Source: Myxococcales bacterium | Lineage (GTDB): Bacteria > Myxococcota > Myxococcia > Myxococcales > Anaeromyxobacteraceae | Length of the DNA: 64,000 nt | Assembly: GCA_021806645.1 (NCBI GenBank) | Contig: JAJZQX010000005.1 | Location: 124,001 to 188,000 of the forward strand | Direction: 5' to 3' | In this document: positions 1 to 64,000 of the stretch, in pieces | How positions within the stretch are numbered: the first letter of the stretch is position 1 | Layout of the letters: each line of letters starts with the position of its first letter | Position numbers and translations under genes: made by a program | Notes under the pieces: generated by a model | Seen by the model: the letters and a program-made list of their open reading frames with translations, nothing else | The model's database searches: none | Told to the model about the DNA's origin: nothing

Positions 1-1772
1 GGTGGCTGTTCCGACTTGCGCAGCAGGTGGTTGCCGAGCACCAGCGCGTCCATCCCGGTCTGCATGAAGCAGCGCCAGGCGTCGAGCGGTGACTCGACGA
101 TCGGCTCCCCCCGCACGTTGAAGGAGGTGTTGACCAGCACCGGGCAGCCGGTGCGCTGGTGGAACCGCTCGAGGAGGGCGTGGAAGCGGGGGTTGTCGTC
201 GCGGTGGACGGTCTGGACGCGCGCCGAGCCGTCGACGTGCGTCACCGCCGGGATCTCCGAGCGGACCACGTCCCGCTGGGCCAGGCCGCGGCGCCCGGCC
301 TGCTCGGCGGTCAGGGGCCGGCGGCGCGACCGCTTCACGTCGGCCACCAGCAGCATGTACGGGCTCTCCCCGGCCAGCTCGAACCAGTCGGCGGCCCGCT
401 CCACCGGCACCGCGGGCGCGAAGGGGCGGAAGCCCTCGCGGAACTTGATGGCCAGGTTGAGCCGCTGCTGCATGCCGGGCGGGCGCGGGTCGGCGAGGAT
501 GGAGCGGTTGCCGAGCGCCCGCGGCCCGAACTCCATCCGCCCCTGGAACCAGCCCACCACCTGCCCCTCGGCCAGCAGGGCGGCCACCGCGTCGAGGAGC
601 GGCGCGTCCTCCAGCCGGAGGTGGGGCAGGCCGCGCGCGGCCAGGAAGGCGGCGATGGCGCCGTCGCCGTGGGCGGGGCCGAGCAGCGAGCCGCGCTGCA
701 GGTCGCGGCCGGTCTTGACGATGGCGGGCTGGCCGAAGTGGTGGTGGTGGATGGCGTAGGCCGCCCCCATGGCGCCGCCGGCGTCGCCGGCCGCCGGCTG
801 GATCCAGAGCCGCTCGAAGATCCCCTGCCGCTGCAGCTTCCCGTTGGCCACGCAGTTGAGGGCCACGCCGCCGGCCAGGCAGAGGTCGCGCTGCCCGGTC
901 TCGCGCCGCACGGTTCGCGCCATCCGCAGCACCACCTCCTCGGTCACCTCCTGGATGGAGCGGGCGAGGTCCAGCTCGCGCTGTGTGAGCGGGCCCTCCG
1001 GCTGCCGAGCCGGGCCGCCGAAGAGCGCCGCGAAGCGCGCCCCGGTCATGCGCAGCCCGGCCCCGAACTCGAACCAGGACATGTCGAGCCGCAGCGATCC
1101 GTCCTCCTTGAGGTCGATGAGCCGGTCGCGGATGAGGCCCGCGTAGCGCGGCTCGCCGTAGGGAGCCAGCCCCATCAGCTTGTACTCGCCGGAGTTGACC
1201 TTGAAGCCGCAGAAGCCGGTGAAGGCCGAGTAGAGCAGTCCCAGCGAGTGGGGAAAGCGCAGCTCGGCCTCGAGCCGCACCCGGTCGCCGCGGCCGGTTC
1301 CCCAGGTGGTGGTGGCCCACTCCCCCACCCCGTCCATGGTGAGGACGGCCGCCTCGGCGAAGGGCGAGGGGAAGAAGGCCGAGGCGGCGTGGGACTCGTG
1401 GTGCTCGGCGAAGAGGACCGGGCCACGGTAGTCGAGCGCCTCGGCCACCAGGTCGGGGACCCAGAGCTTGGTGGCCAGCCAGGCCGGGATGGCCCGCATG
1501 AAGGCCGGCAGCCCGGCCGGCGCGTAGGCGAGGTGGGTCTCCAGCAGCCGCTCCAGCTTGAGGAACGGCTTGTCGTAGAAGGCCACCGCGTCGAGGTCGC
1601 GGACCCCGAGCCCCCCCAAGGCCAGGCAGGCGCGGACGGCCTGGAGGGGGAAGCCGGCGTCGTGCTTGCGCCGGGTGAACCGCTCCTCCTGGGCCGCCGC
1701 CACCACCAGCCCGTCGCGCAGCAGGCACGCGGCCGAGTCGTGGTAGTAGGCGGAGATCCCGAGGACGTTCAT
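1..1772 (-). CDS. Carbamoyltransferase, NodU/CmcH/TobZ family (C-terminus cut by window edge)
   Basis: Predicted to transfer a carbamoyl group from carbamoyl phosphate, through a carbamoyl-adenylate, onto a sugar or natural-product hydroxyl. About 590 residues are visible; the family is usually about 570-620, so only the last residues are missing. The ATG at 1772 opens MNVLGISAYYHDSA, the usual N-terminus, which fits an ASKHA-fold YrdC-like half. The metal-site segment HHESHAASAFF lies near residue 120 and TMDGVGEW follows shortly after. The C-terminal carbamoyltransferase domain shows MEFGPRALGNRSIL and NTSFN. The gene follows secA on the same strand after 51 bp. Family assignment is firm, but the acceptor substrate cannot be read from the sequence and no obvious biosynthetic cluster is visible on this side. 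Confidence 0.93.
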   Translation of the reverse strand, partial: MNVLGISAYYHDSAACLLRDGLVVAAAQEERFTRRKHDAGFPLQAVRACLALGGLGVRDLDAVAFYDKPFLKLERLLETHLAYAPAGLPAFMRAIPAWLATKLWVPDLVAEALDYRGPVLFAEHHESHAASAFFPSPFAEAAVLTMDGVGEWATTTWGTGRGDRVRLEAELRFPHSLGLLYSAFTGFCGFKVNSGEYKLMGLAPYGEPRYAGLIRDRLIDLKEDGSLRLDMSWFEFGAGLRMTGARFAALFGGPARQPEGPLTQRELDLARSIQEVTEEVVLRMARTVRRETGQRDLCLAGGVALNCVANGKLQRQGIFERLWIQPAAGDAGGAMGAAYAIHHHHFGQPAIVKTGRDLQRGSLLGPAHGDGAIAAFLAARGLPHLRLEDAPLLDAVAALLAEGQVVGWFQGRMEFGPRALGNRSILADPRPPGMQQRLNLAIKFREGFRPFAPAVPVERAADWFELAGESPYMLLVADVKRSRRRPLTAEQAGRRGLAQRDVVRSEIPAVTHVDGSARVQTVHRDDNPRFHALLERFHQRTGCPVLVNTSFNVRGEPIVESPLDAWRCFMQTGMDALVLGNHLLRKSEQP

Positions 1773-1823
1773 GCGAGCCGGCGAGGCGGGCGCCGCTCCT
1801 TCTCCGAGGGGGCCCGGACGTGG

Positions 1824-4655
<2,832 letters not shown>

Positions 4656-4717
4656 GTGTGTGTACCGGCCTCGCGAGGGGGCGGGAGTTGAGTGCCATTC
4701 CCTACCCCGAAGTCACA

Positions 4718-4745
4718 CCAATAACCACCCCTGTCCCCTCGTCAA
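4718..4745 (-). promoter_or_regulatory. Possible sigma-70-type promoter for secA
   Basis: Reading on the minus strand, TTGACG (complement of 4740-4745) is followed 16 bp later by TATTGG (complement of 4718-4723), about 60 bp ahead of the secA start. The -35 hexamer is good and the -10 is weak, so this is only a candidate. Nothing better was seen in the 139 bp between secA and the divergent gene. Confidence 0.3.
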
Positions 4746-4794
4746 CGCTCGGGATTTCGATCTCGCGCCCCGGCTCCCGTAGACTGGGGGCGCC

Positions 4795-5490
4795 ATGACC
4801 CGTGCCGTCGCCCTCGTCGCCCTCGTCGCCTCCGCCGCCGGCTGTGCCGGGACCTCGGTCACGCTTCGTGAAGCGCTCGACCAGAGCGACCTGCAGGCGC
4901 GGCTGGCGGCTCGCGGCCACGCCTGGCTGGGCCAGGGGAAGAGGCCCTTCCTGGTCGGTGGGGAGCGGTTCAACCCCGACTGCACCGGCTTCGTCGAGGC
5001 GGTCTACGCGACCGAGGGGATCCCGCTGCGGCTGCTGGCGCAGCGGGCGGCGCCCCGGGCGACCTCCGGCGTGGCCGCCCTCTGGGCCGCGGCCGGGCGG
5101 TACGGTTCCCGCTGGCGCCGTGGAGCGTGGCCGGCCCCGGGCGACCTGATCTTCTTCGACGACACCTGGGACCGGAACGGCAACGGCGTCCACGACGATC
5201 CCTTCACGCACCTCGGGATGGTCGAGTGGGTGGACGAGCAGGGGACCGTCACCTTCCTGCACCGCGCCGGCGCCGGCGTGGTCCGTGGCCACCTCACGCT
5301 CGCCCGCCCCGCCTCCATGCGCGCCGCCGGCGGCACAGAGCTGAACGCGCCGCTGCGGGTCCGGGTCTCCAGGGACGACCGGGCCCCGGCGCTGGCGGGT
5401 CAGCTGTTCGTGGGGTTCGGGCGGATCGACCCGGCGCACGCGACGCGCTCGACCCATGCGAGCAGCGCGGCGAGGCCTACTCGAGGATGA
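4795..5490 (+). CDS. NlpC/P60-like lipoprotein (probable cell-wall peptidase)
   Basis: A 231-residue exported protein. The N-terminus MTRAVALVALVASAAGC is a lipoprotein signal with Cys 17 as the likely lipidated residue. The mature part has PDCTGFVEAVYATEG, matching the nucleophile motif of NlpC/P60 and CHAP peptidases (usually DCSGFV). It also has PGDLIFFDDTWD and a later FTHLGMVEW, whose His is the probable second catalytic residue. Such enzymes cut peptidoglycan stem peptides or act as amidases. The ATG has a GGGGG stretch 5 bases upstream. It converges on and slightly overlaps the M23 peptidase gene, another envelope enzyme. The substrate is not determined. Confidence 0.78.
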   Translation: MTRAVALVALVASAAGCAGTSVTLREALDQSDLQARLAARGHAWLGQGKRPFLVGGERFNPDCTGFVEAVYATEGIPLRLLAQRAAPRATSGVAALWAAAGRYGSRWRRGAWPAPGDLIFFDDTWDRNGNGVHDDPFTHLGMVEWVDEQGTVTFLHRAGAGVVRGHLTLARPASMRAAGGTELNAPLRVRVSRDDRAPALAGQLFVGFGRIDPAHATRSTHASSAARPTRG

Positions 5491-6394
5491 ACTTGCGGGG
5501 ATTCTCGGGGATGCCGTTGACCCGCACCTCGTAGTGCAGGTGAGGCCCGGTCGACTTGCCGGTGTTGCCGACCGCGGCGATCTTGTCGCCCCGCTTCACG
5601 CGGTCGCCCGCCCGGACGAAGGTCTCGGAGAGGTGCCCGTAGCGGGTCTTCACGCCGTAGCCGTGATCGATGACCAGCACCTTGCCGTAACCGCCCTCGA
5701 CCCCGTTGAAGACCACCACGCCGTCCGACGGCGCGGCGATGGGCTGCCCGTGCGGGGTGGCGACGTCGAGCCCCTCGTGCATCCTCCGGTCGTCCGAGTA
5801 GGGGTCGATGCGGGTGCCGAAGTCGGAGGTGACCCAGCCGTGCGTCGGCCAGATGGACGGGGTCGAGGCCAGCAGGGAGCGCTGGTCGTCGAAGTACTCC
5901 TGCAGCTGCCGGAGGCTCTGCTCCGAGCGGGCCGCGTCGGCCTCGAGCGAGCCGAGCTTCCCGGGGAGCGCGTTCAGGTTGTGTTCGGCGGCCGGAACCG
6001 GACCGGCCGGGAGGGTCTCGGGCTCCGGCGTGCCGACCGGGCCGATGGCCAGGTTGCGCTCGGGGTCCTGGAGCGAGGAGACGGCCGTCCTCAGCTTGGC
6101 GTCGAACCGCTCGACCCGGTCGAGCGTGGCGCCGATGTGGGCCACCTTCTCCTGGACCAGCAGCACCTGGCTGCGGAGCTGGGCGTTCTCCTCGCGCAGC
6201 GTCGAGTTGTCGGACGAGGCCGACAGGAGCGTCAGGTAGTGGATCCCGGTGGCGAGCGCGAGGGCGACCAACCCCAGGCCTCCCCAGGCCAGCTTCTGCA
6301 GCCAGGGCTTGGCCACCCGGAACTTGCGCACGGCCTGGCTGTGGTCGGAGACCACGATGACCGTGAAGATCTTGGAGTCGGGTCTTTCGGCCAT
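5477..6394 (-). CDS. M23 (LytM-type) murein peptidase, membrane anchored
   Basis: A 305-residue protein starting at the ATG of MAERPDSKIFTVIVVSDH; an upstream in-frame start at 6457 would add 21 unconserved residues. One membrane helix (about residues 35-57, AWGGLGLVALALATGIHYL) is followed by a coiled-coil stretch (LREENAQLRSQVLLVQEKV). The C-terminal LytM domain has a complete zinc site: HEGLDVA supplies His and Asp, and HLHYEV supplies the HxH. It is therefore probably an active endopeptidase rather than an EnvC/NlpD-like degenerate activator. The architecture is typical of envelope M23 proteins acting in the periplasm during growth or division. Its 3' end overlaps the convergent lipoprotein gene by 14 bp. 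Confidence 0.9.
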   Translation of the reverse strand: MAERPDSKIFTVIVVSDHSQAVRKFRVAKPWLQKLAWGGLGLVALALATGIHYLTLLSASSDNSTLREENAQLRSQVLLVQEKVAHIGATLDRVERFDAKLRTAVSSLQDPERNLAIGPVGTPEPETLPAGPVPAAEHNLNALPGKLGSLEADAARSEQSLRQLQEYFDDQRSLLASTPSIWPTHGWVTSDFGTRIDPYSDDRRMHEGLDVATPHGQPIAAPSDGVVVFNGVEGGYGKVLVIDHGYGVKTRYGHLSETFVRAGDRVKRGDKIAAVGNTGKSTGPHLHYEVRVNGIPENPRKFILE

Positions 6395-6522
6395 TCTTGG
6401 AGAGGCTCCGGTGCGAACGTCGCTCGGGCTGGAGCGGGGGGGGCTCCAGCCTTTCAATGGCGCGTCAACCCGGAACGGGTAGCAGACCCCGCTTTAGGGG
6501 TCAAGGACTGCACGGATCCCGA

Positions 6523-7341
6523 TTAGCCCCTTTTGGGGCGTTTCTTGTCTTCAGCGCTCGCAGGCGAATCGGGCTCGGACATCCGGATCATCGCCACCGT
6601 GATGTTGTCGTCGCCCCCACGCTCGTTGGCGAGATCGACCAGCCGCTCGACGGCCTCGTCCCCCTTCTCCTCCACCGCCGCCAGGATCTCCTGGTCGTCC
6701 ACCAGGTTGCAGAGCCCGTCGCTGCAAGTGACGATGGCGTCGCCCGCCTCCAGCTCCAGCCCCATCAGGTCGACCAGCACCTCGCGCTCGAAACCGACCG
6801 AGCGGGTGATGATGTTCTTGTAGCGGCTGTTGCGGGCGTCCTCCTCGGTGATGGCGCCGCTCCGGAGCTGCTCGGCCACCAGCGAGTGGTCCTGGGTCAC
6901 CTGGTAGATGTGGCCGGAGCGGAGCAGGTAGGCCCGGCTGTCCCCGACATGGGCGACGAAGGCCGAGTTGCCGTCGACCAGCACCGCCGTGACGGTGGTC
7001 CCCATTCCCGACAGCTCGCGATCGTCCTGGGCCGCCTCGTAGATGGCGGCGCAGGCCTGCTCGACGGCGTGGCCGAGAACGTCCGGGAGCGGGTTCTCCT
7101 CCCCTTCGGCCCCCGACCCGAACAGGGTGGGATCCTCTTCGCGGGCCTGGAGGATCATCTTCCGGATGGTGTCCACCGCGATGCGCGAGGCCGTCCCGCC
7201 ACCGGCGTGGCCCCCCATGCCGTCTGCGACGACGAAGAGCCCGAGCGGCTCGTCGATGAGCAGCGCGTCCTGGTTCTGCTCGCGCCGCTGGCCGACGTCT
7301 GTCAGGCCGCGCGCGGCGATCCGGAGGGGCGGTGAGACCAT
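6523..7341 (-). CDS. PP2C-family Ser/Thr protein phosphatase (Stp1/PrpC type)
   Basis: A metal-dependent phosphatase expected to reverse phosphorylation by Hanks-type kinases; one such kinase lies at 60.2 kb in this window. The ATG at 7341 begins MVSPPLRIAARGLTDVGQ. The upstream open frame to 7524 is Arg/Pro-rich and not family-like. The metal and catalytic motifs are present in order: REQNQDA, VVADGMGGHAGG, a GMGTT segment, GDSRAYLLR, TCSDGL and GGDDNITV. The 272-residue length matches bacterial Stp1-like phosphatases without extra domains. No membrane segment is seen, so it is cytosolic. It stands alone between the M23 peptidase and recN. Confidence 0.93.
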   Translation of the reverse strand: MVSPPLRIAARGLTDVGQRREQNQDALLIDEPLGLFVVADGMGGHAGGGTASRIAVDTIRKMILQAREEDPTLFGSGAEGEENPLPDVLGHAVEQACAAIYEAAQDDRELSGMGTTVTAVLVDGNSAFVAHVGDSRAYLLRSGHIYQVTQDHSLVAEQLRSGAITEEDARNSRYKNIITRSVGFEREVLVDLMGLELEAGDAIVTCSDGLCNLVDDQEILAAVEEKGDEAVERLVDLANERGGDDNITVAMIRMSEPDSPASAEDKKRPKRG

Positions 7342-7417
7342 TCGCACGCAGCGTACCCCTCCGATCGAGCGAGGGTCAACGCGTGAACCATCCGGGTCCA
7401 CAAGCACCCGCTTTCGC

Positions 7418-9250
7418 TCAGGGTGACATCGCGACGGATCGGGCCGCGGCGCGCCCGGGCGCGGACCGCCGCCCCCGCTCCGGCCCGCCTCCGGATCTCG
7501 CCGCCGAGATGAGCGCCCCGGCATGCTCGAGCGCCGCAGCCGTCACCGTGGCCCCCGCCATCATCCGTGCGATCTCCTGCCGTTGCTCGTCGGCCCGCTC
7601 CAGCAGCGCCACCTCCGACGTGGTGCGCCCGCCCGCCACCCGCTTCGAGACCCGGTGGTGGCGGTCGGCGAAGGCGGCGATCTGCGGCAGGTGCGTGATG
7701 CAGATGACCTGCCGGCCGCCCGCCACCTCGGCCAGCACGCGCCCCATCGCCTCGGCCACGGCGCCGCCGATCCCCGAGTCGACCTCGTCGAAGACGTAGG
7801 TGAGGACCGGATCACGCCGCGCCAGCGTCCGCTTCACCGCCAGCAGCAGGCGCGACAGCTCGCCTCCCGAGGCGATGCGGGCCAGCGGCCGTGGGGCCTC
7901 GCCGGGGTTTGGGGCGAGCAGGTAGAGCGCCTGCTCCGACCCGTCGGGCCCGAGCAGGGCTCCGCCCGCCCCCACCCCACCTTCCGGCGGCGAGAAGGCC
8001 ACCTCGAGCCGGCAGCGCGCCATGCCGAGCCCCGAGAGCTCCGCCTCGACCCCGGCGCAGAAGGCCCTGGCCGCCTTCTGCCGGGCCCGCGTGATCAGGC
8101 CGGCCAGCGTGGCCGCCTCGGCCCCGGCCGCGTCGATCTCGGGCGCCAGGGCCGCCAGCCGCTCGCCGCCGCCGGTGAGCGAGCCGAGCTCGGCCGCCAT
8201 CTCCGCCCGGCGCGCCACCGCCGCCTCGAGCGAGCCGCCATGCTTGCGGCAGAGCGCCTTCAAGGCCTCCAGCCGGTCCTCGATGACCTGCAGCCGCTCG
8301 CCGTCACCGCCCACCGTCTCGGCGTACCGTCCCAGCTCGCGACCGGCCTCGGTCAGCTCGATGATCGCCGAGCGGAGCAGCTGGAGGGACGCCCCCAGCC
8401 TCGGGTCGAGCGCCGCGGCGTCCGAGAGCGCCCGGACCGCCTGCCCCACCTGCTCGCTGGCGCTGCCGTCCTCGCCGTAGACCAGCCCCTCGGCCGAGCC
8501 GGCCGCCTCGCGCAGCCTCTCGGCGCTGGCCAGCACCCGCCGCTCGGCGTCGAGCGCGGCGTCCTCGCCCGGCTTCGGATCGACGGCGTCCAGCTCCTTC
8601 AGCTGGAACGCCAGATAGTCGGCCCGCCGGCCGCGCTCGGCCTCGTCGCGCCGCAGGGAGTCCCGCTCGCGGCAGAGGGCCGAGAGTCGCCCGAAGGTCT
8701 CGCGGTAGCGGGTGAGCGGCGGCGCCGAGCCTCCCGCCTGCGAGCCTCCCGCCGGCGCGTCGAGCCCGGCGAAGGCGTCGAGGAGCGAGAGGTGTGTGGC
8801 CTCGTCGAGCAGCGAGACGTGCTCGTGCTGGCCGGAGACGTCCACCACGCCGCGCAGCGCCTCGGCCAGCACCGACGCGGTGACCAGCACGCCGTTGACG
8901 TAGGCCCGGCCGCGCCCGCCTCGCTGGGCCACCCGACGGACCAGCAGCTCGGCCGGCTCGGCCGGCTCGCCAGGCGGGAGCGGCGGCGGTGGCGCCACGC
9001 CCGCCCCCGCCAGCCTGGTGAAGACCGGGTGGTCGGCCGGCAGCTCGAAGAGCGCCTCCACCACCGCCTCGTCGGCGCCGTCGCGCAGGACCTCGGCGCT
9101 CATGCGGCCGCCGAGCACCAGGTGGAGGGCGTTCACCAGGATCGACTTGCCCGCGCCCGTCTCCCCGGTGAGGACGTTCAGCCCGTGGCCGAACCGGACC
9201 TCCACCGCGTCGACGATCGCGAAGCCGGAGATTCGCAGGGTCGTGAGCAT
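7418..9250 (-). CDS. recN: DNA repair ATPase RecN
   Basis: An SMC-like repair protein that acts at double-strand breaks. It is 610 residues from the ATG of MLTTLRISGFAIVDAVEV; the longer open frame upstream runs through a truncated acetyltransferase gene and is not part of recN. Walker A is TGETGAGKSILV near residue 30 and the signature is ASGGELSRLLLAVKRTLA. Walker B/D-loop is VFDEVDSGIGG, followed by ITHLPQIAAFADRH. A long central coiled-coil separates the ATPase halves. A Gly-, Ala- and Arg-rich tail after the last conserved segment is unremarkable. No LexA-type operator was recognised upstream, where the sequence is the relic of another gene. Confidence 0.96.
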   Translation of the reverse strand: MLTTLRISGFAIVDAVEVRFGHGLNVLTGETGAGKSILVNALHLVLGGRMSAEVLRDGADEAVVEALFELPADHPVFTRLAGAGVAPPPPLPPGEPAEPAELLVRRVAQRGGRGRAYVNGVLVTASVLAEALRGVVDVSGQHEHVSLLDEATHLSLLDAFAGLDAPAGGSQAGGSAPPLTRYRETFGRLSALCRERDSLRRDEAERGRRADYLAFQLKELDAVDPKPGEDAALDAERRVLASAERLREAAGSAEGLVYGEDGSASEQVGQAVRALSDAAALDPRLGASLQLLRSAIIELTEAGRELGRYAETVGGDGERLQVIEDRLEALKALCRKHGGSLEAAVARRAEMAAELGSLTGGGERLAALAPEIDAAGAEAATLAGLITRARQKAARAFCAGVEAELSGLGMARCRLEVAFSPPEGGVGAGGALLGPDGSEQALYLLAPNPGEAPRPLARIASGGELSRLLLAVKRTLARRDPVLTYVFDEVDSGIGGAVAEAMGRVLAEVAGGRQVICITHLPQIAAFADRHHRVSKRVAGGRTTSEVALLERADEQRQEIARMMAGATVTAAALEHAGALISAARSGGGPERGRRSAPGRAAARSVAMSP

Positions 9251-9290
9251 GGGCGGAGCATGGCACCGACCCCTGACACTGCGCAAGTAT

Positions 9291-9506
9291 TCAGTGGTGG
9301 GGGCGTTCAGGGGCGTCGCGGGCCATACCCGGCAGCGCGACGTCGCGAACGAAGGTGAGCGCGCCATCGGCCGGGTAGGGCCACGGCACCCGGCTCGCCA
9401 GGTGGCGCACGATCTCCCAGCGCGGGAAGTGCTCCTGGATGGCGAGAGCGTCGGCCAGGGCGAGCGGACGCAGAAGCAGGCGCCCGGTCTGGAGCGGGGG
9501 AATCAC
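9291..9506 (-). pseudogene. Truncated GNAT acetyltransferase (RimJ/RimL-like N-terminus only)
   Basis: A 71-codon frame opens with MIPPLQTGRLLLRPLALADA and continues with AIQEHFPRWEIVRHLASRVPW. This is the characteristic N-terminal beta-strand and helix region of GNAT N-acetyltransferases. The match ends abruptly at DVALPGMAR, where full-length relatives continue for about 100 more residues including the acetyl-CoA binding loop. Here a stop follows within 6 codons, only 41 bp before the recN start. It begins 10 bp after the HNH endonuclease stop. It is most likely a decayed gene left by a deletion, not a functional enzyme. Confidence 0.65.
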
Positions 9507-9515
9507 CCGGACAGT

Positions 9516-10850
9516 CTACTCGACGGGTCGGAGTTCTCGTCCTGGCCGCCGGCGCGCGCGAGCGTACCTCTCCACGCAGCGCACCCCGAAGACCTGCCTC
9601 GCCGCCAACCCATTGTGGTGGCGGCAGGTTAGGCGGAGATTCTCGACCGTGGACGGTCCCCAGTCGGCCCACGGGATGATGTGGTCCAGCTCCAGCCGGT
9701 GCGTCGAGCCGCAGCGCCCTCCCCCGTCGAGCGGCCAGGTGCAGCGGCCGGCGTCGCGCGCCCAGACGGCGCGGCGGACGGCGGCGGGGATGGCTTCCCG
9801 AGGGCCCTCACGCCTGTGAGGTGGCGGCCCGGGCGGGGTCGGGGGCGGGGTCGGGGGCGGGGGCGGGGGCGGGGTCGCGGTCGGGGGCGGGGTCGCGGTC
9901 GCGGTCGCGGTCGGGGGCGGGGTCGCGGTCGCGGTCGCGGTCGCGGTAGGCGTCGGGGTCGTGGCGGTGGTCCTGAGCGCCCGCGGCCTCTTCGCAAGCC
10001 CTCGCGCCTTCGCCTGCTTCTCGAGGAGCAGGTTGAGCGCCACCTCGAGCACCTGCTCCATGGTCGCGCCGGGGATGGCGTGCGAGAGGCCATCGCGGGC
10101 GGCATCGAGCTTCTTGAGAAACGGCCGCGACACCGTGATGTGCAGCCGGCGCAGCTCGGCGGTGAGCGGCTCAGTCTCGTCGCGCGGCGGGAAGCCCCGC
10201 GCGGGGTGGGTCAGTTCTTCTTCTGACGTCAGAAGTGACTCTGGGTCCGTGTCGAGATGGGCGGGCGCCAGGGAGCAGGTCGATGGACCGGACACGCTGG
10301 CCAGGCGTGCCGGCGCCGTGGCCCGGGGCGGACCGAGCGTGAGCAGAGACGGGGCCAGCGACGTCACCACCACGCGAAGGGGCGGCGCCTCCCGCGGCTG
10401 AAGCTCGGCGACGACCTCCCGTGCTTCCCGGGCGGAGAGGCCGAAGAAGCGCGGGGCCACCTCGGTCCAGTTCTCCTCGGTCACCACCTTGGCCAGCTCG
10501 GCCGTCGTCGACAGGCAGAGCCGGCCGTTCGCGATCGGCTCCACGAGGTCCGGGATGCGCTGGAGGAGACGCGCGGCGCTCATCCGGTAGAAGGCGGCGC
10601 TGTTGGAGAGCCCCAGCTCGAAATGGAGAAAGGCGAAGAAGCTGGCGTGCCCCAGCGGTTCCCAGCCGCGCCGCCGGTCGAAGTCGGCCAGGGCGACGAG
10701 GAAGTCGGCCATGGCGGCCTGCTCCCTGCGCAGGAGGGTTTTGAGCGCATCGCGGAGCTGCCGGGCTTCCAGGAGTTCGAGGGACGGGAAGGCCGCTCCT
10801 TGCAACGAAGCCGCGGCCGAGGGAGGGGTCGGTTGCGCGTGGTCGATCAT
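9516..10850 (-). CDS. HNH endonuclease-domain protein with low-complexity Thr/Ala/Pro linker
   Basis: A 444-residue protein. Residues about 20-150 form a helical N-terminal region (QLRDALKTLLRREQ, WEPLGHASFFAFL, LGLSNSAAFYRMSAA) of the sort found ahead of HNH domains in a large multicopy family. Residues about 300-345 are a Thr-Ala/Pro tract encoded by GC hexamer repeats. The C-terminus has CTWPLDGGGRCGSTHRLELDHIIPWADWG and ENLRLTCRHHN (listed as separate blocks here), giving the His-Asn-His metal finger and two Cys. It probably nicks or cuts DNA, but the biological role of this family is not established. It is flanked by gene relics, fitting a recent arrival. Confidence 0.8.
   Translation of the reverse strand: MIDHAQPTPPSAAASLQGAAFPSLELLEARQLRDALKTLLRREQAAMADFLVALADFDRRRGWEPLGHASFFAFLHFELGLSNSAAFYRMSAARLLQRIPDLVEPIANGRLCLSTTAELAKVVTEENWTEVAPRFFGLSAREAREVVAELQPREAPPLRVVVTSLAPSLLTLGPPRATAPARLASVSGPSTCSLAPAHLDTDPESLLTSEEELTHPARGFPPRDETEPLTAELRRLHITVSRPFLKKLDAARDGLSHAIPGATMEQVLEVALNLLLEKQAKARGLAKRPRALRTTATTPTPTATATATATPPPTATATATPPPTATPPPPPPPTPPPTPPGPPPHRREGPREAIPAAVRRAVWARDAGRCTWPLDGGGRCGSTHRLELDHIIPWADWGPSTVENLRLTCRHHNGLAARQVFGVRCVERYARARRRPGRELRPVE
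9831..9970. repeat. GC-only hexamer repeat inside the HNH gene; G-quadruplex-prone strand
   Basis: About 140 bp built almost wholly from the hexamers GGGGTC, GGGGGC and GCGGTC on the plus strand. In the HNH gene (minus strand) they encode alternating Thr-Ala and Pro residues. The left half contains six or more runs of four to five G separated by one or two bases, which is a G-quadruplex motif on the template strand. The unit length is a multiple of three, so copy-number change would alter linker length without a frameshift. Confidence 0.85.
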
Positions 10851-11240
10851 TCACGCAACGTCTCATGCGGGTCTGACATTTCCGGTGCCGCGAAGGCACA
10901 TGAGACCCAAGTGGGACGCGCATTCCGCTGGCTCGACCGCCCGTCCGCGCCGGACCCGCGGTCGGTCCTCCGCGGCACCGCCCTCCCCTGCCAGCCGACT
11001 TCGACCGCCCGCTCCGCGGCACCGCCCGTCTGCGCATCCCCTTCGCCGCGCCTCTCGAGCGGCCGTCGGCGCCGTCCGCTCCGTTCGTCTGCACCCTCCC
11101 CGCACCGCACCGCCCGCCCCCGCGCTCCCCTCGATACGCCTCTCGCTGGTCGAACGGACCCGTTCGAGGTTGCGGACGGGGTCGGGGTCGGAGGCGCTGC
11201 TCTCAGCTTGCGGCGCCGCCACCAGAAGCCGGCGGCGCCG
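10851..11240. other. 390-bp stretch without a recognisable gene
   Basis: Lies between the starts of the HNH gene and the end of nadK. Translations in all frames are low-complexity Arg/Ala/Pro/Ser and resemble nothing known. Two structures are visible. One is a 15-bp direct repeat (TCCGCGGCACCGCCC at 10969-10983 and 11013-11027) embedded in a degenerate 44-bp tandem unit. The other is a tight inverted repeat, TCGAACGG/CCGTTCGA, at 11150-11167. The HNH promoter must lie here, but no convincing -35/-10 was found. Confidence 0.5.
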
Positions 11241-12080
11241 CTATCTCTCCCCCCACCTCAGCTTCGCCCGCAGGATGGCGAAGAAGTCGAGCCGGGCGTT
11301 GTGGACCAGCAGGACGCGGTTGTACGACTGCTTCACCTGCACCCGGTCGCCGCGCCGCAGCGCCGGCCCCTTCTTGCCGTCGAGGGTCAGGAAGACCTCG
11401 GCGTCGTTCATGAGCAGGATGTCGAGCGTCTCGTCGTCCGGCACCACCAGCGGCCGCTGCGTCAGGGTGTGGGGGCAGATGGGGGCGAGCACCACCCCGC
11501 GCATGGTGGGGAAGAGGATGGGACCCATGGCGGCCAGCGCGTAAGCGGTCGAGCCGGTGGGGGTGGCCACGATGACCCCGTCGGCCTTGAAGGTGGTGAC
11601 GTACTGGCGCGAGCAGCGGATGTCGAGCTCGGCCATGCGGCTGAACGGGCTCTTGGAGATGACCACGTCGTTGAGCACCTCGGTGTCGAGGGCCCGCTCC
11701 GGCGAGCCACCCTGGTGCAGGTGCACGCGCAGCTTCATGCGCGGCGAGACGGTGGCCGTCCCGGCCAGCACCGCCTCGAGCATGGGGTACATCTCGCTCT
11801 GCGGCGTCTCGGTCATGAAGCCGAGGCTGCCCATGTTGACGCCGAGGATGGGCACGGGCCGCCCGCCCAGCAGCGCCGCGGCGTGGATGAGCGTGCCGTC
11901 GCCGCCCAGCACCACCACCAGCTCGGCGTCGCTGCCGATGGCCGCCTCGTCGGTGAGGACCTCCACCCCCTTGGTGAGCAGGAACTGCGCGACGTAGTGC
12001 GCCGTCTCCGTCGCCTCGGCCGAGGAGAACTTGGGGACGATGCCGACGCGCCGGGGAATGGAGCACGGGTGACCTGCCAT
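11241..12080 (-). CDS. nadK: NAD kinase
   Basis: Phosphorylates NAD to NADP using ATP or polyphosphate. It is 279 residues from the ATG of MAGHPCSIPRRVGIVPKF, and the upstream open frame is the antisense of rarA. The nucleotide site VVVLGGDGTLIHAAALL carries the family GGDGT motif. It is followed by NMGSLGFMTE, a substrate-binding NDVVISKS segment and the conserved ATPTGSTAYALAAMGP. Length and motif order are normal for bacterial NadK. Its start is only 19 bp from that of the divergent rarA. It ends with the usual short basic tail. Confidence 0.96.
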   Translation of the reverse strand: MAGHPCSIPRRVGIVPKFSSAEATETAHYVAQFLLTKGVEVLTDEAAIGSDAELVVVLGGDGTLIHAAALLGGRPVPILGVNMGSLGFMTETPQSEMYPMLEAVLAGTATVSPRMKLRVHLHQGGSPERALDTEVLNDVVISKSPFSRMAELDIRCSRQYVTTFKADGVIVATPTGSTAYALAAMGPILFPTMRGVVLAPICPHTLTQRPLVVPDDETLDILLMNDAEVFLTLDGKKGPALRRGDRVQVKQSYNRVLLVHNARLDFFAILRAKLRWGER

Positions 12081-12099
12081 CCCCGTATGATATCCGAAG
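12081..12099. promoter_or_regulatory. 19-bp divergent start region between nadK and rarA
   Basis: The two start codons are separated by 19 bp, so any promoters must overlap the opposing coding sequences. On the plus strand TATGAT (12086-12091) ends 8 bp before the rarA GTG. On the minus strand the overlapping TATCAT ends 6 bp before the nadK ATG. If these are -10 elements, both transcripts would be leaderless or nearly so. No good -35 partners were found. Confidence 0.25.
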
Positions 12100-13416
12100 G
12101 TGATGGACCTCTTCGAACACGCCGCCGAAAGCGATACCGCCAGCAGGCCGCTGGCGGAGCGGCTGCGACCCCGCCGGCTGGAGGATTTCGTCGGCCAGGA
12201 GCATGTCCTGGGGCCTGGCCGGGCCCTGCGCCAGGCCATCGAGGCCGACCAGGTGCCGTCGCTGATCCTCTGGGGTCCGCCCGGGACGGGCAAGACCACG
12301 CTGGCCAGGCTCATGGCCGGCCGGACCGGCGCCACCTTCGTCCCCTTCAGCGCGCTGCAGGGGGGCGTGAAGGAGATCCGCGAGATCGTCACCGCGGCCC
12401 GCGACCGGAAGCGGATGAACCGCAGGCGCACCATCCTCTTCGTGGACGAGATCCACCGCTTCTCGCGCGCGCAGCAGGACGCCTTCCTGCCCCACGTCGA
12501 GGACGGGACCATCGTGCTGGTCGGCGCCACCACCGAGAACCCGAGCTTCGAGGTCAACGCCGCGCTCCTCTCGCGCTGCCGGGTGGTGACGCTGCGGGCG
12601 CTCACCGAGGAGGAGGTGGGGGCGCTGCTGGACCGGGCGGTGACGGCGCCGGAGGGGCTGGGCGGGACGCCCACGCTCGCTCCCGAGGCCCGCGAGGCGC
12701 TCGCGCGCTACGCCTACGGCGACGCGCGGCGGGCGCTCAACGCGCTGGAGGTGGCGGCGGCGGCGGTGCGGCTGGCGGGGCGCGCCGAGATCGACCGGGC
12801 CGACGCCGAGGAGGCGCTGCAGCAGAAGACCCTCCTCTACGACCAGGCCGGCGAGGAGCACTACAACATCGTCTCGGCGTTCATCAAGTCGCTGCGCGGG
12901 AGCGATCCCGACGCGGCGGTCTACTACCTGACGCGCATGCTGGAGGCGGGCGAGGAGCCGCGCTTCGTGCTGCGGCGGATGGTGATCTTCGCCTCGGAGG
13001 ACGTCGGAAACGCCGACCCGCTGGCGCTGCAGCTGGCGGTGGCGGCGCTGCAGGCGGTCGAGCTGGTCGGGCTGCCCGAGGGCGTGCTCCCCATGACCCA
13101 GGCGGCCGTCTACCTGGCGCTGGCGCCCAAGTCGAACACCGCGCTCACCGCCTACGCGGCGGCGCGGCGACTGGTGCAGGAGCACGGGCCGCAGCCGGTC
13201 CCGCTCAAGCTGCGCAACGCGCCGACCGGGATGATGGAGGCCATGGGGTACGGCGGCGGCTACAGGTACCCGCACGACTTCGCCGGGCACTACGTGGCCG
13301 AGAAGTACCTGCCCGACGCCCTGCGCGACGAGAAGATCGTCACGCTCTCGGAGAGCGGCCTGGAGAAGGCGCTCGGCGAGCGCTGGCGCGCGGCGGTGGG
13401 GAAGAAGAAGGAGTAG
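12100..13416 (+). CDS. rarA: Replication-associated recombination ATPase RarA (MgsA)
   Basis: A AAA+ clamp-loader-like ATPase acting at stalled replication forks. 438 residues. The N-terminus SRPLAERLRPRRLEDFVGQE is typical of the RuvB/DnaX/RarA group. Walker A is WGPPGTGKTTLARL, Walker B is ILFVDEIHRFSRAQQDAFL and sensor 1 is GATTENPSFEVNAALLSR. The C-terminal tetramerisation region contains EEHYNIVSAFIKSLRGSDPD and SEDVGNADPLAL, diagnostic of RarA rather than RuvB. The start may be GTG 12100 or the next ATG 12103; GAAGG lies immediately upstream. It ends inside a palindrome shared with the convergent TPR gene. Confidence 0.95.
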   Translation: MMDLFEHAAESDTASRPLAERLRPRRLEDFVGQEHVLGPGRALRQAIEADQVPSLILWGPPGTGKTTLARLMAGRTGATFVPFSALQGGVKEIREIVTAARDRKRMNRRRTILFVDEIHRFSRAQQDAFLPHVEDGTIVLVGATTENPSFEVNAALLSRCRVVTLRALTEEEVGALLDRAVTAPEGLGGTPTLAPEAREALARYAYGDARRALNALEVAAAAVRLAGRAEIDRADAEEALQQKTLLYDQAGEEHYNIVSAFIKSLRGSDPDAAVYYLTRMLEAGEEPRFVLRRMVIFASEDVGNADPLALQLAVAALQAVELVGLPEGVLPMTQAAVYLALAPKSNTALTAYAAARRLVQEHGPQPVPLKLRNAPTGMMEAMGYGGGYRYPHDFAGHYVAEKYLPDALRDEKIVTLSESGLEKALGERWRAAVGKKKE

Positions 13417-13430
13417 GCCTTCTACTCCTT
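13408..13430. terminator. Symmetrical hairpin spanning two convergent stop codons
   Basis: AAGGAGTAG, a 5-base GCCTT loop, then CTACTCCTT: a perfect 9-bp stem that contains the TAG of rarA and the TAG of the convergent TPR gene. Both proteins therefore end in Lys-Glu. On the minus strand the stem is followed by a CTTCTTCTTCC tract, weakly resembling a terminator tail; on the plus strand there is no T-run. It may act as a bidirectional terminator. Confidence 0.45.
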
Positions 13431-13718
13431 CCACGCCCCGCGCCCGGCCAGCCGGGCCAGGATCGAGCCGACGCCCGGCCGCGTGGCCAGCAGCAGTTCC
13501 AGCCCGTCGCCCAGATCGCCGCGCGACTCGAGCACCCTCTTCAGGCCGCGGAACACCTGGTCGGTCGCCTCGTGCTCGCTCCGCGGCTCGGGGACGAGGT
13601 CGAGCGCCTCGACGTAGCAGGCCAGCGCCTCGGCGTTCTCGCCCAGGTGGGCGTGCCGGTCGCCTTCGGCCATCAGCCGGCTCACCTCGCGCCTCCACTC
13701 GCCATGCAGCCCGGTCAC
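13422..13718 (-). CDS. Small TPR-like protein of unknown function
   Basis: A 98-residue protein. I chose the GTG at 13718 (VTGLHGEWRREV) because GGGAGG lies 7 bases upstream; longer frames upstream run through the antisense of a hydrolase relic. AEGDRHAHLGENAEALACYVEALDLVPEPR reads as two TPR-type helices, followed by VFRGLKRVLESRGDLGDGLELL. There is no signal peptide, membrane segment or catalytic motif. It is probably a cytosolic protein-protein interaction module; the partner is unknown. Confidence 0.6.
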   Translation of the reverse strand: MTGLHGEWRREVSRLMAEGDRHAHLGENAEALACYVEALDLVPEPRSEHEATDQVFRGLKRVLESRGDLGDGLELLLATRPGVGSILARLAGRGAWKE

Positions 13719-13853
13719 GTGCCAGCCTCCCTGGACACCATGACCACGCGGCGGGGCCGCTGCGAGTGGCCAAAGGTGTCCGAACCCATGCTGGCTCGGT
13801 CTGCGGCGACCCATGTGCGGCCGCGCGCGGCCTTCCAGGTCAGGTTGCGGGGC

Positions 13854-14045
13854 GTGATCCTCTATCTCCACGGAATTGCTTCCGGCCCGTCCTCTCGAAT
13901 GGCGCGCGCCCTCCACCACGCCACGCACGACAGGCGCCGGCTCGGCTGGCGGTTCCACCAGGGCGCGGAGGGCCTGCCCGCCTTCCCCGAGGTGAAGATC
14001 CCGGAGCTGGTGATCGCGGGGTGGCGCGACGAGACGGTCCCGCTC
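13854..14045 (+). pseudogene. Alpha/beta-hydrolase (YqiA-like esterase) relic with internal deletion
   Basis: The GTG at 13854 opens VILYLHGIASGPSSRMARAL, the oxyanion-loop start of YqiA-type esterases. Without the expected 100 or so residues bearing the GxSxG nucleophile, the frame jumps to LGWRFHQGAEGLPAFPEV and IPELVIAGWRDETVPL. That second block is the late part of the fold carrying the catalytic Asp. The C-terminal His segment is absent because the convergent response-regulator gene ends there. Both halves are in one frame, so this is an internal deletion plus 3' truncation rather than a sequencing frameshift. Confidence 0.65.
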
Positions 14046-15510
14046 ACGGATTCGGCTGCTGCTGGTCGTCGCCCGGCTCGTCCGGCTCCACGTCGGTGCG
14101 GTACTTGCGGAGCACGCGCTTGAAGTTGGAGCGATCCATGCCGGCGCGGCGCGCCGCCGCCGAGATGTTGTTGTCGCAGGCCTTCATGAGCGCCTCGACG
14201 TAGCTCTTCTCGAAGCGGCGCAGCGCCTGGTCCTTGGCCGCCGCGTAGGAGAGCGTCAGCCACTGGGCCTCCTCGCCGCCAGCCGGGGCCTCGCGCACCA
14301 GCGGCGCGGTGTGCCCGGTCACCGCCGGCGGCAGGTCGGACGGTGTCACCGTCTCGGCGCGGCAGAGGACCACGGCCCGCTCCACCGCGTTCTCCAGCTC
14401 GCGGACGTTGCCCGGCCACCGGTATCCGCAGAGCAGCTCCAGCGCCTCCGGCGCCAGGGTCTTGACCCGCTTCCCGAGCCGATCCGAGTAGCGCCGCAGG
14501 AAGTGGTGGGCCAGCAGCGGGACGTCCTCGGTCCGCTCGCGCAGCGGCGGCAGCGGGATGTTGATGACGTTGAGCCGGTAGAAGAGATCCTCGCGGAACC
14601 GCCCCGACTTCACCAGCCTGGGCAGGTCGCGGTGCGTGGCGGCGATGACCCGCACGTCCACCTTGACCGAGTCGGCGCTGCCGACCCGCTTGATGTCGCC
14701 CTCCTGGAGCACGCGCAGCAGGCGGACCTGCGTGGAGAGCGGGATGTCGCCGATCTCGTCGAGGAAGATGGTCCCGCCGTCGGCGGCGTCGAAGAGCCCC
14801 TTCTGGTCGCGCTGCGCGCCGGTGAAGGCCCCCTTCACGTGGCCGAACAGCTCGCTCTCCAGCAGCGTCTCGGTGAGCGCGCCGCAGTTGAGCGCCACGA
14901 AGGGTTGCGCCTTGCGCGGGCTGCGCGCGTGGAGGGCCCGGGCCACCAGTTCCTTGCCCGTGCCGCTCTCCCCGGTGATCAGCACGGTGGTGGAGGAGTA
15001 AGCCACCGCGTCGATCATCCGCTGCACCTCGCGGATGGGAGCCGAGGCGCCCACCAGCCCGCCCGGCGCCAGCCCATCTCGCTCGCGCAGCCTGGTCTCC
15101 AGCTGCCGGTTGCGGTTCCAGAGGGCCTTTCTTTCGGCCGCCTTGGCCACCGACCGCGCCACGATCTCGACGTCGTCGAAAGGCTTGGTGAGGTAGTCGT
15201 AGGCGCCGCTGCGCACCGCCTGGAGCGCCGTCTCCACGGTGGCGTGGCCGGTCATCATGATGACCTCGACCTCCGGCCGGCGGTGCTTAACCGCGTTGAG
15301 CAGCTCCAGCCCGGAGAGCTGCGGCATCTTGATGTCGAGGAGGGCGACGTCGAAGTCCTCGGTGGCCAGGCGCTGCGTGGCGACGATGGGCGAGTCGAGC
15401 CCCACCACGTCGTACCCCTTCTTCTTGAGCAGCGCCTCGAGCGCCCTCAGCAGCGCCGGCTCGTCGTCGACGATCAACACGCGGGTCGGCCTGGTCTCGG
15501 TCTCTGGCAT
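14044..15510 (-). CDS. NtrC-family sigma-54-dependent response regulator
   Basis: 488 residues in three domains. An N-terminal receiver (RVLIVDDEPALLRALEALL, with the phospho-acceptor in VALLDIKMP and Lys in YDYLTKPF) is followed by a AAA+ sigma-54 activation domain. That domain has Walker A TGESGTGKELVARA, the sigma-54 contact loop KGAFTGA and Walker B TIFLDEIGDIP. The C-terminal Fis-type helix-turn-helix is NNISAAARRAGMDRSNFKRVL. The product activates transcription from -24/-12 promoters. It lies 12 bp downstream of a receiver-histidine kinase gene on the same strand, its probable cognate partner. Targets cannot be inferred. Confidence 0.95.
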   Translation of the reverse strand: MPETETRPTRVLIVDDEPALLRALEALLKKKGYDVVGLDSPIVATQRLATEDFDVALLDIKMPQLSGLELLNAVKHRRPEVEVIMMTGHATVETALQAVRSGAYDYLTKPFDDVEIVARSVAKAAERKALWNRNRQLETRLRERDGLAPGGLVGASAPIREVQRMIDAVAYSSTTVLITGESGTGKELVARALHARSPRKAQPFVALNCGALTETLLESELFGHVKGAFTGAQRDQKGLFDAADGGTIFLDEIGDIPLSTQVRLLRVLQEGDIKRVGSADSVKVDVRVIAATHRDLPRLVKSGRFREDLFYRLNVINIPLPPLRERTEDVPLLAHHFLRRYSDRLGKRVKTLAPEALELLCGYRWPGNVRELENAVERAVVLCRAETVTPSDLPPAVTGHTAPLVREAPAGGEEAQWLTLSYAAAKDQALRRFEKSYVEALMKACDNNISAAARRAGMDRSNFKRVLRKYRTDVEPDEPGDDQQQPNP

Positions 15511-15522
15511 GAGTGTCTCCCC

Positions 15523-17085
15523 TTACGACGGTGGCCCGGACGGCGCGGCCGGCAGCTCCAGGACGAAGCAGGCGCCGCGTTCAGGGGCGCTCTCCGCCCG
15601 GATGCTCCCGCCGTGCTCCTCGGCGATCTGGTAGCAGATGGACAGGCCCAGCCCCGTCCCCTGCCCCTCGGCCTTGGTGGTGAAGAACGGCTCGAAGACC
15701 CGGCGGGCCACGGCGGGCTTCATGCCCGGACCGGTGTCGGCGACCTGGAGCCTGACATGGCCGGGGCCGGCCAGGCCGGTGCTCACCACGATCCGCCCCT
15801 CGCCGTTCATGGCCTGGACGGCGTTGACCACCAGGTTCACCACGATCTGCTGGATCTGGTTGGCGTTGGCGACGGCCACCGCCGGCGCGTACTCGCGAAC
15901 CACCTCGATGCGCCCCGACTTGAGCTGCGACTTGAGCAGGAAGAGCGCGTCGTCGGCCACCTTGGGCAGGTCCACCGGCTCCTTCTCCTGGCGCGGCCGT
16001 CGCGAGAAGTGGAGCAGGGATTCGACGATCTTCTTGGCGCGGACGGCGGCGTCGGCGATGAGGCGCAGGTTCTCCTGGTCCTCGGGCGTCCGGTCGGCGT
16101 CGCGGCTCATCAGCTGCGCGAAGGCGAGGATGCCGCCCAGTGGGTTGTTGATCTCGTGGGCCACGCCCCCGGCCAGCTGGCCCACCGCCGACATCTTCTC
16201 CGCCTGGAAGAGCTGCCGCGACACCTCGCGATCCTCGGTGACGTCCTTGAAGACCAGCACCTGCGTGCCGGCCTCCTGGAACGGGAAGGAGCGGACCATC
16301 CAGGTCCGGTCGCCGAAGGTGGTCTCGCGCTCGGCGGGGCCGCTGGCCGGCATGGCGCAGCGGGTGGGGCAAGGCAGCAGCCCGTAGCCGTGCTCGGCGC
16401 AGCGCAGCCCGGCGAGCTGGGTCACGAGCACGCCCGCCGCGCGGGCGAAGGCCAGGTTGGCTCGCACCACCTCGCAGCCACCGCCGCGGACGATGGCCAA
16501 GGGGTCGCCGATGGCGTCGAAGCAGGCCCGCCACTCCTGTGCCGCCCGCACCAGCGCGGCCGAGCGCTGCACCAGCTTGACGTCGAGGTCGCGGTTGAGC
16601 TTCTCCAACTCGTCGTTGCGCAGCGAGAGCAGCGCCTCCAGCCGGGAGTTCTGCTCGACCATCCGGTACTGGTCGATGGCGCTCTGGATGGTGATGACCA
16701 GGTGGGTGTCTTCCCAGGGCTTCCAGATGAAGCGGAAGATCTCCGACTGGTTGACCGCCTCCTCGATGGCCGTCGAGTCGGCCTGGCCGGTGAGCAGGAC
16801 GCGCTGGATGCGCGGCCACCGCGCCTTCACCACCCGCAGGAACTCGACGCCGCTCATGCCCGGCATCCGGTAGTCGGAGACCACCACCTGGATCGGCTCC
16901 CGCTCCAGGACCTCCAGCCCGACCGTGGCGTCGGGCGCATCGAGGATCCGCCAGCGGGTCCGGCTCAGGACGCGGCGCAGCGCGCGGAGGACGTGCTCGT
17001 CGTCGTCGACGACCAGGATCGTCGATTGGCCGTCCGCCTCCTGCAGGGTCGGCCCGCCCAGCGCTCTGGTCGCCTGATCCACCAA
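15523..17085 (-). CDS. Receiver-sensor histidine kinase (cytosolic)
   Basis: 520 residues. The N-terminal receiver ([18 protein letters not shown]) has phospho-acceptor Asp in [10 protein letters not shown] near residue 71. A helical linker with coiled-coil character ([17 protein letters not shown]) leads to a PAS-like region around residues 185-285 containing four Cys ([21 protein letters not shown]), then the HisKA box [14 protein letters not shown] with His about 310. The HATPase domain shows [25 protein letters not shown] and [12 protein letters not shown]. There is no membrane segment, so it is a soluble sensor. The receiver-first order suggests control by another kinase. It is transcribed with the NtrC-type regulator. 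Confidence 0.94.
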
Positions 17086-17210
17086 TGGCTCCCGTGATGC
17101 ACGGGCCGGTCCAGGGGTCCCTCCGGGCGCGGCCCCGGATATCGGGAGGTTGGTGCCTCGGTCACCCGGGTATGACCAGCCCCCGGGTCACATTACACCC
17201 GTCGGCCCGC

Positions 17211-18254
17211 TCAGGGATCATGCGCCGCCTCGTACCGGTAATTCTGCGACTGGTAGAGGCAGATGTTGTTCCGGCCCGAGCGCTTGGCCTGGTAGAGCGC
17301 CTCGTCGGCGAACTTCACCAGCAGCTCGGCCGAGAGGATGTCCTTGGACGGGAAGAAGGCCAGCCCCAGCGAGGCGGTCACCCGCACCTCGGCCACCGCC
17401 ACCTGCCCGACCGCCGGGACCTCCTGCCGGTAGACCTTGTCCTTCAGGCCCCGCCAGACCCGCTCGGCCACGGTGAGCGCACCGCCGAGGTGGGTCTTGG
17501 GGAGGATGACGGCGAACTCCTCGCCGCCATAGCGCGCGCAGATGTCGGGGTCGCGGACCGAGGCCTTGATCACCGCGGCGGCGTCGCGGAGCACCACGTC
17601 GCCCATCTGGTGGCCATACCGGTCGTTGACCTCCTTGAAGTGGTCGAGGTCGATCATCATCAGCGACACCGGGTCGCTGTAGCGCTGGGCGCGACGGAAC
17701 TCCTCGGGAAACCGCTCGTCGAAGAAGCGCCGGTTCTTGAGCCCGGTCAGGCCGTCGGTGACCGACTGCTCCTCGAGGCTGCGGCGCGTGGAGCGGAGCT
17801 GGTCCTGCAGGGTCTTGATGCGCAGCATGGCGGCGCAGCGGGCCACGATCTCCGCCTCGGCGAACGGCTTGGCGATGAAGTCGTCGGCGCCGATCCTCAG
17901 CCCTTCCACCTTGGAGTCCACGTCGCTCTTCACCGAGAGGATGATGACCGGCAGGAACCGCTCGTCGGGTCGCGCCTTCACCATCCGCAGCACCTCGAGC
18001 CCGTCCATGTCCGGCAGGATCATGTCGAGGAGCACGAGGTCCGGGGTCTGGGTTCGCGCCTTCACGATGGCCTCGCGCCCGGTGGCGGCGGAGACCACGT
18101 CGTACCCCTCGCGCAGCAGCACCTGCACCAGCCAGTCGAGCTGGGTGCGGCTGTCGTCGACGACCAGGATCCTGGGGCGCGTGGGGACCACGGGGGGAGT
18201 ATCGCCGGAAGGCGCGTCGAGTACCACCTGGACCGCAGGTCGTGTTGGAGCCAT
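17211..18254 (-). CDS. Response regulator with GGDEF diguanylate cyclase domain (PleD-like)
   Basis: 347 residues from the ATG of MAPTRPAVQVVLDAP. An N-terminal receiver (RILVVDDSRTQLDWL, Asp in LVLLDMILPDMDG, Lys in DFIAKPF) is joined by a helix to a GGDEF domain. The active-site loop is RYGGEEFAVILPK, a catalytically competent GGEEF variant. An RxxD inhibitory site (RDPD) sits five residues before it, so product inhibition by c-di-GMP is expected. The protein should make c-di-GMP from GTP when phosphorylated. An EAL-domain gene 2.7 kb away encodes the opposing activity. The source of the phosphoryl group is unknown. Confidence 0.93.
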   Translation of the reverse strand: MAPTRPAVQVVLDAPSGDTPPVVPTRPRILVVDDSRTQLDWLVQVLLREGYDVVSAATGREAIVKARTQTPDLVLLDMILPDMDGLEVLRMVKARPDERFLPVIILSVKSDVDSKVEGLRIGADDFIAKPFAEAEIVARCAAMLRIKTLQDQLRSTRRSLEEQSVTDGLTGLKNRRFFDERFPEEFRRAQRYSDPVSLMMIDLDHFKEVNDRYGHQMGDVVLRDAAAVIKASVRDPDICARYGGEEFAVILPKTHLGGALTVAERVWRGLKDKVYRQEVPAVGQVAVAEVRVTASLGLAFFPSKDILSAELLVKFADEALYQAKRSGRNNICLYQSQNYRYEAAHDP

Positions 18255-18331
18255 GAGAGCGTCGATCGGCGACCGTGGTGCTGGAGTTCCCGGGTTGCGC
18301 CGCGCGGAGCGCGGCGCGGTTAGCCGCGCGG

Positions 18332-19672
18332 TTATGACAGCCGCTCCATGACGTCGCCGGGGATGACCGGGGCCAGGCCCCCGCCGCCCAGGATGTTCAC
18401 GATGGGCGACGCGGCGGCGCGCACCACCGAGCCGCCCGGGCGCGACGCCCCCAGCCCGCAGTAGGTGGAGAGATCGCGGTAGAGGTCGCCGCGGGTGAGC
18501 TCGTCGCCGGCGATCCGGGTGGCCGGCTTGCGGATCGCGAAGATCCGCTCCTGCGCCACGAAGCCTCCGCCGCGCCGGTCGGCCAGCGCCTCGTCCACCA
18601 CCCGCTCCCACGCCGCCGGGTCCAGCTCGGCGCCGAGGTGTACCGACTTGCCGCCGTAGTCCCAGCTCCGCTTCAAGACGAAGCGGCGCCGCTCCGCCTT
18701 GACCCGTGGCGCCAGCGCCGCGTCGAGCCGCCGCGTCCACGGCAGCCGCGCCGCGGCGCCCCGCTCGGCCTCGTCGAGCCCCGCCCGCCGCGCCAGCGCT
18801 CCGTCCTCGGCGCACTCGGAGAGCCGCGCGAAGAGGGCCTTGGCCTCCAGCAGCCCGTTGACCGGGTTGTAGACCGGGTACCGGCCCGGGGCCCGCAGCG
18901 CCCGGGCGAACGGGGCGTCGGGCGGCACCCGGTGGGCCCATACGTGGCGGTAGAGGAGGTCCCAGTCCTCCGGAACGCAGTCGGTGGGGAGCAGATTCTC
19001 CACCCGGTGCCCCTGGGCGCGGAAGTGGGCCGTGAGCCGGCGCAGCTCGCCGATCTGCGAGTCGCCGGGCCGCGCCACGATGGCGATCGACGGCCGCGCC
19101 CTGCCGCCACCGCGCGCCCGGTAGGCCGCCACCAGCGCCTCGAGCAGCCGCTCCATGTGGCTCCCGCAGGCGGCCACCAGCGCCCCCGCCTCGCGCTCGC
19201 TCCGGCCGCGCGCCCGCGCCGCGGCCCGCAGCCAGGAGTGGGCGGCCAGGTCCGCATAGGCCGGCATGGCCGGGATGGTGGCGTTCAGCTCCAGCGCCCG
19301 CGGAGGGCCGCCGCCCTCGGGGATGAGGAAGTCGACGCGCGCCACCATCACCGGCAGCGGCGCCTCCTCGAAGAGCCGCGCCATCGCCTCGGCCTCGAGG
19401 CCCGAGAACGGCTCGACCAGCGCCGCCCGGTCCCGCCCGTCGCCGCCCCGCAGCAGCGCGCGCGCCAGCTTCACCGCGCCGGAGAGGATCAGCTCGGCCT
19501 CGCGGGCGGCCGCCGCCAGCTCGGCGCGGCTGAAGACCTCCGGCTCGGCCAGCAGCGGGATGGGGACCACCGTGCCGTCGGGCCTGAGCACGGTCATGCC
19601 GCCGTCCCAGGCCAGCCGGGCGGCGGCCCGCCCCACCTCCACCAGCGTCTCGCCTTCGAAGATCGGCTCCAT
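18332..19672 (-). CDS. ATP-grasp-like protein of unknown substrate
   Basis: 446 residues from ATG 19672, which has GGGAG 6 bases upstream; a GTG at 19705 is less likely. No exact family was recognised. Features suggest a circularly permuted ATP-grasp fold as in glutathionylspermidine-synthase-like proteins. These are ALELNATIPAMPAYADLA in the middle, a strand FVLKRSWDYGGKSVHLG typical of the nucleotide-binding Lys/Gly loop, and GGGFVAQERIFAIRKPATR near the end. It also has PVYNPVNGLLEAKALFARL. There is no signal peptide or membrane helix. It lies next to but divergent from a cob(I)alamin adenosyltransferase gene. A ligase joining a carboxylate to an amine is the likely chemistry; the substrate is unknown. 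Confidence 0.6.
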   Translation of the reverse strand: MEPIFEGETLVEVGRAAARLAWDGGMTVLRPDGTVVPIPLLAEPEVFSRAELAAAAREAELILSGAVKLARALLRGGDGRDRAALVEPFSGLEAEAMARLFEEAPLPVMVARVDFLIPEGGGPPRALELNATIPAMPAYADLAAHSWLRAAARARGRSEREAGALVAACGSHMERLLEALVAAYRARGGGRARPSIAIVARPGDSQIGELRRLTAHFRAQGHRVENLLPTDCVPEDWDLLYRHVWAHRVPPDAPFARALRAPGRYPVYNPVNGLLEAKALFARLSECAEDGALARRAGLDEAERGAAARLPWTRRLDAALAPRVKAERRRFVLKRSWDYGGKSVHLGAELDPAAWERVVDEALADRRGGGFVAQERIFAIRKPATRIAGDELTRGDLYRDLSTYCGLGASRPGGSVVRAAASPIVNILGGGGLAPVIPGDVMERLS

Positions 19673-19752
19673 CTCGCTCCCAGGTGCCACGCCCCCGCTG
19701 ACCACCTTCCCCGGTTTGCGGAGGCCGGAGGCCGGTGATAGGCACGTCTTCG

Positions 19753-20304
19753 ATGAAGATCTACACGAAGAGCGGGGACGGTGGAGAGACCGGCCTGTTC
19801 GGCGGCGGGCGGGTGCGCAAGAGCGACGCCCGGGTCGAGGCCTACGGCGAGGTGGACGAGGCCAACGCCGCCGTCGGCGCCGCGCGGGCGGCGCTCGCCG
19901 ATCCCGAGCTGGACGCCGAGCTGGCGAGGATCCAGTCGGAGCTCTTCACCATCGGCGCCGAGCTGGCCAGCCCGCACGGCGCCAGGGCGAGGAGCGCGCT
20001 GCCGGCCATCGACCCCGCCTGGGCGGTGCGCCTGGAGCAGCAGATGGACCGCTGGGACGCCCAGCTCCCCGAGCTGCGGGCCTTCGTGATGCCGGGCGGC
20101 ACCCCCGGGGCCTCGGCGCTTCACCTGGCCCGCTGCGTCTGCCGGCGCGCCGAACGGCGGGTGGTGTCGCTGGCCGCGCAGGCCGAGGTCGACGCCAACG
20201 CGCTGGTCTACCTGAACCGGCTCTCCGACGTCCTCTTCGTGGCGGCGCGCCTCGCCAACCACCGCGCCGGCCATTCCGAGACGGCCTGGAATCCCAGGGC
20301 GTGA
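19753..20304 (+). CDS. PduO-type ATP:cob(I)alamin adenosyltransferase
   Basis: Transfers adenosyl from ATP to cob(I)alamin to form coenzyme B12. 183 residues from the ATG of MKIYTKSGDGGETGLFGGG, the canonical family N-terminus that binds ATP. Later motifs include EAYGEVDEANAAVGAAR, FVMPGGTPGASALHLARCVCRRAERR and YLNRLSDVLFVAARLANHR, all in the expected order. The usual trimeric five-helix bundle is implied. Its TGA overlaps the GTG of the following SDR gene, so the two are co-translated. No cobalamin-dependent enzyme or B12 riboswitch was seen nearby. Confidence 0.95.
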   Translation: MKIYTKSGDGGETGLFGGGRVRKSDARVEAYGEVDEANAAVGAARAALADPELDAELARIQSELFTIGAELASPHGARARSALPAIDPAWAVRLEQQMDRWDAQLPELRAFVMPGGTPGASALHLARCVCRRAERRVVSLAAQAEVDANALVYLNRLSDVLFVAARLANHRAGHSETAWNPRA

Positions 20305-21011
20305 CCACCGCCCGCCCCATCGCGCTGGTGACCGGCGCCGGCGTGCGCGTCGGCGAGACCATCGCGCGGCACCTGGCTCGACATGGCTACACCGTGGCGG
20401 CCCACTACCGCTCGCACCGGCCGCGCCGCTTCGCCGCGGCGTTCCAGGCCGACCTGGCCGCCCCCGACGGCCCCGACACCCTGGCCGCCGCCTTTCGTGC
20501 CCGCTTCTCCCGCCTCGATCTGCTGGTGAACTCGGCCGCCGGCTTCGAGGCTCGGCCGCTCGAGGCCACCGACGCTGCCGCCTTCGACGCGCAGCTCGAC
20601 CTCAACGCCCGCGCGCCGCTCCTCCTCACCCGCGCCCTGCTGGCACCGCTCCGCCGCGCGCACGGCAGCGTGGTCAACGTCGCCGACGTGGGTGGCGGGC
20701 TGGTGGCCTGGAACGGCTACGCCGCCTACTGCGCCTCGAAGGCGGCGCTGGTGCGGCTGACCGAGTGCCTGGCGCTGGAGCTGGCGCCGCGCGTCCGGGT
20801 CAACGCCGTGGCGCCCGGGACGGTCCTCTGGCCGGAGTCCTACGGCGCGGCCAGGCGCCGCGAGCTGGCCGCCCGCATCCCGCTGGGCCGGGCCGGCACG
20901 CCGCTCGACGTGGCCGAGGCGGTCCGCTACCTTGCCGAGGCGCCCTTCGTCACCGGCGCGGTGCTGCCGGTGGACGGCGGCCGGCGGCTGAACGGGAGGG
21001 CTGGTGGCTGA
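20301..21011 (+). CDS. Short-chain dehydrogenase, pteridine-reductase-like (FolM type)
   Basis: 236 residues starting at GTG 20301, within the stop of the previous gene. The nucleotide-binding loop IALVTGAGVRVGETIARHL has an Arg at the position typical of NADPH-dependent pteridine reductases. LVNSAAGFEA, the catalytic YAAYCASK (Tyr-x3-Lys) and RVNAVAPGTVLWPE follow. Ser of the SDR triad is not obvious at the usual place (NVADVGGG). The probable reaction is NADPH-dependent reduction of a pterin or similar carbonyl. It overlaps the EAL gene by 8 bp, so a three-gene operon is likely. Confidence 0.82.
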   Translation: MTTARPIALVTGAGVRVGETIARHLARHGYTVAAHYRSHRPRRFAAAFQADLAAPDGPDTLAAAFRARFSRLDLLVNSAAGFEARPLEATDAAAFDAQLDLNARAPLLLTRALLAPLRRAHGSVVNVADVGGGLVAWNGYAAYCASKAALVRLTECLALELAPRVRVNAVAPGTVLWPESYGAARRRELAARIPLGRAGTPLDVAEAVRYLAEAPFVTGAVLPVDGGRRLNGRAGG

Positions 21012-21801
21012 GCGACGGCCGATCGCGACTGTCGGCGAGGTGGGGGTCGATCCGCTCGGCGGCGCCCGCGCCATCCTGGAGGGCGACCTGATCTGGAGCA
21101 TGTACGAGCCGTTCATCGACCTCAAGAGCGGCAAGGTGGTCGGCTACGAGGCGCTGGCCCGCTTCGTCCGTCCCGACGGGGTGGCCGTCTCGCCCGGGTC
21201 CCTGTTCGCCCTGCTCCACACCGATCCCCAGCTCCTCTTCGCCGTGGAGCTGGCGGTGAAGCGCCACCAGCTGGCCAACGCGCCGCCCGGCGCCGAGCTC
21301 TTCGTCAACCTCGACCCCGACAGCTGGGCGGCCGCCGGCGAGGGGGCGGACAACCCGCTGCTCGACCTGCTGGAGGCCGCACCCATGCCGCTGGTGGTCG
21401 AGGTGATCGAGAACCTCGACGTGGGCGACGCGCTGGTCTCGCGCGGGATGGTGGCGGCGGCGCGGGCGCGGGGCCTGCGGATCGCGCTCGACGACGTGGG
21501 GGCGGCCAACAGCCTGCTCAGCTTCGAGGCGCTCGACGAGGCCGAGGTGCTCAAGTTCGACCGGACCCTGCTCCGGGCGCTGGCTCGCCCCCGCCGCCGG
21601 GCGGTCATCCAGGCCCTGGCCCGGATGGCCCGGGAGACCGGCGCGAGGACCATCCTGGAAGGGGTGGAGTCGGCCGCCGACCTGAAGCTGGCCGCGGAGC
21701 TGGGCGTGGACCAGGTGCAGGGCTGGTTCTTCGAGGAGCTGGCCATCCGGTCGTCCAAGCCCGCCCTGGTGGGGCTGGAGCCGGTGGGACCCCGACCCTG
21801 A
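21004..21801 (+). CDS. EAL-domain c-di-GMP phosphodiesterase (stand-alone)
   Basis: 265 residues starting at GTG 21004 with GGGAGG upstream inside the SDR gene. Catalytic positions appear retained: Glu in GYEALARF, Asn in FVNLDP, Glu in VEVIEN, the Asp pair in ALDDVGAANS, Lys in LKFDRTLL, Glu in ILEGVES and Gln in VQGWFFEE. The DDFG motif reads DDVG, a mild departure. There is no sensory or membrane domain, so it is a soluble EAL protein. It should hydrolyse c-di-GMP to pGpG and oppose the GGDEF protein at 17.2 kb. Confidence 0.88.
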   Translation: MAERRPIATVGEVGVDPLGGARAILEGDLIWSMYEPFIDLKSGKVVGYEALARFVRPDGVAVSPGSLFALLHTDPQLLFAVELAVKRHQLANAPPGAELFVNLDPDSWAAAGEGADNPLLDLLEAAPMPLVVEVIENLDVGDALVSRGMVAAARARGLRIALDDVGAANSLLSFEALDEAEVLKFDRTLLRALARPRRRAVIQALARMARETGARTILEGVESAADLKLAAELGVDQVQGWFFEELAIRSSKPALVGLEPVGPRP

Positions 21802-21875
21802 CCCCAGGCCAGGTGCCCCGGCCCAGCGTGAGCTTGCTGGTTCCGTTGAAGCGCCCAACCCGCCCTGTTAGACTG

Positions 21876-21891
21876 CTTGAGTTCAATCAAG
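21876..21891. promoter_or_regulatory. Inverted repeat upstream of the A-type Fe-S carrier gene
   Basis: CTTGA, six bases, TCAAG (16 bp in all), with a nested TTGA-GT-TCAA, lies 37-52 bp before the Fe-S carrier start. Its position and symmetry suggest an operator for an Rrf2/IscR-type or other dimeric regulator. The site does not match a motif I can name. Confidence 0.35.
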
Positions 21892-21927
21892 TCCGGGGCC
21901 GAGCCCCGGAAAGAAACGGAAAACGAC

Positions 21928-22305
21928 ATGGAAGCGACCACGATGGCGTCTCCGCAGGCGGCCGAGCTCGGCATGGACAACTTCGTCACCCTCACCGACA
22001 AGGCCGTGGAGATGGTGAAGGACGCGATGCAGCGCGAGGGGCTGGCCGGCTACGGCATCCGCATCGGCGTGATGGGCGGCGGCTGCTCCGGGTTCCAGTA
22101 CTCCATGGACTTCGAGAACGCGCCCAAGGACGGCGACGTGACGCTGGAGCAGGGCGGCCTCCGGCTCTTCGTGGACGCGATGAGCTCGATGTACCTGCAG
22201 GGCGTGACCGTCGACTACGTGGTCGGGCTGCAGGGGGCCGGGTTCAAGTTCAACAACCCGAACGCCAAGAGCACCTGCGGCTGCGGTTCGTCCTTCACCG
22301 CGTAA
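21928..22305 (+). CDS. erpA: A-type iron-sulfur carrier (ErpA/IscA/HesB family)
   Basis: Delivers Fe-S clusters to target apoproteins. 125 residues from the ATG of MEATTMASPQAAELGMDN; a TTG further upstream is unneeded. The three ligand Cys are present in GGGCSGFQYSMDFE and in TCGCGSSFTA at the C-terminus, separated by the normal spacing. The N-terminal 18 residues are longer than in E. coli IscA. It is monocistronic, 126 bp after the EAL gene, with its own inverted-repeat element. Assignment to ErpA rather than IscA is by the absence of isc genes nearby and is not firm. Confidence 0.92.
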   Translation: MEATTMASPQAAELGMDNFVTLTDKAVEMVKDAMQREGLAGYGIRIGVMGGGCSGFQYSMDFENAPKDGDVTLEQGGLRLFVDAMSSMYLQGVTVDYVVGLQGAGFKFNNPNAKSTCGCGSSFTA

Positions 22306-22384
22306 GCGTCCCTTCGCGAGCACGGTCACCGGGGCCGGGGGGACACCCCCTCCGGAACTTCGTTCCCCTGGAGGGCTCGCCGCC

Positions 22385-23041
22385 ATGCTGATCGTCCGCA
22401 GCGCCGTGGTCGGGCCGTTCGCCATGAACGCCTGGCTGGCGGCCTGCTCCGAGACCGGCGAGGCGGTGCTGATCGACCCGGGCGCCGAGATCCCGCGGGT
22501 GCTGGCGCTCCGCCAACCCGAGGGGTTCTCGGTGAAGCGGATCCTGCTCACCCACGGCCACGTCGATCACGCCTCCGGCGCGGCCGAGGCGCGTGAGGCG
22601 ACCGGTGCGCCGGTCGCCATCCACCCGGCCGACCTGCCGTGGCTGGAGGCGCTGCCGCGGCAGGCGGCCATGTTCGGCCTCGAGGAGGCCCGGCCGCTCG
22701 TGCCCGACGCCCTGCTGGCCGACGGCGAGACGGTGCGGGTGGGGAACCACGCCGCCACCGTGATCCACACCCCCGGCCACTGCCAGGGGTCGGTGAGCTT
22801 CCACTTCCCCGACGACGGCCTGGTCTTCACCGGCGACACGCTCTTCCAGGGCTCGGTGGGGAGGACCGACCTGCCGGGCGGCGACTTCGACCAGCTGGCC
22901 GAGTCGATCACCCGGCGACTGTTTCCACTCGGCGACGACGTCCAGTTCCTTCCCGGCCACGGACCGGGCGGGACCATCGGCGAGGAGCGGCTCCACAACC
23001 CGTTCGTCGGCAAGGGCGCGCGGCCGGGGCGGTTCGTCTAG
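22385..23041 (+). CDS. MBL-fold metallohydrolase (glyoxalase II-like)
   Basis: 218 residues. The metal ligands are LLTHGHVDHASG (HxHxDH), TPGHCQGSVSF, GDTLFQGSVGRTDLPGGD and LPGHGPGGTIGEER. This set is characteristic of the short glyoxalase II-like clade that lacks the substrate-binding helical C-terminal domain. The enzymes hydrolyse thioesters such as S-acyl-glutathione or related small thiol adducts. The N-terminus MLIVRSAVVGPFAMNAWLA is also family-typical. It converges on fabI with a 25-bp gap. The substrate is not determinable. Confidence 0.9.
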   Translation: MLIVRSAVVGPFAMNAWLAACSETGEAVLIDPGAEIPRVLALRQPEGFSVKRILLTHGHVDHASGAAEAREATGAPVAIHPADLPWLEALPRQAAMFGLEEARPLVPDALLADGETVRVGNHAATVIHTPGHCQGSVSFHFPDDGLVFTGDTLFQGSVGRTDLPGGDFDQLAESITRRLFPLGDDVQFLPGHGPGGTIGEERLHNPFVGKGARPGRFV

Positions 23042-23066
23042 GCGCCCCGTGCCCCCAGGGCCGTCG

Positions 23067-23891
23067 CTACCCCATCGACACCACGCCCAGGATGTTCTGG
23101 CCGGCGTCCACGTGGAGCACCTCGCCGGTGACGTTCCGGCCCAGCTCGGAGCAGAGGTAGAGCGCGGCGCGGGCCACGTCCTCCTGGCTGATGTTGCGCC
23201 GCAGCGGGGTCTTGGCGGCGTTCTCCGCCAGCATGGTCCGCATCCCCTTGATGCCGGCGGCGGCCAGGGTCTTGAGCGGCCCGGCGCTGATGGCGTTGAC
23301 GCGGATGTTCTCCTGGCCGAGGTCCTCGGCCAGGTAGCGCGTCGAGGCCTCCAGCGCCGCCTTGGCCACGCCCATCACGTTGTAGTTGGAGACCACCTTC
23401 TCGGCGCCGTAGTAGCTCAGGCAGACCACGCTGCCGCCCTCCGGCATGAAGGGCCGGGCGGCGCGGGTCAGCGCGACGAGCGAGTAGGCCGAGACGTCCA
23501 TGGTGATGCGCCACGCCTCGCGGCTGGTCACGTCGGTGAAGCGGCCGTCGAGGGCTTCCCGCGGCGCGTAGCCGATCGAGTGGACGAGGATGTCGAACCG
23601 GTCCCAGGTCCTCTTCAGCTCGGCGAAGGTCCGCTCGATCTCCTCGTCCTTGCTCACGTCGCAGTCGAGGATGGCCACCGGGTCGAGCTGCTTGGCCAGC
23701 GGGATGACCCGCCGGCCCATCGCCTCGCCCGGGTAGGTGAAGGCCAGCTCGGCCCCCTCGGCGTGGAAGGCCTCGGAGATGGCCCAGGCGATGGAGCGGT
23801 CGTTGGCCACGCCGGTGACGAGGGCGCGCTTGCCCTTCAGGAGGCCGCCGAGCGGCTGGTGCGGGTAGACCGGGGTGTAGGCGTCACTCAT
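23067..23891 (-). CDS. fabI: Enoyl-[acyl-carrier-protein] reductase FabI
   Basis: Performs the last reduction of fatty-acid elongation using NADH or NADPH. 274 residues from ATG 23891, with AGAGG 5 bases upstream. The signature features are GKRALVTGVANDRSIAWAI for the dinucleotide, HSIGYAPREALDGRF, and LSYYGAEKVVSNYNVMGVAKAAL, which carries the Tyr-x6-Lys pair specific to FabI. RVNAISAGPLKTLAA follows. Family length is about 260. Its start overlaps the stop of the upstream TPR gene by 8 bp, so the two are cotranscribed. Confidence 0.96.
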   Translation of the reverse strand: MSDAYTPVYPHQPLGGLLKGKRALVTGVANDRSIAWAISEAFHAEGAELAFTYPGEAMGRRVIPLAKQLDPVAILDCDVSKDEEIERTFAELKRTWDRFDILVHSIGYAPREALDGRFTDVTSREAWRITMDVSAYSLVALTRAARPFMPEGGSVVCLSYYGAEKVVSNYNVMGVAKAALEASTRYLAEDLGQENIRVNAISAGPLKTLAAAGIKGMRTMLAENAAKTPLRRNISQEDVARAALYLCSELGRNVTGEVLHVDAGQNILGVVSMG

Positions 23892-24240
23892 GGTGTCCTC
23901 TTCCTTCGGACTGCGGTTGGCGCGAGCCGAGGGCCGCGAGGGCCGCCTCCAGCTCGCCACGTGCGTGAAGATCCTGCCGGCGGGCCGCCGCGGCCATGCC
24001 GTCCTGGTAGGCCCGGGCCGCCTCGCCGTCCCGCCCCGCCGCCTCGAGCGTCTGCCCGAGCATCAGCCAGGTCGGGATGTAGTCCGGGGTGCGCGCCGTG
24101 AGCTCGGTGAAGGCCTCCACGGCCTCGGCGAGCCGGTCCATGGACCTGAGGTGCATGGCCAGCGCGTAGCGGGTGAAGGGATCGTCGGGCCTGGCCTGGG
24201 CGAACCTCTGGAAGGCCTCGAGCCGCTGCTCCGGGGTCAT
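23884..24240 (-). CDS. Small TPR protein
   Basis: 118 residues, starting MTPEQRLEAFQRFAQARPDD. Two to three tetratricopeptide units are visible: PFTRYALAMHLRSMDRLAEA, then TPDYIPTWLMLGQTLEAAGR and DGEAARAYQDGMAAA. It has no signal peptide or catalytic motif. It is translationally coupled to fabI by an 8-bp overlap. Similar small TPR genes are common in myxobacteria. A role in fatty-acid synthesis is only suggested by the coupling. Confidence 0.75.
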   Translation of the reverse strand: MTPEQRLEAFQRFAQARPDDPFTRYALAMHLRSMDRLAEAVEAFTELTARTPDYIPTWLMLGQTLEAAGRDGEAARAYQDGMAAAARRQDLHARGELEAALAALGSRQPQSEGRGHHE

Positions 24241-24304
24241 CGAACCGGGCTACATACACGAATCGGGCGCCTGGGTCCACGCCTCGGGGTGCTACGCTCC
24301 CGGT

Positions 24305-24910
24305 GTGGCCGTTCCGTACCCCGACATCACCGGCGCGCTCATCGCCGGCGGCCGTGCCACTCGGATGGGGGGCGTGGCGAAGGGGCTGCTCCGGCTCGAC
24401 GGGCGGCCGTTGCTGGCGCGCTCGCTCGACCTCTTCGGCCGGCTCTTCGGCGCCTCGCTGCTGGTGGCCAGCGACCCGCTCCCGTACGCCGCGTTCGACG
24501 TCCCGCGCGTCGGCGATCGGCTCCCCGGCCGCGGCGCGCCAGGCGGACTTCACGCCGCGTTGAGCGTGGCCCCCACGCCGTGGGTCTTCGCCGCCGGCTG
24601 CGACATGCCCTTCCTCTCGGCCCAGGGGATAGCGCTGCTGGCGGCCCGCCGCGCCGGGGCCATGGCGGTGGTGCCCCGCTGGAGCGGCCGGCTCGAGCCG
24701 CTCCACGCCCTCTGGTCTCGCCAGGCGCTCCCGGCGCTGGAGCGGGCGCTGGCAGAGGGAGACCTGTCGCTGCAGCGGCTGGCCACGCTGGTGGCGGCGG
24801 TGGTCGTCGAGCCGGCGGCCTGGTGCGTCGTGGACCCGGGCGGGCGGGCCTTCCTGAACGCCAACACCCCCGAGGAGGCGGCGCGGCTCGGGCTGGAGCG
24901 CATCCCCTGA
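24305..24910 (+). CDS. mobA: Molybdenum cofactor guanylyltransferase MobA
   Basis: Attaches GMP to molybdopterin to make the bis-MGD cofactor of DMSO-reductase-type enzymes. About 201 residues. I placed the start at GTG 24305 (VAVPYPDITG), just ahead of the nucleotide loop ALIAGGRATRMGGVAKGLL, the family LxGGxxxRMGxxK motif. DMPFLS supplies the metal-binding Asp region and NANTPEEAARL is the C-terminal conserved motif. Its neighbour 43 bp downstream is the selenoprotein gene described below. Formate dehydrogenases use both Mo-bis-MGD and selenocysteine, but none is in the window. Confidence 0.92.
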   Translation: MAVPYPDITGALIAGGRATRMGGVAKGLLRLDGRPLLARSLDLFGRLFGASLLVASDPLPYAAFDVPRVGDRLPGRGAPGGLHAALSVAPTPWVFAAGCDMPFLSAQGIALLAARRAGAMAVVPRWSGRLEPLHALWSRQALPALERALAEGDLSLQRLATLVAAVVVEPAAWCVVDPGGRAFLNANTPEEAARLGLERIP

Positions 24911-24953
24911 TCGACCGCGGGCGGCGGCGTCCTCGGGCCGTTAGATCCAAGGC

Positions 24954-25571
24954 ATGTCCTTGAAGGTCACCCTCTACTCCGACTTCGTCTGACCCTTCTG
25001 CTTCGTCGCCGAAGCGAGCAGCCTGGTCAGGCTGCAGGAAGAGTACGACGTCGAGCTCGACTGGCGGGGCTTCGAGCTCCACCCCGACACGCCGCCGGGC
25101 GGGCGCCGGCTGGCCGACCTCTTCGGCGAGGCGCGGAGCCGCGAGATGCGCGACTACCTCGGCCGCTTCGCCGCCCAGTTCGGCGTCACCGGCATGACCT
25201 TCCGCGACGTGATGCCGAGCACGCGCCGGGCGCTGGCCGTGGCCGAGTACGCCCGCGACCAGCGGAAGCTCCACCCGTTCCGCGCCGCGGCCATGGAGGC
25301 GGCCTGGCGCCACGGGCAGGACGTCGAGGACCCCGAGGTGCTGGCCCTCTGCGCCCGCTCGGCCGGGCTCGACCCGGTGGCGGCGGTGGAGGCCTTCGAC
25401 GAGCCGAAGTACCTGGCGCGCGTCATGACCATGGGGGCCGAGGCGCGCCGGATGGGCGTCACCGGCATCCCCACCGTGCTGATCGGGGGGCGGCGCGTGG
25501 TCGGCTGCCAGCCCTACGAAGCGCTGAAGGCGGCGGCCGAGGCCGAAGGGGCGAAGCGGCGGTCGTGGTGA
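24954..25571 (+). CDS. Selenocysteine-containing DsbA/FrnE-like thioredoxin-fold oxidoreductase
   Basis: ATG 24954 starts MSLKVTLYSDFV, then an in-frame TGA (24990-24992), then PFCFVAEASSLVRLQEEY, and the frame stays open to 25571 (205 residues counting the TGA). Relatives read SDFVCPFCF or SDFVCPWCY at this point, so the TGA replaces exactly the first, nucleophilic Cys of the CxxC site, giving U13-P-F-C16. The rest is intact: WRGFELHPDTPPGG, a helical insert, the cis-Pro loop VTGIPTVLIGG and VVGCQPYEALKAA. A hairpin with a GGUC loop lies 25 nt after the TGA. A selenoprotein is far more likely than a nonsense mutation. It probably acts as a thiol-disulfide oxidoreductase or reductase in the cytosol, since there is no signal peptide. 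Confidence 0.88.
25018..25035 (+). promoter_or_regulatory. Bacterial SECIS element (selenocysteine insertion hairpin)
   Basis: GCAGCCT, loop GGTC, AGGCTGC: a perfect 7-bp stem capped by a GGUC tetraloop. It lies inside the coding sequence, with the first loop G 33 nt after the last base of the in-frame TGA. The loop sequence is the same as the SelB-binding GGUC apex of the E. coli fdhF SECIS. The TGA-to-loop distance is in the range accepted for bacterial SECIS elements (roughly 16-37 nt). Confidence 0.85.
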
Positions 25572-25581
25572 GTGGTTCGCC

Positions 25582-27453
25582 TCATCCGTCGTGGCGCGGG
25601 CCGCGGCGGACCGCGTGGCCGTCGCCGCTCACGGGACGAGGCGTGTGGCCCCCGGACCGAGCGGCCGCGGGCCGGTGCGCGCCCGGGCGGCTCCCGGGCA
25701 CGCCGTGCTCAACGGGTCGGTGCTCCACGGGTCGGTGCTCCACGGGTCGGTGCTCCGCCGGCCGGCGCTCGGCCGGGCCAGGCGCCTGGGGCCGGGTGGC
25801 GTCGGGGGGACGCCCCGCCAGCACCTCGCCAGGTGGACGGGCCGGCTCGATCCGGACGCCAGGGGCGCGAGGGTCGGGGACGCGCGCCGCCGCCGCGAAC
25901 CGGGCGGCGGCTCCCTTGGCCACCTCGAAGCGGGTCTCGGAGGCGAGGATGACTATCTTCCCGATCTCGTCGCGGGTGACGCCGCCGCGCCGGCACAGGA
26001 GCGGCAGGACCCACTTCGGGTCGGCCTTCTTCTCCCGGCCGACCGAGATGCGGAACCAGGCGGCCTCGGCCGGCGGTCCCGGGCGAGCTGCTCGCGGTCC
26101 GCGAGGGGTCTCGCTGGCCGCCCGCGCCGTTTCCGGAAGCTCCTCGGGGGCCGGCAACGCCGCCCGGGCCCGGCGCAGCAGCGCCAGCGCCACCGCCACC
26201 GGCTCGCGTCCGGCCAGCAGCGCGCGAGCGGTCGCCAGCTCCTCCTCGGCCGCCTCGGCGACCGCGCCAGACACCTCGGTCGCCAGCCGCGCCTCGTCCT
26301 GGCGCAGGATCAGGTCGGCGGTCGGCACCGGCGCCCACTCCGGCGTCACCCCCGCCTCGCGCAGCATCCGCTCCAGCTTGTACCGCTCCTGCGGAGAGGC
26401 CAGCAGCACCGCCAGCCCCTTCTTGCCGGCCCGGCCGGTGCGGCCGCTCCGGTGCTGCAGCGCCGAGGCGTCCTGGGGCAGGTCGGCGTGGAGCACCAGC
26501 TCGATGCCCGGCAGGTCGAGGCCGCGCGCCGCCACGTCGGTGGCCACCAGCACGCGGGCCCGGCCGTCGCGCAGCGACTTCAAGGCCCGCAGCCGCTCCG
26601 ACTGGGTGAGCTCGCCGGAGATGGCCACCGTCTCGAAGCCGCGCTCGCCCAGCGAGGCGGCGGTGTGGGTGACCGCCTCGCGCCGCGCCCGGAAGACCAG
26701 CGCGCTGGCCGGCTCGAGCGCCCGCAGCACGTTGACGATGGCGTGGTCGCGCTCGCGCTGCGCCACGACGTGGGCCCGGTAGGTGATGTCCTCGTGGGCC
26801 TGCCTGGGCGGCGTGGCCGTGACCCGCACCGGCTCGCGGGTGTAGGCCCTGGCCAGCTCGACGATCGGCTTCGGCAGCGTGGCCGAGAAGAGGATGGTGC
26901 GCCGCCCCGGCGGGGCCGCCTCCAGGATGGTCTCCAGCTCCTCGCGGAAGCCCATGTCGAGCATCTCGTCGGCCTCGTCGAGCACCAGCGCTCCCAGCGC
27001 CGAGAGGTCGAGGACGTGGCGGGAGATGTGGTCGACGAGCCGGCCGGGCGTCCCCACCACGACGTGGACGCCGGCCTTGAGGGCCTGGGCCTCGCGCCGC
27101 GGGTCGAGGCCGCCGACGCAGGCGGTGACGACGGCGCCGGCCGGGCCGAGCAGCCAGGCCAGCTCGCGCTGCACCTGCACCGCCAGCTCGCGCGTCGGCG
27201 CGATCACCAGCGCCAGGGGTGGTCCGCCGCGACCGAAGCCGGGCGCGTCCCCGATCAGCGTCTCGGCCATGACCAGGCCGAAGGCGACGGTCTTGCCCGA
27301 GCCGGTGCGCGACGAGACCAGCAGGTCCTTGCCGCGCAGGGCCGGATCGAGCACGGCCGCCTGCACCGGCGTCGGCTCGGCGTAACCGTGGGCGGCCAGC
27401 GCGCGCTGCAGCGCGGGATGTGCGGCCAGCGAGGCGAAGTCGGGAGCGCTCAC
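25582..27453 (-). CDS. DEAD-box RNA helicase (CsdA/DbpA-like)
   Basis: About 623 residues. I favour GTG 27453 (VSAPDFASLAAHPAL), preceded by AAGGGG; an ATG at 27480 is the alternative. The helicase core has AEPTPVQAAVLDPAL (Q motif), RTGSGKTVAFGL, PTRELAVQVQ, VLDEADEMLDMGF, FSATLPK and HRSGRTGRAGKKG, in order. Residues about 500-560 (WFRISVGREKKADPKWVLPL) resemble the DbpA-type RNA-binding domain. The tail is an Arg/Pro/His-rich extension with tandem HRPVE repeats. It probably remodels ribosomal or structured RNA. It converges on the selenoprotein gene with a 10-bp gap. Confidence 0.92.
   Translation of the reverse strand: MSAPDFASLAAHPALQRALAAHGYAEPTPVQAAVLDPALRGKDLLVSSRTGSGKTVAFGLVMAETLIGDAPGFGRGGPPLALVIAPTRELAVQVQRELAWLLGPAGAVVTACVGGLDPRREAQALKAGVHVVVGTPGRLVDHISRHVLDLSALGALVLDEADEMLDMGFREELETILEAAPPGRRTILFSATLPKPIVELARAYTREPVRVTATPPRQAHEDITYRAHVVAQRERDHAIVNVLRALEPASALVFRARREAVTHTAASLGERGFETVAISGELTQSERLRALKSLRDGRARVLVATDVAARGLDLPGIELVLHADLPQDASALQHRSGRTGRAGKKGLAVLLASPQERYKLERMLREAGVTPEWAPVPTADLILRQDEARLATEVSGAVAEAAEEELATARALLAGREPVAVALALLRRARAALPAPEELPETARAASETPRGPRAARPGPPAEAAWFRISVGREKKADPKWVLPLLCRRGGVTRDEIGKIVILASETRFEVAKGAAARFAAAARVPDPRAPGVRIEPARPPGEVLAGRPPDATRPQAPGPAERRPAEHRPVEHRPVEHRPVEHGVPGSRPGAHRPAAARSGGHTPRPVSGDGHAVRRGPRHDG
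25705..25755. repeat. 15-bp tandem repeat in the helicase tail
   Basis: CACGGGTCGGTGCTC is repeated twice perfectly (25726-25740, 25741-25755) and once with one change (25711-25725). It encodes HRPVE units in the disordered C-terminus of the DEAD-box helicase. The unit is a multiple of three bases, so copy changes keep the frame. Confidence 0.85.
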
Positions 27454-27589
27454 GATCCCCTTGTAGCAGAGCGCGGCCATCCTTGCCGCTTGACCCGCCC
27501 CCCCCGCCCCCCGCACCATCCTCCGCCTGTCCAGCGCCGACCCTTACGCCTCGCTCCGCTTCCCCGAGTACCGCGCCTTCCTCGCGGCG

Positions 27590-28777
27590 ATGACCACCAT
27601 CTTCGTCGCCACGCAGATCCAGAGCGCGGTCCTCGGCTGGCAGGTCTACCTCCTCACCGACGACCCCTTCGCCCTCGGCCTGGTCGGCCTCGCCGAGGCG
27701 GTCCCCTTCCTGGCCCTGACGCTGGTGGGTGGCTGGACCGCCGACCGCGCCGATCGGCGCCGCGTCTCGCTCCTGAGCTTCGGCGCCGTCGGCCTCTCGG
27801 GGCTCGCCCTCCTGCTCCTCTCGCTGGGCCGGCCCGGCCCCGTCCTCCCGCTCTACGGGGCGCAGGTGCTGGCCGGCGCCGGCCGCGCCTTCTTCCGCCC
27901 CGCCTCCGCCGCGCTCGGCAGCGAGCTGGTGCCGCGCCAGCACTACCAGAACGCCGCCACCTGGCGCTCCTCCCTCTTCCACGTCGCCATGGTGCTCGGG
28001 CCCGCGCTCGGCGGCGGGCTCATCGCGCTGGGCGGCCCGCGGCTCGCCTACGGCGTGGTGGTGGCGTTCTCCGCCACCGGCCTGTTCCTCATGGCCACCA
28101 TCGCGCCGCGCCCGCGCCCGGCCGCCGCCGCCGGTTCGATCGGCGCCGGCCTCTCCGAGGGGATCCGCTTCGTCCTCTCGCAGCCGATCCTGCTGGGCGC
28201 GCTCAGCCTCGACCTCTTCGCCGTCCTCTTCGGGGGCGCCACCGCCCTGCTCCCCGTCTTCGCCCGCGACATCCTCGGCGTCGGCGAGGTCGGCTTCGGC
28301 CTGCTGCGCGCCGCGCCGGCCGTCGGCTCGATCTTCGTGGCGCTGCTGCTGGCGCGCCTGGGGTCGTTCCAGCGTGCCGGGCGCGTGCTGCTCTGGTGCG
28401 TGGCCGGCTTCGGCGTGTCCTGGATTGCCTTCGCCCTCTCCCGCTCCTACGCGCTCTCGCTGGCGCTGCTGGTGCTCGGGGGCGCCCTCGACGGCGTCTC
28501 GGTGGTGCTGCGAGGCACCCTGGTGCAGCTCTGGACGCCGCAGGAGATGATGGGGCGGGTGGCGGCCGTCAACAGCTTCTTCATCGGCTCCTCCAACGAG
28601 CTGGGCGCCTTCGAGAGCGGCCTGGTGGCGCGGCTGCTGGGCGTGGTCCCCTCCGTCGTCTTTGGTGGGGCCATGACGCTGGTGACGGTGGCCGGGGTGG
28701 CCTGGCGGGCCCCGGAGCTGCGCCGGCTCCGCCGCCTCGCGCCGGAGAGGGCCGATGGCGACGCGCACGCTGCGTGA
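27590..28777 (+). CDS. MFS transporter, EntS/MFS_3-like; true N-terminus probably upstream
   Basis: 395 residues from the first ATG, with about 11-12 hydrophobic segments. The loop GGWTADRADRRRVSLLS between helices 2 and 3 is the MFS signature A motif. PASAALGSELVPRQHYQNA resembles EntS-type exporters. The frame is open upstream to 27494 and reads SSADPYASLRFPEYRAFLAA just before this ATG, which looks like a genuine transporter N-terminus. No ATG, GTG or TTG is in frame there. Either CTG 27527 is used, or the C-tract at 27497-27512 hides a frame change from TTG 27490. The substrate is unknown. Its last 23 bp overlap the patatin gene. Confidence 0.85.
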   Translation: MTTIFVATQIQSAVLGWQVYLLTDDPFALGLVGLAEAVPFLALTLVGGWTADRADRRRVSLLSFGAVGLSGLALLLLSLGRPGPVLPLYGAQVLAGAGRAFFRPASAALGSELVPRQHYQNAATWRSSLFHVAMVLGPALGGGLIALGGPRLAYGVVVAFSATGLFLMATIAPRPRPAAAAGSIGAGLSEGIRFVLSQPILLGALSLDLFAVLFGGATALLPVFARDILGVGEVGFGLLRAAPAVGSIFVALLLARLGSFQRAGRVLLWCVAGFGVSWIAFALSRSYALSLALLVLGGALDGVSVVLRGTLVQLWTPQEMMGRVAAVNSFFIGSSNELGAFESGLVARLLGVVPSVVFGGAMTLVTVAGVAWRAPELRRLRRLAPERADGDAHAA

Positions 28778-29555
28778 GTGGCTGGAGCAGGGGCCGTACA
28801 CGCTCGCCCTCTCCTCCGGCTTCTTCGGCTTCTTCGCCCACGCCGGCCTGCTCTCGGTGCTGGAGGCGGAGGGGCTGCCCCCAGCCCGCTTCTGCGGCTC
28901 CTCGGCCGGCGCCCTGGTGGCCGGCCTCTCCGCCGCCGGGCTGCCGGCGACCGGCATCCGCGAGGCGCTGCTGGTCCTGCGGCGCGAGGACTTCTGGGAC
29001 CCGCGCCCCGGCCTCGGCCTGCTGCGTGGCGCCCGCTTCCGGCAGAAGCTGGAGGCGCTGCTGCCGGTCCAGACCTTCGCGGCCTGCCCGCGGCCGCTGG
29101 CGGTCTCGGCCTGGGACCCGATGGCGCGGAAGACGGTGGTGCTGCGGGAGGGGCCGCTCGCTCCCGCCATCCAGGCCTCGGGCTCCGTCCCCATCCTCTT
29201 CCAGCCGGTCCGGCTCGGCGGACGCTGGCTCCTCGACGGTGGCGTCGCGGATCGGCACGGGCTGGCCGGCGCCCCGCCGCTGGGCGCTCCTGGCCAGCCG
29301 GCGCCGCGCGTCCTCTACCACCACATCGCCTCGCGCTCGCCGTGGCGCCGCGCCGGCAGCCCGGCGCTCCAGATCCCCGATCGCCCGGGCCTGGTCGCGG
29401 TGGCGCTCCACGGCCTCCCCCGGCTCGGCCCCTTCCGGCTGGAGCGCGGCGACGAGGTGCTGGCGCTGGCCGCCGAGGGGACGCGGGCGGCGCTGGGCCG
29501 ACCGGCGTCAGGCCGCCCGGCGGAGGAGCGCCTCGCTGCTGTAGAGGGCCAGTGA
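28755..29555 (+). CDS. Patatin-like phospholipase
   Basis: 266 residues. The nucleophile elbow FCGSSAGALVAGLSAAG provides the GxSxG Ser near residue 50. The Asp of the dyad is in LLDGGVADRHGLAG (DGG motif), and ASGSVPILFQPVRLGG lies between. The early glycine loop reads LSSGFFGFFAHAGLLSVL rather than the usual DGGG(I/V)RG, so the oxyanion hole is unusual. It is expected to hydrolyse acyl chains from phospholipids or lysophospholipids. It is translationally coupled to the MFS gene and overlaps the convergent rarD by 48 bp. Confidence 0.85.
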   Translation: MATRTLREWLEQGPYTLALSSGFFGFFAHAGLLSVLEAEGLPPARFCGSSAGALVAGLSAAGLPATGIREALLVLRREDFWDPRPGLGLLRGARFRQKLEALLPVQTFAACPRPLAVSAWDPMARKTVVLREGPLAPAIQASGSVPILFQPVRLGGRWLLDGGVADRHGLAGAPPLGAPGQPAPRVLYHHIASRSPWRRAGSPALQIPDRPGLVAVALHGLPRLGPFRLERGDEVLALAAEGTRAALGRPASGRPAEERLAAVEGQ

Positions 29556-30395
29556 CGCCCAGATGCAGCCGAAGGCGATGGCGTGCGCGACGGTGAAGGT
29601 CTCGCCGAAGCGCCAGACCGCCAGGGCGAACTGCGTGGTCGGGTTGACGTAGAGTAGCAACCCGACGGTCGCCAGCGCCAGCCGCCGGACGCCCATGGCG
29701 AAGAGCAGCAGCGGCACCGCGGTCACCACGCCGGTCAGCGTGAGCAGCGCGGTGGTGCCCGGTGAGGAGCCGAGGTGACTCTCCCCGCGCCAGGCCAGCC
29801 ACGCCAGCCAGCCGAGCGCCAGCGGCGACAGGACCGCGACCTCGGCCAGCAGCCCGGCGATGGCGTCCACCGCCAGTTGCTTGCGGAGCAGCCCGTAGAG
29901 CCCGAAGGTGCCGGCCAGCGTCAGCGCCACCCAGGGCACCTTCCCGACCCAGACCACCAGCCAGAGCACGCCGGCCATGGCCAGCGCCACCGCCACCACC
30001 TGCCTGCGGCTGAGCGGCTCGCGCAGGAAGACCACGCCCAGCAGCACCGACACCAGCGGGGTGATGAAGTAGCCGAGGCTCGCCTCCAGCACCCGCCCCG
30101 ACTGCACCGCCCAGATGTAGACCAGCCAGTTGGTGGAGATGAGGAGCGCGCTCGCGGTGAGCGTCTTCATCGAGCCGGGGCGCCTCAGCTGCAGCAGCGC
30201 CGACGGCCAGCGCCGCAGCGCCGTCACCAGCGCCGCCATGAAGAGCGTGCTCCACGCCACCCGGTGGGCCAGCACCTCGGCGGCCGGCACGCCCTGGAGC
30301 GCGTGGAAGTAGAGCGGGAAGAGCCCCCAGATCAGGTAGGCGGAGGCCGCGGCGGCCACGCCGGCTGCCTGCTGCCGCTTCGCCAGGGTGGTCAT
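29508..30395 (-). CDS. rarD: EamA-family permease RarD
   Basis: 295 residues with about ten membrane helices in two EamA halves. AYLIWGLFPLYFHALQGVPA near the N-terminus and AHRVAWSTLF are characteristic of the RarD branch. SLGYFITPLVSVLLGVVFLRE and LLLYVNPTTQFALAVWRFGE mark the repeats. A transport role for a small metabolite is predicted, with the substrate unknown. It is convergent with the patatin gene. Its start is 13 bp before the livF stop, so it may be read from the liv operon. Confidence 0.93.
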   Translation of the reverse strand: MTTLAKRQQAAGVAAAASAYLIWGLFPLYFHALQGVPAAEVLAHRVAWSTLFMAALVTALRRWPSALLQLRRPGSMKTLTASALLISTNWLVYIWAVQSGRVLEASLGYFITPLVSVLLGVVFLREPLSRRQVVAVALAMAGVLWLVVWVGKVPWVALTLAGTFGLYGLLRKQLAVDAIAGLLAEVAVLSPLALGWLAWLAWRGESHLGSSPGTTALLTLTGVVTAVPLLLFAMGVRRLALATVGLLLYVNPTTQFALAVWRFGETFTVAHAIAFGCIWASLALYSSEALLRRAA

Positions 30396-30408
30396 GAGGT
30401 GGCTCGGG

Positions 30409-31125
30409 CTACTCGCCCAGGTAGGCCTTGCGGACCTCGGGCGAGGCCAGCAGCTCCCGGCCGGTGCCGGTCATGACGATCTGGCCGGTCTCCAGCACGT
30501 AGCCCCGGTGGGCCAGCTGCAGCGCCTTGTGGGCGTTCTGCTCCACCAGCAGCAGGGAGACCCCGGTGGCGCTCACGTCGCGAAGCACCGCGAAGATGCG
30601 CTCCACCACCTGCGGCGCCAGCCCCAGCGACGGCTCGTCGAGGAGCAGCAGCCTGGGACGGCTCATGAGCGCCCTCGCCACCGCCAGCATCTGCTGCTCG
30701 CCACCGGAGAGCGTGCCCGACACCTGGGAGCGCCGCTCGGCGAGGATGGGGAAGAGCGCGTACGCCTTCTCGGCGTCGGCCTGGATGCCGGCCAGGTCGC
30801 GACGCAGGTAGGCGCCCAGCCGCAGGTTCTCGGAAACGGTCAGGTTGAGGAAGATGCCGCGCCCCTCCGGCCCGTGGGCCATTCCGCGCGCCACCAGCTG
30901 GTGTGAGGCGAGCCGGGTCACGTCCTCGCCGCGGAAGCGGATGGTGCCGGTGACGGGGCGCAGCATCTTGGAGATGGCGCGCAGCGTGGTGGTCTTGCCG
31001 GCGCCGTTGGCGCCGATGAGCGCCACCACCTCCCCCTCCGGCACCTCCAGCGAGATGCCGCGCAGCGCCTTGATGCCGCCGTAATCGACGCGCAGGTCGC
31101 GCACCTCCAGGATGGGGCCGCTCAC
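30409..31125 (-). CDS. livF: Branched-chain amino-acid ABC transporter ATPase LivF
   Basis: 238 residues from GTG 31125, with GGAGGG 6 bases upstream and a 4-base overlap with livG. Walker A is GANGAGKTTTLRA, the signature is TLSGGEQQMLAVARAL and Walker B is LLLLDEPSLGLAP. HGPEGRGIFLNLTVSENL is typical of LivF. It is one of the two cytosolic ATPases of the HAAT-type importer and the last gene of livKHMGF. Confidence 0.95.
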   Translation of the reverse strand: MSGPILEVRDLRVDYGGIKALRGISLEVPEGEVVALIGANGAGKTTTLRAISKMLRPVTGTIRFRGEDVTRLASHQLVARGMAHGPEGRGIFLNLTVSENLRLGAYLRRDLAGIQADAEKAYALFPILAERRSQVSGTLSGGEQQMLAVARALMSRPRLLLLDEPSLGLAPQVVERIFAVLRDVSATGVSLLLVEQNAHKALQLAHRGYVLETGQIVMTGTGRELLASPEVRKAYLGE

Positions 31126-31937
31126 GGGGAGCCCTCCGGGAGCGGCACCGCGATCTGCTTCTCCTCGAGGTAGGCGTCGCCCAGGTAAGCCTCGATCACC
31201 CTGGGGTTGCGCCGCACCTCGGCGGGCGTGCCGGCGGCGATGGTGCAGCCGTGGTCGAGCACCAGCAGCCGCTCCGAGACCCCCATCACCAGCCGCATGT
31301 CGTGCTCGATGACCAGGATGGCGATGCCGAAGCGGTCGCGGACGGAGCGGATCAGCTCCATCAGCTCCACCTTCTCGGCGGCGTTCATGCCCGCGGCCGG
31401 CTCGTCGAGGCAGAGCAGCTTCGGCCCGGTGGCCAGGGCGCGGGCGATCTCGAGCCGTCGCTGCTCGCCGTAGGGCAGGTTGCGCGACACCTCGTCGCGC
31501 CGGTGGCCGAGCCCCATCACCTCCAGGTACTCCTCGGCGCGGGAGAGGATCCGCGCCTCCTCCCGCAGGTGGCGCCCGGTGAGGAAGAGCGCGTCGAAGA
31601 AGCCGCTCTCGGCGCGCGCGTGGCAGGCGATGCGGACGTTGTCGAGCGCCGACAGCTCGCGGAAGAGCCGGATGTTCTGGAAGGTGCGGGCCACGCCCCG
31701 CGCGCAGATCTGGTGCGGCTTCCGGCCGTTGACGCGGGAGCCGCCGACCCGGACCTCTCCCTCGGTGGGCTGGTAGACGCCGGTGATGGCGTTGAAGGCG
31801 GTGGTCTTGCCGGCGCCGTTGGGGCCGATCAGCCCGACCAGCTCGCCCGGCTGCATCACCAGGTCGAAGTCGAGCAGCGCCTTCAAGCCCCCGAACCGCA
31901 CGGTGACGCCCTCCAGCTCGAGCGTGGCGATGCTCAC
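31122..31937 (-). CDS. livG: Branched-chain amino-acid ABC transporter ATPase LivG
   Basis: 271 residues starting at GTG 31937, with a GTGA overlap with the livM stop. Walker A is GPNGAGKTTAFNA and Walker B is LLCLDEPAAGMN. The family-specific GVARTFQNIRLFRELSALDN segment and the terminal NPRVIEAYLGD are present. The signature loop reads NLPYGEQRRLEIARAL, as usual for LivG (YGxQR instead of SGGQ). It forms the heterodimeric motor with LivF. Confidence 0.95.
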   Translation of the reverse strand: MSIATLELEGVTVRFGGLKALLDFDLVMQPGELVGLIGPNGAGKTTAFNAITGVYQPTEGEVRVGGSRVNGRKPHQICARGVARTFQNIRLFRELSALDNVRIACHARAESGFFDALFLTGRHLREEARILSRAEEYLEVMGLGHRRDEVSRNLPYGEQRRLEIARALATGPKLLCLDEPAAGMNAAEKVELMELIRSVRDRFGIAILVIEHDMRLVMGVSERLLVLDHGCTIAAGTPAEVRRNPRVIEAYLGDAYLEEKQIAVPLPEGSP

Positions 31938-32956
31938 GGCGCACCCCCCGCGCGCGCCGCGCCGCCGGCGTCCTTCCTGGCGCCGCGCCGCTTGAAGAAC
32001 GGCAGGTCCCAGAGTTCGTGGGTGCCGAAGATCCCCTGCGGCCGGAGCAGCATGAGGACGATGAGCAGCGCGGCGTAGACCACCATCCGGTAGGCCTGGA
32101 ACTCGCGCAGCGCCTCGAGGCCGAGGGTGAGGACCACCGCGGAGACCACCGAGCCGGTGATCGAGCCGAGGCCGCCCAGCACGATCATCACCACCACCTC
32201 GATGGAGCGGACGAAGGTGAACATCCGCGGCGTGGCCAGCAGGATGGCGTGGGCTATGAGCGCGCCGCCCAGCCCGGCGTAGGCGGCCGAGATGACGAAG
32301 GCCCGCACCTTGTAGCCGGTGGTGTCCACCCCCATGGCCTCGGCGGCCACCTCGTCTTCCCGGATGGCGAAGAGCGCCCGCCCCTGCGTGGACACGGAGA
32401 GCCGCCGCGCCATCACCACGGTGGCCAGCGCCGAGACCCCGACCCAGACCAGGTTGGTGCGCAGCGGCAGGCCGGAGAGACCGGTGGCCTGCCCCAGCGA
32501 CTTCATGTTCTCGATCACCGAGCGGATGATCTCGCCGAAGCCGAGGGTGACGATGGCCAGGTAGTCGCCGCGCAGCCGGAGCGATGGCAGCCCCACCAGC
32601 ACGCCGGCCAGCCCGGCCGCCGCCATGGCCGCCGCCAGCGCCAGGGCGAAGAAGAGCTGGTCGGAGACGGCGGCGGGGAGGAACGACAGCTTGAAGCCCG
32701 CCAGCCCCAGCGTGATCTTGGCGGCGGTGTAGGCGCCCACCGCCATGAAGCCGGCATGGCCGAGCGAGAACTGGCCGGTGGCGCCGTTCACCACGTTGAG
32801 CGACACCGCCAGGATGACGTTCACGCCCACGGTGACGAGGAGGAGCGTGTAGGCCTGCGAGCCGCTGTACTCCATGGCCCACTGCGCCGAGAGCAGCACC
32901 GGGACGCCGACCAGGAAAGGGAGGAACGAGCGGAGCAGCTGCCTCAATGGAGCCAC
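31934..32956 (-). CDS. livM: Branched-chain amino-acid ABC transporter permease LivM
   Basis: 340 residues from GTG 32956, sharing one base with the livH TAG; GAGAAGG lies 5 bases upstream. It has about eight to nine membrane helices. VVNGATGQFSLGHAGFMAVGA is the LivM hallmark and AIREDEVAAEAMGVDTTGYK is the coupling loop to the ATPases. VLGGLGSITGSVVSAVVLT follows. It is the inner-membrane half-channel paired with LivH. Confidence 0.94.
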   Translation of the reverse strand: MAPLRQLLRSFLPFLVGVPVLLSAQWAMEYSGSQAYTLLLVTVGVNVILAVSLNVVNGATGQFSLGHAGFMAVGAYTAAKITLGLAGFKLSFLPAAVSDQLFFALALAAAMAAAGLAGVLVGLPSLRLRGDYLAIVTLGFGEIIRSVIENMKSLGQATGLSGLPLRTNLVWVGVSALATVVMARRLSVSTQGRALFAIREDEVAAEAMGVDTTGYKVRAFVISAAYAGLGGALIAHAILLATPRMFTFVRSIEVVVMIVLGGLGSITGSVVSAVVLTLGLEALREFQAYRMVVYAALLIVLMLLRPQGIFGTHELWDLPFFKRRGARKDAGGAARAGGAP

Positions 32957-33912
32957 TACACCTTCTCCACGGTGAAGCGGCCGAAGAGCCCGGCGGGGCG
33001 GATCAGCAGCACCAGGATCAGCACGGTGAAGGCGATGGCGTCGCGGTAGGAGGAGTCGGTGTAGCCGGCCACGTACTCCTCGGCCAGCCCCAGCACCAGG
33101 CCTCCCACCATGGCGCCAGGCACGCTGCCGATGCCGCCCAGCACCGCGGCCACGAAGGCCTTCAGCCCCGCCATCAGGCCGAAGAGCGGCTCGATGCGCG
33201 GGCGGGAGACGGCGCTGATGACGGCGGCCGCGGCCGCCAGCGCGCTCCCCAGGATGAAGGTCCAGGAGATGATCCGGTTGACCGGGATCCCCATCAGGCC
33301 GGCCACCTCGGAGTCGAAGGAGACTGCGCGCATGGCGGTGCCGAAGCGGGTCCGGTAGACGATGAACTGCAGCCCCAGCATCAGGCCGAGCGCCACCAGC
33401 AGGCCGATGATGTCGTAGTTGGAGAGGCTCACGCCCGCCCATTCGTAGCCGACCCGCTCCAGCAGGGCCGGGAAGACTCGCGGACTCGGGCCGGGCGGGA
33501 ACTCGATGGGCGTGTGGACCAGCGGCGAGAGCTGGAAGCCGAACTCGAGCAGGAAGGAGACGCCGATGGCGGTGATGAGGGCGGTGAGCCGGGCCCGGTG
33601 GCGCAGCGGGCGGTAGGCGAACCGCTCGATGACGTAGCCGAGCAGGCCGCAGATGATCATCGCCCCCATGGTGACGATGGTGGCCTTGACGAAGACCTCG
33701 CCGGCGCCAGGGGGCGGGTCGGCCCAGGGCGGCCGGACGCCGACCAGTTCCGAGAGGTAGTAGCCGGCGAAGGCCCCCACCATGTAGACGTCGCCGTGCG
33801 CGAAGTTGATGAGCTTGAGCACTCCGTAGACCATGGTGTAGCCGAGCGCCACCAGCGCGTAGATGGTCCCGACCGATAGACCGTTGACCAGGTGCTGGAG
33901 GAACTCGGTCAC
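32956..33912 (-). CDS. livH: Branched-chain amino-acid ABC transporter permease LivH
   Basis: 318 residues starting at GTG 33912, with about eight membrane helices. GTIYALVALGYTMVYGVLKL and INFAHGDVYMVGAFAGYY are the standard LivH N-terminal signatures. RAVSFDSEVAGLMGIPVNR is the coupling helix and VLGGIGSVPGAMVGGLVLG precedes the last helices. The stop falls at the livM start. It begins 6 bp after the substrate-binding protein gene. Confidence 0.94.
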   Translation of the reverse strand: MTEFLQHLVNGLSVGTIYALVALGYTMVYGVLKLINFAHGDVYMVGAFAGYYLSELVGVRPPWADPPPGAGEVFVKATIVTMGAMIICGLLGYVIERFAYRPLRHRARLTALITAIGVSFLLEFGFQLSPLVHTPIEFPPGPSPRVFPALLERVGYEWAGVSLSNYDIIGLLVALGLMLGLQFIVYRTRFGTAMRAVSFDSEVAGLMGIPVNRIISWTFILGSALAAAAAVISAVSRPRIEPLFGLMAGLKAFVAAVLGGIGSVPGAMVGGLVLGLAEEYVAGYTDSSYRDAIAFTVLILVLLIRPAGLFGRFTVEKV

Positions 33913-33918
33913 GAGGCC

Positions 33919-35061
33919 CTACGGGTTGACGGTGGCGATGAACCGGGCCTTGTTCTTCTCGATGCCGAGCACCACGGCCGATTTCACCGCGTTGTGGTCG
34001 GAGTCGATGGTGATGGTCCCGCCCACGCCCGGGAAGTTCCTGGTGGTGGCGATGGCGTCGCGCACCGCCGGGCCGGAGAGATCGGTGGCGCGCGCCATGG
34101 CGGCGAAGGCCACCTGCGCGGCGTCGTAGCCGAGGGCGGCCATCGAGTCGGGGGTCCCACCGAACTTCTCCCGGTAACGTTTCACGAAGTTCTGGATGAG
34201 CGGATCGGGGTTCTCGTGGGTGTAGTGGTTGGAGAAGAAGGAGCCGTCGAGCGCGCCCTGGGCGATCTCGTAGAGCTTGGCGGAGTCCCAGCCGTCGCCG
34301 CCACCGAGCGGCACCTTGATGCCCAGCTCGCGGGCTTGCCGCGCCACCAGCGCCACGTCGGTGTAGTAGCCGGGGACGTAGATCAGCTCCGGCTTCTTGC
34401 CCTTGATGGTGGTGAGCTGGGCCTTGAAGTCCTGGTCGCCGCCCTTGAAGCTCTGGTCGTTGACGATGGTTCCGCCCAGCTCCTCGAACTTCTTCTTGAA
34501 GTAGTCGGCCAGCCCGACCGAGTAATCGCTGCCGACGTCGCGCAGGATGGCCACCCGCTCCAGCTTGAGGTTCTCGCGCGCGAACTTGGCCATCACCGTC
34601 CCCTGGAAGGGATCGATGAAGCAAACGCGGAAGACGTAGGGGCGGGTCTTGTCGCCGTCCTTGGTGACCCGGGGGTTGGTCGAGGTGGGGGTGATCTGCG
34701 GCACCTGGTTGGCGTCGGCGATGGGCGCCATGGCCAGCGACCGGCTCGAGGCCACCTCGCCGAGGAGGACGGTCACCTTGTCCTGGGTGATGAGCCGGGT
34801 GGCGGCCACGGCCGCCTCTTCCGGCTTCCCCTGGTCGTCGTAGGTCTTCACCACGACCCGCTTCCCCTTGATGCCGCCCCGGGCGTTGATCTCCTCGACG
34901 GCCAGCCGGATGCCGTTCTCGGTCGAGGTGCCGAAGGAGGCCTCGGCGCCGGTCAGCGAGCCGACGTGACCGATCAGGATGGTGTCACTGGCCGACTTCT
35001 TCTGACAGGCGGCGGCGACGATCGCCAGGGTGGTCAGCACGGCAGCACGAACGAGTCGCAT
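33919..35061 (-). CDS. livK: Branched-chain amino-acid ABC transporter substrate-binding lipoprotein
   Basis: 380 residues from ATG 35061, with GGAGG 5 bases upstream. The signal peptide ends in a lipobox-like IVAAAC, so the mature protein is probably lipid-anchored. The Peripla_BP_6 fold is indicated by ILIGHVGSLTGAEASFGTST and GIRLAVEEINARGGIKGKRV, with later VAILRDVGSDYSVGLADYF and GGGDGWDSAKL. It captures the ligand in the periplasm for LivHMGF. The ligand could be a branched-chain amino acid or another amide-type substrate. It is the first gene of the operon. Confidence 0.94.
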   Translation of the reverse strand: MRLVRAAVLTTLAIVAAACQKKSASDTILIGHVGSLTGAEASFGTSTENGIRLAVEEINARGGIKGKRVVVKTYDDQGKPEEAAVAATRLITQDKVTVLLGEVASSRSLAMAPIADANQVPQITPTSTNPRVTKDGDKTRPYVFRVCFIDPFQGTVMAKFARENLKLERVAILRDVGSDYSVGLADYFKKKFEELGGTIVNDQSFKGGDQDFKAQLTTIKGKKPELIYVPGYYTDVALVARQARELGIKVPLGGGDGWDSAKLYEIAQGALDGSFFSNHYTHENPDPLIQNFVKRYREKFGGTPDSMAALGYDAAQVAFAAMARATDLSGPAVRDAIATTRNFPGVGGTITIDSDHNAVKSAVVLGIEKNKARFIATVNP

Positions 35062-35176
35062 GGCAACCTCCATCGGATGGGGAGCGGCGGCGGGGCCGGA
35101 TCGGGGCATCAAAGCGCAGCGCCGGGGAAACGTCGAGGCGAAAGGCGGCAACCGGTGCGCCGGCGCCACGGGACGC

Positions 35177-36571
<1,395 letters not shown>

Positions 36572-36750
36572 GGTCGTGGGGCTATGGCGACTGTACCATG
36601 ACTATGGCGTACGAACCTTAGCCCCACCGGGTACGCCCTGGGACGATCGTTGTTTTCACGGATGTTTTGGCGATGCGGCGCTGGGCATGGAAGCGGCAGT
36701 ACCCAGCTCATCCAGACGAGTGGCACACCAACGCAGCCCAAGGAGCATCC

Positions 36751-37590
36751 GTGAACCTGAACAAGAAGCTCGGACTTTCCGCGATCGGGGCCGCCGCCCT
36801 CATGTTCTCCCTCACTGCCTGCGGAGCCGACACCTCCGGCGCCGCCCCGCAGGATGGCAGCGTCTCGCCGCCGGACGCCATGATGAGCAGCAGCCGCCAG
36901 GAGGGCCCCAAAGCCCACCACAAGAACATGCGCGGCACGTCCGCGGTCCGGCTCGGCGCCGCCGGCATCTTCACCATCCTGAGCAAGAGCGGCATCACCG
37001 ACGTGTACGCCTCCGCCATCACCGGGAACGTGGGCACCAGCCCGATCACCGGCGCGGCGCTCCTGCTCACCTGCGGCGAAGTGACGGGGACCATCTACGT
37101 CGTCGATGCCGCCGGGCCCCTGCCCTGCGCCGTCAATGACGCCACCACGCTGACCGCGGCGGTGGGCGACATGGAGACCGCCTACCTCGAGGCCGAGGGG
37201 CGCACCTCCCCCAACTTCACCGAGCTGGGCGCCGGCGAGATCGGCGGGCTCACGCTGGTTCCCGGTCTCTACAAGTGGGGCACCGGCGTGCTGATCTCGT
37301 CGGACGTCACGCTCTCCGGTGGTCCGCGCGACGTCTGGGTCTTCCAGGTGGCGGGCACGCTCGACCAGGCGAGCGCCACCCGGGTGACGCTGGCCGGTGG
37401 CGCGCTGGCCAAGAACGTCTTCTGGCAGGTCGCCGGCGCGGTGACCATCGGCACCACCGCTCACTTCGAGGGCGTGGTGCTGGCCAAGACGCTGATCGCC
37501 GTGAACACCGGCGCCTCGGTCAACGGCCGGCTCCTGGCGCAGACCGCGGTCACGCTCCAGATGAACGCGGTCACGCAGCCGGCTCGCTAG
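36751..37590 (+). CDS. DUF3494 ice-binding-like lipoprotein
   Basis: 279 residues from GTG 36751, with AAGGAG 5 bases upstream. The signal sequence VNLNKKLGLSAIGAAALMFS ends in LTAC, so Cys 24 should be lipidated. After a Gly/Ser/Ala-rich stretch with a HHKN motif, the DUF3494 domain runs from about residue 65 to the end. Its features are FTILSKSGITDVYASAITGN, GEIGGLTLVPGLYKW, RDVWVFQVAGTLDQ and KNVFWQVAGAVTIGTTAHFE. Members form a right-handed beta-helix with a flat face. Some bind ice, while many in mesophiles probably act as adhesins. Ends just before a strong terminator. Confidence 0.88.
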   Translation: MNLNKKLGLSAIGAAALMFSLTACGADTSGAAPQDGSVSPPDAMMSSSRQEGPKAHHKNMRGTSAVRLGAAGIFTILSKSGITDVYASAITGNVGTSPITGAALLLTCGEVTGTIYVVDAAGPLPCAVNDATTLTAAVGDMETAYLEAEGRTSPNFTELGAGEIGGLTLVPGLYKWGTGVLISSDVTLSGGPRDVWVFQVAGTLDQASATRVTLAGGALAKNVFWQVAGAVTIGTTAHFEGVVLAKTLIAVNTGASVNGRLLAQTAVTLQMNAVTQPAR

Positions 37591-37605
37591 CGCGCGGCCC
37601 GGCAC

Positions 37606-37653
37606 GCCTGCCGCGAAGAGACCGTGCGTCCTTCGCGGCAGGCCTTTCCTTCT
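37606..37653 (+). terminator. Rho-independent terminator after the DUF3494 gene
   Basis: GCCTGCCGCGAAG (37606-37618) pairs perfectly with CTTCGCGGCAGGC (37631-37643) across a 12-base loop. It is followed by CTTTCCTTCT. The 13-bp stem 16 bp after the stop codon is the clearest intrinsic terminator in the window apart from that of the tRNA. Confidence 0.8.
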
Positions 37654-37693
37654 CAGGCTTCTTCCCCTTCACGTGAACAAGAGGGCTTCCAAC

Positions 37694-37927
37694 ATGAGCT
37701 TCCAGGATGGGCAGGACGTGGTGATGGACGTGTGGGCCACGACGGCGAGCGAGCGCTCCGTGGAGGTGCGGGGCGACCGACCACGGCGGGAGTTCCTCGG
37801 CGATGGGTCGACCTGGCGGGGTGGCTGGGTGGCCCGGAGCCTGGCCGACTTGCGGCGAGAGACCGTCGTGGCCGAGCCGGAGGTGTCACCGATGTACGGG
37901 ACACCCGAGGCGCACGACGACGACTGA
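37694..37927 (+). CDS. Small protein of unknown function
   Basis: 77 residues from ATG 37694 with AGAGGG 9 bases upstream; GTG 37673 is an alternative. The sequence MSFQDGQDVVMDVWATTASE, then WRGGWVARSLADLRRE and an acidic tail EAHDDD, matches nothing I recognise. There is no signal peptide or hydrophobic helix. It lies between the terminator and a response-regulator gene, 67 bp before the latter. The coding call rests on the ribosome-binding site and frame length alone. Confidence 0.4.
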   Translation: MSFQDGQDVVMDVWATTASERSVEVRGDRPRREFLGDGSTWRGGWVARSLADLRRETVVAEPEVSPMYGTPEAHDDD

Positions 37928-37994
37928 GGTGCAGGGTGGTCCGGCGCCTGAAGGCTTGCCGGAAACCACCGTGCCGGATGGATGGGAGGAAGCC

Positions 37995-38420
37995 GTGATC
38001 GAATCGGGTGATGTCCTGAAGGCCAGGCTCCTGATCGTGGACGATCAGGTCGCCAACATCCGCCTGCTCGAGAAGCTGCTGCGCGGGGCAGGCTACGTCT
38101 CGGTGGCCACCACGCTCGACCCGCGCCAGGTCTGCGAGGCCCACCGCAAGAACCGCTACGACCTGATCCTGCTCGACCTCCAGATGCCGGTCATGGACGG
38201 GTTCGAGGTGATGGCGGGGCTGAAGGAGATCGAGAAGGGTGCTTCACTCCCCGTCCTGGTGGTCACCGTGCAGCCGAGCTACCGGCTCCGCGCGCTCCGG
38301 GCCGGGGCTAGGGACTTCCTGAGCAAGCCCTTCGAGCTCGCCGAGGTGCTCAAGCGCGTCCGCCACATGCTGGAGATCAGCCTCTTCGCCAGCGGGTCAT
38401 GGCCGGCGTTGCTGCACTGA
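37995..38420 (+). CDS. Single-domain response regulator
   Basis: 141 residues from GTG 37995, with GGGAGG 5 bases upstream. It is a full receiver: RLLIVDDQVANIRLLEKLLR (acidic pair), phospho-acceptor Asp in LILLDLQMPVMDG, Thr/Ser position in VLVVTVQPSY and Lys in FLSKPFELAEV. The linker after the last helix, HMLEISLFASGSWP, stops where relatives continue into an output domain or coiled-coil. It may therefore be a CheY-like protein or a shortened one. Its 3' end overlaps the convergent higA-like gene by 44 bp. Confidence 0.85.
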   Translation: MIESGDVLKARLLIVDDQVANIRLLEKLLRGAGYVSVATTLDPRQVCEAHRKNRYDLILLDLQMPVMDGFEVMAGLKEIEKGASLPVLVVTVQPSYRLRALRAGARDFLSKPFELAEVLKRVRHMLEISLFASGSWPALLH

Positions 38421-38802
38421 CGCTCAGGCGGCGTAGGCCGTGAGTGGTGCGGCGCCTGCCCAGGCCGTCCATCACCTGGAATAACGCCGACTGGTGCTTC
38501 CCGTGCCCCTTCGACCGCTGCGGCTTCGCGCGCGCCTTGGAGCGCTTCCGCAGCGCGTGCCAGAGGTCGTGGTCCGACTGTAGCCCCATCCAGAGTTCGG
38601 GCGACGTGTCGAGCGCCTCCGCCAGCAGGATGGCCGTCTCGGCCGTGACGCCGCGCTTCCCGTTGACGATGGTGTTGACCCGCTGGATCGGCACGCCCAT
38701 GCGCGCCGCCAGCTCGACCTGGGTGAGGCCGCGCGGCTTGAGGTACTCCTCCAGCAGCATCTCGCCGGGCGGAGTCGGGGGGCGGTTCTTGGGCCGTCGC
38801 AT
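38377..38802 (-). CDS. higA: HigA/VapI-type XRE antitoxin-like regulator
   Basis: 141 residues from ATG 38802 (GTG 38805 also possible). The helix-turn-helix PPGEMLLEEYLKPRGLTQVE and LAARMGVPIQRVNTIVNGKR is characteristic of HigA antitoxins, continuing with AILLAEALDTSPELWMGLQ. Normal HigA proteins stop about 20 residues later. Here a basic tail of about 40 residues (KARAKPQRSKGHGKHQ and onward) runs into the antisense of the response-regulator gene, so the 3' end may be shifted. No HigB toxin gene is adjacent; instead it overlaps the hepT stop by ATGA. It probably autoregulates the module. Confidence 0.8.
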   Translation of the reverse strand: MRRPKNRPPTPPGEMLLEEYLKPRGLTQVELAARMGVPIQRVNTIVNGKRGVTAETAILLAEALDTSPELWMGLQSDHDLWHALRKRSKARAKPQRSKGHGKHQSALFQVMDGLGRRRTTHGLRRLSVSAATPAMTRWRRG

Positions 38803-39143
38803 CACTTGTTGGCGAGCAGCTTCTCGAGGCTCTCGACCAGCGGCGGCAGGTCTTCACGGGCCGTCTTCCAGAGCGTCTCGTTCGTCACGCCGAAGTACTC
38901 GTGGACGACGACGTTCCGCATGGCGCGCATCTCGGCCCAGGGGATCTCCGGGTTGGCCGCCATGACCTCCTTGGGCACGTGCTTCACGGCTTCGCCGATG
39001 ATTCCGAAGCAGCGGGACACGGCGTCGAGCGTGAGGTCGTCCGAGATGAACGCGGCGACGTCCTTGCCTTCGACGTAGCGTGCGACGCGACCTGCCGCTT
39101 CGAGGATGTCCTCGATGCGAAGGCGCCACTCCCTAGGTGGCAC
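38802..39143 (-). CDS. hepT: HepT-like ribonuclease toxin (HEPN/DUF86)
   Basis: 113 residues from GTG 39143, with GAGG upstream; a TTG at 39158 is the alternative. The HEPN catalytic motif RNVVVHEYFGV fits Rx4-6H-x-Y and is intact. Its context is ECFGIIGEAVKHVP-like helix (CFGIIGEAVKHVPKEV) and PEIPWAEMRAMRNV, both standard for DUF86. The enzyme cuts RNA unless its Tyr is AMPylated by the partner MntA. It overlaps mntA by 11 bp and the XRE gene by 3 bp. Confidence 0.9.
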   Translation of the reverse strand: MPPREWRLRIEDILEAAGRVARYVEGKDVAAFISDDLTLDAVSRCFGIIGEAVKHVPKEVMAANPEIPWAEMRAMRNVVVHEYFGVTNETLWKTAREDLPPLVESLEKLLANK

Positions 39144-39423
39144 GGACGGCCTCGGCAAAGATACGCTCCCGCAGCTGCCGCTTCACGGCGTCGCGCATGA
39201 CCAGGTCGACCTTGGAGCCGAGTAGCTCCTCGATCCGGCGCTGGACGCGGAAGAAGTGGAAGAGGCCGATGGGCCTGTCGAAGTCGACGAGCAGGTCGAC
39301 GTCGCTGTCCGGGCCAGACTCCCCGCGAGCGACCGAGCCGAACAGGTCGAGCGAGCGCACACCCAGGCCGGCGAGCTCGGCTCGCGCTCCGGCAAGGCGC
39401 TGAAGGACCTGATCGCGGGTCAT
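39133..39423 (-). CDS. mntA: MntA-like nucleotidyltransferase antitoxin
   Basis: 96 residues, a minimal nucleotidyltransferase. The active site is DLFGSVARGESGPDSDVDLL, giving GSxxRG and the DxD metal pair, followed by VDF. LGSKVDLVMRDAVKRQLRE ends the fold. In characterised pairs it AMPylates a Tyr in HepT to block its RNase activity. It is the first gene of a three-gene run mntA-hepT-higA-like, just downstream of a tRNA-Gly terminator. Confidence 0.9.
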   Translation of the reverse strand: MTRDQVLQRLAGARAELAGLGVRSLDLFGSVARGESGPDSDVDLLVDFDRPIGLFHFFRVQRRIEELLGSKVDLVMRDAVKRQLRERIFAEAVRAT

Positions 39424-39502
39424 GAGCGGATTCTAGGCCCTGCCACCGACGGTGACCAGCGGACCACCATCGGGGCACACGGAGGGCCGCGGACCAGACA
39501 CC

Positions 39503-39540
39503 AAGAAGAAACCCCCGGCAACTCTGAGAGTTACCGGGGG
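39503..39540 (-). terminator. Rho-independent terminator of the tRNA-Gly gene
   Basis: On the minus strand CCCCCGG-TAACTC pairs with GAGTTG-CCGGGGG (39512-39540) and is followed by TTTCTTCTT (39503-39511). It starts 5 bp after the tRNA 3' end. Confidence 0.85.
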
Positions 39541-39545
39541 CAAGA

Positions 39546-39620
39546 TGGAGCGGGAAAACGGATTTGAACCGTCGACCCTCGCCTTGGCAAGGCGATGCTC
39601 TACCGCTGAGCTATTCCCGC
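39546..39620 (-). tRNA. tRNA-Gly (anticodon GCC)
   Basis: 75 nt including the encoded CCA. The acceptor stem GCGGGAA pairs with TTCCCGC, with discriminator T then CCA. The D-arm is GCTCAGCGGTAGAGC, the anticodon stem-loop is CGCCTTGCCAAGGCG with anticodon GCC, and the T-loop is GGTTCAAATCC. It is preceded by a near-consensus promoter and followed at once by an intrinsic terminator. Confidence 0.97.
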
Positions 39621-39640
39621 ATCGAGGTCGCGAGGGGCGG

Positions 39641-39670
39641 TTTATAGAGGGGTGCCGCCGGGGGTGTCAA
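39641..39670 (-). promoter_or_regulatory. Sigma-70-type promoter of the tRNA-Gly gene
   Basis: On the minus strand TTGACA (complement of 39665-39670), 18 bp, TATAAA (complement of 39641-39646); start expected about 14 bp before the mature tRNA. It overlaps the last codons of pgsA. Confidence 0.85.
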
Positions 39671-40272
39671 GGCCCTTGGGCCGGCCGGTAGACCGCCTTC
39701 AGGAAGTCGGAGAAGTAGACCCACGCCGACCAGACCGAGAAGACCACCGAGAGGTAGAGCAGCATGGTGCCGACCTTGTTGGCGTCGTACTCGATCGTCG
39801 CGAACCCGAAGTTGATGGGGTAGGCGTAGTGCAGCAACAGGAAGGTGATCCCGATCAGCTGGAAGATGGTCTTGGTCTTCCCCTCCTGCCCGGCGGCGAT
39901 GACGATCCCCTCGCTCATGGCGATGGTCCGCAGGCCGCTGACGATGAACTCGCGCGCCATGACGACGATCACCACCCAGGCGGCCACCCGCCCGAGGTGG
40001 ACCAGCATCACCAGCGCCGCCATCACCACCAGCTTGTCGGCCAGCGGATCTAGGAACTTGCCGATCACCGTCACCAGCCCGCGCCGCCGCGCCACCCATC
40101 CGTCGAGGAAGTCGGTGGCGCCGGTGAAGGCGAAGAGCAGCGCGGCGATGAAGCTGGCCCGGCGCGACTCGTAGTATGTGAACCAGAGGATCACCGGGAT
40201 CATCGCCATGCGCCCCGCGGTGATGGCGTTGGGGAGGTTGAGGGCCTCCCCCCGCAGCGAGCGGGCCCTCAC
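39667..40272 (-). CDS. pgsA: CDP-diacylglycerol-glycerol-3-phosphate 3-phosphatidyltransferase
   Basis: Makes phosphatidylglycerol phosphate from CDP-diacylglycerol in the inner membrane. 201 residues from GTG 40272, which overlaps the stop of the upstream TPR gene. The CDP-alcohol phosphotransferase motif is complete: ATDFLDGWVARRRG followed by GKFLDPLADKL, giving the Asp set. The N-terminus LNLPNAITAGRMAMIPV is PgsA-typical and there are about five to six membrane helices. cdsA, supplying its substrate, is at 58.6 kb. Confidence 0.95.
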   Translation of the reverse strand: MRARSLRGEALNLPNAITAGRMAMIPVILWFTYYESRRASFIAALLFAFTGATDFLDGWVARRRGLVTVIGKFLDPLADKLVVMAALVMLVHLGRVAAWVVIVVMAREFIVSGLRTIAMSEGIVIAAGQEGKTKTIFQLIGITFLLLHYAYPINFGFATIEYDANKVGTMLLYLSVVFSVWSAWVYFSDFLKAVYRPAQGP

Positions 40273-41687
40273 GCCGCGTCCCCGTGCCGCGCCGCGGGGC
40301 CGGGATCGACCAGCACCCGCCCCTCGCCGCTGATCTCCACGGCCTCGCCCTCGGCGCCTCCGGCGAAGAGCGGCGCGATGCGCGGCGTGAGCGCGCCGGT
40401 CCAGCCCACCAGCGAGGCCAGCGGCACGTGCACCGGCGAGGCCTGCTTCACCTCGACCGCCACCGGCTCGCCGCGCGTCACCAGCACCAGCCGCCCGCGG
40501 CCGCGCAGGTGGACGAGGTCGAGCCCGCCCGACGGCGAGGGCAGCCGCCCGTTCTCGAACGTCACCTGCTCCTGGAACCCGAAGACCACCGCCTCGCGGA
40601 AGTAGCCGGCCTCGCCGCCCAGCTCGAGCACCGTGAAGCGGCGGCCGGCGGCGCGCAGCACCACCAGCCCGTCGCCCACCAGCCGGTGCATCTGCTCGGG
40701 TGGCTCGCCGAACGGCTTGTCGGTGGCCCGGCCGCGGAACCGCTTCACCTCACCGGCGAAGGCCAGCTCGCCGCGCCAGGCGGCCAGGCCGGCCAGCCGG
40801 CAGAGCAGCTCGCCGTGGACGTTCACCGTGAGGGTGGCCCCCTCGGCGACGAAGACCTGCCCGGCAGGCCCCTGGACCGCGCGCGCGGCGGCGAAGCCGG
40901 CCAGCGTGGGCATGGCGGCCGAATCGGGAAGCCGCGGCATGGTCGGCAGCTGCGCCAGGTCGGGCGGGGCGCTGGCCTCCGGTGGCGCCGTCGCCACCGG
41001 CTCGGTGAGGGTGACCGCGGCGGCCTCGAGCGGCGGCTCGGCCGGCGCCGCCGGAGGCTCCTCGGCCACCGCCTGGAAGTCCAGGTCGGGCTCCGGTACC
41101 TGCGTGGCGGCCAGCTCCGGTGCCGAGGCCAGCTCGACCCGCTGGTCGTCCGGCTGCGGGGGCGGCTCCCAGGCGGGCGCCGGCTCGGTGGGGGCCGGCC
41201 CGGCGGGCACCGGCGGCGCCGCCAGCAACTCGTCGCAGCGGCCCACCATCTGCTCGCTGCCGGCCCGCTGGAAGTACTGGCGCGCCTGGCCCGGCTGCCC
41301 CATCTCCAGCCACGCCAGCCCCAGGTAGCCCGCCGCCTTGCGGTGGTCGGGGTTGAGATCGAGCGCGATCCGGAGCTGCTTGATCGCCTCCTCGTACTGC
41401 CGTGCCTTGAGCCAGGCCAGCCCGAGGTTGACCCGCGCGCCCGGCTCCACCGGGTTGTCGTCCACCAGCCGTTGCCAGGCGATGGCGGCGTCGTCGTAGC
41501 GGGCCAGCCGGTAGAAGACCTGGCCGAGCAACCCGAGCACCTGCGGGTCGCGCGAGCGGATGGCCAGCGCGTCCTCCAGCGCCTCCCGCGCCGGCTCGAG
41601 GTCTCCGCGCGCCGCGCCCTCGCCGCCCCGCGCCAGCAGCCGCTGGAACTCCTGGTCGAGCGCGGACCCGGCTACGTCGGTGGCCAT
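40269..41687 (-). CDS. TPR protein with C-terminal AIM24-like domain
   Basis: 472 residues in three parts. Residues 10-150 are about four TPR units (QVLGLLGQVFYRLARYDDAA, PGARVNLGLAWLKARQYEEA, HRKAAGYLGLAWLEMGQPGQ). Residues 155-255 form a Pro/Ala/Glu-rich linker. Residues 265-455 form a beta-rich domain (VFVAEGATLTVNVHGELLC, GYFREAVVFGFQEQVTFENG, LVLVTRGEPVAVEVKQ, PLASLVGWTGALTPRI) that resembles the AIM24/TerD-like family. It has no signal peptide. It is translationally coupled to pgsA. Function unknown; the domain order suggests a scaffold. Confidence 0.75.
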   Translation of the reverse strand: MATDVAGSALDQEFQRLLARGGEGAARGDLEPAREALEDALAIRSRDPQVLGLLGQVFYRLARYDDAAIAWQRLVDDNPVEPGARVNLGLAWLKARQYEEAIKQLRIALDLNPDHRKAAGYLGLAWLEMGQPGQARQYFQRAGSEQMVGRCDELLAAPPVPAGPAPTEPAPAWEPPPQPDDQRVELASAPELAATQVPEPDLDFQAVAEEPPAAPAEPPLEAAAVTLTEPVATAPPEASAPPDLAQLPTMPRLPDSAAMPTLAGFAAARAVQGPAGQVFVAEGATLTVNVHGELLCRLAGLAAWRGELAFAGEVKRFRGRATDKPFGEPPEQMHRLVGDGLVVLRAAGRRFTVLELGGEAGYFREAVVFGFQEQVTFENGRLPSPSGGLDLVHLRGRGRLVLVTRGEPVAVEVKQASPVHVPLASLVGWTGALTPRIAPLFAGGAEGEAVEISGEGRVLVDPGPAARHGDAA

Positions 41688-41691
41688 GCGG

Positions 41692-42330
41692 TCACCGCCC
41701 TGCCTTGTAGGCCCGGTAGAGCGCTACGACCTTGCGGACGTACTCCCTGGTCTCCGGGATGTTCGGCACCGTACCGCCGGCGCGGCGCACCGCATCGGGC
41801 CCGGCGTTGTAGGCGGCCAGGGTCCGGATGATGTCGCCGGCGTACTGGTTGGCCAGCAGCCGCAGGTAGCGCGAGCCGCCCTCGATGTTCTGGGCCGGGT
41901 CCCAGGCGTCGGACACGTAGAGGTCGCGCGCCGTGCCCGGCATCAACTGCATCAGCCCCATCGCGCCCTTGTCGGAGAGCGCGCGCGGGTCGAAGTTGGA
42001 CTCGACCGCCATGACCGCGAGGATGAGCGCCTGGGGCAGCTTGTACTTGGCCGAGGCGGTGCGGATGTGGTCGAGGTACGGTCCAGGCCGGCCGGCTGCC
42101 GGAAGCTGGCGGCTCTCCGGCCCTCCACGCGGGGCCGCCTGGCTCCGGTAGAGCCCCGCCACCTCCTTGGTGCGCCGGAGCTGCCGGTAGCGCGAGTCGC
42201 TGGGCGTGTTGGTGAAGTGGATGACGCCGTCCTGGTCGACGTACGAGTAGACGTCGCCCGCCCCCGCCGCGAGCGGCGCGGCGAGCAGGCAGAGGGCCAG
42301 GAAGCGGGCAGTGGTAGACGGCCACCCCAT
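41692..42330 (-). CDS. Lytic transglycosylase (SLT) with N-terminal DUF4124-like segment
   Basis: 212 residues with a Sec signal (RFLALCLLAAPLAAGAG). After it, DVYSYVDQDGVIHFTNTPSD is a DUF4124-like segment found in many proteobacterial SLT proteins. The catalytic domain has VMAVESNFDPRALSDKGAMG, with the essential Glu, then LMQLMPGTARDL and AAYNAGPDAV. It cleaves the MurNAc-GlcNAc bond, forming anhydro ends, in the periplasm. It precedes the TPR-AIM24 gene by 4 bp and diverges from nadB. Confidence 0.93.
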   Translation of the reverse strand: MGWPSTTARFLALCLLAAPLAAGAGDVYSYVDQDGVIHFTNTPSDSRYRQLRRTKEVAGLYRSQAAPRGGPESRQLPAAGRPGPYLDHIRTASAKYKLPQALILAVMAVESNFDPRALSDKGAMGLMQLMPGTARDLYVSDAWDPAQNIEGGSRYLRLLANQYAGDIIRTLAAYNAGPDAVRRAGGTVPNIPETREYVRKVVALYRAYKAGR

Positions 42331-42400
42331 GATGGCTGAACGTAGCAGGGCGGCACCGGCCCAGACAACTTTACCTCCCCTGTCGTGCTACATCTTCAGG

Positions 42401-44014
42401 ATGAGCGCGCTCCCCCCCCGCGAGCATGTCGACTTCCTGGTCCTCGGCGGCGGCGTCGCCGGCCTCTCCTTCGCCCTCGAGGTCGCCGGCCATGGATCGG
42501 TGCTGGTCCTGACCAAGCGTCAACGGTCGGAGGGCTCCACCCAGTACGCGCAGGGCGGCATCGCCAGCGTCCTCGGCACCGACGACCAGTTCGAGCTGCA
42601 CGTCGAGGACACGCTGGTGGCGGGCGCCGGCCTCTGCAACCGGGAGGCGGTCGAGGTGACCGTGCGCGAGGGGCCCGAGCGCATTCGCTGGCTCCTCTCC
42701 CTGGGCGTCGAGTTCGACCGGGGGGCGGCCGGCCTCCACCTCACCCGTGAGGGCGGCCATTCGCGCCGCCGCATCGCCCACGCCAAGGACGCCACCGGCC
42801 GCGAGGTGGAGCGCGCCCTGCTGGCCGCCTGCGACGCGCGCGGCATCCGCATCGTCGAGGACGCCGTGGCGGTGGACCTGATCACCAGCGGCAAGATCGG
42901 GCTGGGCGGCCCCAGCCGCGCGCTGGGCGCCTACGTGCTCTCGCGCGACACCGGCGCCATCTCCAGCGTCTCGGCCGGGGTCACGGTGCTGGCCACCGGC
43001 GGCGCCGGCAAGGTCTACCTCTACACCACCAGCCCGGACGTCGGGACCGGCGACGGCGTGGCCATGGCGTGGCGGGCCGGCGCCTCCATCGCCAACATGG
43101 AATTCTACCAGTTCCACCCCACCGGCCTGTACCACCCGCAGGCCAAGAGCTTCCTCATCTCCGAGGCCCTGCGCGGCGAGGGCGGCATCCTGCGCAACGC
43201 CGCCGGCGAGGCCTTCATGGCGCGCTACGACCCGCGCAAGGAGCTGGCTCCGCGCGACATCGTGGCCCGCTCCATCGACGCCGAGATCAAGCGGCGCGGC
43301 GACGACTGCGCCTTCCTCGACATGACGCACCTGCCGAAGGCGTTCCTGCTCGAGCACTTCCCCTACATCCACGCCACCATCAAGGAGTTCGGCGTGGACA
43401 TGACGGTGCAGCCCATCCCGGTGGTGCCGGTGGCCCACTACATGTGCGGCGGCGTGGTCACCGACCTGATGGGGCGGACCACCCTCCCCGGCCTGTTCGC
43501 CATCGGCGAGGTCTCCTGCACCGGCCTGCACGGCGCCAACCGGCTGGCCTCCAACTCGCTGCTGGAGGGGCTGGTCTTCGGCCGCCGCGCCGCCATCCGC
43601 GCGGCCGACAGCCTCTCCGACACCACCGGCCCGACGCCGCCCATCCCCGACTGGAACCCGGGGGACGCACTGGCGCCCGACGAGGGGGTGGTGGTGGCGC
43701 ACAACTGGGACGAGGTCCGCCGCACCATGTGGAACTACGTCGGCATCGTCCGGACCCAGAAGCGGCTGGAGCGGGCCCGCACCCGCGTCTCCAACCTGCG
43801 CACCGAGATCCGCGAGTACTACTGGAAGTACCAGGTGACGCCAGACCTGGTGGAGCTGCGCAACCTGGCCGACGTGGCCATGCTGGTGGTCGAGTGCGCG
43901 CGCCGCCGCAAGGAGTCGCGCGGGCTCCACTACGTGCTCGACTACCCCGCCACCGACGAGCGCCAGCGGCGCGACACGGTGATGACGCTGGGCGACCTCG
44001 AGGACGCGCGCTGA
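42401..44014 (+). CDS. nadB: L-aspartate oxidase
   Basis: First step of de novo NAD synthesis: oxidises L-aspartate to iminoaspartate with FAD. 537 residues from ATG 42401 (MSALPPREHVDFLVLGGG). The FAD-binding VLGGGVAGLSFALEVA, STQYAQGGIASVL, HSRRRIAHAKDATGREVE and HYMCGGVVTDLMGRTTLPGL are all present. CTGLHGANRLASNSLLEGLV and the C-terminal helical domain also match NadB rather than SdhA. nadK, also in NAD metabolism, is 30 kb away. Confidence 0.96.
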   Translation: MSALPPREHVDFLVLGGGVAGLSFALEVAGHGSVLVLTKRQRSEGSTQYAQGGIASVLGTDDQFELHVEDTLVAGAGLCNREAVEVTVREGPERIRWLLSLGVEFDRGAAGLHLTREGGHSRRRIAHAKDATGREVERALLAACDARGIRIVEDAVAVDLITSGKIGLGGPSRALGAYVLSRDTGAISSVSAGVTVLATGGAGKVYLYTTSPDVGTGDGVAMAWRAGASIANMEFYQFHPTGLYHPQAKSFLISEALRGEGGILRNAAGEAFMARYDPRKELAPRDIVARSIDAEIKRRGDDCAFLDMTHLPKAFLLEHFPYIHATIKEFGVDMTVQPIPVVPVAHYMCGGVVTDLMGRTTLPGLFAIGEVSCTGLHGANRLASNSLLEGLVFGRRAAIRAADSLSDTTGPTPPIPDWNPGDALAPDEGVVVAHNWDEVRRTMWNYVGIVRTQKRLERARTRVSNLRTEIREYYWKYQVTPDLVELRNLADVAMLVVECARRRKESRGLHYVLDYPATDERQRRDTVMTLGDLEDAR

Positions 44015-44029
44015 GCCTGGGGCCGGGCC

Positions 44030-44659
44030 CTACGGGGCCAGGCGCGGCGTGAAGGTCCGCTCGCCGTCGGGGCCGAAGTCGAGCACCAGCGCTCCGAGAC
44101 CGCTGGAGATGCGGAGCGTGAACGGCCGCCCCTCCAGCGGCGCCCCGGTCCACTTGAAGCGCACCCGGTAGACCACCTCGAACGGATCGACGTACGGGAA
44201 GAGCTGCCGGATGGTGGCGTCGGTGGGGAACCCGACGATCTCCGACGCCGGCTCGCGGGTCTCGCCGTCGTCGAGTTCCAGGTGCCAGATGCTCCTCGAC
44301 GCGTCGAGGTCGTTGGCGCGCCGATCGGCGGTGTAGAAGGCGACCAGGAACTCCTCGCCCAGCAGCGCGTCGGACCGGCCGATGGCCACCGCCTCCTCGG
44401 TCTCGGTCGCGTTCTTCCCCTCCCATTCGGCCTGCCTCCGCACCCCCGCCTCCCTGACCCGGGGCGAGAACCAGGTGGCCGAGGCGTTGGCCCGGTGGAC
44501 GAAGCCGTCGTAGAGCGAGATCCGACGGGAGGCGGCGTCGCGGAGCAGCGCCCACTCGCCGGCCTCGGGGCCGGGCACCGGGGCCCGGCGGAGCGGAACG
44601 CCCGAGGCACAGCCCGCGATGAGGAGCAGCAGCGTGGAGGCGGCGGCGGCGCGGGTCAT
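44030..44659 (-). CDS. Predicted lipoprotein of unknown function
   Basis: 209 residues from ATG 44659, which overlaps the pyrE stop. The N-terminus MTRAAAASTLLLLIAGC is a lipoprotein signal with Cys 17 at the cleavage site. The mature domain (RRISLYDGFVHRANASATWF, FLVAFYTADRRANDLD, SIWHLELDDGE, YRVRFKWTGAPLEGRPFTLR, GALVLDF) looks like a beta-sandwich. Similar lipoproteins occur in myxobacteria, but no function is known. It is the last gene of the bactofilin-padC-pyrE run. Confidence 0.75.
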   Translation of the reverse strand: MTRAAAASTLLLLIAGCASGVPLRRAPVPGPEAGEWALLRDAASRRISLYDGFVHRANASATWFSPRVREAGVRRQAEWEGKNATETEEAVAIGRSDALLGEEFLVAFYTADRRANDLDASRSIWHLELDDGETREPASEIVGFPTDATIRQLFPYVDPFEVVYRVRFKWTGAPLEGRPFTLRISSGLGALVLDFGPDGERTFTPRLAP

Positions 44660-45216
44660 GGCAGGAAGTCCTGGCGCGTGAAGAGCGAGCGGAGCGGGAC
44701 GCCGCTGGCCTCGATGGCCTCGCGCCCGCCCTCCATCCGATCGACCAGCGCGAGGCAGGCCACCACCTCGAGCCGTTCGGCGCGGCACCGCTCGATGGCC
44801 TTGAGCGCCGACCCACCGGTGGTCACCACGTCCTCGAGCACGATGACGCGGCTGCCGTCGGGGATGGTGGTGCGCCCCTCGATCCACTGGCCGGTGCCGT
44901 GCCCCTTCGGCTCCTTGCGGACGATGAAGGCGTCCACCGGGTGGCCCTCCAGGAAGCTGGTGAGGGCGATGGCGCTGGCGATCGGGTCGGCGCCGAGGGT
45001 CAGGCCCCCCACGCCACGCACCAGCGGCTGCACGGCGAGCACCTCGGCCAGCAGGCAGCGGCCCACCAGGACGTGCCCCTCGGCGGTGAGCGCGGCCCGC
45101 TTGCAGTCGATGTAGAAGTCGCTCTCCTTCCCCGAGGCCAGGGTCACCTTGCGCCGCTCGAAGGAGAGGCGGCGCAGCAGCTCCAGCAGGCGGGCGCGGT
45201 CGGTCGGCGGGTTCAT
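44656..45216 (-). CDS. pyrE: Orotate phosphoribosyltransferase
   Basis: Converts orotate and PRPP to OMP in pyrimidine synthesis. 186 residues. The PRPP-binding loop is VIVLEDVVTTGGSALKAI. VTLASGKESDFYIDCKRAAL and VGGLTLGADPIASAIAL are typical of PyrE, and the catalytic loop carries EPKGHGTGQWIEG. It is in an ATGA overlap with the ParB-domain gene upstream and with the lipoprotein gene downstream. Confidence 0.95.
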   Translation of the reverse strand: MNPPTDRARLLELLRRLSFERRKVTLASGKESDFYIDCKRAALTAEGHVLVGRCLLAEVLAVQPLVRGVGGLTLGADPIASAIALTSFLEGHPVDAFIVRKEPKGHGTGQWIEGRTTIPDGSRVIVLEDVVTTGGSALKAIERCRAERLEVVACLALVDRMEGGREAIEASGVPLRSLFTRQDFLP

Positions 45217-46028
45217 CGGCGTGCTCCGGCGAGGAAGGCATGCAGCTCGGCGAGATAGCGGAGCTGTTCGACGATCTGTCGCCGCCCATGTTCGGACAGG
45301 TCGGCCCAGGCGTCCACCGCCAGGTCGAGATCCTGGCTCACCGACCAGAGGGCGCTGGCCAATGACTCCGCCAGCTGCTCCGGGGTGACCTCTTCGGGCC
45401 CCTCCTCGGTCGCCTGCTCGGGCTCCTTCGCGGGACCCTCCTCTGCGGCCGCCACGCCGGCGGCGTCCTGCGCGGCGGCGTCGGGCGCCTCGGGCTGCGG
45501 CGGTCCGGCCGGTCCACCCCGCAGGAAGGCGAGGAAGCGCTCTCGCAGCTCCGGCGCCACCGGCGCGCGGACCAGCGCCTCGTCCAGCAGCTCCTCGGCC
45601 CACGGCGCCAGGCCGAGCCCGGCCAGCCGAGCCCGCAGCGAGTCGAGCTCGTCCATCGACAACGGCTCTCCCAGCAGCGCGTCGGCCAGCGCCATCGACC
45701 AGGCGTCGTCGTCGTCGAGCGCGGCGTGGACCCGGGCCAGCACCCGGCCGCGGGCCAGCAGCTTCACGGCCGCCAGCCGGCGGAAGCCGACCACCGCCTG
45801 GTAGCGCACGCCGGTCTCGGCGGTGCCGACCCCCGGCACGACTCCGGGGAGCGGACGAAGCTCGACGGGGGCGAGCTGGCCGAGCCGGGCGATCGAGCCG
45901 GCCAGCAGCGCGACGTCACCCACCGGCCGGAGGCGGAAGGTGGCGTCGGCGGAGATGGCCGCCAGCGAAACGAACTCGACGACACCCGTGGCGTGGGCCG
46001 GTGCCGTGGTGCGCGGGACGAGCTCCAC
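45213..46028 (-). CDS. padC: ParB/Srx-fold protein, PadC-like bactofilin-ParABS adaptor
   Basis: 271 residues. Residues 15-130 form a ParB N-terminal domain: VEFVSLAAISADATFRLRP, LAGSIARLGQLAPVELRPL and VVGFRRLAAVKLLARG, where GFRRLAA fits the CTP-binding GxRRxxA motif. The third motif (ADALLGEPLS, where ParB has ENIQR-type sequence) is degenerate and no ParB DNA-binding HTH follows. The C-terminal half is Ala/Glu-rich then helical (ALWSVSQDLDLAVDAWADLS). In Myxococcus xanthus, PadC has this fold, is encoded with bacNOP, and tethers ParABS to bactofilin. The two bactofilin genes immediately upstream support the same role here. Confidence 0.75.
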   Translation of the reverse strand: MELVPRTTAPAHATGVVEFVSLAAISADATFRLRPVGDVALLAGSIARLGQLAPVELRPLPGVVPGVGTAETGVRYQAVVGFRRLAAVKLLARGRVLARVHAALDDDDAWSMALADALLGEPLSMDELDSLRARLAGLGLAPWAEELLDEALVRAPVAPELRERFLAFLRGGPAGPPQPEAPDAAAQDAAGVAAAEEGPAKEPEQATEEGPEEVTPEQLAESLASALWSVSQDLDLAVDAWADLSEHGRRQIVEQLRYLAELHAFLAGARR

Positions 46029-46046
46029 GGTGCCAGTGCCCCGGCC

Positions 46047-46613
46047 CTACTTCTTGGTCTTGACGATGACCTTGCGCTTGACCGAGCCCATGGCCACCGG
46101 CGCCGGCGGGGTGGACGGGCGGACCGGCTGGGCCGATGGGCGGACCGGCTGGGTGGCGGGCGCCTCGGCCTTCTTCGCCTCGCTCCGCTGCGGGGCGCGG
46201 GCCGGCGCCGACGGACGGAGGCTGGGGCGAGCCGGGAGCGCGCTGCGGGCCGTGGCCCCCTGCACGCGCCGCTCGGTGCCGACGTCCACCTCGCCCATGT
46301 CGATGCGGCCGCGGAAGCTGGCGCCGTCCACGATGATCACCCGCGGCGCGGCGATGTCGCCGACCATCCGGCCTTCCTTGGTGATCTCGACCGACTCGGT
46401 GGCGGTCACGTTGCCGACCACGATGCCGGCGATGATGCAGTTCTTGACCTGCACCTCCGCCTTGACCATGCCGGTCGGTTCGACCACGAGGGTGCGGGTG
46501 AGGGTCAGCGTCCCCTCGACGCGGCCGCGGACCGTCAGGTCCTCGTCGCCCGTGAGGCTGCCGCTGATGAGGATCGACTCGCCGATGATGGTGGTGCCGT
46601 CAGTGGTGGCCAT
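46047..46613 (-). CDS. Bactofilin with long basic C-terminal tail
   Basis: 188 residues. The bactofilin core (residues about 5-108) shows the repeating short beta-strand pattern of a beta-helix: TTIIGESILISGSLTGDEDL, VRGRVEGTLTL, VVGNVTATESVEI and GDIAAPRVIIVDGASFRGRI. A Pro/Ala/Arg-rich tail of about 80 residues ends KRKVIVKTKK. Long tails of this sort distinguish BacN/BacO/BacP types in myxobacteria and mediate partner binding. It polymerises without nucleotide. It is 3 bp from the upstream bactofilin and 18 bp from padC. Confidence 0.92.
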   Translation of the reverse strand: MATTDGTTIIGESILISGSLTGDEDLTVRGRVEGTLTLTRTLVVEPTGMVKAEVQVKNCIIAGIVVGNVTATESVEITKEGRMVGDIAAPRVIIVDGASFRGRIDMGEVDVGTERRVQGATARSALPARPSLRPSAPARAPQRSEAKKAEAPATQPVRPSAQPVRPSTPPAPVAMGSVKRKVIVKTKK

Positions 46614-46616
46614 GGC

Positions 46617-46985
46617 TCACTTCCCCTTCGCTTCCTTGACGTCCATGTCCACGTTGCCCTTGAAGACCGCGCCGTCGGCGATGAGGATGCGCGGCGAGCG
46701 GATGTCGCCGACGACCTTGCAGTCGGCCTTGAGCTCGACCTTGTCGCTGGCGGCGATGTTGCCGGTCACCTGCCCCGACACCTCGACGTTGGCCGTCTCG
46801 ATGTCGGCCTCGATCACCCCCGAGGCCTCGACATAGAGGCTCTCCTTCAAGGCGATGCGCCCTTTCACCGTGCCCTGGATGACCAGGTCCTCGTCACCCG
46901 AGATCTCGCCGTCGATGACGATCGAACTCCCGATGACGGTGTGCGCGCCGCTGCGGGGCGCGCCCGCCTTTTCGATACCTGCCAT
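46617..46985 (-). CDS. Bactofilin (core only)
   Basis: 122 residues from ATG 46985; the frame upstream is not conserved. HTVIGSSIVIDGEISGDEDL, VIQGTVKGRIALKESLYVEA, VSGQVTGNIAASDKVEL and GDIRSPRILIADGAVFKGNV form the beta-helical core with almost no tail. It is the first of a pair of bactofilin genes leading into padC-like and pyrE. A cytosolic cytoskeletal scaffold involved in chromosome-end positioning is inferred from the M. xanthus locus. Confidence 0.92.
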   Translation of the reverse strand: MAGIEKAGAPRSGAHTVIGSSIVIDGEISGDEDLVIQGTVKGRIALKESLYVEASGVIEADIETANVEVSGQVTGNIAASDKVELKADCKVVGDIRSPRILIADGAVFKGNVDMDVKEAKGK

Positions 46986-47108
46986 GGCCTTGGACTCCTC
47001 CAGGACTGCTTGGGCCCGGTGGCGAAGGCGCGACACGCGCCAGGGAGTCGCCGAACCAGGGGGAACTCTTCGAGGATACGGGGCAGCTTGGCGCGGCGTC
47101 AACGCCAA

Positions 47109-47972
47109 TCACCCTGCCCTCGCCGAGAGCCACGCCACCGCGTCGCCGAGCGGCCGCTCCCGCCCGGCCTCGTTGAAGAGCTCGTGGCGGAACCCCTCGT
47201 AGATCAGCAGCTTCTTGTCCTCGGCGCCGGCCGCCTCGAAGAAGCGTCGGCTCTCGGCGACGTCGCTGATCCGGTCGTCCCCTCCGGCGAGCAGCAGCAG
47301 CGGGGCGGTGAACCGGGGCGCGGCGGCCCGCAGCTCCCGCTGCGCGGCGACCGAGGCGGTGAACCAGCGCGCCGTGGTGGCGGTGCCGCGGAGCGGGTCG
47401 CGGGCGATCCAGGCCTGCAGCTCGGGGTCGCTGGTTAGGGCGCCGGCCTCCACCCGGGCCGGGAGCCTGAGCCGCGGAAAGGCGCGGCCGAGCAGCCTCG
47501 CCTTCCGCCGGTTGCGGGGCGGGGCGTCGGGGCCGAACCCGAAGAGCGGCGAGGCGAAGACGAAGCCGTCTACCACGCCGGGGCGAACCAGCGCCCAGCG
47601 AGCCGCGATCAGCCCACCCTCCCCGTGGCCCACCACGAAGAGCCGGCCGGGCGTGGCGGCCCGCTGCGCGTGCAGGAAGGCCTCGGCGTCGGAGAGGTAG
47701 TCGGTGAAGGAGTCGATCGACCAGCGGCGGCCGTCCGACTGGCCGTGGCCGCGCAGGTCCACCAGCGCCACCGAGAAGCCGGCCCGGACCAGCGTGCCGG
47801 CCAGCGCCGGGTAGCGCCCCGAGTGATCGCCACCGCCGTGGAGGACCGCCACCGTGGCGCGTGGCGAGGCGGGCCGGTACCGCTGCCAGTAGAGCCGGGT
47901 GTGGTCGCCGGAGTTGAGGAACCCTTCGTCGTGGGTGGCCTCGGACGCGGTGGGGAACGGGGGAACGCTCAT
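47109..47972 (-). CDS. Alpha/beta-hydrolase fold protein lacking the nucleophilic serine
   Basis: 287 residues, resembling monoacylglycerol-lipase-type Hydrolase_4 proteins: VAVLHGGGDHSGRYPALAGT, VALVDLRGHGQSDG and FTDYLSDAEAFL. The nucleophile elbow, normally GHSMGG, reads VVGHGEGGLIAA, with Gly (codon GGG) in place of Ser. The other triad members appear present: Asp in LAGGDDRISD and His in FRHELFNE. Catalysis by the usual mechanism is therefore not expected, unless the adjacent Glu acts. It may be a binding protein. The fold assignment is firm and the activity is not. Confidence 0.85.
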   Translation of the reverse strand: MSVPPFPTASEATHDEGFLNSGDHTRLYWQRYRPASPRATVAVLHGGGDHSGRYPALAGTLVRAGFSVALVDLRGHGQSDGRRWSIDSFTDYLSDAEAFLHAQRAATPGRLFVVGHGEGGLIAARWALVRPGVVDGFVFASPLFGFGPDAPPRNRRKARLLGRAFPRLRLPARVEAGALTSDPELQAWIARDPLRGTATTARWFTASVAAQRELRAAAPRFTAPLLLLAGGDDRISDVAESRRFFEAAGAEDKKLLIYEGFRHELFNEAGRERPLGDAVAWLSARAG

Positions 47973-48089
47973 CCTGGACCGAACCTAGGGGCGGAATGGG
48001 GAAGCGTCAACCGCGGGTGATCGGGCGGAGCGCCAAGGGCGCGCCCGACGCGGGTTGCGTTGGCGACGCCGCGCCACCGGACTCCACCC

Positions 48090-49982
48090 TCAACGCGCCA
48101 CCGGCTCGCTGCCGGGGGCGGCCGCGCCGGAGAGCTTCCGCTCCAGCGAGGCACGGAGCCGGAGCTGCTCCGCCGGCGGCTCGTCGCCGAAGCTGCCCAG
48201 CGCGCGGTGCCAGGCGGCCACGGCGTCGGTGGTGCGCCCGGCGGCCCGGTAGGCGTCGCCGAGGTGCTCGAGCACCGCGGGATCCGGCCCGACCAGCCTT
48301 GCGGCCTGCTCCAGCAACTCGACGGCGCGGGGGAGGTCCCCCTTGCGAAGCATCAGCCAGCCGAGCGAGTCGACGATGTGGCCGGTGCGCGGCGCCGCCC
48401 GCAGGGCCCGGCGCAGGAGCGCCTCGGCCTCGTCGAGCCGCACCCCCTGCTCGGCGTACCTGTAGCCGATGAAGTTGAGCGCCTCGGCGTTGTCCGGGTC
48501 GAGGGCCAGCAGCGCCCGCATCTGCTCCACCCCCTCGTCCGGCCGGCCGGCGCTGGCCAGCGCCGCGCCGAGCGCGTAGCGGAGCGCCGGCTCGGTGGGC
48601 TGGGCCTCGACGGCGCGCTTCAGCCCGGCCACGGCGTCGGCGGCGCGGCCCGTTCGCACCAGCGCGTCGGCCAGCGCCTGGTCGATCTCCAGCAGCGCCG
48701 CCTGGTCGCCGAGCCGGGCCCGGTCGGCGCGCAGGTCGGCGAGCTGCGCGACCGCCTCTTCGGCTCGCCCCGTGCGGATCAGCACGCCGGCCCGCAGCGT
48801 CACCAGCCGCGGCTCGCCGGGGCGCGCCGCCAGCGGCGGCGCCAGCGCGGCGAGCGCCTCCTGGTACCGGCCGGCGCGCGAGAGGGCGTAGGCCATGGTG
48901 GCCCGCGCCGTGAACCAGAGCGCCCCGGCGCCGGGAGAGACCTCGCCGAGCACGGCGGCCGACTCCCGCCAGCGGCGCAGCTCCTGGAGCGCCAGCCCGG
49001 CCACCAGGCGCAGCCGCGCCTCTCCGGGCGCCGCCGCCAACCCCTCCCTCGCCAGCCGCAGGGCCTCCTCGGGCCGGCGCGCCTCGAGCCACTCGATGGC
49101 GACCCGGAGCCGCGGCTCCGGCCCCTCGCCCGCCGCGCGCAGGTGGCGCCGGAACCACTCCTGGCCGGCGGCCGGATCGTCCTCGAGCAGCGCCAGGCGG
49201 CCCAGCCCGAGCAGCGCGTCGGCGTTCTCCGGGTCGAGCCGCAGCAGCGCGGCCCAGTCGGCGCGCGCCTCGGCCCGCTTGCGGAGCCGCTCGTCCAGCT
49301 GCGCCAGCAGCCGCCAGCCCTCGACGTCACCGCGATCCAGCTCGACGGCGCGCCGCAGCGGCCGCTCCGCGCGGGCCGCCTGGCGCCGCTCCAGCAGGAC
49401 TTGCCCCAGCTCACGGAAGCCCCCGCCATCGGAGCCGACCGCGGCCACCGCCGCCTCCAGCGTCACCTCGGCCCCGTCGAGGTCGCCCGCCTCCACCTGG
49501 AGGTCCGCCGCCAGCCGCCAGGCCTCGGGGTCGCCGCGCTCGCCGCCGGCCGCTCGCGCCGCCTCGGCGGCCATGGCGGCGCGAAGCTCGGCCAGCGCCG
49601 GCTCGACCTGGCGCCGGGCCGCCAGGATCCGGCCGAGCAGCAGGTGCGCCGACGCCGCCGCCCGACCGTCGCCGTCGCAGGCGAGCGCCCGCCTCGCCTC
49701 GGCCTCGGCGGCGTCGATCCGGCCGGCGGCCGCCAGCGCCTCGGCGTGCGCCGCCAGCAGCTCGGCGTTGCCTTCGTCGAAGGCCAGGGCGAGCTCCAGC
49801 TCCTCGGCCTCCCGCTCGTGGTCCCCCCGCTGGCCGGCCAGCCGGGCCGCGAGATAGTGCGAGACGGCCCCTGGCGAGCGGAAGCCGTCGTGGCCGGTGG
49901 GGCAGGCCGAGGCCTCGGCCCGAGGGGCGGCCCTGGCCACCGCGGCGAGGGCCGCCAGGCCGAAGGCGGCGACGAGCTTCAT
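48090..49982 (-). CDS. Large secreted TPR protein
   Basis: 630 residues from ATG 49982 (MKLVAAFGLAALAAVARAAP, a Sec signal ending in ARA); a GTG at 49997 would add five residues. About twelve to fourteen TPR units fill the rest, for example HYLAARLAGQRGDHEREAEE, LLGRILAARRQVEPALAEL, ALNFIGYRYAEQGVRLDEAE and HIVDSLGWLMLRKGDLPRAV. The last set matches the TPR type of lipoprotein-like outer-membrane assembly proteins in delta-proteobacteria. It is probably periplasmic. It diverges from the amidase gene by 60 bp. The partner is unknown. Confidence 0.85.
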   Translation of the reverse strand: MKLVAAFGLAALAAVARAAPRAEASACPTGHDGFRSPGAVSHYLAARLAGQRGDHEREAEELELALAFDEGNAELLAAHAEALAAAGRIDAAEAEARRALACDGDGRAAASAHLLLGRILAARRQVEPALAELRAAMAAEAARAAGGERGDPEAWRLAADLQVEAGDLDGAEVTLEAAVAAVGSDGGGFRELGQVLLERRQAARAERPLRRAVELDRGDVEGWRLLAQLDERLRKRAEARADWAALLRLDPENADALLGLGRLALLEDDPAAGQEWFRRHLRAAGEGPEPRLRVAIEWLEARRPEEALRLAREGLAAAPGEARLRLVAGLALQELRRWRESAAVLGEVSPGAGALWFTARATMAYALSRAGRYQEALAALAPPLAARPGEPRLVTLRAGVLIRTGRAEEAVAQLADLRADRARLGDQAALLEIDQALADALVRTGRAADAVAGLKRAVEAQPTEPALRYALGAALASAGRPDEGVEQMRALLALDPDNAEALNFIGYRYAEQGVRLDEAEALLRRALRAAPRTGHIVDSLGWLMLRKGDLPRAVELLEQAARLVGPDPAVLEHLGDAYRAAGRTTDAVAAWHRALGSFGDEPPAEQLRLRASLERKLSGAAAPGSEPVAR

Positions 49983-50042
49983 GGAGCGGGCGCTGCTCAC
50001 AAGAAGAAGCTTAGGCACCTCGGTCATGATAAATCGACCGGC

Positions 50043-50855
50043 ATGGCCCCGCCCACCTTCCTCCTCGCCGCGGCCCAGATGACCTCCACTACCGACCGGT
50101 CTCGCAACCTCGAGACCGCGGTCCGGCTCGTCGAGGAGGCGGCCGATCTCGGCGCCCGCCTGGTCGGGCTTCCCGAGAACTTCTCCTACATGGGGCCGCA
50201 GGAGGGGCTGCTAGAAGGAGCGGAGACGCTGGAGGGGCCGACGCTGGGGGTCGTCCGCGAGGTGGCCCGCCGGCGCGGCGTCCACGTCATCGCCGGCTCG
50301 ATCGCCGAGAAGGTGGCCGACCCGAAGAGGACCGCCAACACCTGCGCGCTCATCGCCGACGACGGCTCGGTGGTGGCGGCCTACCGGAAGATCCACCTCT
50401 TCGACGTGAACATCCCCGACGGCGCGCGCTACGCGGAGTCGGAGGTGGTGGCGGCCGGGGACCAGGCCATCATCGCGCCGACGGCGCTCGGCCGGATCGG
50501 CCTCACCATCTGCTACGACCTGCGCTTCCCCGAGCTCTACCGGAAGCTGGCCGGCCTCGGCGCGCAGATCCTCTCCATCCCCGCCGCCTTCACCCTCTTC
50601 ACCGGCAAGGACCACTGGGAGGTGCTGATCCGTGCCCGCGCCATCGAGAACCTGGCCTACGTGCTGGCGCCGGCGCAGGTCGGGAACCACTCCGCCAAGC
50701 GCCAGACCTTCGGCAACGCCATGGTGGTCGATCCGTGGGGCGTGGTGCTGGCCCGCTGCGCCGACGGCGAAGGGGTCTGCGTGGCCCCCTACAGCCGGGC
50801 GCGGCTGGAGCGGGTGCGCCAGGAGTTGCCGGCCCTCAAGCACCGGAAGCTGTAG
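50043..50855 (+). CDS. Carbon-nitrogen hydrolase, Nit1-type amidase
   Basis: 270 residues. The Glu-Lys-Cys triad of the nitrilase superfamily is intact: VGLPENFSYM (Glu), AYRKIHLFDV (Lys) and TICYDLRFPELYRKL (Cys). NIPDGARYAESEVVAAGD and FGNAMVVDPWGVVLA are typical of the Nit1/NitFhit branch. Known Nit1 enzymes deaminate oxidised glutathione by-products (deaminated glutathione amidase). It is cytosolic and monocistronic. The 3' end is 18 bp from the convergent beta-barrel gene. Confidence 0.92.
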   Translation: MAPPTFLLAAAQMTSTTDRSRNLETAVRLVEEAADLGARLVGLPENFSYMGPQEGLLEGAETLEGPTLGVVREVARRRGVHVIAGSIAEKVADPKRTANTCALIADDGSVVAAYRKIHLFDVNIPDGARYAESEVVAAGDQAIIAPTALGRIGLTICYDLRFPELYRKLAGLGAQILSIPAAFTLFTGKDHWEVLIRARAIENLAYVLAPAQVGNHSAKRQTFGNAMVVDPWGVVLARCADGEGVCVAPYSRARLERVRQELPALKHRKL

Positions 50856-50873
50856 GACACCGGCCGGTTCGCA

Positions 50874-51593
50874 CTAGAAAGCGAACATGAACCCGAAGGT
50901 CATCATCAGGCCGTCGTTGGAGAGGTCCCAGCTGCTCTTCGAGCCGAAGTCGTTCACCGTGGCCTTCTGGACCTCGAAGGTGAGCATGGTGTGCTTGACG
51001 CCCGAGTCGCGGTCGAACTCACGCGCCGTGGCCGGATCGATGTAGTCGAGCACCAGCGCCAGGCCGCCACCCCAGCCCCAGCCGTTGGTGGCCCCCGACA
51101 TGCTGGACTTGCCGCCCGCGCCGGTCACCCACCACTGGTCGCGCAGCAGCGAGATGCGGCCGTAGGGGACCAGCGGGACGCCCAACCGCTCCCAGACCAG
51201 GTCGAGCCGGTAGGTGAGATCGAGCGAGAGCGGCAGCAGCTTGAAGCTGGTCTTCTCCTCGCTCACCGTGCCATCGGCGAAGATCCCGTGACCGTTGGCC
51301 TGGAGGTAGCCGACCCCGGCCCCCAGCTCGAGCGTGCCGTAGCCGCGGAAGAGCGCCTTGGCCCCGTGGAGCCGGAACATCCAGCGGCGAGAGGTGCCGA
51401 AGCTGCTTTCCCACGGGCCTGGGGTGCCCGCCGGCAGCACGAACTCGGAGTCGATCATCGGGCGGTACTGCCCCATCTGGAACTCGAAGGAGCCGGCCCC
51501 GGCCAGCCTTTCCCCGTTGGACCGGTCCTCGGCCAGCGCCGGCGCGGCGATGGCGAGGAGCGCCAGCGTCGCAGCGACGGCGACGCGGCTCAC
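50874..51593 (-). CDS. Predicted outer-membrane beta-barrel protein (MXAN_2562-like)
   Basis: 239 residues from GTG 51593. The signal peptide is VAVAATLALLAIAAPALA. The mature part alternates hydrophobic strands (FEFQMGQYRPMIDSEF, GYGTLELGAGVGYLQANG, FKLLPLSLDLTYRLDL, PLVPYGRISLLRDQWW). It ends in LMMTFGFMFAF, with the terminal aromatic expected of a Bam-inserted barrel. The Gly-rich GWGWGGGLALVLDYID segment resembles myxobacterial barrel proteins of the MXAN_2562 type. It is translationally coupled (GTGA) to the Fn3/MYXO-CTERM gene. Confidence 0.8.
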   Translation of the reverse strand: MSRVAVAATLALLAIAAPALAEDRSNGERLAGAGSFEFQMGQYRPMIDSEFVLPAGTPGPWESSFGTSRRWMFRLHGAKALFRGYGTLELGAGVGYLQANGHGIFADGTVSEEKTSFKLLPLSLDLTYRLDLVWERLGVPLVPYGRISLLRDQWWVTGAGGKSSMSGATNGWGWGGGLALVLDYIDPATAREFDRDSGVKHTMLTFEVQKATVNDFGSKSSWDLSNDGLMMTFGFMFAF

Positions 51594-52459
51594 GAGCGCC
51601 TCCGCAGCCCGCGCAGCGCCATCGCCACGCCCAGCAGCGCGACCAGGCCAGCCGGGCCGCCGGAGCAGCCGCCCTGCTCTCGATGGACACCGGCCGTGTA
51701 CTGCTCCCAGAAGCCGGAGACCGGCTGCGGCGTGCCGGTGGCCGGCGTTAGTGAGGGCGTCGACTCGTTGCCTCCCGCGGACACCGACGTGACGGTGACC
51801 GAGTAGGTGACGCCGTTGGTGAGGCCGCCGATCCGGTTGTTGGTCTTGCCGGTGAAGTTCTGCGTGTGGGTGTCGGCCGTGTTGGCGGGGTCGACGGCCG
51901 TCACGTTGTAGGAGACCGCCGGGACGCCGGTGCTGGTGCCGTCGGACCAGCTCACGAAGAGCGACGAATCGCCAGGCTGGACCGATACGCCGGTCGGCAC
52001 GGGTGGCGCCACCGCCTCGTAGATGACGGTCCCCTCCGCGTAGCCCTTGGGCATGGTGCTGCTCGTGCCGATGTGCTGGACGCAGATGTTGACCGTGGTC
52101 GTCGTGCCGCACGAGACCCCGGCGCCCGTCATGAACTCATTCGCGTAGAGGAGGGGGTCGGCAACTCCAGGATAGCTCTGCGAAAGACTGGTGGCGGTGA
52201 TGTCCGGCTTGAACTGGGTGACACCCGGGGTCGCCGAGGAGCAGGCGATGGAGCCCTTGGAGAGGAAGACCCTGTAGGCGTCGCCGGTGGTGATGGCCGC
52301 CTTGGACGAGGAGGTCCAGGAGATCGTGACCTCCATGGTGGTCGAGGCGCAGTCGCTGGCGCCAAAGGCGGTCGGCGAGATCAGCACCTGACCGGCGGTC
52401 TGGGCCAGGCCGGCGACCGGGCTGAACAGGGCGGCGAGCAGAACGAGGCGTCGGAGCAT
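51590..52459 (-). CDS. Secreted fibronectin type III protein with MYXO-CTERM-like sorting tail
   Basis: 289 residues from ATG 52459. A Sec signal (RRLVLLAALFSPVAGLA) leads to a Thr/Ser-rich domain and an Fn3 domain (PVPTGVSVQPGDSSLFVSW, VSYNVTAVDPANTADTH, LTNGVTYSVTVTSVSAGG). The C-terminus is EQGGCSGGPAGLVALLGVA followed by MALRGLRRRS: a Cys motif, a hydrophobic helix and an Arg cluster. That arrangement is the MYXO-CTERM pattern, used to sort proteins to the cell surface in myxobacteria. It is co-transcribed with the beta-barrel gene and may be exposed beside it. Confidence 0.85.
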   Translation of the reverse strand: MLRRLVLLAALFSPVAGLAQTAGQVLISPTAFGASDCASTTMEVTISWTSSSKAAITTGDAYRVFLSKGSIACSSATPGVTQFKPDITATSLSQSYPGVADPLLYANEFMTGAGVSCGTTTTVNICVQHIGTSSTMPKGYAEGTVIYEAVAPPVPTGVSVQPGDSSLFVSWSDGTSTGVPAVSYNVTAVDPANTADTHTQNFTGKTNNRIGGLTNGVTYSVTVTSVSAGGNESTPSLTPATGTPQPVSGFWEQYTAGVHREQGGCSGGPAGLVALLGVAMALRGLRRRS

Positions 52460-52610
52460 GGCCCGGGATTCTGCAAGGCCGGCGCCAGCGAAGCAAGGTT
52501 CGAACCGCCTGGTGAGACAGGGATTTCCCTCCCCTTCTCGCACCGACTCCCCGCGCCGGTGCCAATCTGGCAAAGACCTCGCGAGGAGCCGCCGCTCGGC
52601 TGCCAAACTG

Positions 52611-53636
52611 TCAGCCCCTGCGGCGCCGCTCCACCATCGCCAGCGCCAGCTGCACCAGGTTGGTCGGCCCGCCCTTGCGCAGGTTGTCCACCGTGAGGAA
52701 GAGGGCCAGGCCGTTGACCAGCGCCGCGTCGGCCCGCACCCGCCCGACCAGCACGGCGTCGTCGTTCACCGCCAGCATGGGCATCGGGTAGACGCCCTCC
52801 TCCGGCCGATCGATCAGCTTCACCGCCGGGGCCCGGCGCAGCACCTGGCGCGCCGCCTCCGCGTCGATCGGCCGGTCGAAGCCGGCGTGGACCGCCGCGG
52901 CGTGGCCGTAGAAGACCGGCACCCGCACCGCCGTCGCCGAGATGGCCAGCCCGGGCAGGCCGAGCAGCTGGCGCGTCTCGCGCGCGATGACGGCCTCCTC
53001 CTCGGCGACGCCGTCGGCACCGAGCGCGCCCACCTGCGGCACCAGGTTGAAGGCGATGCGGTGGCGGATCCGGCCGGGCTCGGCCGGCTCGCGGCCGTTC
53101 ATCAGGTCGGCCGCCTCCCGCTGCAGCTGCTCGACGCCGCGGTGGCCGGCCCCCGAGACCGCCTGGTAGGTGGCGACCACCACCCGCGCCAGGCCGGCCG
53201 CGGCGTGGAGCGGATTGAGCGCCAGCGCCAGGGCGATGGCCATCGGGTCGGGGTTGGCCACCAGGGTGGCGCCGCCGTCGAGCGCGGCGCCGTTCACCTC
53301 GGGCACCACCAGCGGCACGCCGGCCTCCCGGCGGAAGGCGGAGGAGTCGTCCACCACCAGGCAGCCGGCGGCGCGCGCCAGGGGGGCCCACTGGCGGCTG
53401 GCCTCGGCCCCGGCCGCCAGGATGGCCACGTCACAGCCGGTGAAGGCCTCGGCGCCAGGCGCCTCCACCTTGAGCGGGCCGCCGCGGAACTCGATGTCAC
53501 GTCCCGCCGAGCGGGCGGTTGCCAGCAGCCGGACGCGGCCGACCGGGACGTCGAGATCCTCGAGCACCTCGAGGACGGCGCGGCCGACGGCGCCGGTGGC
53601 GCCGAGCAGGGTGATGGCGATGGGGCGTGGTTCCAT
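52611..53636 (-). CDS. Aspartate-semialdehyde dehydrogenase homologue lacking the catalytic Cys (USG-1-like)
   Basis: 341 residues from ATG 53636 (MEPRPIAITLLGATGAVGRA). The fold is clearly ASADH: the NADP loop, VVVDDSSAFRREAGVPLVVP, YQAVSGAGHRGVEQLQREA, RVPVFYGHAAAVHAGFD and RKGGPTNLVQLALAMVE. The active-site segment, normally NPNCST, reads VANPDPMAIALALALNPLH, so Pro replaces the nucleophilic Cys. That makes reductive dephosphorylation of aspartyl phosphate very unlikely. E. coli USG-1 is a comparable Cys-less paralogue. A second, active asd should exist elsewhere. Confidence 0.88.
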   Translation of the reverse strand: MEPRPIAITLLGATGAVGRAVLEVLEDLDVPVGRVRLLATARSAGRDIEFRGGPLKVEAPGAEAFTGCDVAILAAGAEASRQWAPLARAAGCLVVDDSSAFRREAGVPLVVPEVNGAALDGGATLVANPDPMAIALALALNPLHAAAGLARVVVATYQAVSGAGHRGVEQLQREAADLMNGREPAEPGRIRHRIAFNLVPQVGALGADGVAEEEAVIARETRQLLGLPGLAISATAVRVPVFYGHAAAVHAGFDRPIDAEAARQVLRRAPAVKLIDRPEEGVYPMPMLAVNDDAVLVGRVRADAALVNGLALFLTVDNLRKGGPTNLVQLALAMVERRRRG

Positions 53637-54064
53637 AGGTGCGGGAAGATACCCCACCGCGCGGCCGCCAGCCGCGCTTGCCGGGCCAGCCCGCGCCAGT
53701 GGTCACCGGGGCGCCGCGCCGGGAGGCTCGCGCCTGGACCCCTCCGGCCCGGGGGGCTCATCGCGCCTGCGGCGCGCCCTCTCGCCTGTGGCGTGGCCGA
53801 ACCGGCGAGCGCTGAGGGGGCTGCGAGGCTCGCCCCCGAGCCGGAAGGGCCCAGGCGCTCGGCACCGGTCGCACTGCGGTCCGGACCGTTCTCCGAGTCC
53901 GCGGCCCCGAGGCGCCGGGGCGCGGTCGACCGGCGTGCGAGCTTCGCAGCCTCTACCACGCCCGCCCAGGCGGAACCGCCGCTGGCGAGAAGGCGCGCCG
54001 CAGGCGCGACGAGCGCGCAGGTGGACCGCGCTCCGGCGCCGACAGGAGCAAGGACCGGGCGCGA
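53637..54064. other. 428-bp gene-free stretch occupied by a foldback element
   Basis: Lies between the asd-like start and the end of the TIGR01777 gene. Translations are low-complexity Arg/Ala/Pro and match nothing. More than half is the 257-bp imperfect palindrome listed separately; the 120 bp next to the asd-like start must contain its promoter, but none could be picked out. Confidence 0.6.
53757..54013. repeat. 257-bp imperfect palindrome with 37-bp terminal inverted repeats (MITE-like)
   Basis: The ends 53757-53793 and 53977-54013 are inverted copies, identical at 33 of 37 positions. Inside, CTGCGAGGCTCGC (53821-53833) pairs with the complement of 53937-53949 at 12 of 13 positions. Both pairs share the same centre near 53885, so the arms kept register without gaps. 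The middle contains CGGTCCGGACCG (53877-53888). No coding capacity is evident. The structure fits a foldback or MITE-like element. Confidence 0.65.
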
Positions 54065-54958
54065 TCAGCCCAAGAGGTCCCGCAGCGCCGGCCCGAGCGT
54101 CGGGAACTTGAAGCGGTAGCCGAGCGCCTCGGCCTGCGCCGGCACCACCCGCTGGCTGGCCAGCAGCACCTCGGCCAGCTCGCCGACGGCGAGCCGCAGC
54201 GCCGCGGCCGGCACCGCCAGCAGGTTGGGACGCCGCAGCACCCGGGCCAGGGTCTGCGCCAGCTCGGCCTGCCGCACCGGCGCCGGCGCCACGGCGTTGA
54301 GCGGCCCGCTGGCCCGCGCGTCGTCGAGCGCCAGTAGCAGGAGCCCGACCTCGTCGGCGAGGTGGATCCAGGGCTGCCAGCCCCGGCCGTCGCCGAGCGG
54401 CCCGCCCGCGAAGAGCCGGAACGGGCGCGCCAGCGCCGGCAGGGCGCCGCCCTGGCTTGCCAGCACCAGGCCGGTCCGGATGAAGACCAGGCGGGCGCGC
54501 GCCGCTGCCGGGGCCGCCGCCGCCTCCCAGCGCATCGAGAGGTCGGCCAGGAAGCCGCGCCCCGGCGCCGCCGCCTCGTCGAGCGGCTCGTCGCCGCGGT
54601 CGCCGTAGAAGCCGGTGGCGCTCCCCTGCACCAGCACGCGGGGCCCGCCGGCGGCGACCGCGCCGGCCACCAGCCGGGTCGAGTCGAGCCGCGAGGCGAC
54701 GATGCGCGCCTTGCGAGCCGCCGTCCAGCGGCCACCCGCCACCGGCTCGCCGGCCAGGTGGACCACCGCGTCGGCCCCGGCCAGCGCCGCCGTCCAGGGC
54801 CCGGCCACGGCCGGATCGCCCTCCACCAGCCGCAGCCCGGCCGGCCGCGCCGCGCCGGGGCGGCGGGAGAGGGCCGTCACCTGGTCACCGCGCCGGATCA
54901 GCGCCTCGCAGAGCGTCCGGCCGATGAGCCCCGTGGCGCCGGTGACGAAGACGTGCAT
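54065..54958 (-). CDS. TIGR01777-family NAD-dependent epimerase (YfcH-like)
   Basis: 297 residues. The extended-SDR N-terminus is MHVFVTGATGLIGRTLCEAL. VVHLAGEPVAGGRWTAARK and VLVQGSATGFYGDRGDEPLD carry the TIGR01777 hallmarks, the latter with the catalytic Tyr. WIHLADEVGLLLLALDD and LNAVAPAPVRQAELAQTLAR follow, then a C-terminal DUF1731-type segment (YRFKFPTLGPALRDLLG). The substrate is unknown across the family, though relatives link to division or septum positioning. It is 10 bp downstream of tsaB. Confidence 0.92.
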   Translation of the reverse strand: MHVFVTGATGLIGRTLCEALIRRGDQVTALSRRPGAARPAGLRLVEGDPAVAGPWTAALAGADAVVHLAGEPVAGGRWTAARKARIVASRLDSTRLVAGAVAAGGPRVLVQGSATGFYGDRGDEPLDEAAAPGRGFLADLSMRWEAAAAPAAARARLVFIRTGLVLASQGGALPALARPFRLFAGGPLGDGRGWQPWIHLADEVGLLLLALDDARASGPLNAVAPAPVRQAELAQTLARVLRRPNLLAVPAAALRLAVGELAEVLLASQRVVPAQAEALGYRFKFPTLGPALRDLLG

Positions 54959-54968
54959 GGCGTGCCGC

Positions 54969-55724
54969 TCAGCGCCGCCGCGGCAGGCCCTGGGGAAACC
55001 TGACCTCGGCCTCGCTCCTGCGCACGTAGTGCGGCTCCAGCGCCGCCAGCCTGGCCTGGTCGAACGCGGCGCCGCGCAGCGCGGCCGCGCAGAGCTGGCC
55101 GATGGCGGCGGCGTCGGGGACGCGGATGGAGGTGGCGAGCCGCGGCAGGGCCGGCCCCAGCTCGGCGGCGTAGGCCTCGTACCCCTCGCCGAAGGCGGCC
55201 GGCTCCAGCCCGTTGGTCAGCGCCCGCGTCGCCGCGAGCAGCGCCGGCGCCGGGAGGGCCGCGTCGGGCTGGACCGGGACCACCACGTCCCCCTCGACCC
55301 GGTAGAACCCGGCGTAGATCTCCCCCTTCCTGGCGTCGAGCAGCGGGACCAGCAGCGTGCCCGCGGGCGCATCCGGCGCGGCGGCCAGCGCCATCGAGGC
55401 CAGGCTGGAGGCGCCGGCGATGGGGCGCCGGTTGGCGTAGGAGAATCCCTTGAAGGTGGCCAGCCCGATCCGCAGCCCGGTGAAGGAGCCCGGACCGAGC
55501 CCGATGGCGTAGCCCTGGATGTCCGGCAGCTTCTTCTCGCTGGCCAGCAGCAGGTCGCCGATCACCGCCGGCAACCTGGCGCTGTGACCGATCGGCCCCC
55601 CGGCCACCGGGCGCGGCGGCTGGTGCTCGACCCGCTCGGCCACCACCGTGGCGCGCCCATCGCCCAGCTCGAGCAGCGCGGCCGAGAGCGTGAGCGTGGC
55701 GGTGTCGAGCGCGGCGACCAGCAT
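54969..55724 (-). CDS. tsaB: tRNA threonylcarbamoyladenosine biosynthesis protein TsaB
   Basis: 251 residues (MLVAALDTATLTLSAALLEL). TsaB is the scaffold partner of TsaD in forming t6A at A37 of ANN-decoding tRNAs. IQGYAIGLGPGSFTGLRIGL and ATFKGFSYANRRPIAGASSL are the YeaZ signatures, and LVPLLDARKGEIYAGFYR is also conserved. There is no full ATPase site, as expected for TsaB. The gene starts 2 bp after the rseP stop. Confidence 0.94.
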   Translation of the reverse strand: MLVAALDTATLTLSAALLELGDGRATVVAERVEHQPPRPVAGGPIGHSARLPAVIGDLLLASEKKLPDIQGYAIGLGPGSFTGLRIGLATFKGFSYANRRPIAGASSLASMALAAAPDAPAGTLLVPLLDARKGEIYAGFYRVEGDVVVPVQPDAALPAPALLAATRALTNGLEPAAFGEGYEAYAAELGPALPRLATSIRVPDAAAIGQLCAAALRGAAFDQARLAALEPHYVRRSEAEVRFPQGLPRRR

Positions 55725-55726
55725 CG

Positions 55727-57391
55727 CTATCCCCAGAGCCGGATCACGTCGTTGGCGTTGGCGAGGATCATGAGCGCCAGCAGCAGCGCCAGCCCGACCC
55801 AGTTGGCCAGCTCGCGGGCCCGCAGCGTGAGCCGCCGGCGGGTGACGCCTTCGATGAGCGCGGTGACGATGTGGCCGCCGTCGAGCACCGGGATGGGCAG
55901 CAGGTTCATCAACCCCAGGTTGACGCTGATGAGGGCCATCTGGAAGAGGAAGACCTTCAGCCCGGCCTCGGCCGCCTCGCTGGCGATCTGGAAGAGCATC
56001 AGCGTGCCGCCCACGTTCTTGAAGCTGAGCTGGAGCGTGGCGATCTTGTAGATGCCGAGCACGGTGAGCCGGACCACCTCGACGAGCTGGTCCGCCGCGA
56101 GGCGCGCCACGTCGCCGAGGCCGCGCCGCAGCGGCACCTCGCCGGCCAGCAGCGGCCGGGCGTCGATGCCGGCCCGGTCCTCGAGGTGGAAGCCGATGAC
56201 GGGCCGGCTGCGAGTCTCGCGCGTCACCTCGTCCTTGAACTTCTCCTGGCCCGGCACCAGCGCCACGGTGCGGCCGCCGGCGAGGCCGATGGACACCGGC
56301 TTGCCCGGCTCGAACTCGCGGGCCACGGCGTTGAGATCGCGGGCGGCGCGGATCGGCTTGCCGTTGACCGACACCAGCCGCGCGCCGCGGGCCAGGCCGG
56401 CCGCAGCGGCGGGCGAGCCCTCGTCCACGCGGCTCACGTAGGCCGAGACGCTCGGGTCGGCGGGCAGGATGGCCCGCTGGCCGGACGCCGCGCAGGTGGG
56501 AACGCCGTCCAGCGCCTCCGGCGTCCGCGCCTTGCCGGCCCCGCGCAGCACCTCGAGCCGAACCGGGGCGCAGCCAGCGGCCGTGAGCGCCGCCTCCAGC
56601 TCGCCGGCATGGCGGACCTCCCGCCCGTTCACGCGCGTGACCAGGTCGAGCGGCTCGAGCGGCGTGGCCACCCCGGGGGCGGGCGCCACCAGCGCCGCGG
56701 CGAAGACCGGCGTCACGCCGATGATCCCGATGGGGCGCGTCTCGACCGGGTTCGACTCCTCTTCGCGCGCCGGCGTGATCTCGAGGTTGAGCCGCTCCTG
56801 GCCTCGCCTGACCGAGAAGGCCAGCGGGACCCCGGGGCGGGGCGAGACCAGGTCGCGAAGGTCCGAGAAGTAACGGACCGGCCGCGACGCCTCGCCCGGC
56901 CCGGCCACCGCCTCGACCAGATCGCCGGGAAGGAGCCCGGCCACGGCCGCCGGCGAGCCGGGGGCCACGGTGCCGATGACCGGCCCAGGCACCAGCGTGC
57001 CGTTCTGGGCCAGCCCGAGCGCGAGGTAGACCAGGAACGGGAAGATCAGGTTGGCGCCCGGCCCGGCGAAGGCGATGGCCAGCCGCTTCCACGGCGGCTG
57101 CTCGAGGAAGGTGCGCCCCGCGTCCTCGGCCGGGATGGGCTGGGTCGGATCCTCGCCCGCCATCTTGACGTAGCCGCCCAGCGGCAACACCGAGAGCCGG
57201 TACTCGGTCTCCCCCCAGGTGAAGCTCGCCAGCCGCGCGCCGAAGCCGATGGAGAAGCGCAGGACCTTGACGCGGAGGAGCTTGGCGACCACGAAGTGGC
57301 CCAGTTCGTGGACGAAGATGAGCCCGGCGAGGAGCGCCACCACCGAGCCGGCCTTGAAGAGGAGAGCCATCGCGTCCGTTCCCATCGTCAT
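55727..57391 (-). CDS. rseP: RIP site-2 zinc metalloprotease RseP
   Basis: 554 residues, longer than E. coli RseP (450) because of extra sequence around the PDZ domains. The zinc ligands are FVHELGHFVVAK in the first helix and PIPVLDGGHIVTA in the third. Two or three PDZ-like segments are visible (IGTVAPGSPAAVAGLLPGD, VSRVDEGSPAAAAGLARGA, with GREVRHAGELEAAL between). It cleaves anti-sigma factors and signal-peptide remnants in the inner membrane. Its start overlaps the dxr stop (ATGA). The frame offers two other ATGs within eight codons. Confidence 0.95.
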   Translation of the reverse strand: MTMGTDAMALLFKAGSVVALLAGLIFVHELGHFVVAKLLRVKVLRFSIGFGARLASFTWGETEYRLSVLPLGGYVKMAGEDPTQPIPAEDAGRTFLEQPPWKRLAIAFAGPGANLIFPFLVYLALGLAQNGTLVPGPVIGTVAPGSPAAVAGLLPGDLVEAVAGPGEASRPVRYFSDLRDLVSPRPGVPLAFSVRRGQERLNLEITPAREEESNPVETRPIGIIGVTPVFAAALVAPAPGVATPLEPLDLVTRVNGREVRHAGELEAALTAAGCAPVRLEVLRGAGKARTPEALDGVPTCAASGQRAILPADPSVSAYVSRVDEGSPAAAAGLARGARLVSVNGKPIRAARDLNAVAREFEPGKPVSIGLAGGRTVALVPGQEKFKDEVTRETRSRPVIGFHLEDRAGIDARPLLAGEVPLRRGLGDVARLAADQLVEVVRLTVLGIYKIATLQLSFKNVGGTLMLFQIASEAAEAGLKVFLFQMALISVNLGLMNLLPIPVLDGGHIVTALIEGVTRRRLTLRARELANWVGLALLLALMILANANDVIRLWG

Positions 57392-58539
57392 CGGTTCTTA
57401 ACCCGGCGCTCGGCCTCGCGCCGGCCCCAGTCGCTCGCCGCCAGCGCCTGCTCCACCGAGCCGAGCCGCTCGACGACGTGCGCCTCCAGCACCTCGGCGC
57501 AGAGCCGGGCGATGTCGGTGAAACGACAGCGCTTCAGCAGGAAGGCCGCCACGGCCGCCTCGTCGGCGCCGGAGAGGGCGGCCGGCGCGGTCCCGCCCAG
57601 CTCGAGGGCCCGGTAGGCGAGCCGGTAGGCCGGGAAGCGACCCGGATCGGGCGCCTCGAAGGAGAGGCGACCCAGCCGTGCCAGGTCGAGCGGCGGCAGG
57701 TCGAGGGGCAACCGCCCCGGATGGCCCAAGGCGTAGCTGATGGGGCCGCGCATGTCGGAGATGCCGAGCTGGGCCACGATGGAGCCGTCGATGTACTCCA
57801 CCATCGAGTGCACGATCGACTCCGGGTGGACGACGATGTCGATGCGGCCCGGTTCGACGTCGAAGAGCCAGCGGGCCTCGATCACCTCGAGCCCCTTGTT
57901 CATCAGCGTCGCCGAGTCGATGGTGATCTTGTCGCCCATCGACCAGTTGGGGTGCTTCAGGGCCCGCTCCGGGGTGACCCCGGGCAGCTCCTCGGCCGCC
58001 ACGCCGCGCAGCGGGCCGCCCGAGGCGGTGAGGATGAGCCGCCGCACCTCGGTGTGGTTGTGCCCGAGCAGCGACTGGTGGATGGCGGAGTGTTCGCTGT
58101 CGACCGGCAGGATGGCGCCGCCCCGCTCGGCGGCGCGCCGCATCACCAGCTCGCCGGCCAGCACCAGCGACTCCTTGTTGGCCAGGCCCACGTCCTTGCC
58201 GGCCTCGACCGCCGCGGCGGTGGAACGCAGGCCCGCCCCGCCCGAGATGGCGGCCAGCACGAAATCCACGTCCGGGTGGGCGGCCGCGGCCACCACGCCG
58301 TCGTCGCCGGAGAGCACCTCGGTGCCGGGCGGGACCAGGGCGCGGAGCCCGGCGGCGGCGGCGGGATCGGCGGCGGCCACCAGCCTGGGGCGGAAGCGGC
58401 GCGCCTGCTCGGCCAGCCGCTCGACGTTGCGGCCGGCCGCCAGCGCCACGACCTCGAAGCGATCGGGGAAGCGCGCCACCACGTCGAGCGCCTGCACGCC
58501 GATGGAGCCGGTGGAACCGAGGATGGCGAGGCGCCGCAT
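57388..58539 (-). CDS. dxr: 1-deoxy-D-xylulose 5-phosphate reductoisomerase
   Basis: 383 residues from MRRLAILGSTGSIGVQALDV. This is the second step of the MEP isoprenoid pathway: DXP to MEP with NADPH. GLANKESLVLAGELV, ILPVDSEHSAIHQSL, LTASGGPLRG, HPNWSMGDKITIDSATLMNK and VHPESIVHSMVEY include the metal and substrate ligands. Length and motifs are standard. It sits between cdsA and rseP in the common uppS-cdsA-dxr-rseP order. Confidence 0.96.
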   Translation of the reverse strand: MRRLAILGSTGSIGVQALDVVARFPDRFEVVALAAGRNVERLAEQARRFRPRLVAAADPAAAAGLRALVPPGTEVLSGDDGVVAAAAHPDVDFVLAAISGGAGLRSTAAAVEAGKDVGLANKESLVLAGELVMRRAAERGGAILPVDSEHSAIHQSLLGHNHTEVRRLILTASGGPLRGVAAEELPGVTPERALKHPNWSMGDKITIDSATLMNKGLEVIEARWLFDVEPGRIDIVVHPESIVHSMVEYIDGSIVAQLGISDMRGPISYALGHPGRLPLDLPPLDLARLGRLSFEAPDPGRFPAYRLAYRALELGGTAPAALSGADEAAVAAFLLKRCRFTDIARLCAEVLEAHVVERLGSVEQALAASDWGRREAERRVKNR

Positions 58540-58573
58540 GGTGCCGGACCCTATCACGCGGCCGGTAGCCGAC

Positions 58574-59404
58574 TCACTTGAGCCAGCGCACGAACAGGTA
58601 GACCCACGGCACCACGAAGAGGAGCGCGTCGATCCGGTCTAGCAACCCGCCGTGGCCCGGGATGAGCTTGCCGGAGTCCTTCACGCCGGCCGCCCGCTTC
58701 AGGAGCGACTCGGTGAGGTCGCCCATCGGTCCGAGCACCGCGGCCCCGGTGCCGAGCAGGACGGCCAGCGGCACCGGGAGCTCGGGCAGCAGCGTGGAGC
58801 GGACCACCAGCGCGCCGACCACGCTCCCCACCGCGCCGCCCGCGAACCCTTCCCAGGTCTTCTTCGGGCTGACCCTCTGGTAGATGCGGTGCTTCCCGAA
58901 GAGCATCCCGGTGAAGTAGGCGAAGGTGTCATTGGACCAGGTGACCGCGAAGGCCAGCACCACCCAGGCCGTGCCGCCATGCACCCGCAAGCCCACCAGC
59001 GTCGAGGCCAGCAGGCCGCAGTAGAGCCAGGCCAGCGTCACCCGGCCGGCGCGGGCCGGCACCTCGGCTTGCTCCTGGTGGAAGAAGAGGAGCAGCCCCA
59101 GCAGCCCCAGCGTGGCGAAGGCCAGCACCAGCGGGGCCCATTCGGGGAGGAGCGTCTCGCCGCCGTGAAGCGCCGCCACCAGCGGGATGGCGGCGGCGAT
59201 GGCCACCCCGTACCACTCGGCCGCCCCGAGGCGCCCGGACATGAGCAGCAGCTCGACGGCCCCGACGCCCGCGGCCACGGCGATCAGCGCCGCGAAGGGC
59301 CAGCCGCCCAGCCAGGTGAGCCAGATGGCGAGTGGGAGCAGCACCACCGCGGAGATGGCCCGCTCGAAGAGGTTGCGCCTGTTGCCGGCGTCCAGGGGCT
59401 TCAT
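58574..59404 (-). CDS. cdsA: Phosphatidate cytidylyltransferase
   Basis: Makes CDP-diacylglycerol from phosphatidate and CTP. 276 residues and about seven to eight membrane helices. The signature AVLGPMGDLTESLLKRAAGV and KDSGKLIPGHGGLLDRIDAL at the C-terminus contains the metal-binding Asp residues. HRIYQRVSPKKTWEGFAGG precedes it. It overlaps the uppS stop by 4 bp. Confidence 0.95.
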   Translation of the reverse strand: MKPLDAGNRRNLFERAISAVVLLPLAIWLTWLGGWPFAALIAVAAGVGAVELLLMSGRLGAAEWYGVAIAAAIPLVAALHGGETLLPEWAPLVLAFATLGLLGLLLFFHQEQAEVPARAGRVTLAWLYCGLLASTLVGLRVHGGTAWVVLAFAVTWSNDTFAYFTGMLFGKHRIYQRVSPKKTWEGFAGGAVGSVVGALVVRSTLLPELPVPLAVLLGTGAAVLGPMGDLTESLLKRAAGVKDSGKLIPGHGGLLDRIDALLFVVPWVYLFVRWLK

Positions 59405-60159
59405 TCGCGGCCACCTGGCCCGGTGACCTGGTCGCCGGTCAGGCCGAAGCGGCGCTGGCGCGCCTGGAAGTCGGCCACCGCCGTGAGCAGCTCGCGCTCG
59501 TCGAAGTCGGGCCAGTGGACGTCGGTGAAGTAGAGCTCGGCATAGGCGGCCTGCCAGAGCAGGAAGTTGGAGATGCGCCGCTCGCCGCTGGTCCGGATCA
59601 GCAGGTCGAGGCTGGGCAGCCCGCAGGTCCAGAGGCCGGCCTCGAGCGCCGCCTCGTCGACGGGCCCGCCACGCGCCGCCGCCAGCCTGGCCGCGTGGAC
59701 CAGCTCCTCGCGCCCGCCGTAGGAGAGGGCCAGTGTCAGCGTCATCCCCTGACCGCCGGCGGTGGCCTGGCGGACCGACTCCAGCCGCGAACCCACGCGC
59801 GCCGGCAGCCGCTCCAGGTCGCCGATGGCGTTCAGGCGGATGCCGTTGGCGAGCAGCTCCTGCTGCTCCTTCTCGAGGAACTCGACCAGCAGGAGCATCA
59901 GCGCCTCGACCTCGTCGGCCGGGCGCGACCAGTTCTGCATGGAGAAGGCGTAGAGCGTGAGCGCATCGATGCCGAGCCGGCGGGCCGCGCGCGTCACCGC
60001 CCGGACGGCCGCGGCCCCCTGGCGGTGGCCGGCCACGCGCGGCAGACCGCGAACCCGGGCCCAGCGCCCGTTGCCGTCCATGATGATGGCGACGTGACGG
60101 GGCAGCGGCCGAGCCCGGACGCGCGCCTCCAACTCAGCGGTGTCGGACGGTCCCGGCAC
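59401..60159 (-). CDS. uppS: Undecaprenyl diphosphate synthase
   Basis: Builds the C55 lipid carrier from FPP and IPP. 252 residues from GTG 60159, with AGGA 6 bases upstream. Signatures are HVAIIMDGNGRWARVRGLP, GHRQGAAAVRAV, LYAFSMQNWSRP and LLIRTSGERRISNFLLWQAA, the latter binding the diphosphate. A His in the usual place before LPRVAGH is present. It is the first gene of the uppS-cdsA-dxr-rseP-tsaB run, divergent from the kinase. Confidence 0.95.
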   Translation of the reverse strand: MPGPSDTAELEARVRARPLPRHVAIIMDGNGRWARVRGLPRVAGHRQGAAAVRAVTRAARRLGIDALTLYAFSMQNWSRPADEVEALMLLLVEFLEKEQQELLANGIRLNAIGDLERLPARVGSRLESVRQATAGGQGMTLTLALSYGGREELVHAARLAAARGGPVDEAALEAGLWTCGLPSLDLLIRTSGERRISNFLLWQAAYAELYFTDVHWPDFDERELLTAVADFQARQRRFGLTGDQVTGPGGRE

Positions 60160-60242
60160 GGGCGTCCTATAGCACGGGAGCGCCTCCCTCCGCGTCAGCC
60201 GGTTTGACCAGCGGAGCGAGCCCTTTCTATGTTGGGCACTGG

Positions 60243-61298
60243 ATGGTCCCGCACTTCATCGGTCCTTGGGAGATCGTCTCGGTCATCGGCCGGGGCGGCG
60301 TCGGCGTGGTCTACCGGGCCGTCCACCGGACCACGCGGCGGCTGGCGGCGCTCAAGCTGCTGGGGCCGGCGCCGGTCGTCGATCCGAGAGCGGCGCGGCG
60401 GCTGGCCCGCGAGTTCGAGGTGCTGCAGCGGCTCGATCACCCCAACGTGGTCCGCGTCTACGAGGCTGGCGTCCACGATGGCTACTCCTACCTGGCCATG
60501 GAGCTGGTGGAGGGGCTCGACCTGCGCGCCTTCCTCTCGCCGGTGCTCGACGAGACGCGCGCCGTAGACCCGCCCGGCGAGGACGCCTCGCCAATCTCCC
60601 CCTCCGGCAGCTTCGGCTCCGAAGGGGAGCTGGGCGCCGACGCCATCCGGGCGCTGGCCACCATGATGGAGGAGCCCGAGACGGCGCCCGACGGCGTCCA
60701 CCCGCCGCTCCACGCCGTGCCGCACCCCGGCGGCCGCGCGCTGCCGCGCGGACCGCTCTCGCCGGAGCTGGCAGCAGCGCTCAACCGCCCGCGCCGCATG
60801 CAGCGGCTCTCCACGGCCCTCCACCAGGTCCTCTCCGGCCTCGCCTACGTCCATCGCCAGGAGCTGGTCCACCGTGACCTCAAGCCCTCCAACATCATGG
60901 TGGACGACCGCCGGACCGTCCGGCTCATGGACTTCGGCCTGGTCAAGCACGACGACGACGGCGCCGAGCCGCTCACCGGCTCCGGACGCGTGGTCGGCAC
61001 CTACCGCTACATGTCGCCGGAGCAGGCGCAGGGACACCTGGTGGACGCCCGGAGCGACCTCTACAGCCTGGGCGTCATCCTCTACGAGCTGCTGAGCGCC
61101 GCGCCGCCTTTCACCGCGAGTGACCCGGCCACGCTCTGGCAGCAGATCCTCCACGACGACCCGCCGCGGCTGGCCGCGCTCAACCCCGGCGTCGATCCGG
61201 TGCTGGCGGCGGTGGCGGAGAGGTGCCTGGCCAAGTCGCCGGCCGCCCGGTTCGGGAGCGCGAGCGAGATCCTCGGCGTGATGGGCGAGCGCGGATGA
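60243..61298 (+). CDS. Hanks-type serine/threonine protein kinase (cytosolic)
   Basis: 351 residues. IGPWEIVSVIGRGGVGVVYR is the glycine loop, the ATP Lys is in RLAALKLLG, and HRDLKPSNIMVDD is the catalytic loop. LMDFGLVKHD is the metal DFG and GTYRYMSPEQAQG is the activation segment. An unusual loop of about 85 residues (ETRAVDPPGEDASPIS onward, rich in Ser, Pro and Glu) is inserted between the hinge and helix E. There is no membrane segment or sensor domain. It overlaps the TauE/SafE gene by 4 bp. The PP2C phosphatase at 6.5 kb is a candidate partner only by function. Confidence 0.92.
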   Translation: MVPHFIGPWEIVSVIGRGGVGVVYRAVHRTTRRLAALKLLGPAPVVDPRAARRLAREFEVLQRLDHPNVVRVYEAGVHDGYSYLAMELVEGLDLRAFLSPVLDETRAVDPPGEDASPISPSGSFGSEGELGADAIRALATMMEEPETAPDGVHPPLHAVPHPGGRALPRGPLSPELAAALNRPRRMQRLSTALHQVLSGLAYVHRQELVHRDLKPSNIMVDDRRTVRLMDFGLVKHDDDGAEPLTGSGRVVGTYRYMSPEQAQGHLVDARSDLYSLGVILYELLSAAPPFTASDPATLWQQILHDDPPRLAALNPGVDPVLAAVAERCLAKSPAARFGSASEILGVMGERG

Positions 61299-62071
61299 CG
61301 TGGCTCCTCTCCTCGCTGTCCGGACTGGCGGCCGGCTTCCTCTCCGGAACCTTCGGCATCGGCGGCGGCGTGGTGCTGGTTCCGATGCTGGCGCTGGTGC
61401 TCGGGCTCGGGCAGCACGAGGCCCAGGGGATGACGCTGGCCATCATGCTGCTGCCGGTCGGGCTGGCGGCGGTGATCGAGTACCACCGGGCCGGCCAGGT
61501 CCGGTGGCGGCTGGTGGCGCCGCTGGTGGTCGGCTTCCTCGCCGGGGTCTGGGCCGGCTCGGAGGTGGCGACGGCGGTGGCGGAGCGGCCGCTGCGGCTC
61601 GGCTTCGTGGCCTTCCTGGTGGCCATCGCCATTCGCAACTGGCGCGTGGCGGGGGGGGCGTCCAGCGCCGGGGCGAGCGTGGCGCCGGCGGGCCCTGCGC
61701 GGTGGGCCACCGGCCACGCCCTCTGGATCGGAGCGGCCGGTGGCGCGGCCTCCGGGTTGCTGGGGATCGGCGGTGCCGTGCTGATGATCCCGCTGCTGGT
61801 GGCGGTGGTGGGCTTGACGCAGCACGAGGCGCAGGGGACCAGCCTGGCGGTGATGCTGCCGCCCATCGGGCTGCCCGGCGTGCTGGTCTACTCCGGTTCC
61901 CGGGGGGGACTGCCCTGGCTGGTGGTCGCCTGCGTGGCCGCCGGCTTCCTGCTCGGCGGCGCCCTGGGGGCGAAGATGGCTCGCCGCATGGCGGGCCCGG
62001 CGTTGATCCGCGGCTTCGCCCTCTTCCAGTTCACCGTGGCGGCCGGGCTGCTGGTGCGGGTGCTGCTGTGA
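61295..62071 (+). CDS. TauE/SafE-family sulfite or organic-anion permease
   Basis: 258 residues and about eight membrane helices in two repeats. SGTFGIGGGVVLVPMLALVL and SGLLGIGGAVLMIPLLVAVV are the paired TauE/SafE motifs. GQHEAQGMTLAIMLLPVGL and TQHEAQGTSLAVMLPPIGL repeat them. It is expected to move sulfite, sulfoacetate or a similar anion. It is translationally coupled to the kinase gene, which raises the possibility of regulation by phosphorylation. Confidence 0.9.
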   Translation: MTWLLSSLSGLAAGFLSGTFGIGGGVVLVPMLALVLGLGQHEAQGMTLAIMLLPVGLAAVIEYHRAGQVRWRLVAPLVVGFLAGVWAGSEVATAVAERPLRLGFVAFLVAIAIRNWRVAGGASSAGASVAPAGPARWATGHALWIGAAGGAASGLLGIGGAVLMIPLLVAVVGLTQHEAQGTSLAVMLPPIGLPGVLVYSGSRGGLPWLVVACVAAGFLLGGALGAKMARRMAGPALIRGFALFQFTVAAGLLVRVLL

Positions 62072-62101
62072 CCAGGGGCAGCCAGGGGCAGCCGGCGCCG
62101 G

Positions 62102-64000
62102 TCAACGCGGCGCCGGCGCCAGCCAGACGCGAAGCAGCGCGTTCCAGTGGGCGTCGGTGAGCAGGTCGTTGGGCGTGACCCAGAGGTCGCGCGCGCCCCC
62201 CTCCAGCGCCGCCGCCAGCGTGGCGCCCAGCTCGTCCGGACCCATCACCTTTCCCCCTGGTCCCCACAGCCCGACCGACATCGACCAGCGGCCCGCCGGG
62301 AGCGTGGCCACCAGCCGCCTGGCCAGGTCCCCGGACGCCGAGACCGGCAGCTCCTCGAGTGCGCGGTAGTTCCAGACCACCAGCCTGTCGGCGTGGCGCA
62401 GCAGGGCGACGTAGTCGTGGCCGTGGTCGCGGCCGTCGCGCTTGAGGTCCTTCCAGCTGGCCGCCACGTCCACCCAGAGCTGCTTGCCGTGGGCGTGGGC
62501 CGCGGCGGCGGCGCGCTGCACGAACCGCTCCATGAGCGCCGACTTCCACGCCCAGATGGCCGGGGCCTCGATGTCGGGCCGGCCGCGCCAGTCGCGGGGC
62601 CAGTCGGCCTTGCCGCTGAAGGTCCGGAAGGAGGCCAGGTCGGCGGGGCCGAACGAGGTCTGCCGGTAAGACGCCTCGGTGAGGTCGATGGCGTCGACGG
62701 TCTCGGTCCTGGCGATCTCCTCGACCATCTGGACCGCCAGCCGGCCGAACTCGCCGTCCGCCAGCTCGGCCAGGCTCACCTGCTCGGGGTGGAGCGTCCC
62801 GTCGGCCAGGGTGGCCGCGGTCCCGGGGTGCGTGGCGATCCAGGTGGGCGCGTAGAGATCGACGAAGGCTGCCACCTTGAAGCCGCTGGCCCGGAGCTGC
62901 GCCGCCGCGGTGGCGAGCAGGTCCTCGGGCGCCCCCTTCTGGTGGTTCGACCAGCCGGCCTCATGGCCGGCCCAGCGGAAGTAGCTCCACTCGGTGCGGC
63001 CCGCCTCCACGCCCACCACCTGCCCGAGGCCCACCAGCGGGCGGTCCAGCACGCTGCGGATGGCGTCGTGCCAGTCGCCGTAGGGATCGAAGTGGGTGGA
63101 GAGGCCGAGCGAGAAGACCGGGCGCGCCACGCCGCTCCCGGCCCACCTGGCCGGCCCGCTACCGGCGGCGGCCACCGGCGCTGGGGCCGGTCGCTGCAGC
63201 AGCACCACCCCCGCCACCGTCGCCGCCATGACCAGCAACGCCACCAGCGAGCCCCACGGGCGCCCTCCGGTGGCCGGGGCCTCGAGGCGCCCCAGCTTCT
63301 CCCACTTCTCCTCGGCTCGATTCATCTCTTTCCACCATGAGTAGACGACGACGGCGTTGAGGAAGTACGACACCGGCAGGATGAGGAGGCCCCACGGCAG
63401 GTAGGCCAGGTCGCGCCACTCCCGGTCGAGCAGGATGCCGTAGACCGCCACGGCGAAGAAGAAGAAGAGGCCGAGCCAGGCCGCCAGCTCCCACGGCCCG
63501 TCGATGGCGAGCCAGCCGCGCGACAGGGCCACCGGCAGCGCCAGGAGCAGCGCCGTCTGCAGGAGCGGCACCAGCGCCATGTTGGCGAAGTTGACGGGGA
63601 GATAGAGCGAGAAGGGCCAGGCGTCGCGCGCCAGGAAGCGGCCGCGGTAGCGCCGGGCGATCTTGAGGTAGCTGCGCACCCAGCGGACGCGCTGCCGCCA
63701 GAGGCCGCCGAAGCTGGCCGGGCAGTCGGCCAGCACCATCGGCTCCGGGTCGAAGACGATCCGCTTGCCGGCCAGCTGGAGCCGCCAGGTGAACTCCAGG
63801 TCCTCGCCCCAGATCGGCTCGAAGCCGCCCAGCTCGTCGAGCACGCGCCGCCGGACGGCGCCGAGGTTGCCGGAGATGATGGGGAGGCAGCGGATCACCG
63901 AGAGCGCGCGCCGGACGTAGCCGGTGCCGATGTGCGTGGTGACCACCAGCAGCTTCTGCAGCGCGGTGCCGGCCCGCAGCGGCGCGTCGTTGCCGCAGAC
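62102..64000 (-). CDS. Glycosyltransferase family 2 (PgaC/HAS-like) fused to a periplasmic TIM-barrel-like domain; N-terminus beyond window
   Basis: At least 632 codons. The frame stays open to the right edge with GT2-like sequence (CGNDAPLRAGTALQKLL), so the true start lies outside. The GT2 part has LPIISGNLGAVRRRVLDEL, GGFEPIWGEDLEFTWRL (acidic pair) and WRQRVRWVRSYLK, the QxxRW motif of processive beta-glycan synthases. Three or four membrane helices follow. A further helix (GSLVALLVMAATVAGVVLLQ) then leads to a domain of about 330 residues (VFSLGLSTHFDPYGDWHD, GFKVAAFVDLYAPTWIATH, DAIDLTEASYRQTS, KQLWVDVAASWKDL, WSMSVGLWGPGGKVMGPDEL) with the strand-helix rhythm of a glycoside-hydrolase-type TIM barrel. 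Synthase and glycan-processing functions may be on one chain. Confidence 0.75.
   Translation of the reverse strand, partial: VCGNDAPLRAGTALQKLLVVTTHIGTGYVRRALSVIRCLPIISGNLGAVRRRVLDELGGFEPIWGEDLEFTWRLQLAGKRIVFDPEPMVLADCPASFGGLWRQRVRWVRSYLKIARRYRGRFLARDAWPFSLYLPVNFANMALVPLLQTALLLALPVALSRGWLAIDGPWELAAWLGLFFFFAVAVYGILLDREWRDLAYLPWGLLILPVSYFLNAVVVYSWWKEMNRAEEKWEKLGRLEAPATGGRPWGSLVALLVMAATVAGVVLLQRPAPAPVAAAGSGPARWAGSGVARPVFSLGLSTHFDPYGDWHDAIRSVLDRPLVGLGQVVGVEAGRTEWSYFRWAGHEAGWSNHQKGAPEDLLATAAAQLRASGFKVAAFVDLYAPTWIATHPGTAATLADGTLHPEQVSLAELADGEFGRLAVQMVEEIARTETVDAIDLTEASYRQTSFGPADLASFRTFSGKADWPRDWRGRPDIEAPAIWAWKSALMERFVQRAAAAAHAHGKQLWVDVAASWKDLKRDGRDHGHDYVALLRHADRLVVWNYRALEELPVSASGDLARRLVATLPAGRWSMSVGLWGPGGKVMGPDELGATLAAALEGGARDLWVTPNDLLTDAHWNALLRVWLAPAPR

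Follow-up and report, generated by a model that had tools for sequence, protein, structure and literature searches.

The gene at positions 24954-25571 (plus strand) of the window, the 64,000-nucleotide stretch of Myxococcales DNA analysed here, very probably (about 0.96) encodes a cytoplasmic FrnE-like oxidoreductase of the DsbA superfamily, whose nucleophile would be a selenocysteine (Sec) decoded by means of an RNA hairpin at 25018-25035. The reading frame, the Sec machinery of the genome, the conserved codon, and the SECIS element together indicate that selenium is almost certainly incorporated at residue 13. An earlier note on this DNA had proposed a DsbA/FrnE-like selenoprotein; the proposal is borne out by the presence of selABCD, by conservation of the TGA codon, and by a covarying bSECIS that occurs in Sec forms only.

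The frame opens with ATG at 24954, contains a single internal stop, the TGA of codon 13 (24990-24992, plus strand), and then runs for 192 codons without a stop to the terminal codon at 25569-25571 (plus strand), which is also TGA and has no proposed SECIS of its own. These coordinates agree exactly with those proposed earlier, and the internal TGA indeed stands for the first Cys of a C-P-F-C site, which becomes U-P-F-C (U13 to C16) in the 205-residue product. The thioredoxin-fold protein expected from read-through is complete: it matches PF01323 over residues 5-194 (8.8e-33, 114.1 bits, cut-off 25.6). The genome has 10 matches to this family, and this gene is the only one with a TGA inside. 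A mechanical open reading frame call at the locus gives 25146-25571 only (141 amino acids), precisely the fragment that had been anticipated. Standard gene calling shortens or skips this gene and its relatives, and their annotation should be corrected.

Codon 13 is TGA in 32 distinct homologous 48-mers and TGC or TGT in 14 Cys homologues. Even though these counts include related sequences, so that statistics on them do not describe independent draws, a TGA shared at one position by 32 homologues is far beyond chance. A phylum-level search returned many more distant homologues with one TGA, the codon position of which was not checked singly. None of the relatives was found on viral contigs. Plasmid matches were ordinary homologues with identity below 60%.

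All four components of Sec decoding that the earlier note had asked for were found in the genome, which was searched over 4.14 Mb and is 99% complete: tRNA-Sec (selC) with anticodon TCA (UCA in the tRNA) at C29 (74.3 bits), selB at C33 (307.5 bits when both of its pieces are counted, against a cut-off of 242), selA at C5 (488.7 bits, cut-off 268), and selD at C7 (385.3 bits, cut-off 125). The frame of selD (L026 1351-2427) is itself broken by a TGA and reads GAGUACK when this codon is taken as Sec; by its sequence, selD is a predicted selenoprotein and serves as an internal positive control. An in-frame UGA with protein continuing past it could also reflect near-cognate read-through or a general reassignment of UGA, for example to Trp. 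We give this explanation a negligible probability, because the gene's own terminator is TGA, the internal UGA sits precisely on the catalytic Cys, and tRNA-Sec, SelB, and a SECIS are all present.

The proposed bSECIS is the upper hairpin GCAGCCU-GGUC-AGGCUGC at 25018-25035 (plus strand), 32 nt past the UGA, with a 7-bp stem and the loop GGUC at 25025-25028. In a published bSECIS model (PMC13188914), the loop has 3-9 nt with a G in its first two positions, the stem has 4-16 bp, the distance from the UGA is 16-37 nt, and the minimum free energy is -7.5 or lower. The hairpin agrees with the four structural features (4 nt, GGUC, 7 bp, 32 nt), and its predicted energy of -11.1 kcal/mol lies within the limit. 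The stability of the 56-nt region is not unusual against shuffled sequences (z -1.59), and several hairpins of single homologues are less stable than -7.5 kcal/mol. Stretches of 48-56 nt, folded singly for minimum energy, give mutually inconsistent structures, so we rely on covariation and codon constraint; the support for the SECIS comes from conservation and not from energy alone. Across 23 distinct Sec sequences, 94.4% of cells are paired, versus 16-48% when the stem is slid and 52.4% in six Cys homologues. Two pairs are altered on both sides (G-C to C-G and C-G to U-A), and the covariation score was equalled by none of 500 shuffles. All 32 distinct Sec sequences have a loop that begins with GG, against none of the 14 Cys sequences, and the full GGTC is present in 30 of the 32. 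In the homologues L047 and L037 the stem is broken or shortened. An Rfam search near the gene gave no meaningful match.

The stem also leaves a mark on codon choice. Arg26 (25029-25031, plus strand) is encoded by the rare codon AGG, which 30 of the 32 Sec sequences use at this position; elsewhere, AGG accounts for 18 of 430 downstream Arg codons in the 23-sequence homologue set and for none of the 22 in the rest of this gene. We attribute the use of AGG here to the requirement of the SECIS stem. Shared descent makes any formal P value for the SECIS/AGG signal too small; the spread over five phyla, in which the proteins are about 50-55% identical, nevertheless argues for constraint on the RNA. 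The sharp co-occurrence of the TGA, the GGUC loop, and the AGG codon makes this family a good case for defining the bSECIS.

Recoding could also be genuine and depend on a different element, in which UGACC pairs with GGUCA (24990-24994 with 25025-25029) below a CUGCU-AGCAG stem, placing GGUC within a stem. This fold is chosen for the 56-nt stretch and predicted for some single sequences, and 96.1% of its cells are paired in Sec forms. The protein code, however, largely dictates its 5' arm, none of its pairs is altered on both sides, and its pairing is not in excess of shuffles; the competing hairpin at 25018-25035 covaries and agrees with the published loop rule. We consider UGACC/GGUCA improbable as the SECIS and, given its lack of covariation, rank it second. 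The two folds are mutually exclusive and could alternate.

Relatives of the gene carry either Sec or Cys at the active site. Of 24 genomes from the same family, 15 have it, with TGA in 14 and TGC in one. The TGC-bearing genome (G023) is the closest relative and is identical or close to L029, a metagenome-assembled genome (MAG) of Anaeromyxobacter sp. Its Cys orthologue (L029 4001-4609 / L110 1501-2109) is 84% identical, with Cys at codon 13 and no SECIS, and occupies the same locus, flanked by fabI/mobA on one side and a DEAD-box helicase on the other. This genome retains selA, tRNA-Sec, and a TGA-containing selD, so loss of Sec use does not explain its Cys form; since the closest orthologue has Cys, Sec is not indispensable. 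MAGs attributed, perhaps wrongly in some cases, to Chloroflexota, Gemmatimonadota, Acidobacteriota, and Marinimicrobia/Fidelibacterota likewise carry TGA forms. On a quick tree, the Sec and Cys labels need five changes, at least four of them forced by starred branches; this count carries no direction. That Sec and Cys have been switched at a single locus within a genus, with Sec machinery in both genomes, is the most useful addition to the original observation, and the orthologue pair amounts to a natural experiment, and a clean one, on what makes a disulfide enzyme acquire or give up selenium. As a separate observation, several family members (L118-L120) lie inside longer open frames of 449-511 codons with stops read through.

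The TGC of the closest relative is also what would make a pseudogene or a sequencing error conceivable: a single base, mutated or misread, would account for the TGA, and the protein would be lost or made from 25146 only. That TGA is kept at codon 13 across five phyla, that the SECIS hairpin and the rare AGG accompany TGA and are missing with TGC, and that the aligned relatives have no other disabling change all contradict this, and we reject the pseudogene reading as very improbable on the strength of the conserved TGA and SECIS. The earlier note had likewise thought a pseudogene unlikely, and had named as evidence against a selenoprotein a genome without selABCD/selC or close relatives that all lack a Cys or Sec codon and carry further lesions. 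Both were looked for; the genome has the genes, codon 13 of the relatives is a Cys codon or TGA, and those aligned carry no other disabling mutation.

The protein itself fits the FrnE type. Among solved structures, its nearest match is Deinococcus radiodurans FrnE (2.3e-17), and an AlphaFold model built from 30 sequences (mean pLDDT 96.8) has its best PDB matches in the same protein (TM 0.83-0.86, 0.86 with 5co3), followed by S. coelicolor SCO1869. Both active-site features of the DsbA superfamily are present, U13-P-F-C16 and the invariant P173 of the cis-Pro loop (TGIP). No N-terminal signal peptide is evident from sequence or model: residues 3-9 form the first strand, and with the active site already at residue 13 there is no space for one, so a cytoplasmic location is likely. 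In the proposed mechanism, SelB with Sec-tRNA(UCA) would bind the hairpin at 25018-25035, and the UGA at 24990 would be decoded as Sec, whereas the identical codon at 25569 would terminate. The U13 selenolate would then attack a substrate disulfide positioned by the cis-Pro loop, and C16 would resolve the mixed selenenyl-sulfide. The enzyme most likely reduces or isomerises disulfides, like D. radiodurans FrnE, which has been described as acting in the cytoplasm as a disulfide reductase or isomerase (PMC8945050).

Comparison with D. radiodurans FrnE (DR_0659; PDB 5cnw, 5co3, and 5xwh) shows the same fold, an equally placed CxxC/UxxC active site, and no evident signal peptide in either protein; the window protein differs in having Sec for Cys, in its 26-29% identity, and in lacking the C-terminal CxxxxC extension. 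In D. radiodurans this extension helps to regenerate the active site, and some FrnE proteins are likewise without it (PMC8945050). As the motif is missing from the 205 residues, with no Cys beyond C185, we dropped this route of regeneration. Cys185 (25506-25508 of the window) lies in GCQPY near the last helix and is mostly kept in the clade; distant FrnE-like homologues carry Ala at this position (GAQP). It is a possible lineage-specific third redox thiol. A cytoplasmic Sec-FrnE subfamily in which C185 forms a Sec/Cys/Cys relay, and in which Sec and Cys were exchanged several times, once at the same locus within a genus, with the machinery kept, is a rather improbable extension.

Selenoproteins of this kind have been predicted before, as the earlier note said. 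DsbA-like UxxC proteins were reported from the Sargasso Sea in 2005 (PMC1088965), a 2006 list includes one from Anaeromyxobacter dehalogenans (PMC1794560), and "DsbA-like protein form 1" (UxxC) is an entry in reviews and in PMC13188914. The window protein has in common with that family PF01323, the UxxC motif, and a bacterial SECIS, and the A. dehalogenans case falls in the genus assigned to our best-named relative (L029); that they belong to one subfamily is suggested by names and organism and not by sequences. Sec-containing FrnE is also recorded in green algae (PMC6627142) and in SelenoDB 2.0 (PMC3965025); the algal proteins resemble ours in having Sec in a FrnE/DsbA-type protein but are eukaryotic, and are likened here by description only. 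The kind of protein is thus known and the member is new, and the gene is a well-supported further example. The Rcas_1661 family of thioredoxin-like (seleno)lipoproteins (NF041057) also comprises thioredoxin-fold selenoproteins and gave a partial match; this scores 39.7 bits, short of the cut-off of 190, and covers the C-terminal part only, so membership was rejected.

The gene lies 43 nt downstream of a MobA-like NTP transferase frame (24173-24910, plus strand), whose true start may be further in; the MobA-like frame lies upstream in the closest relatives too. Downstream follows a convergent DEAD-box/DbpA-type RNA helicase (25582-27519, minus strand), which marks the same locus in L029 and L110. 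Near the C-terminus of the helicase, short tandem repeats at 25710-25760 of the window (gtcggtgctccacgg) encode HRPVE repeats on the minus strand.
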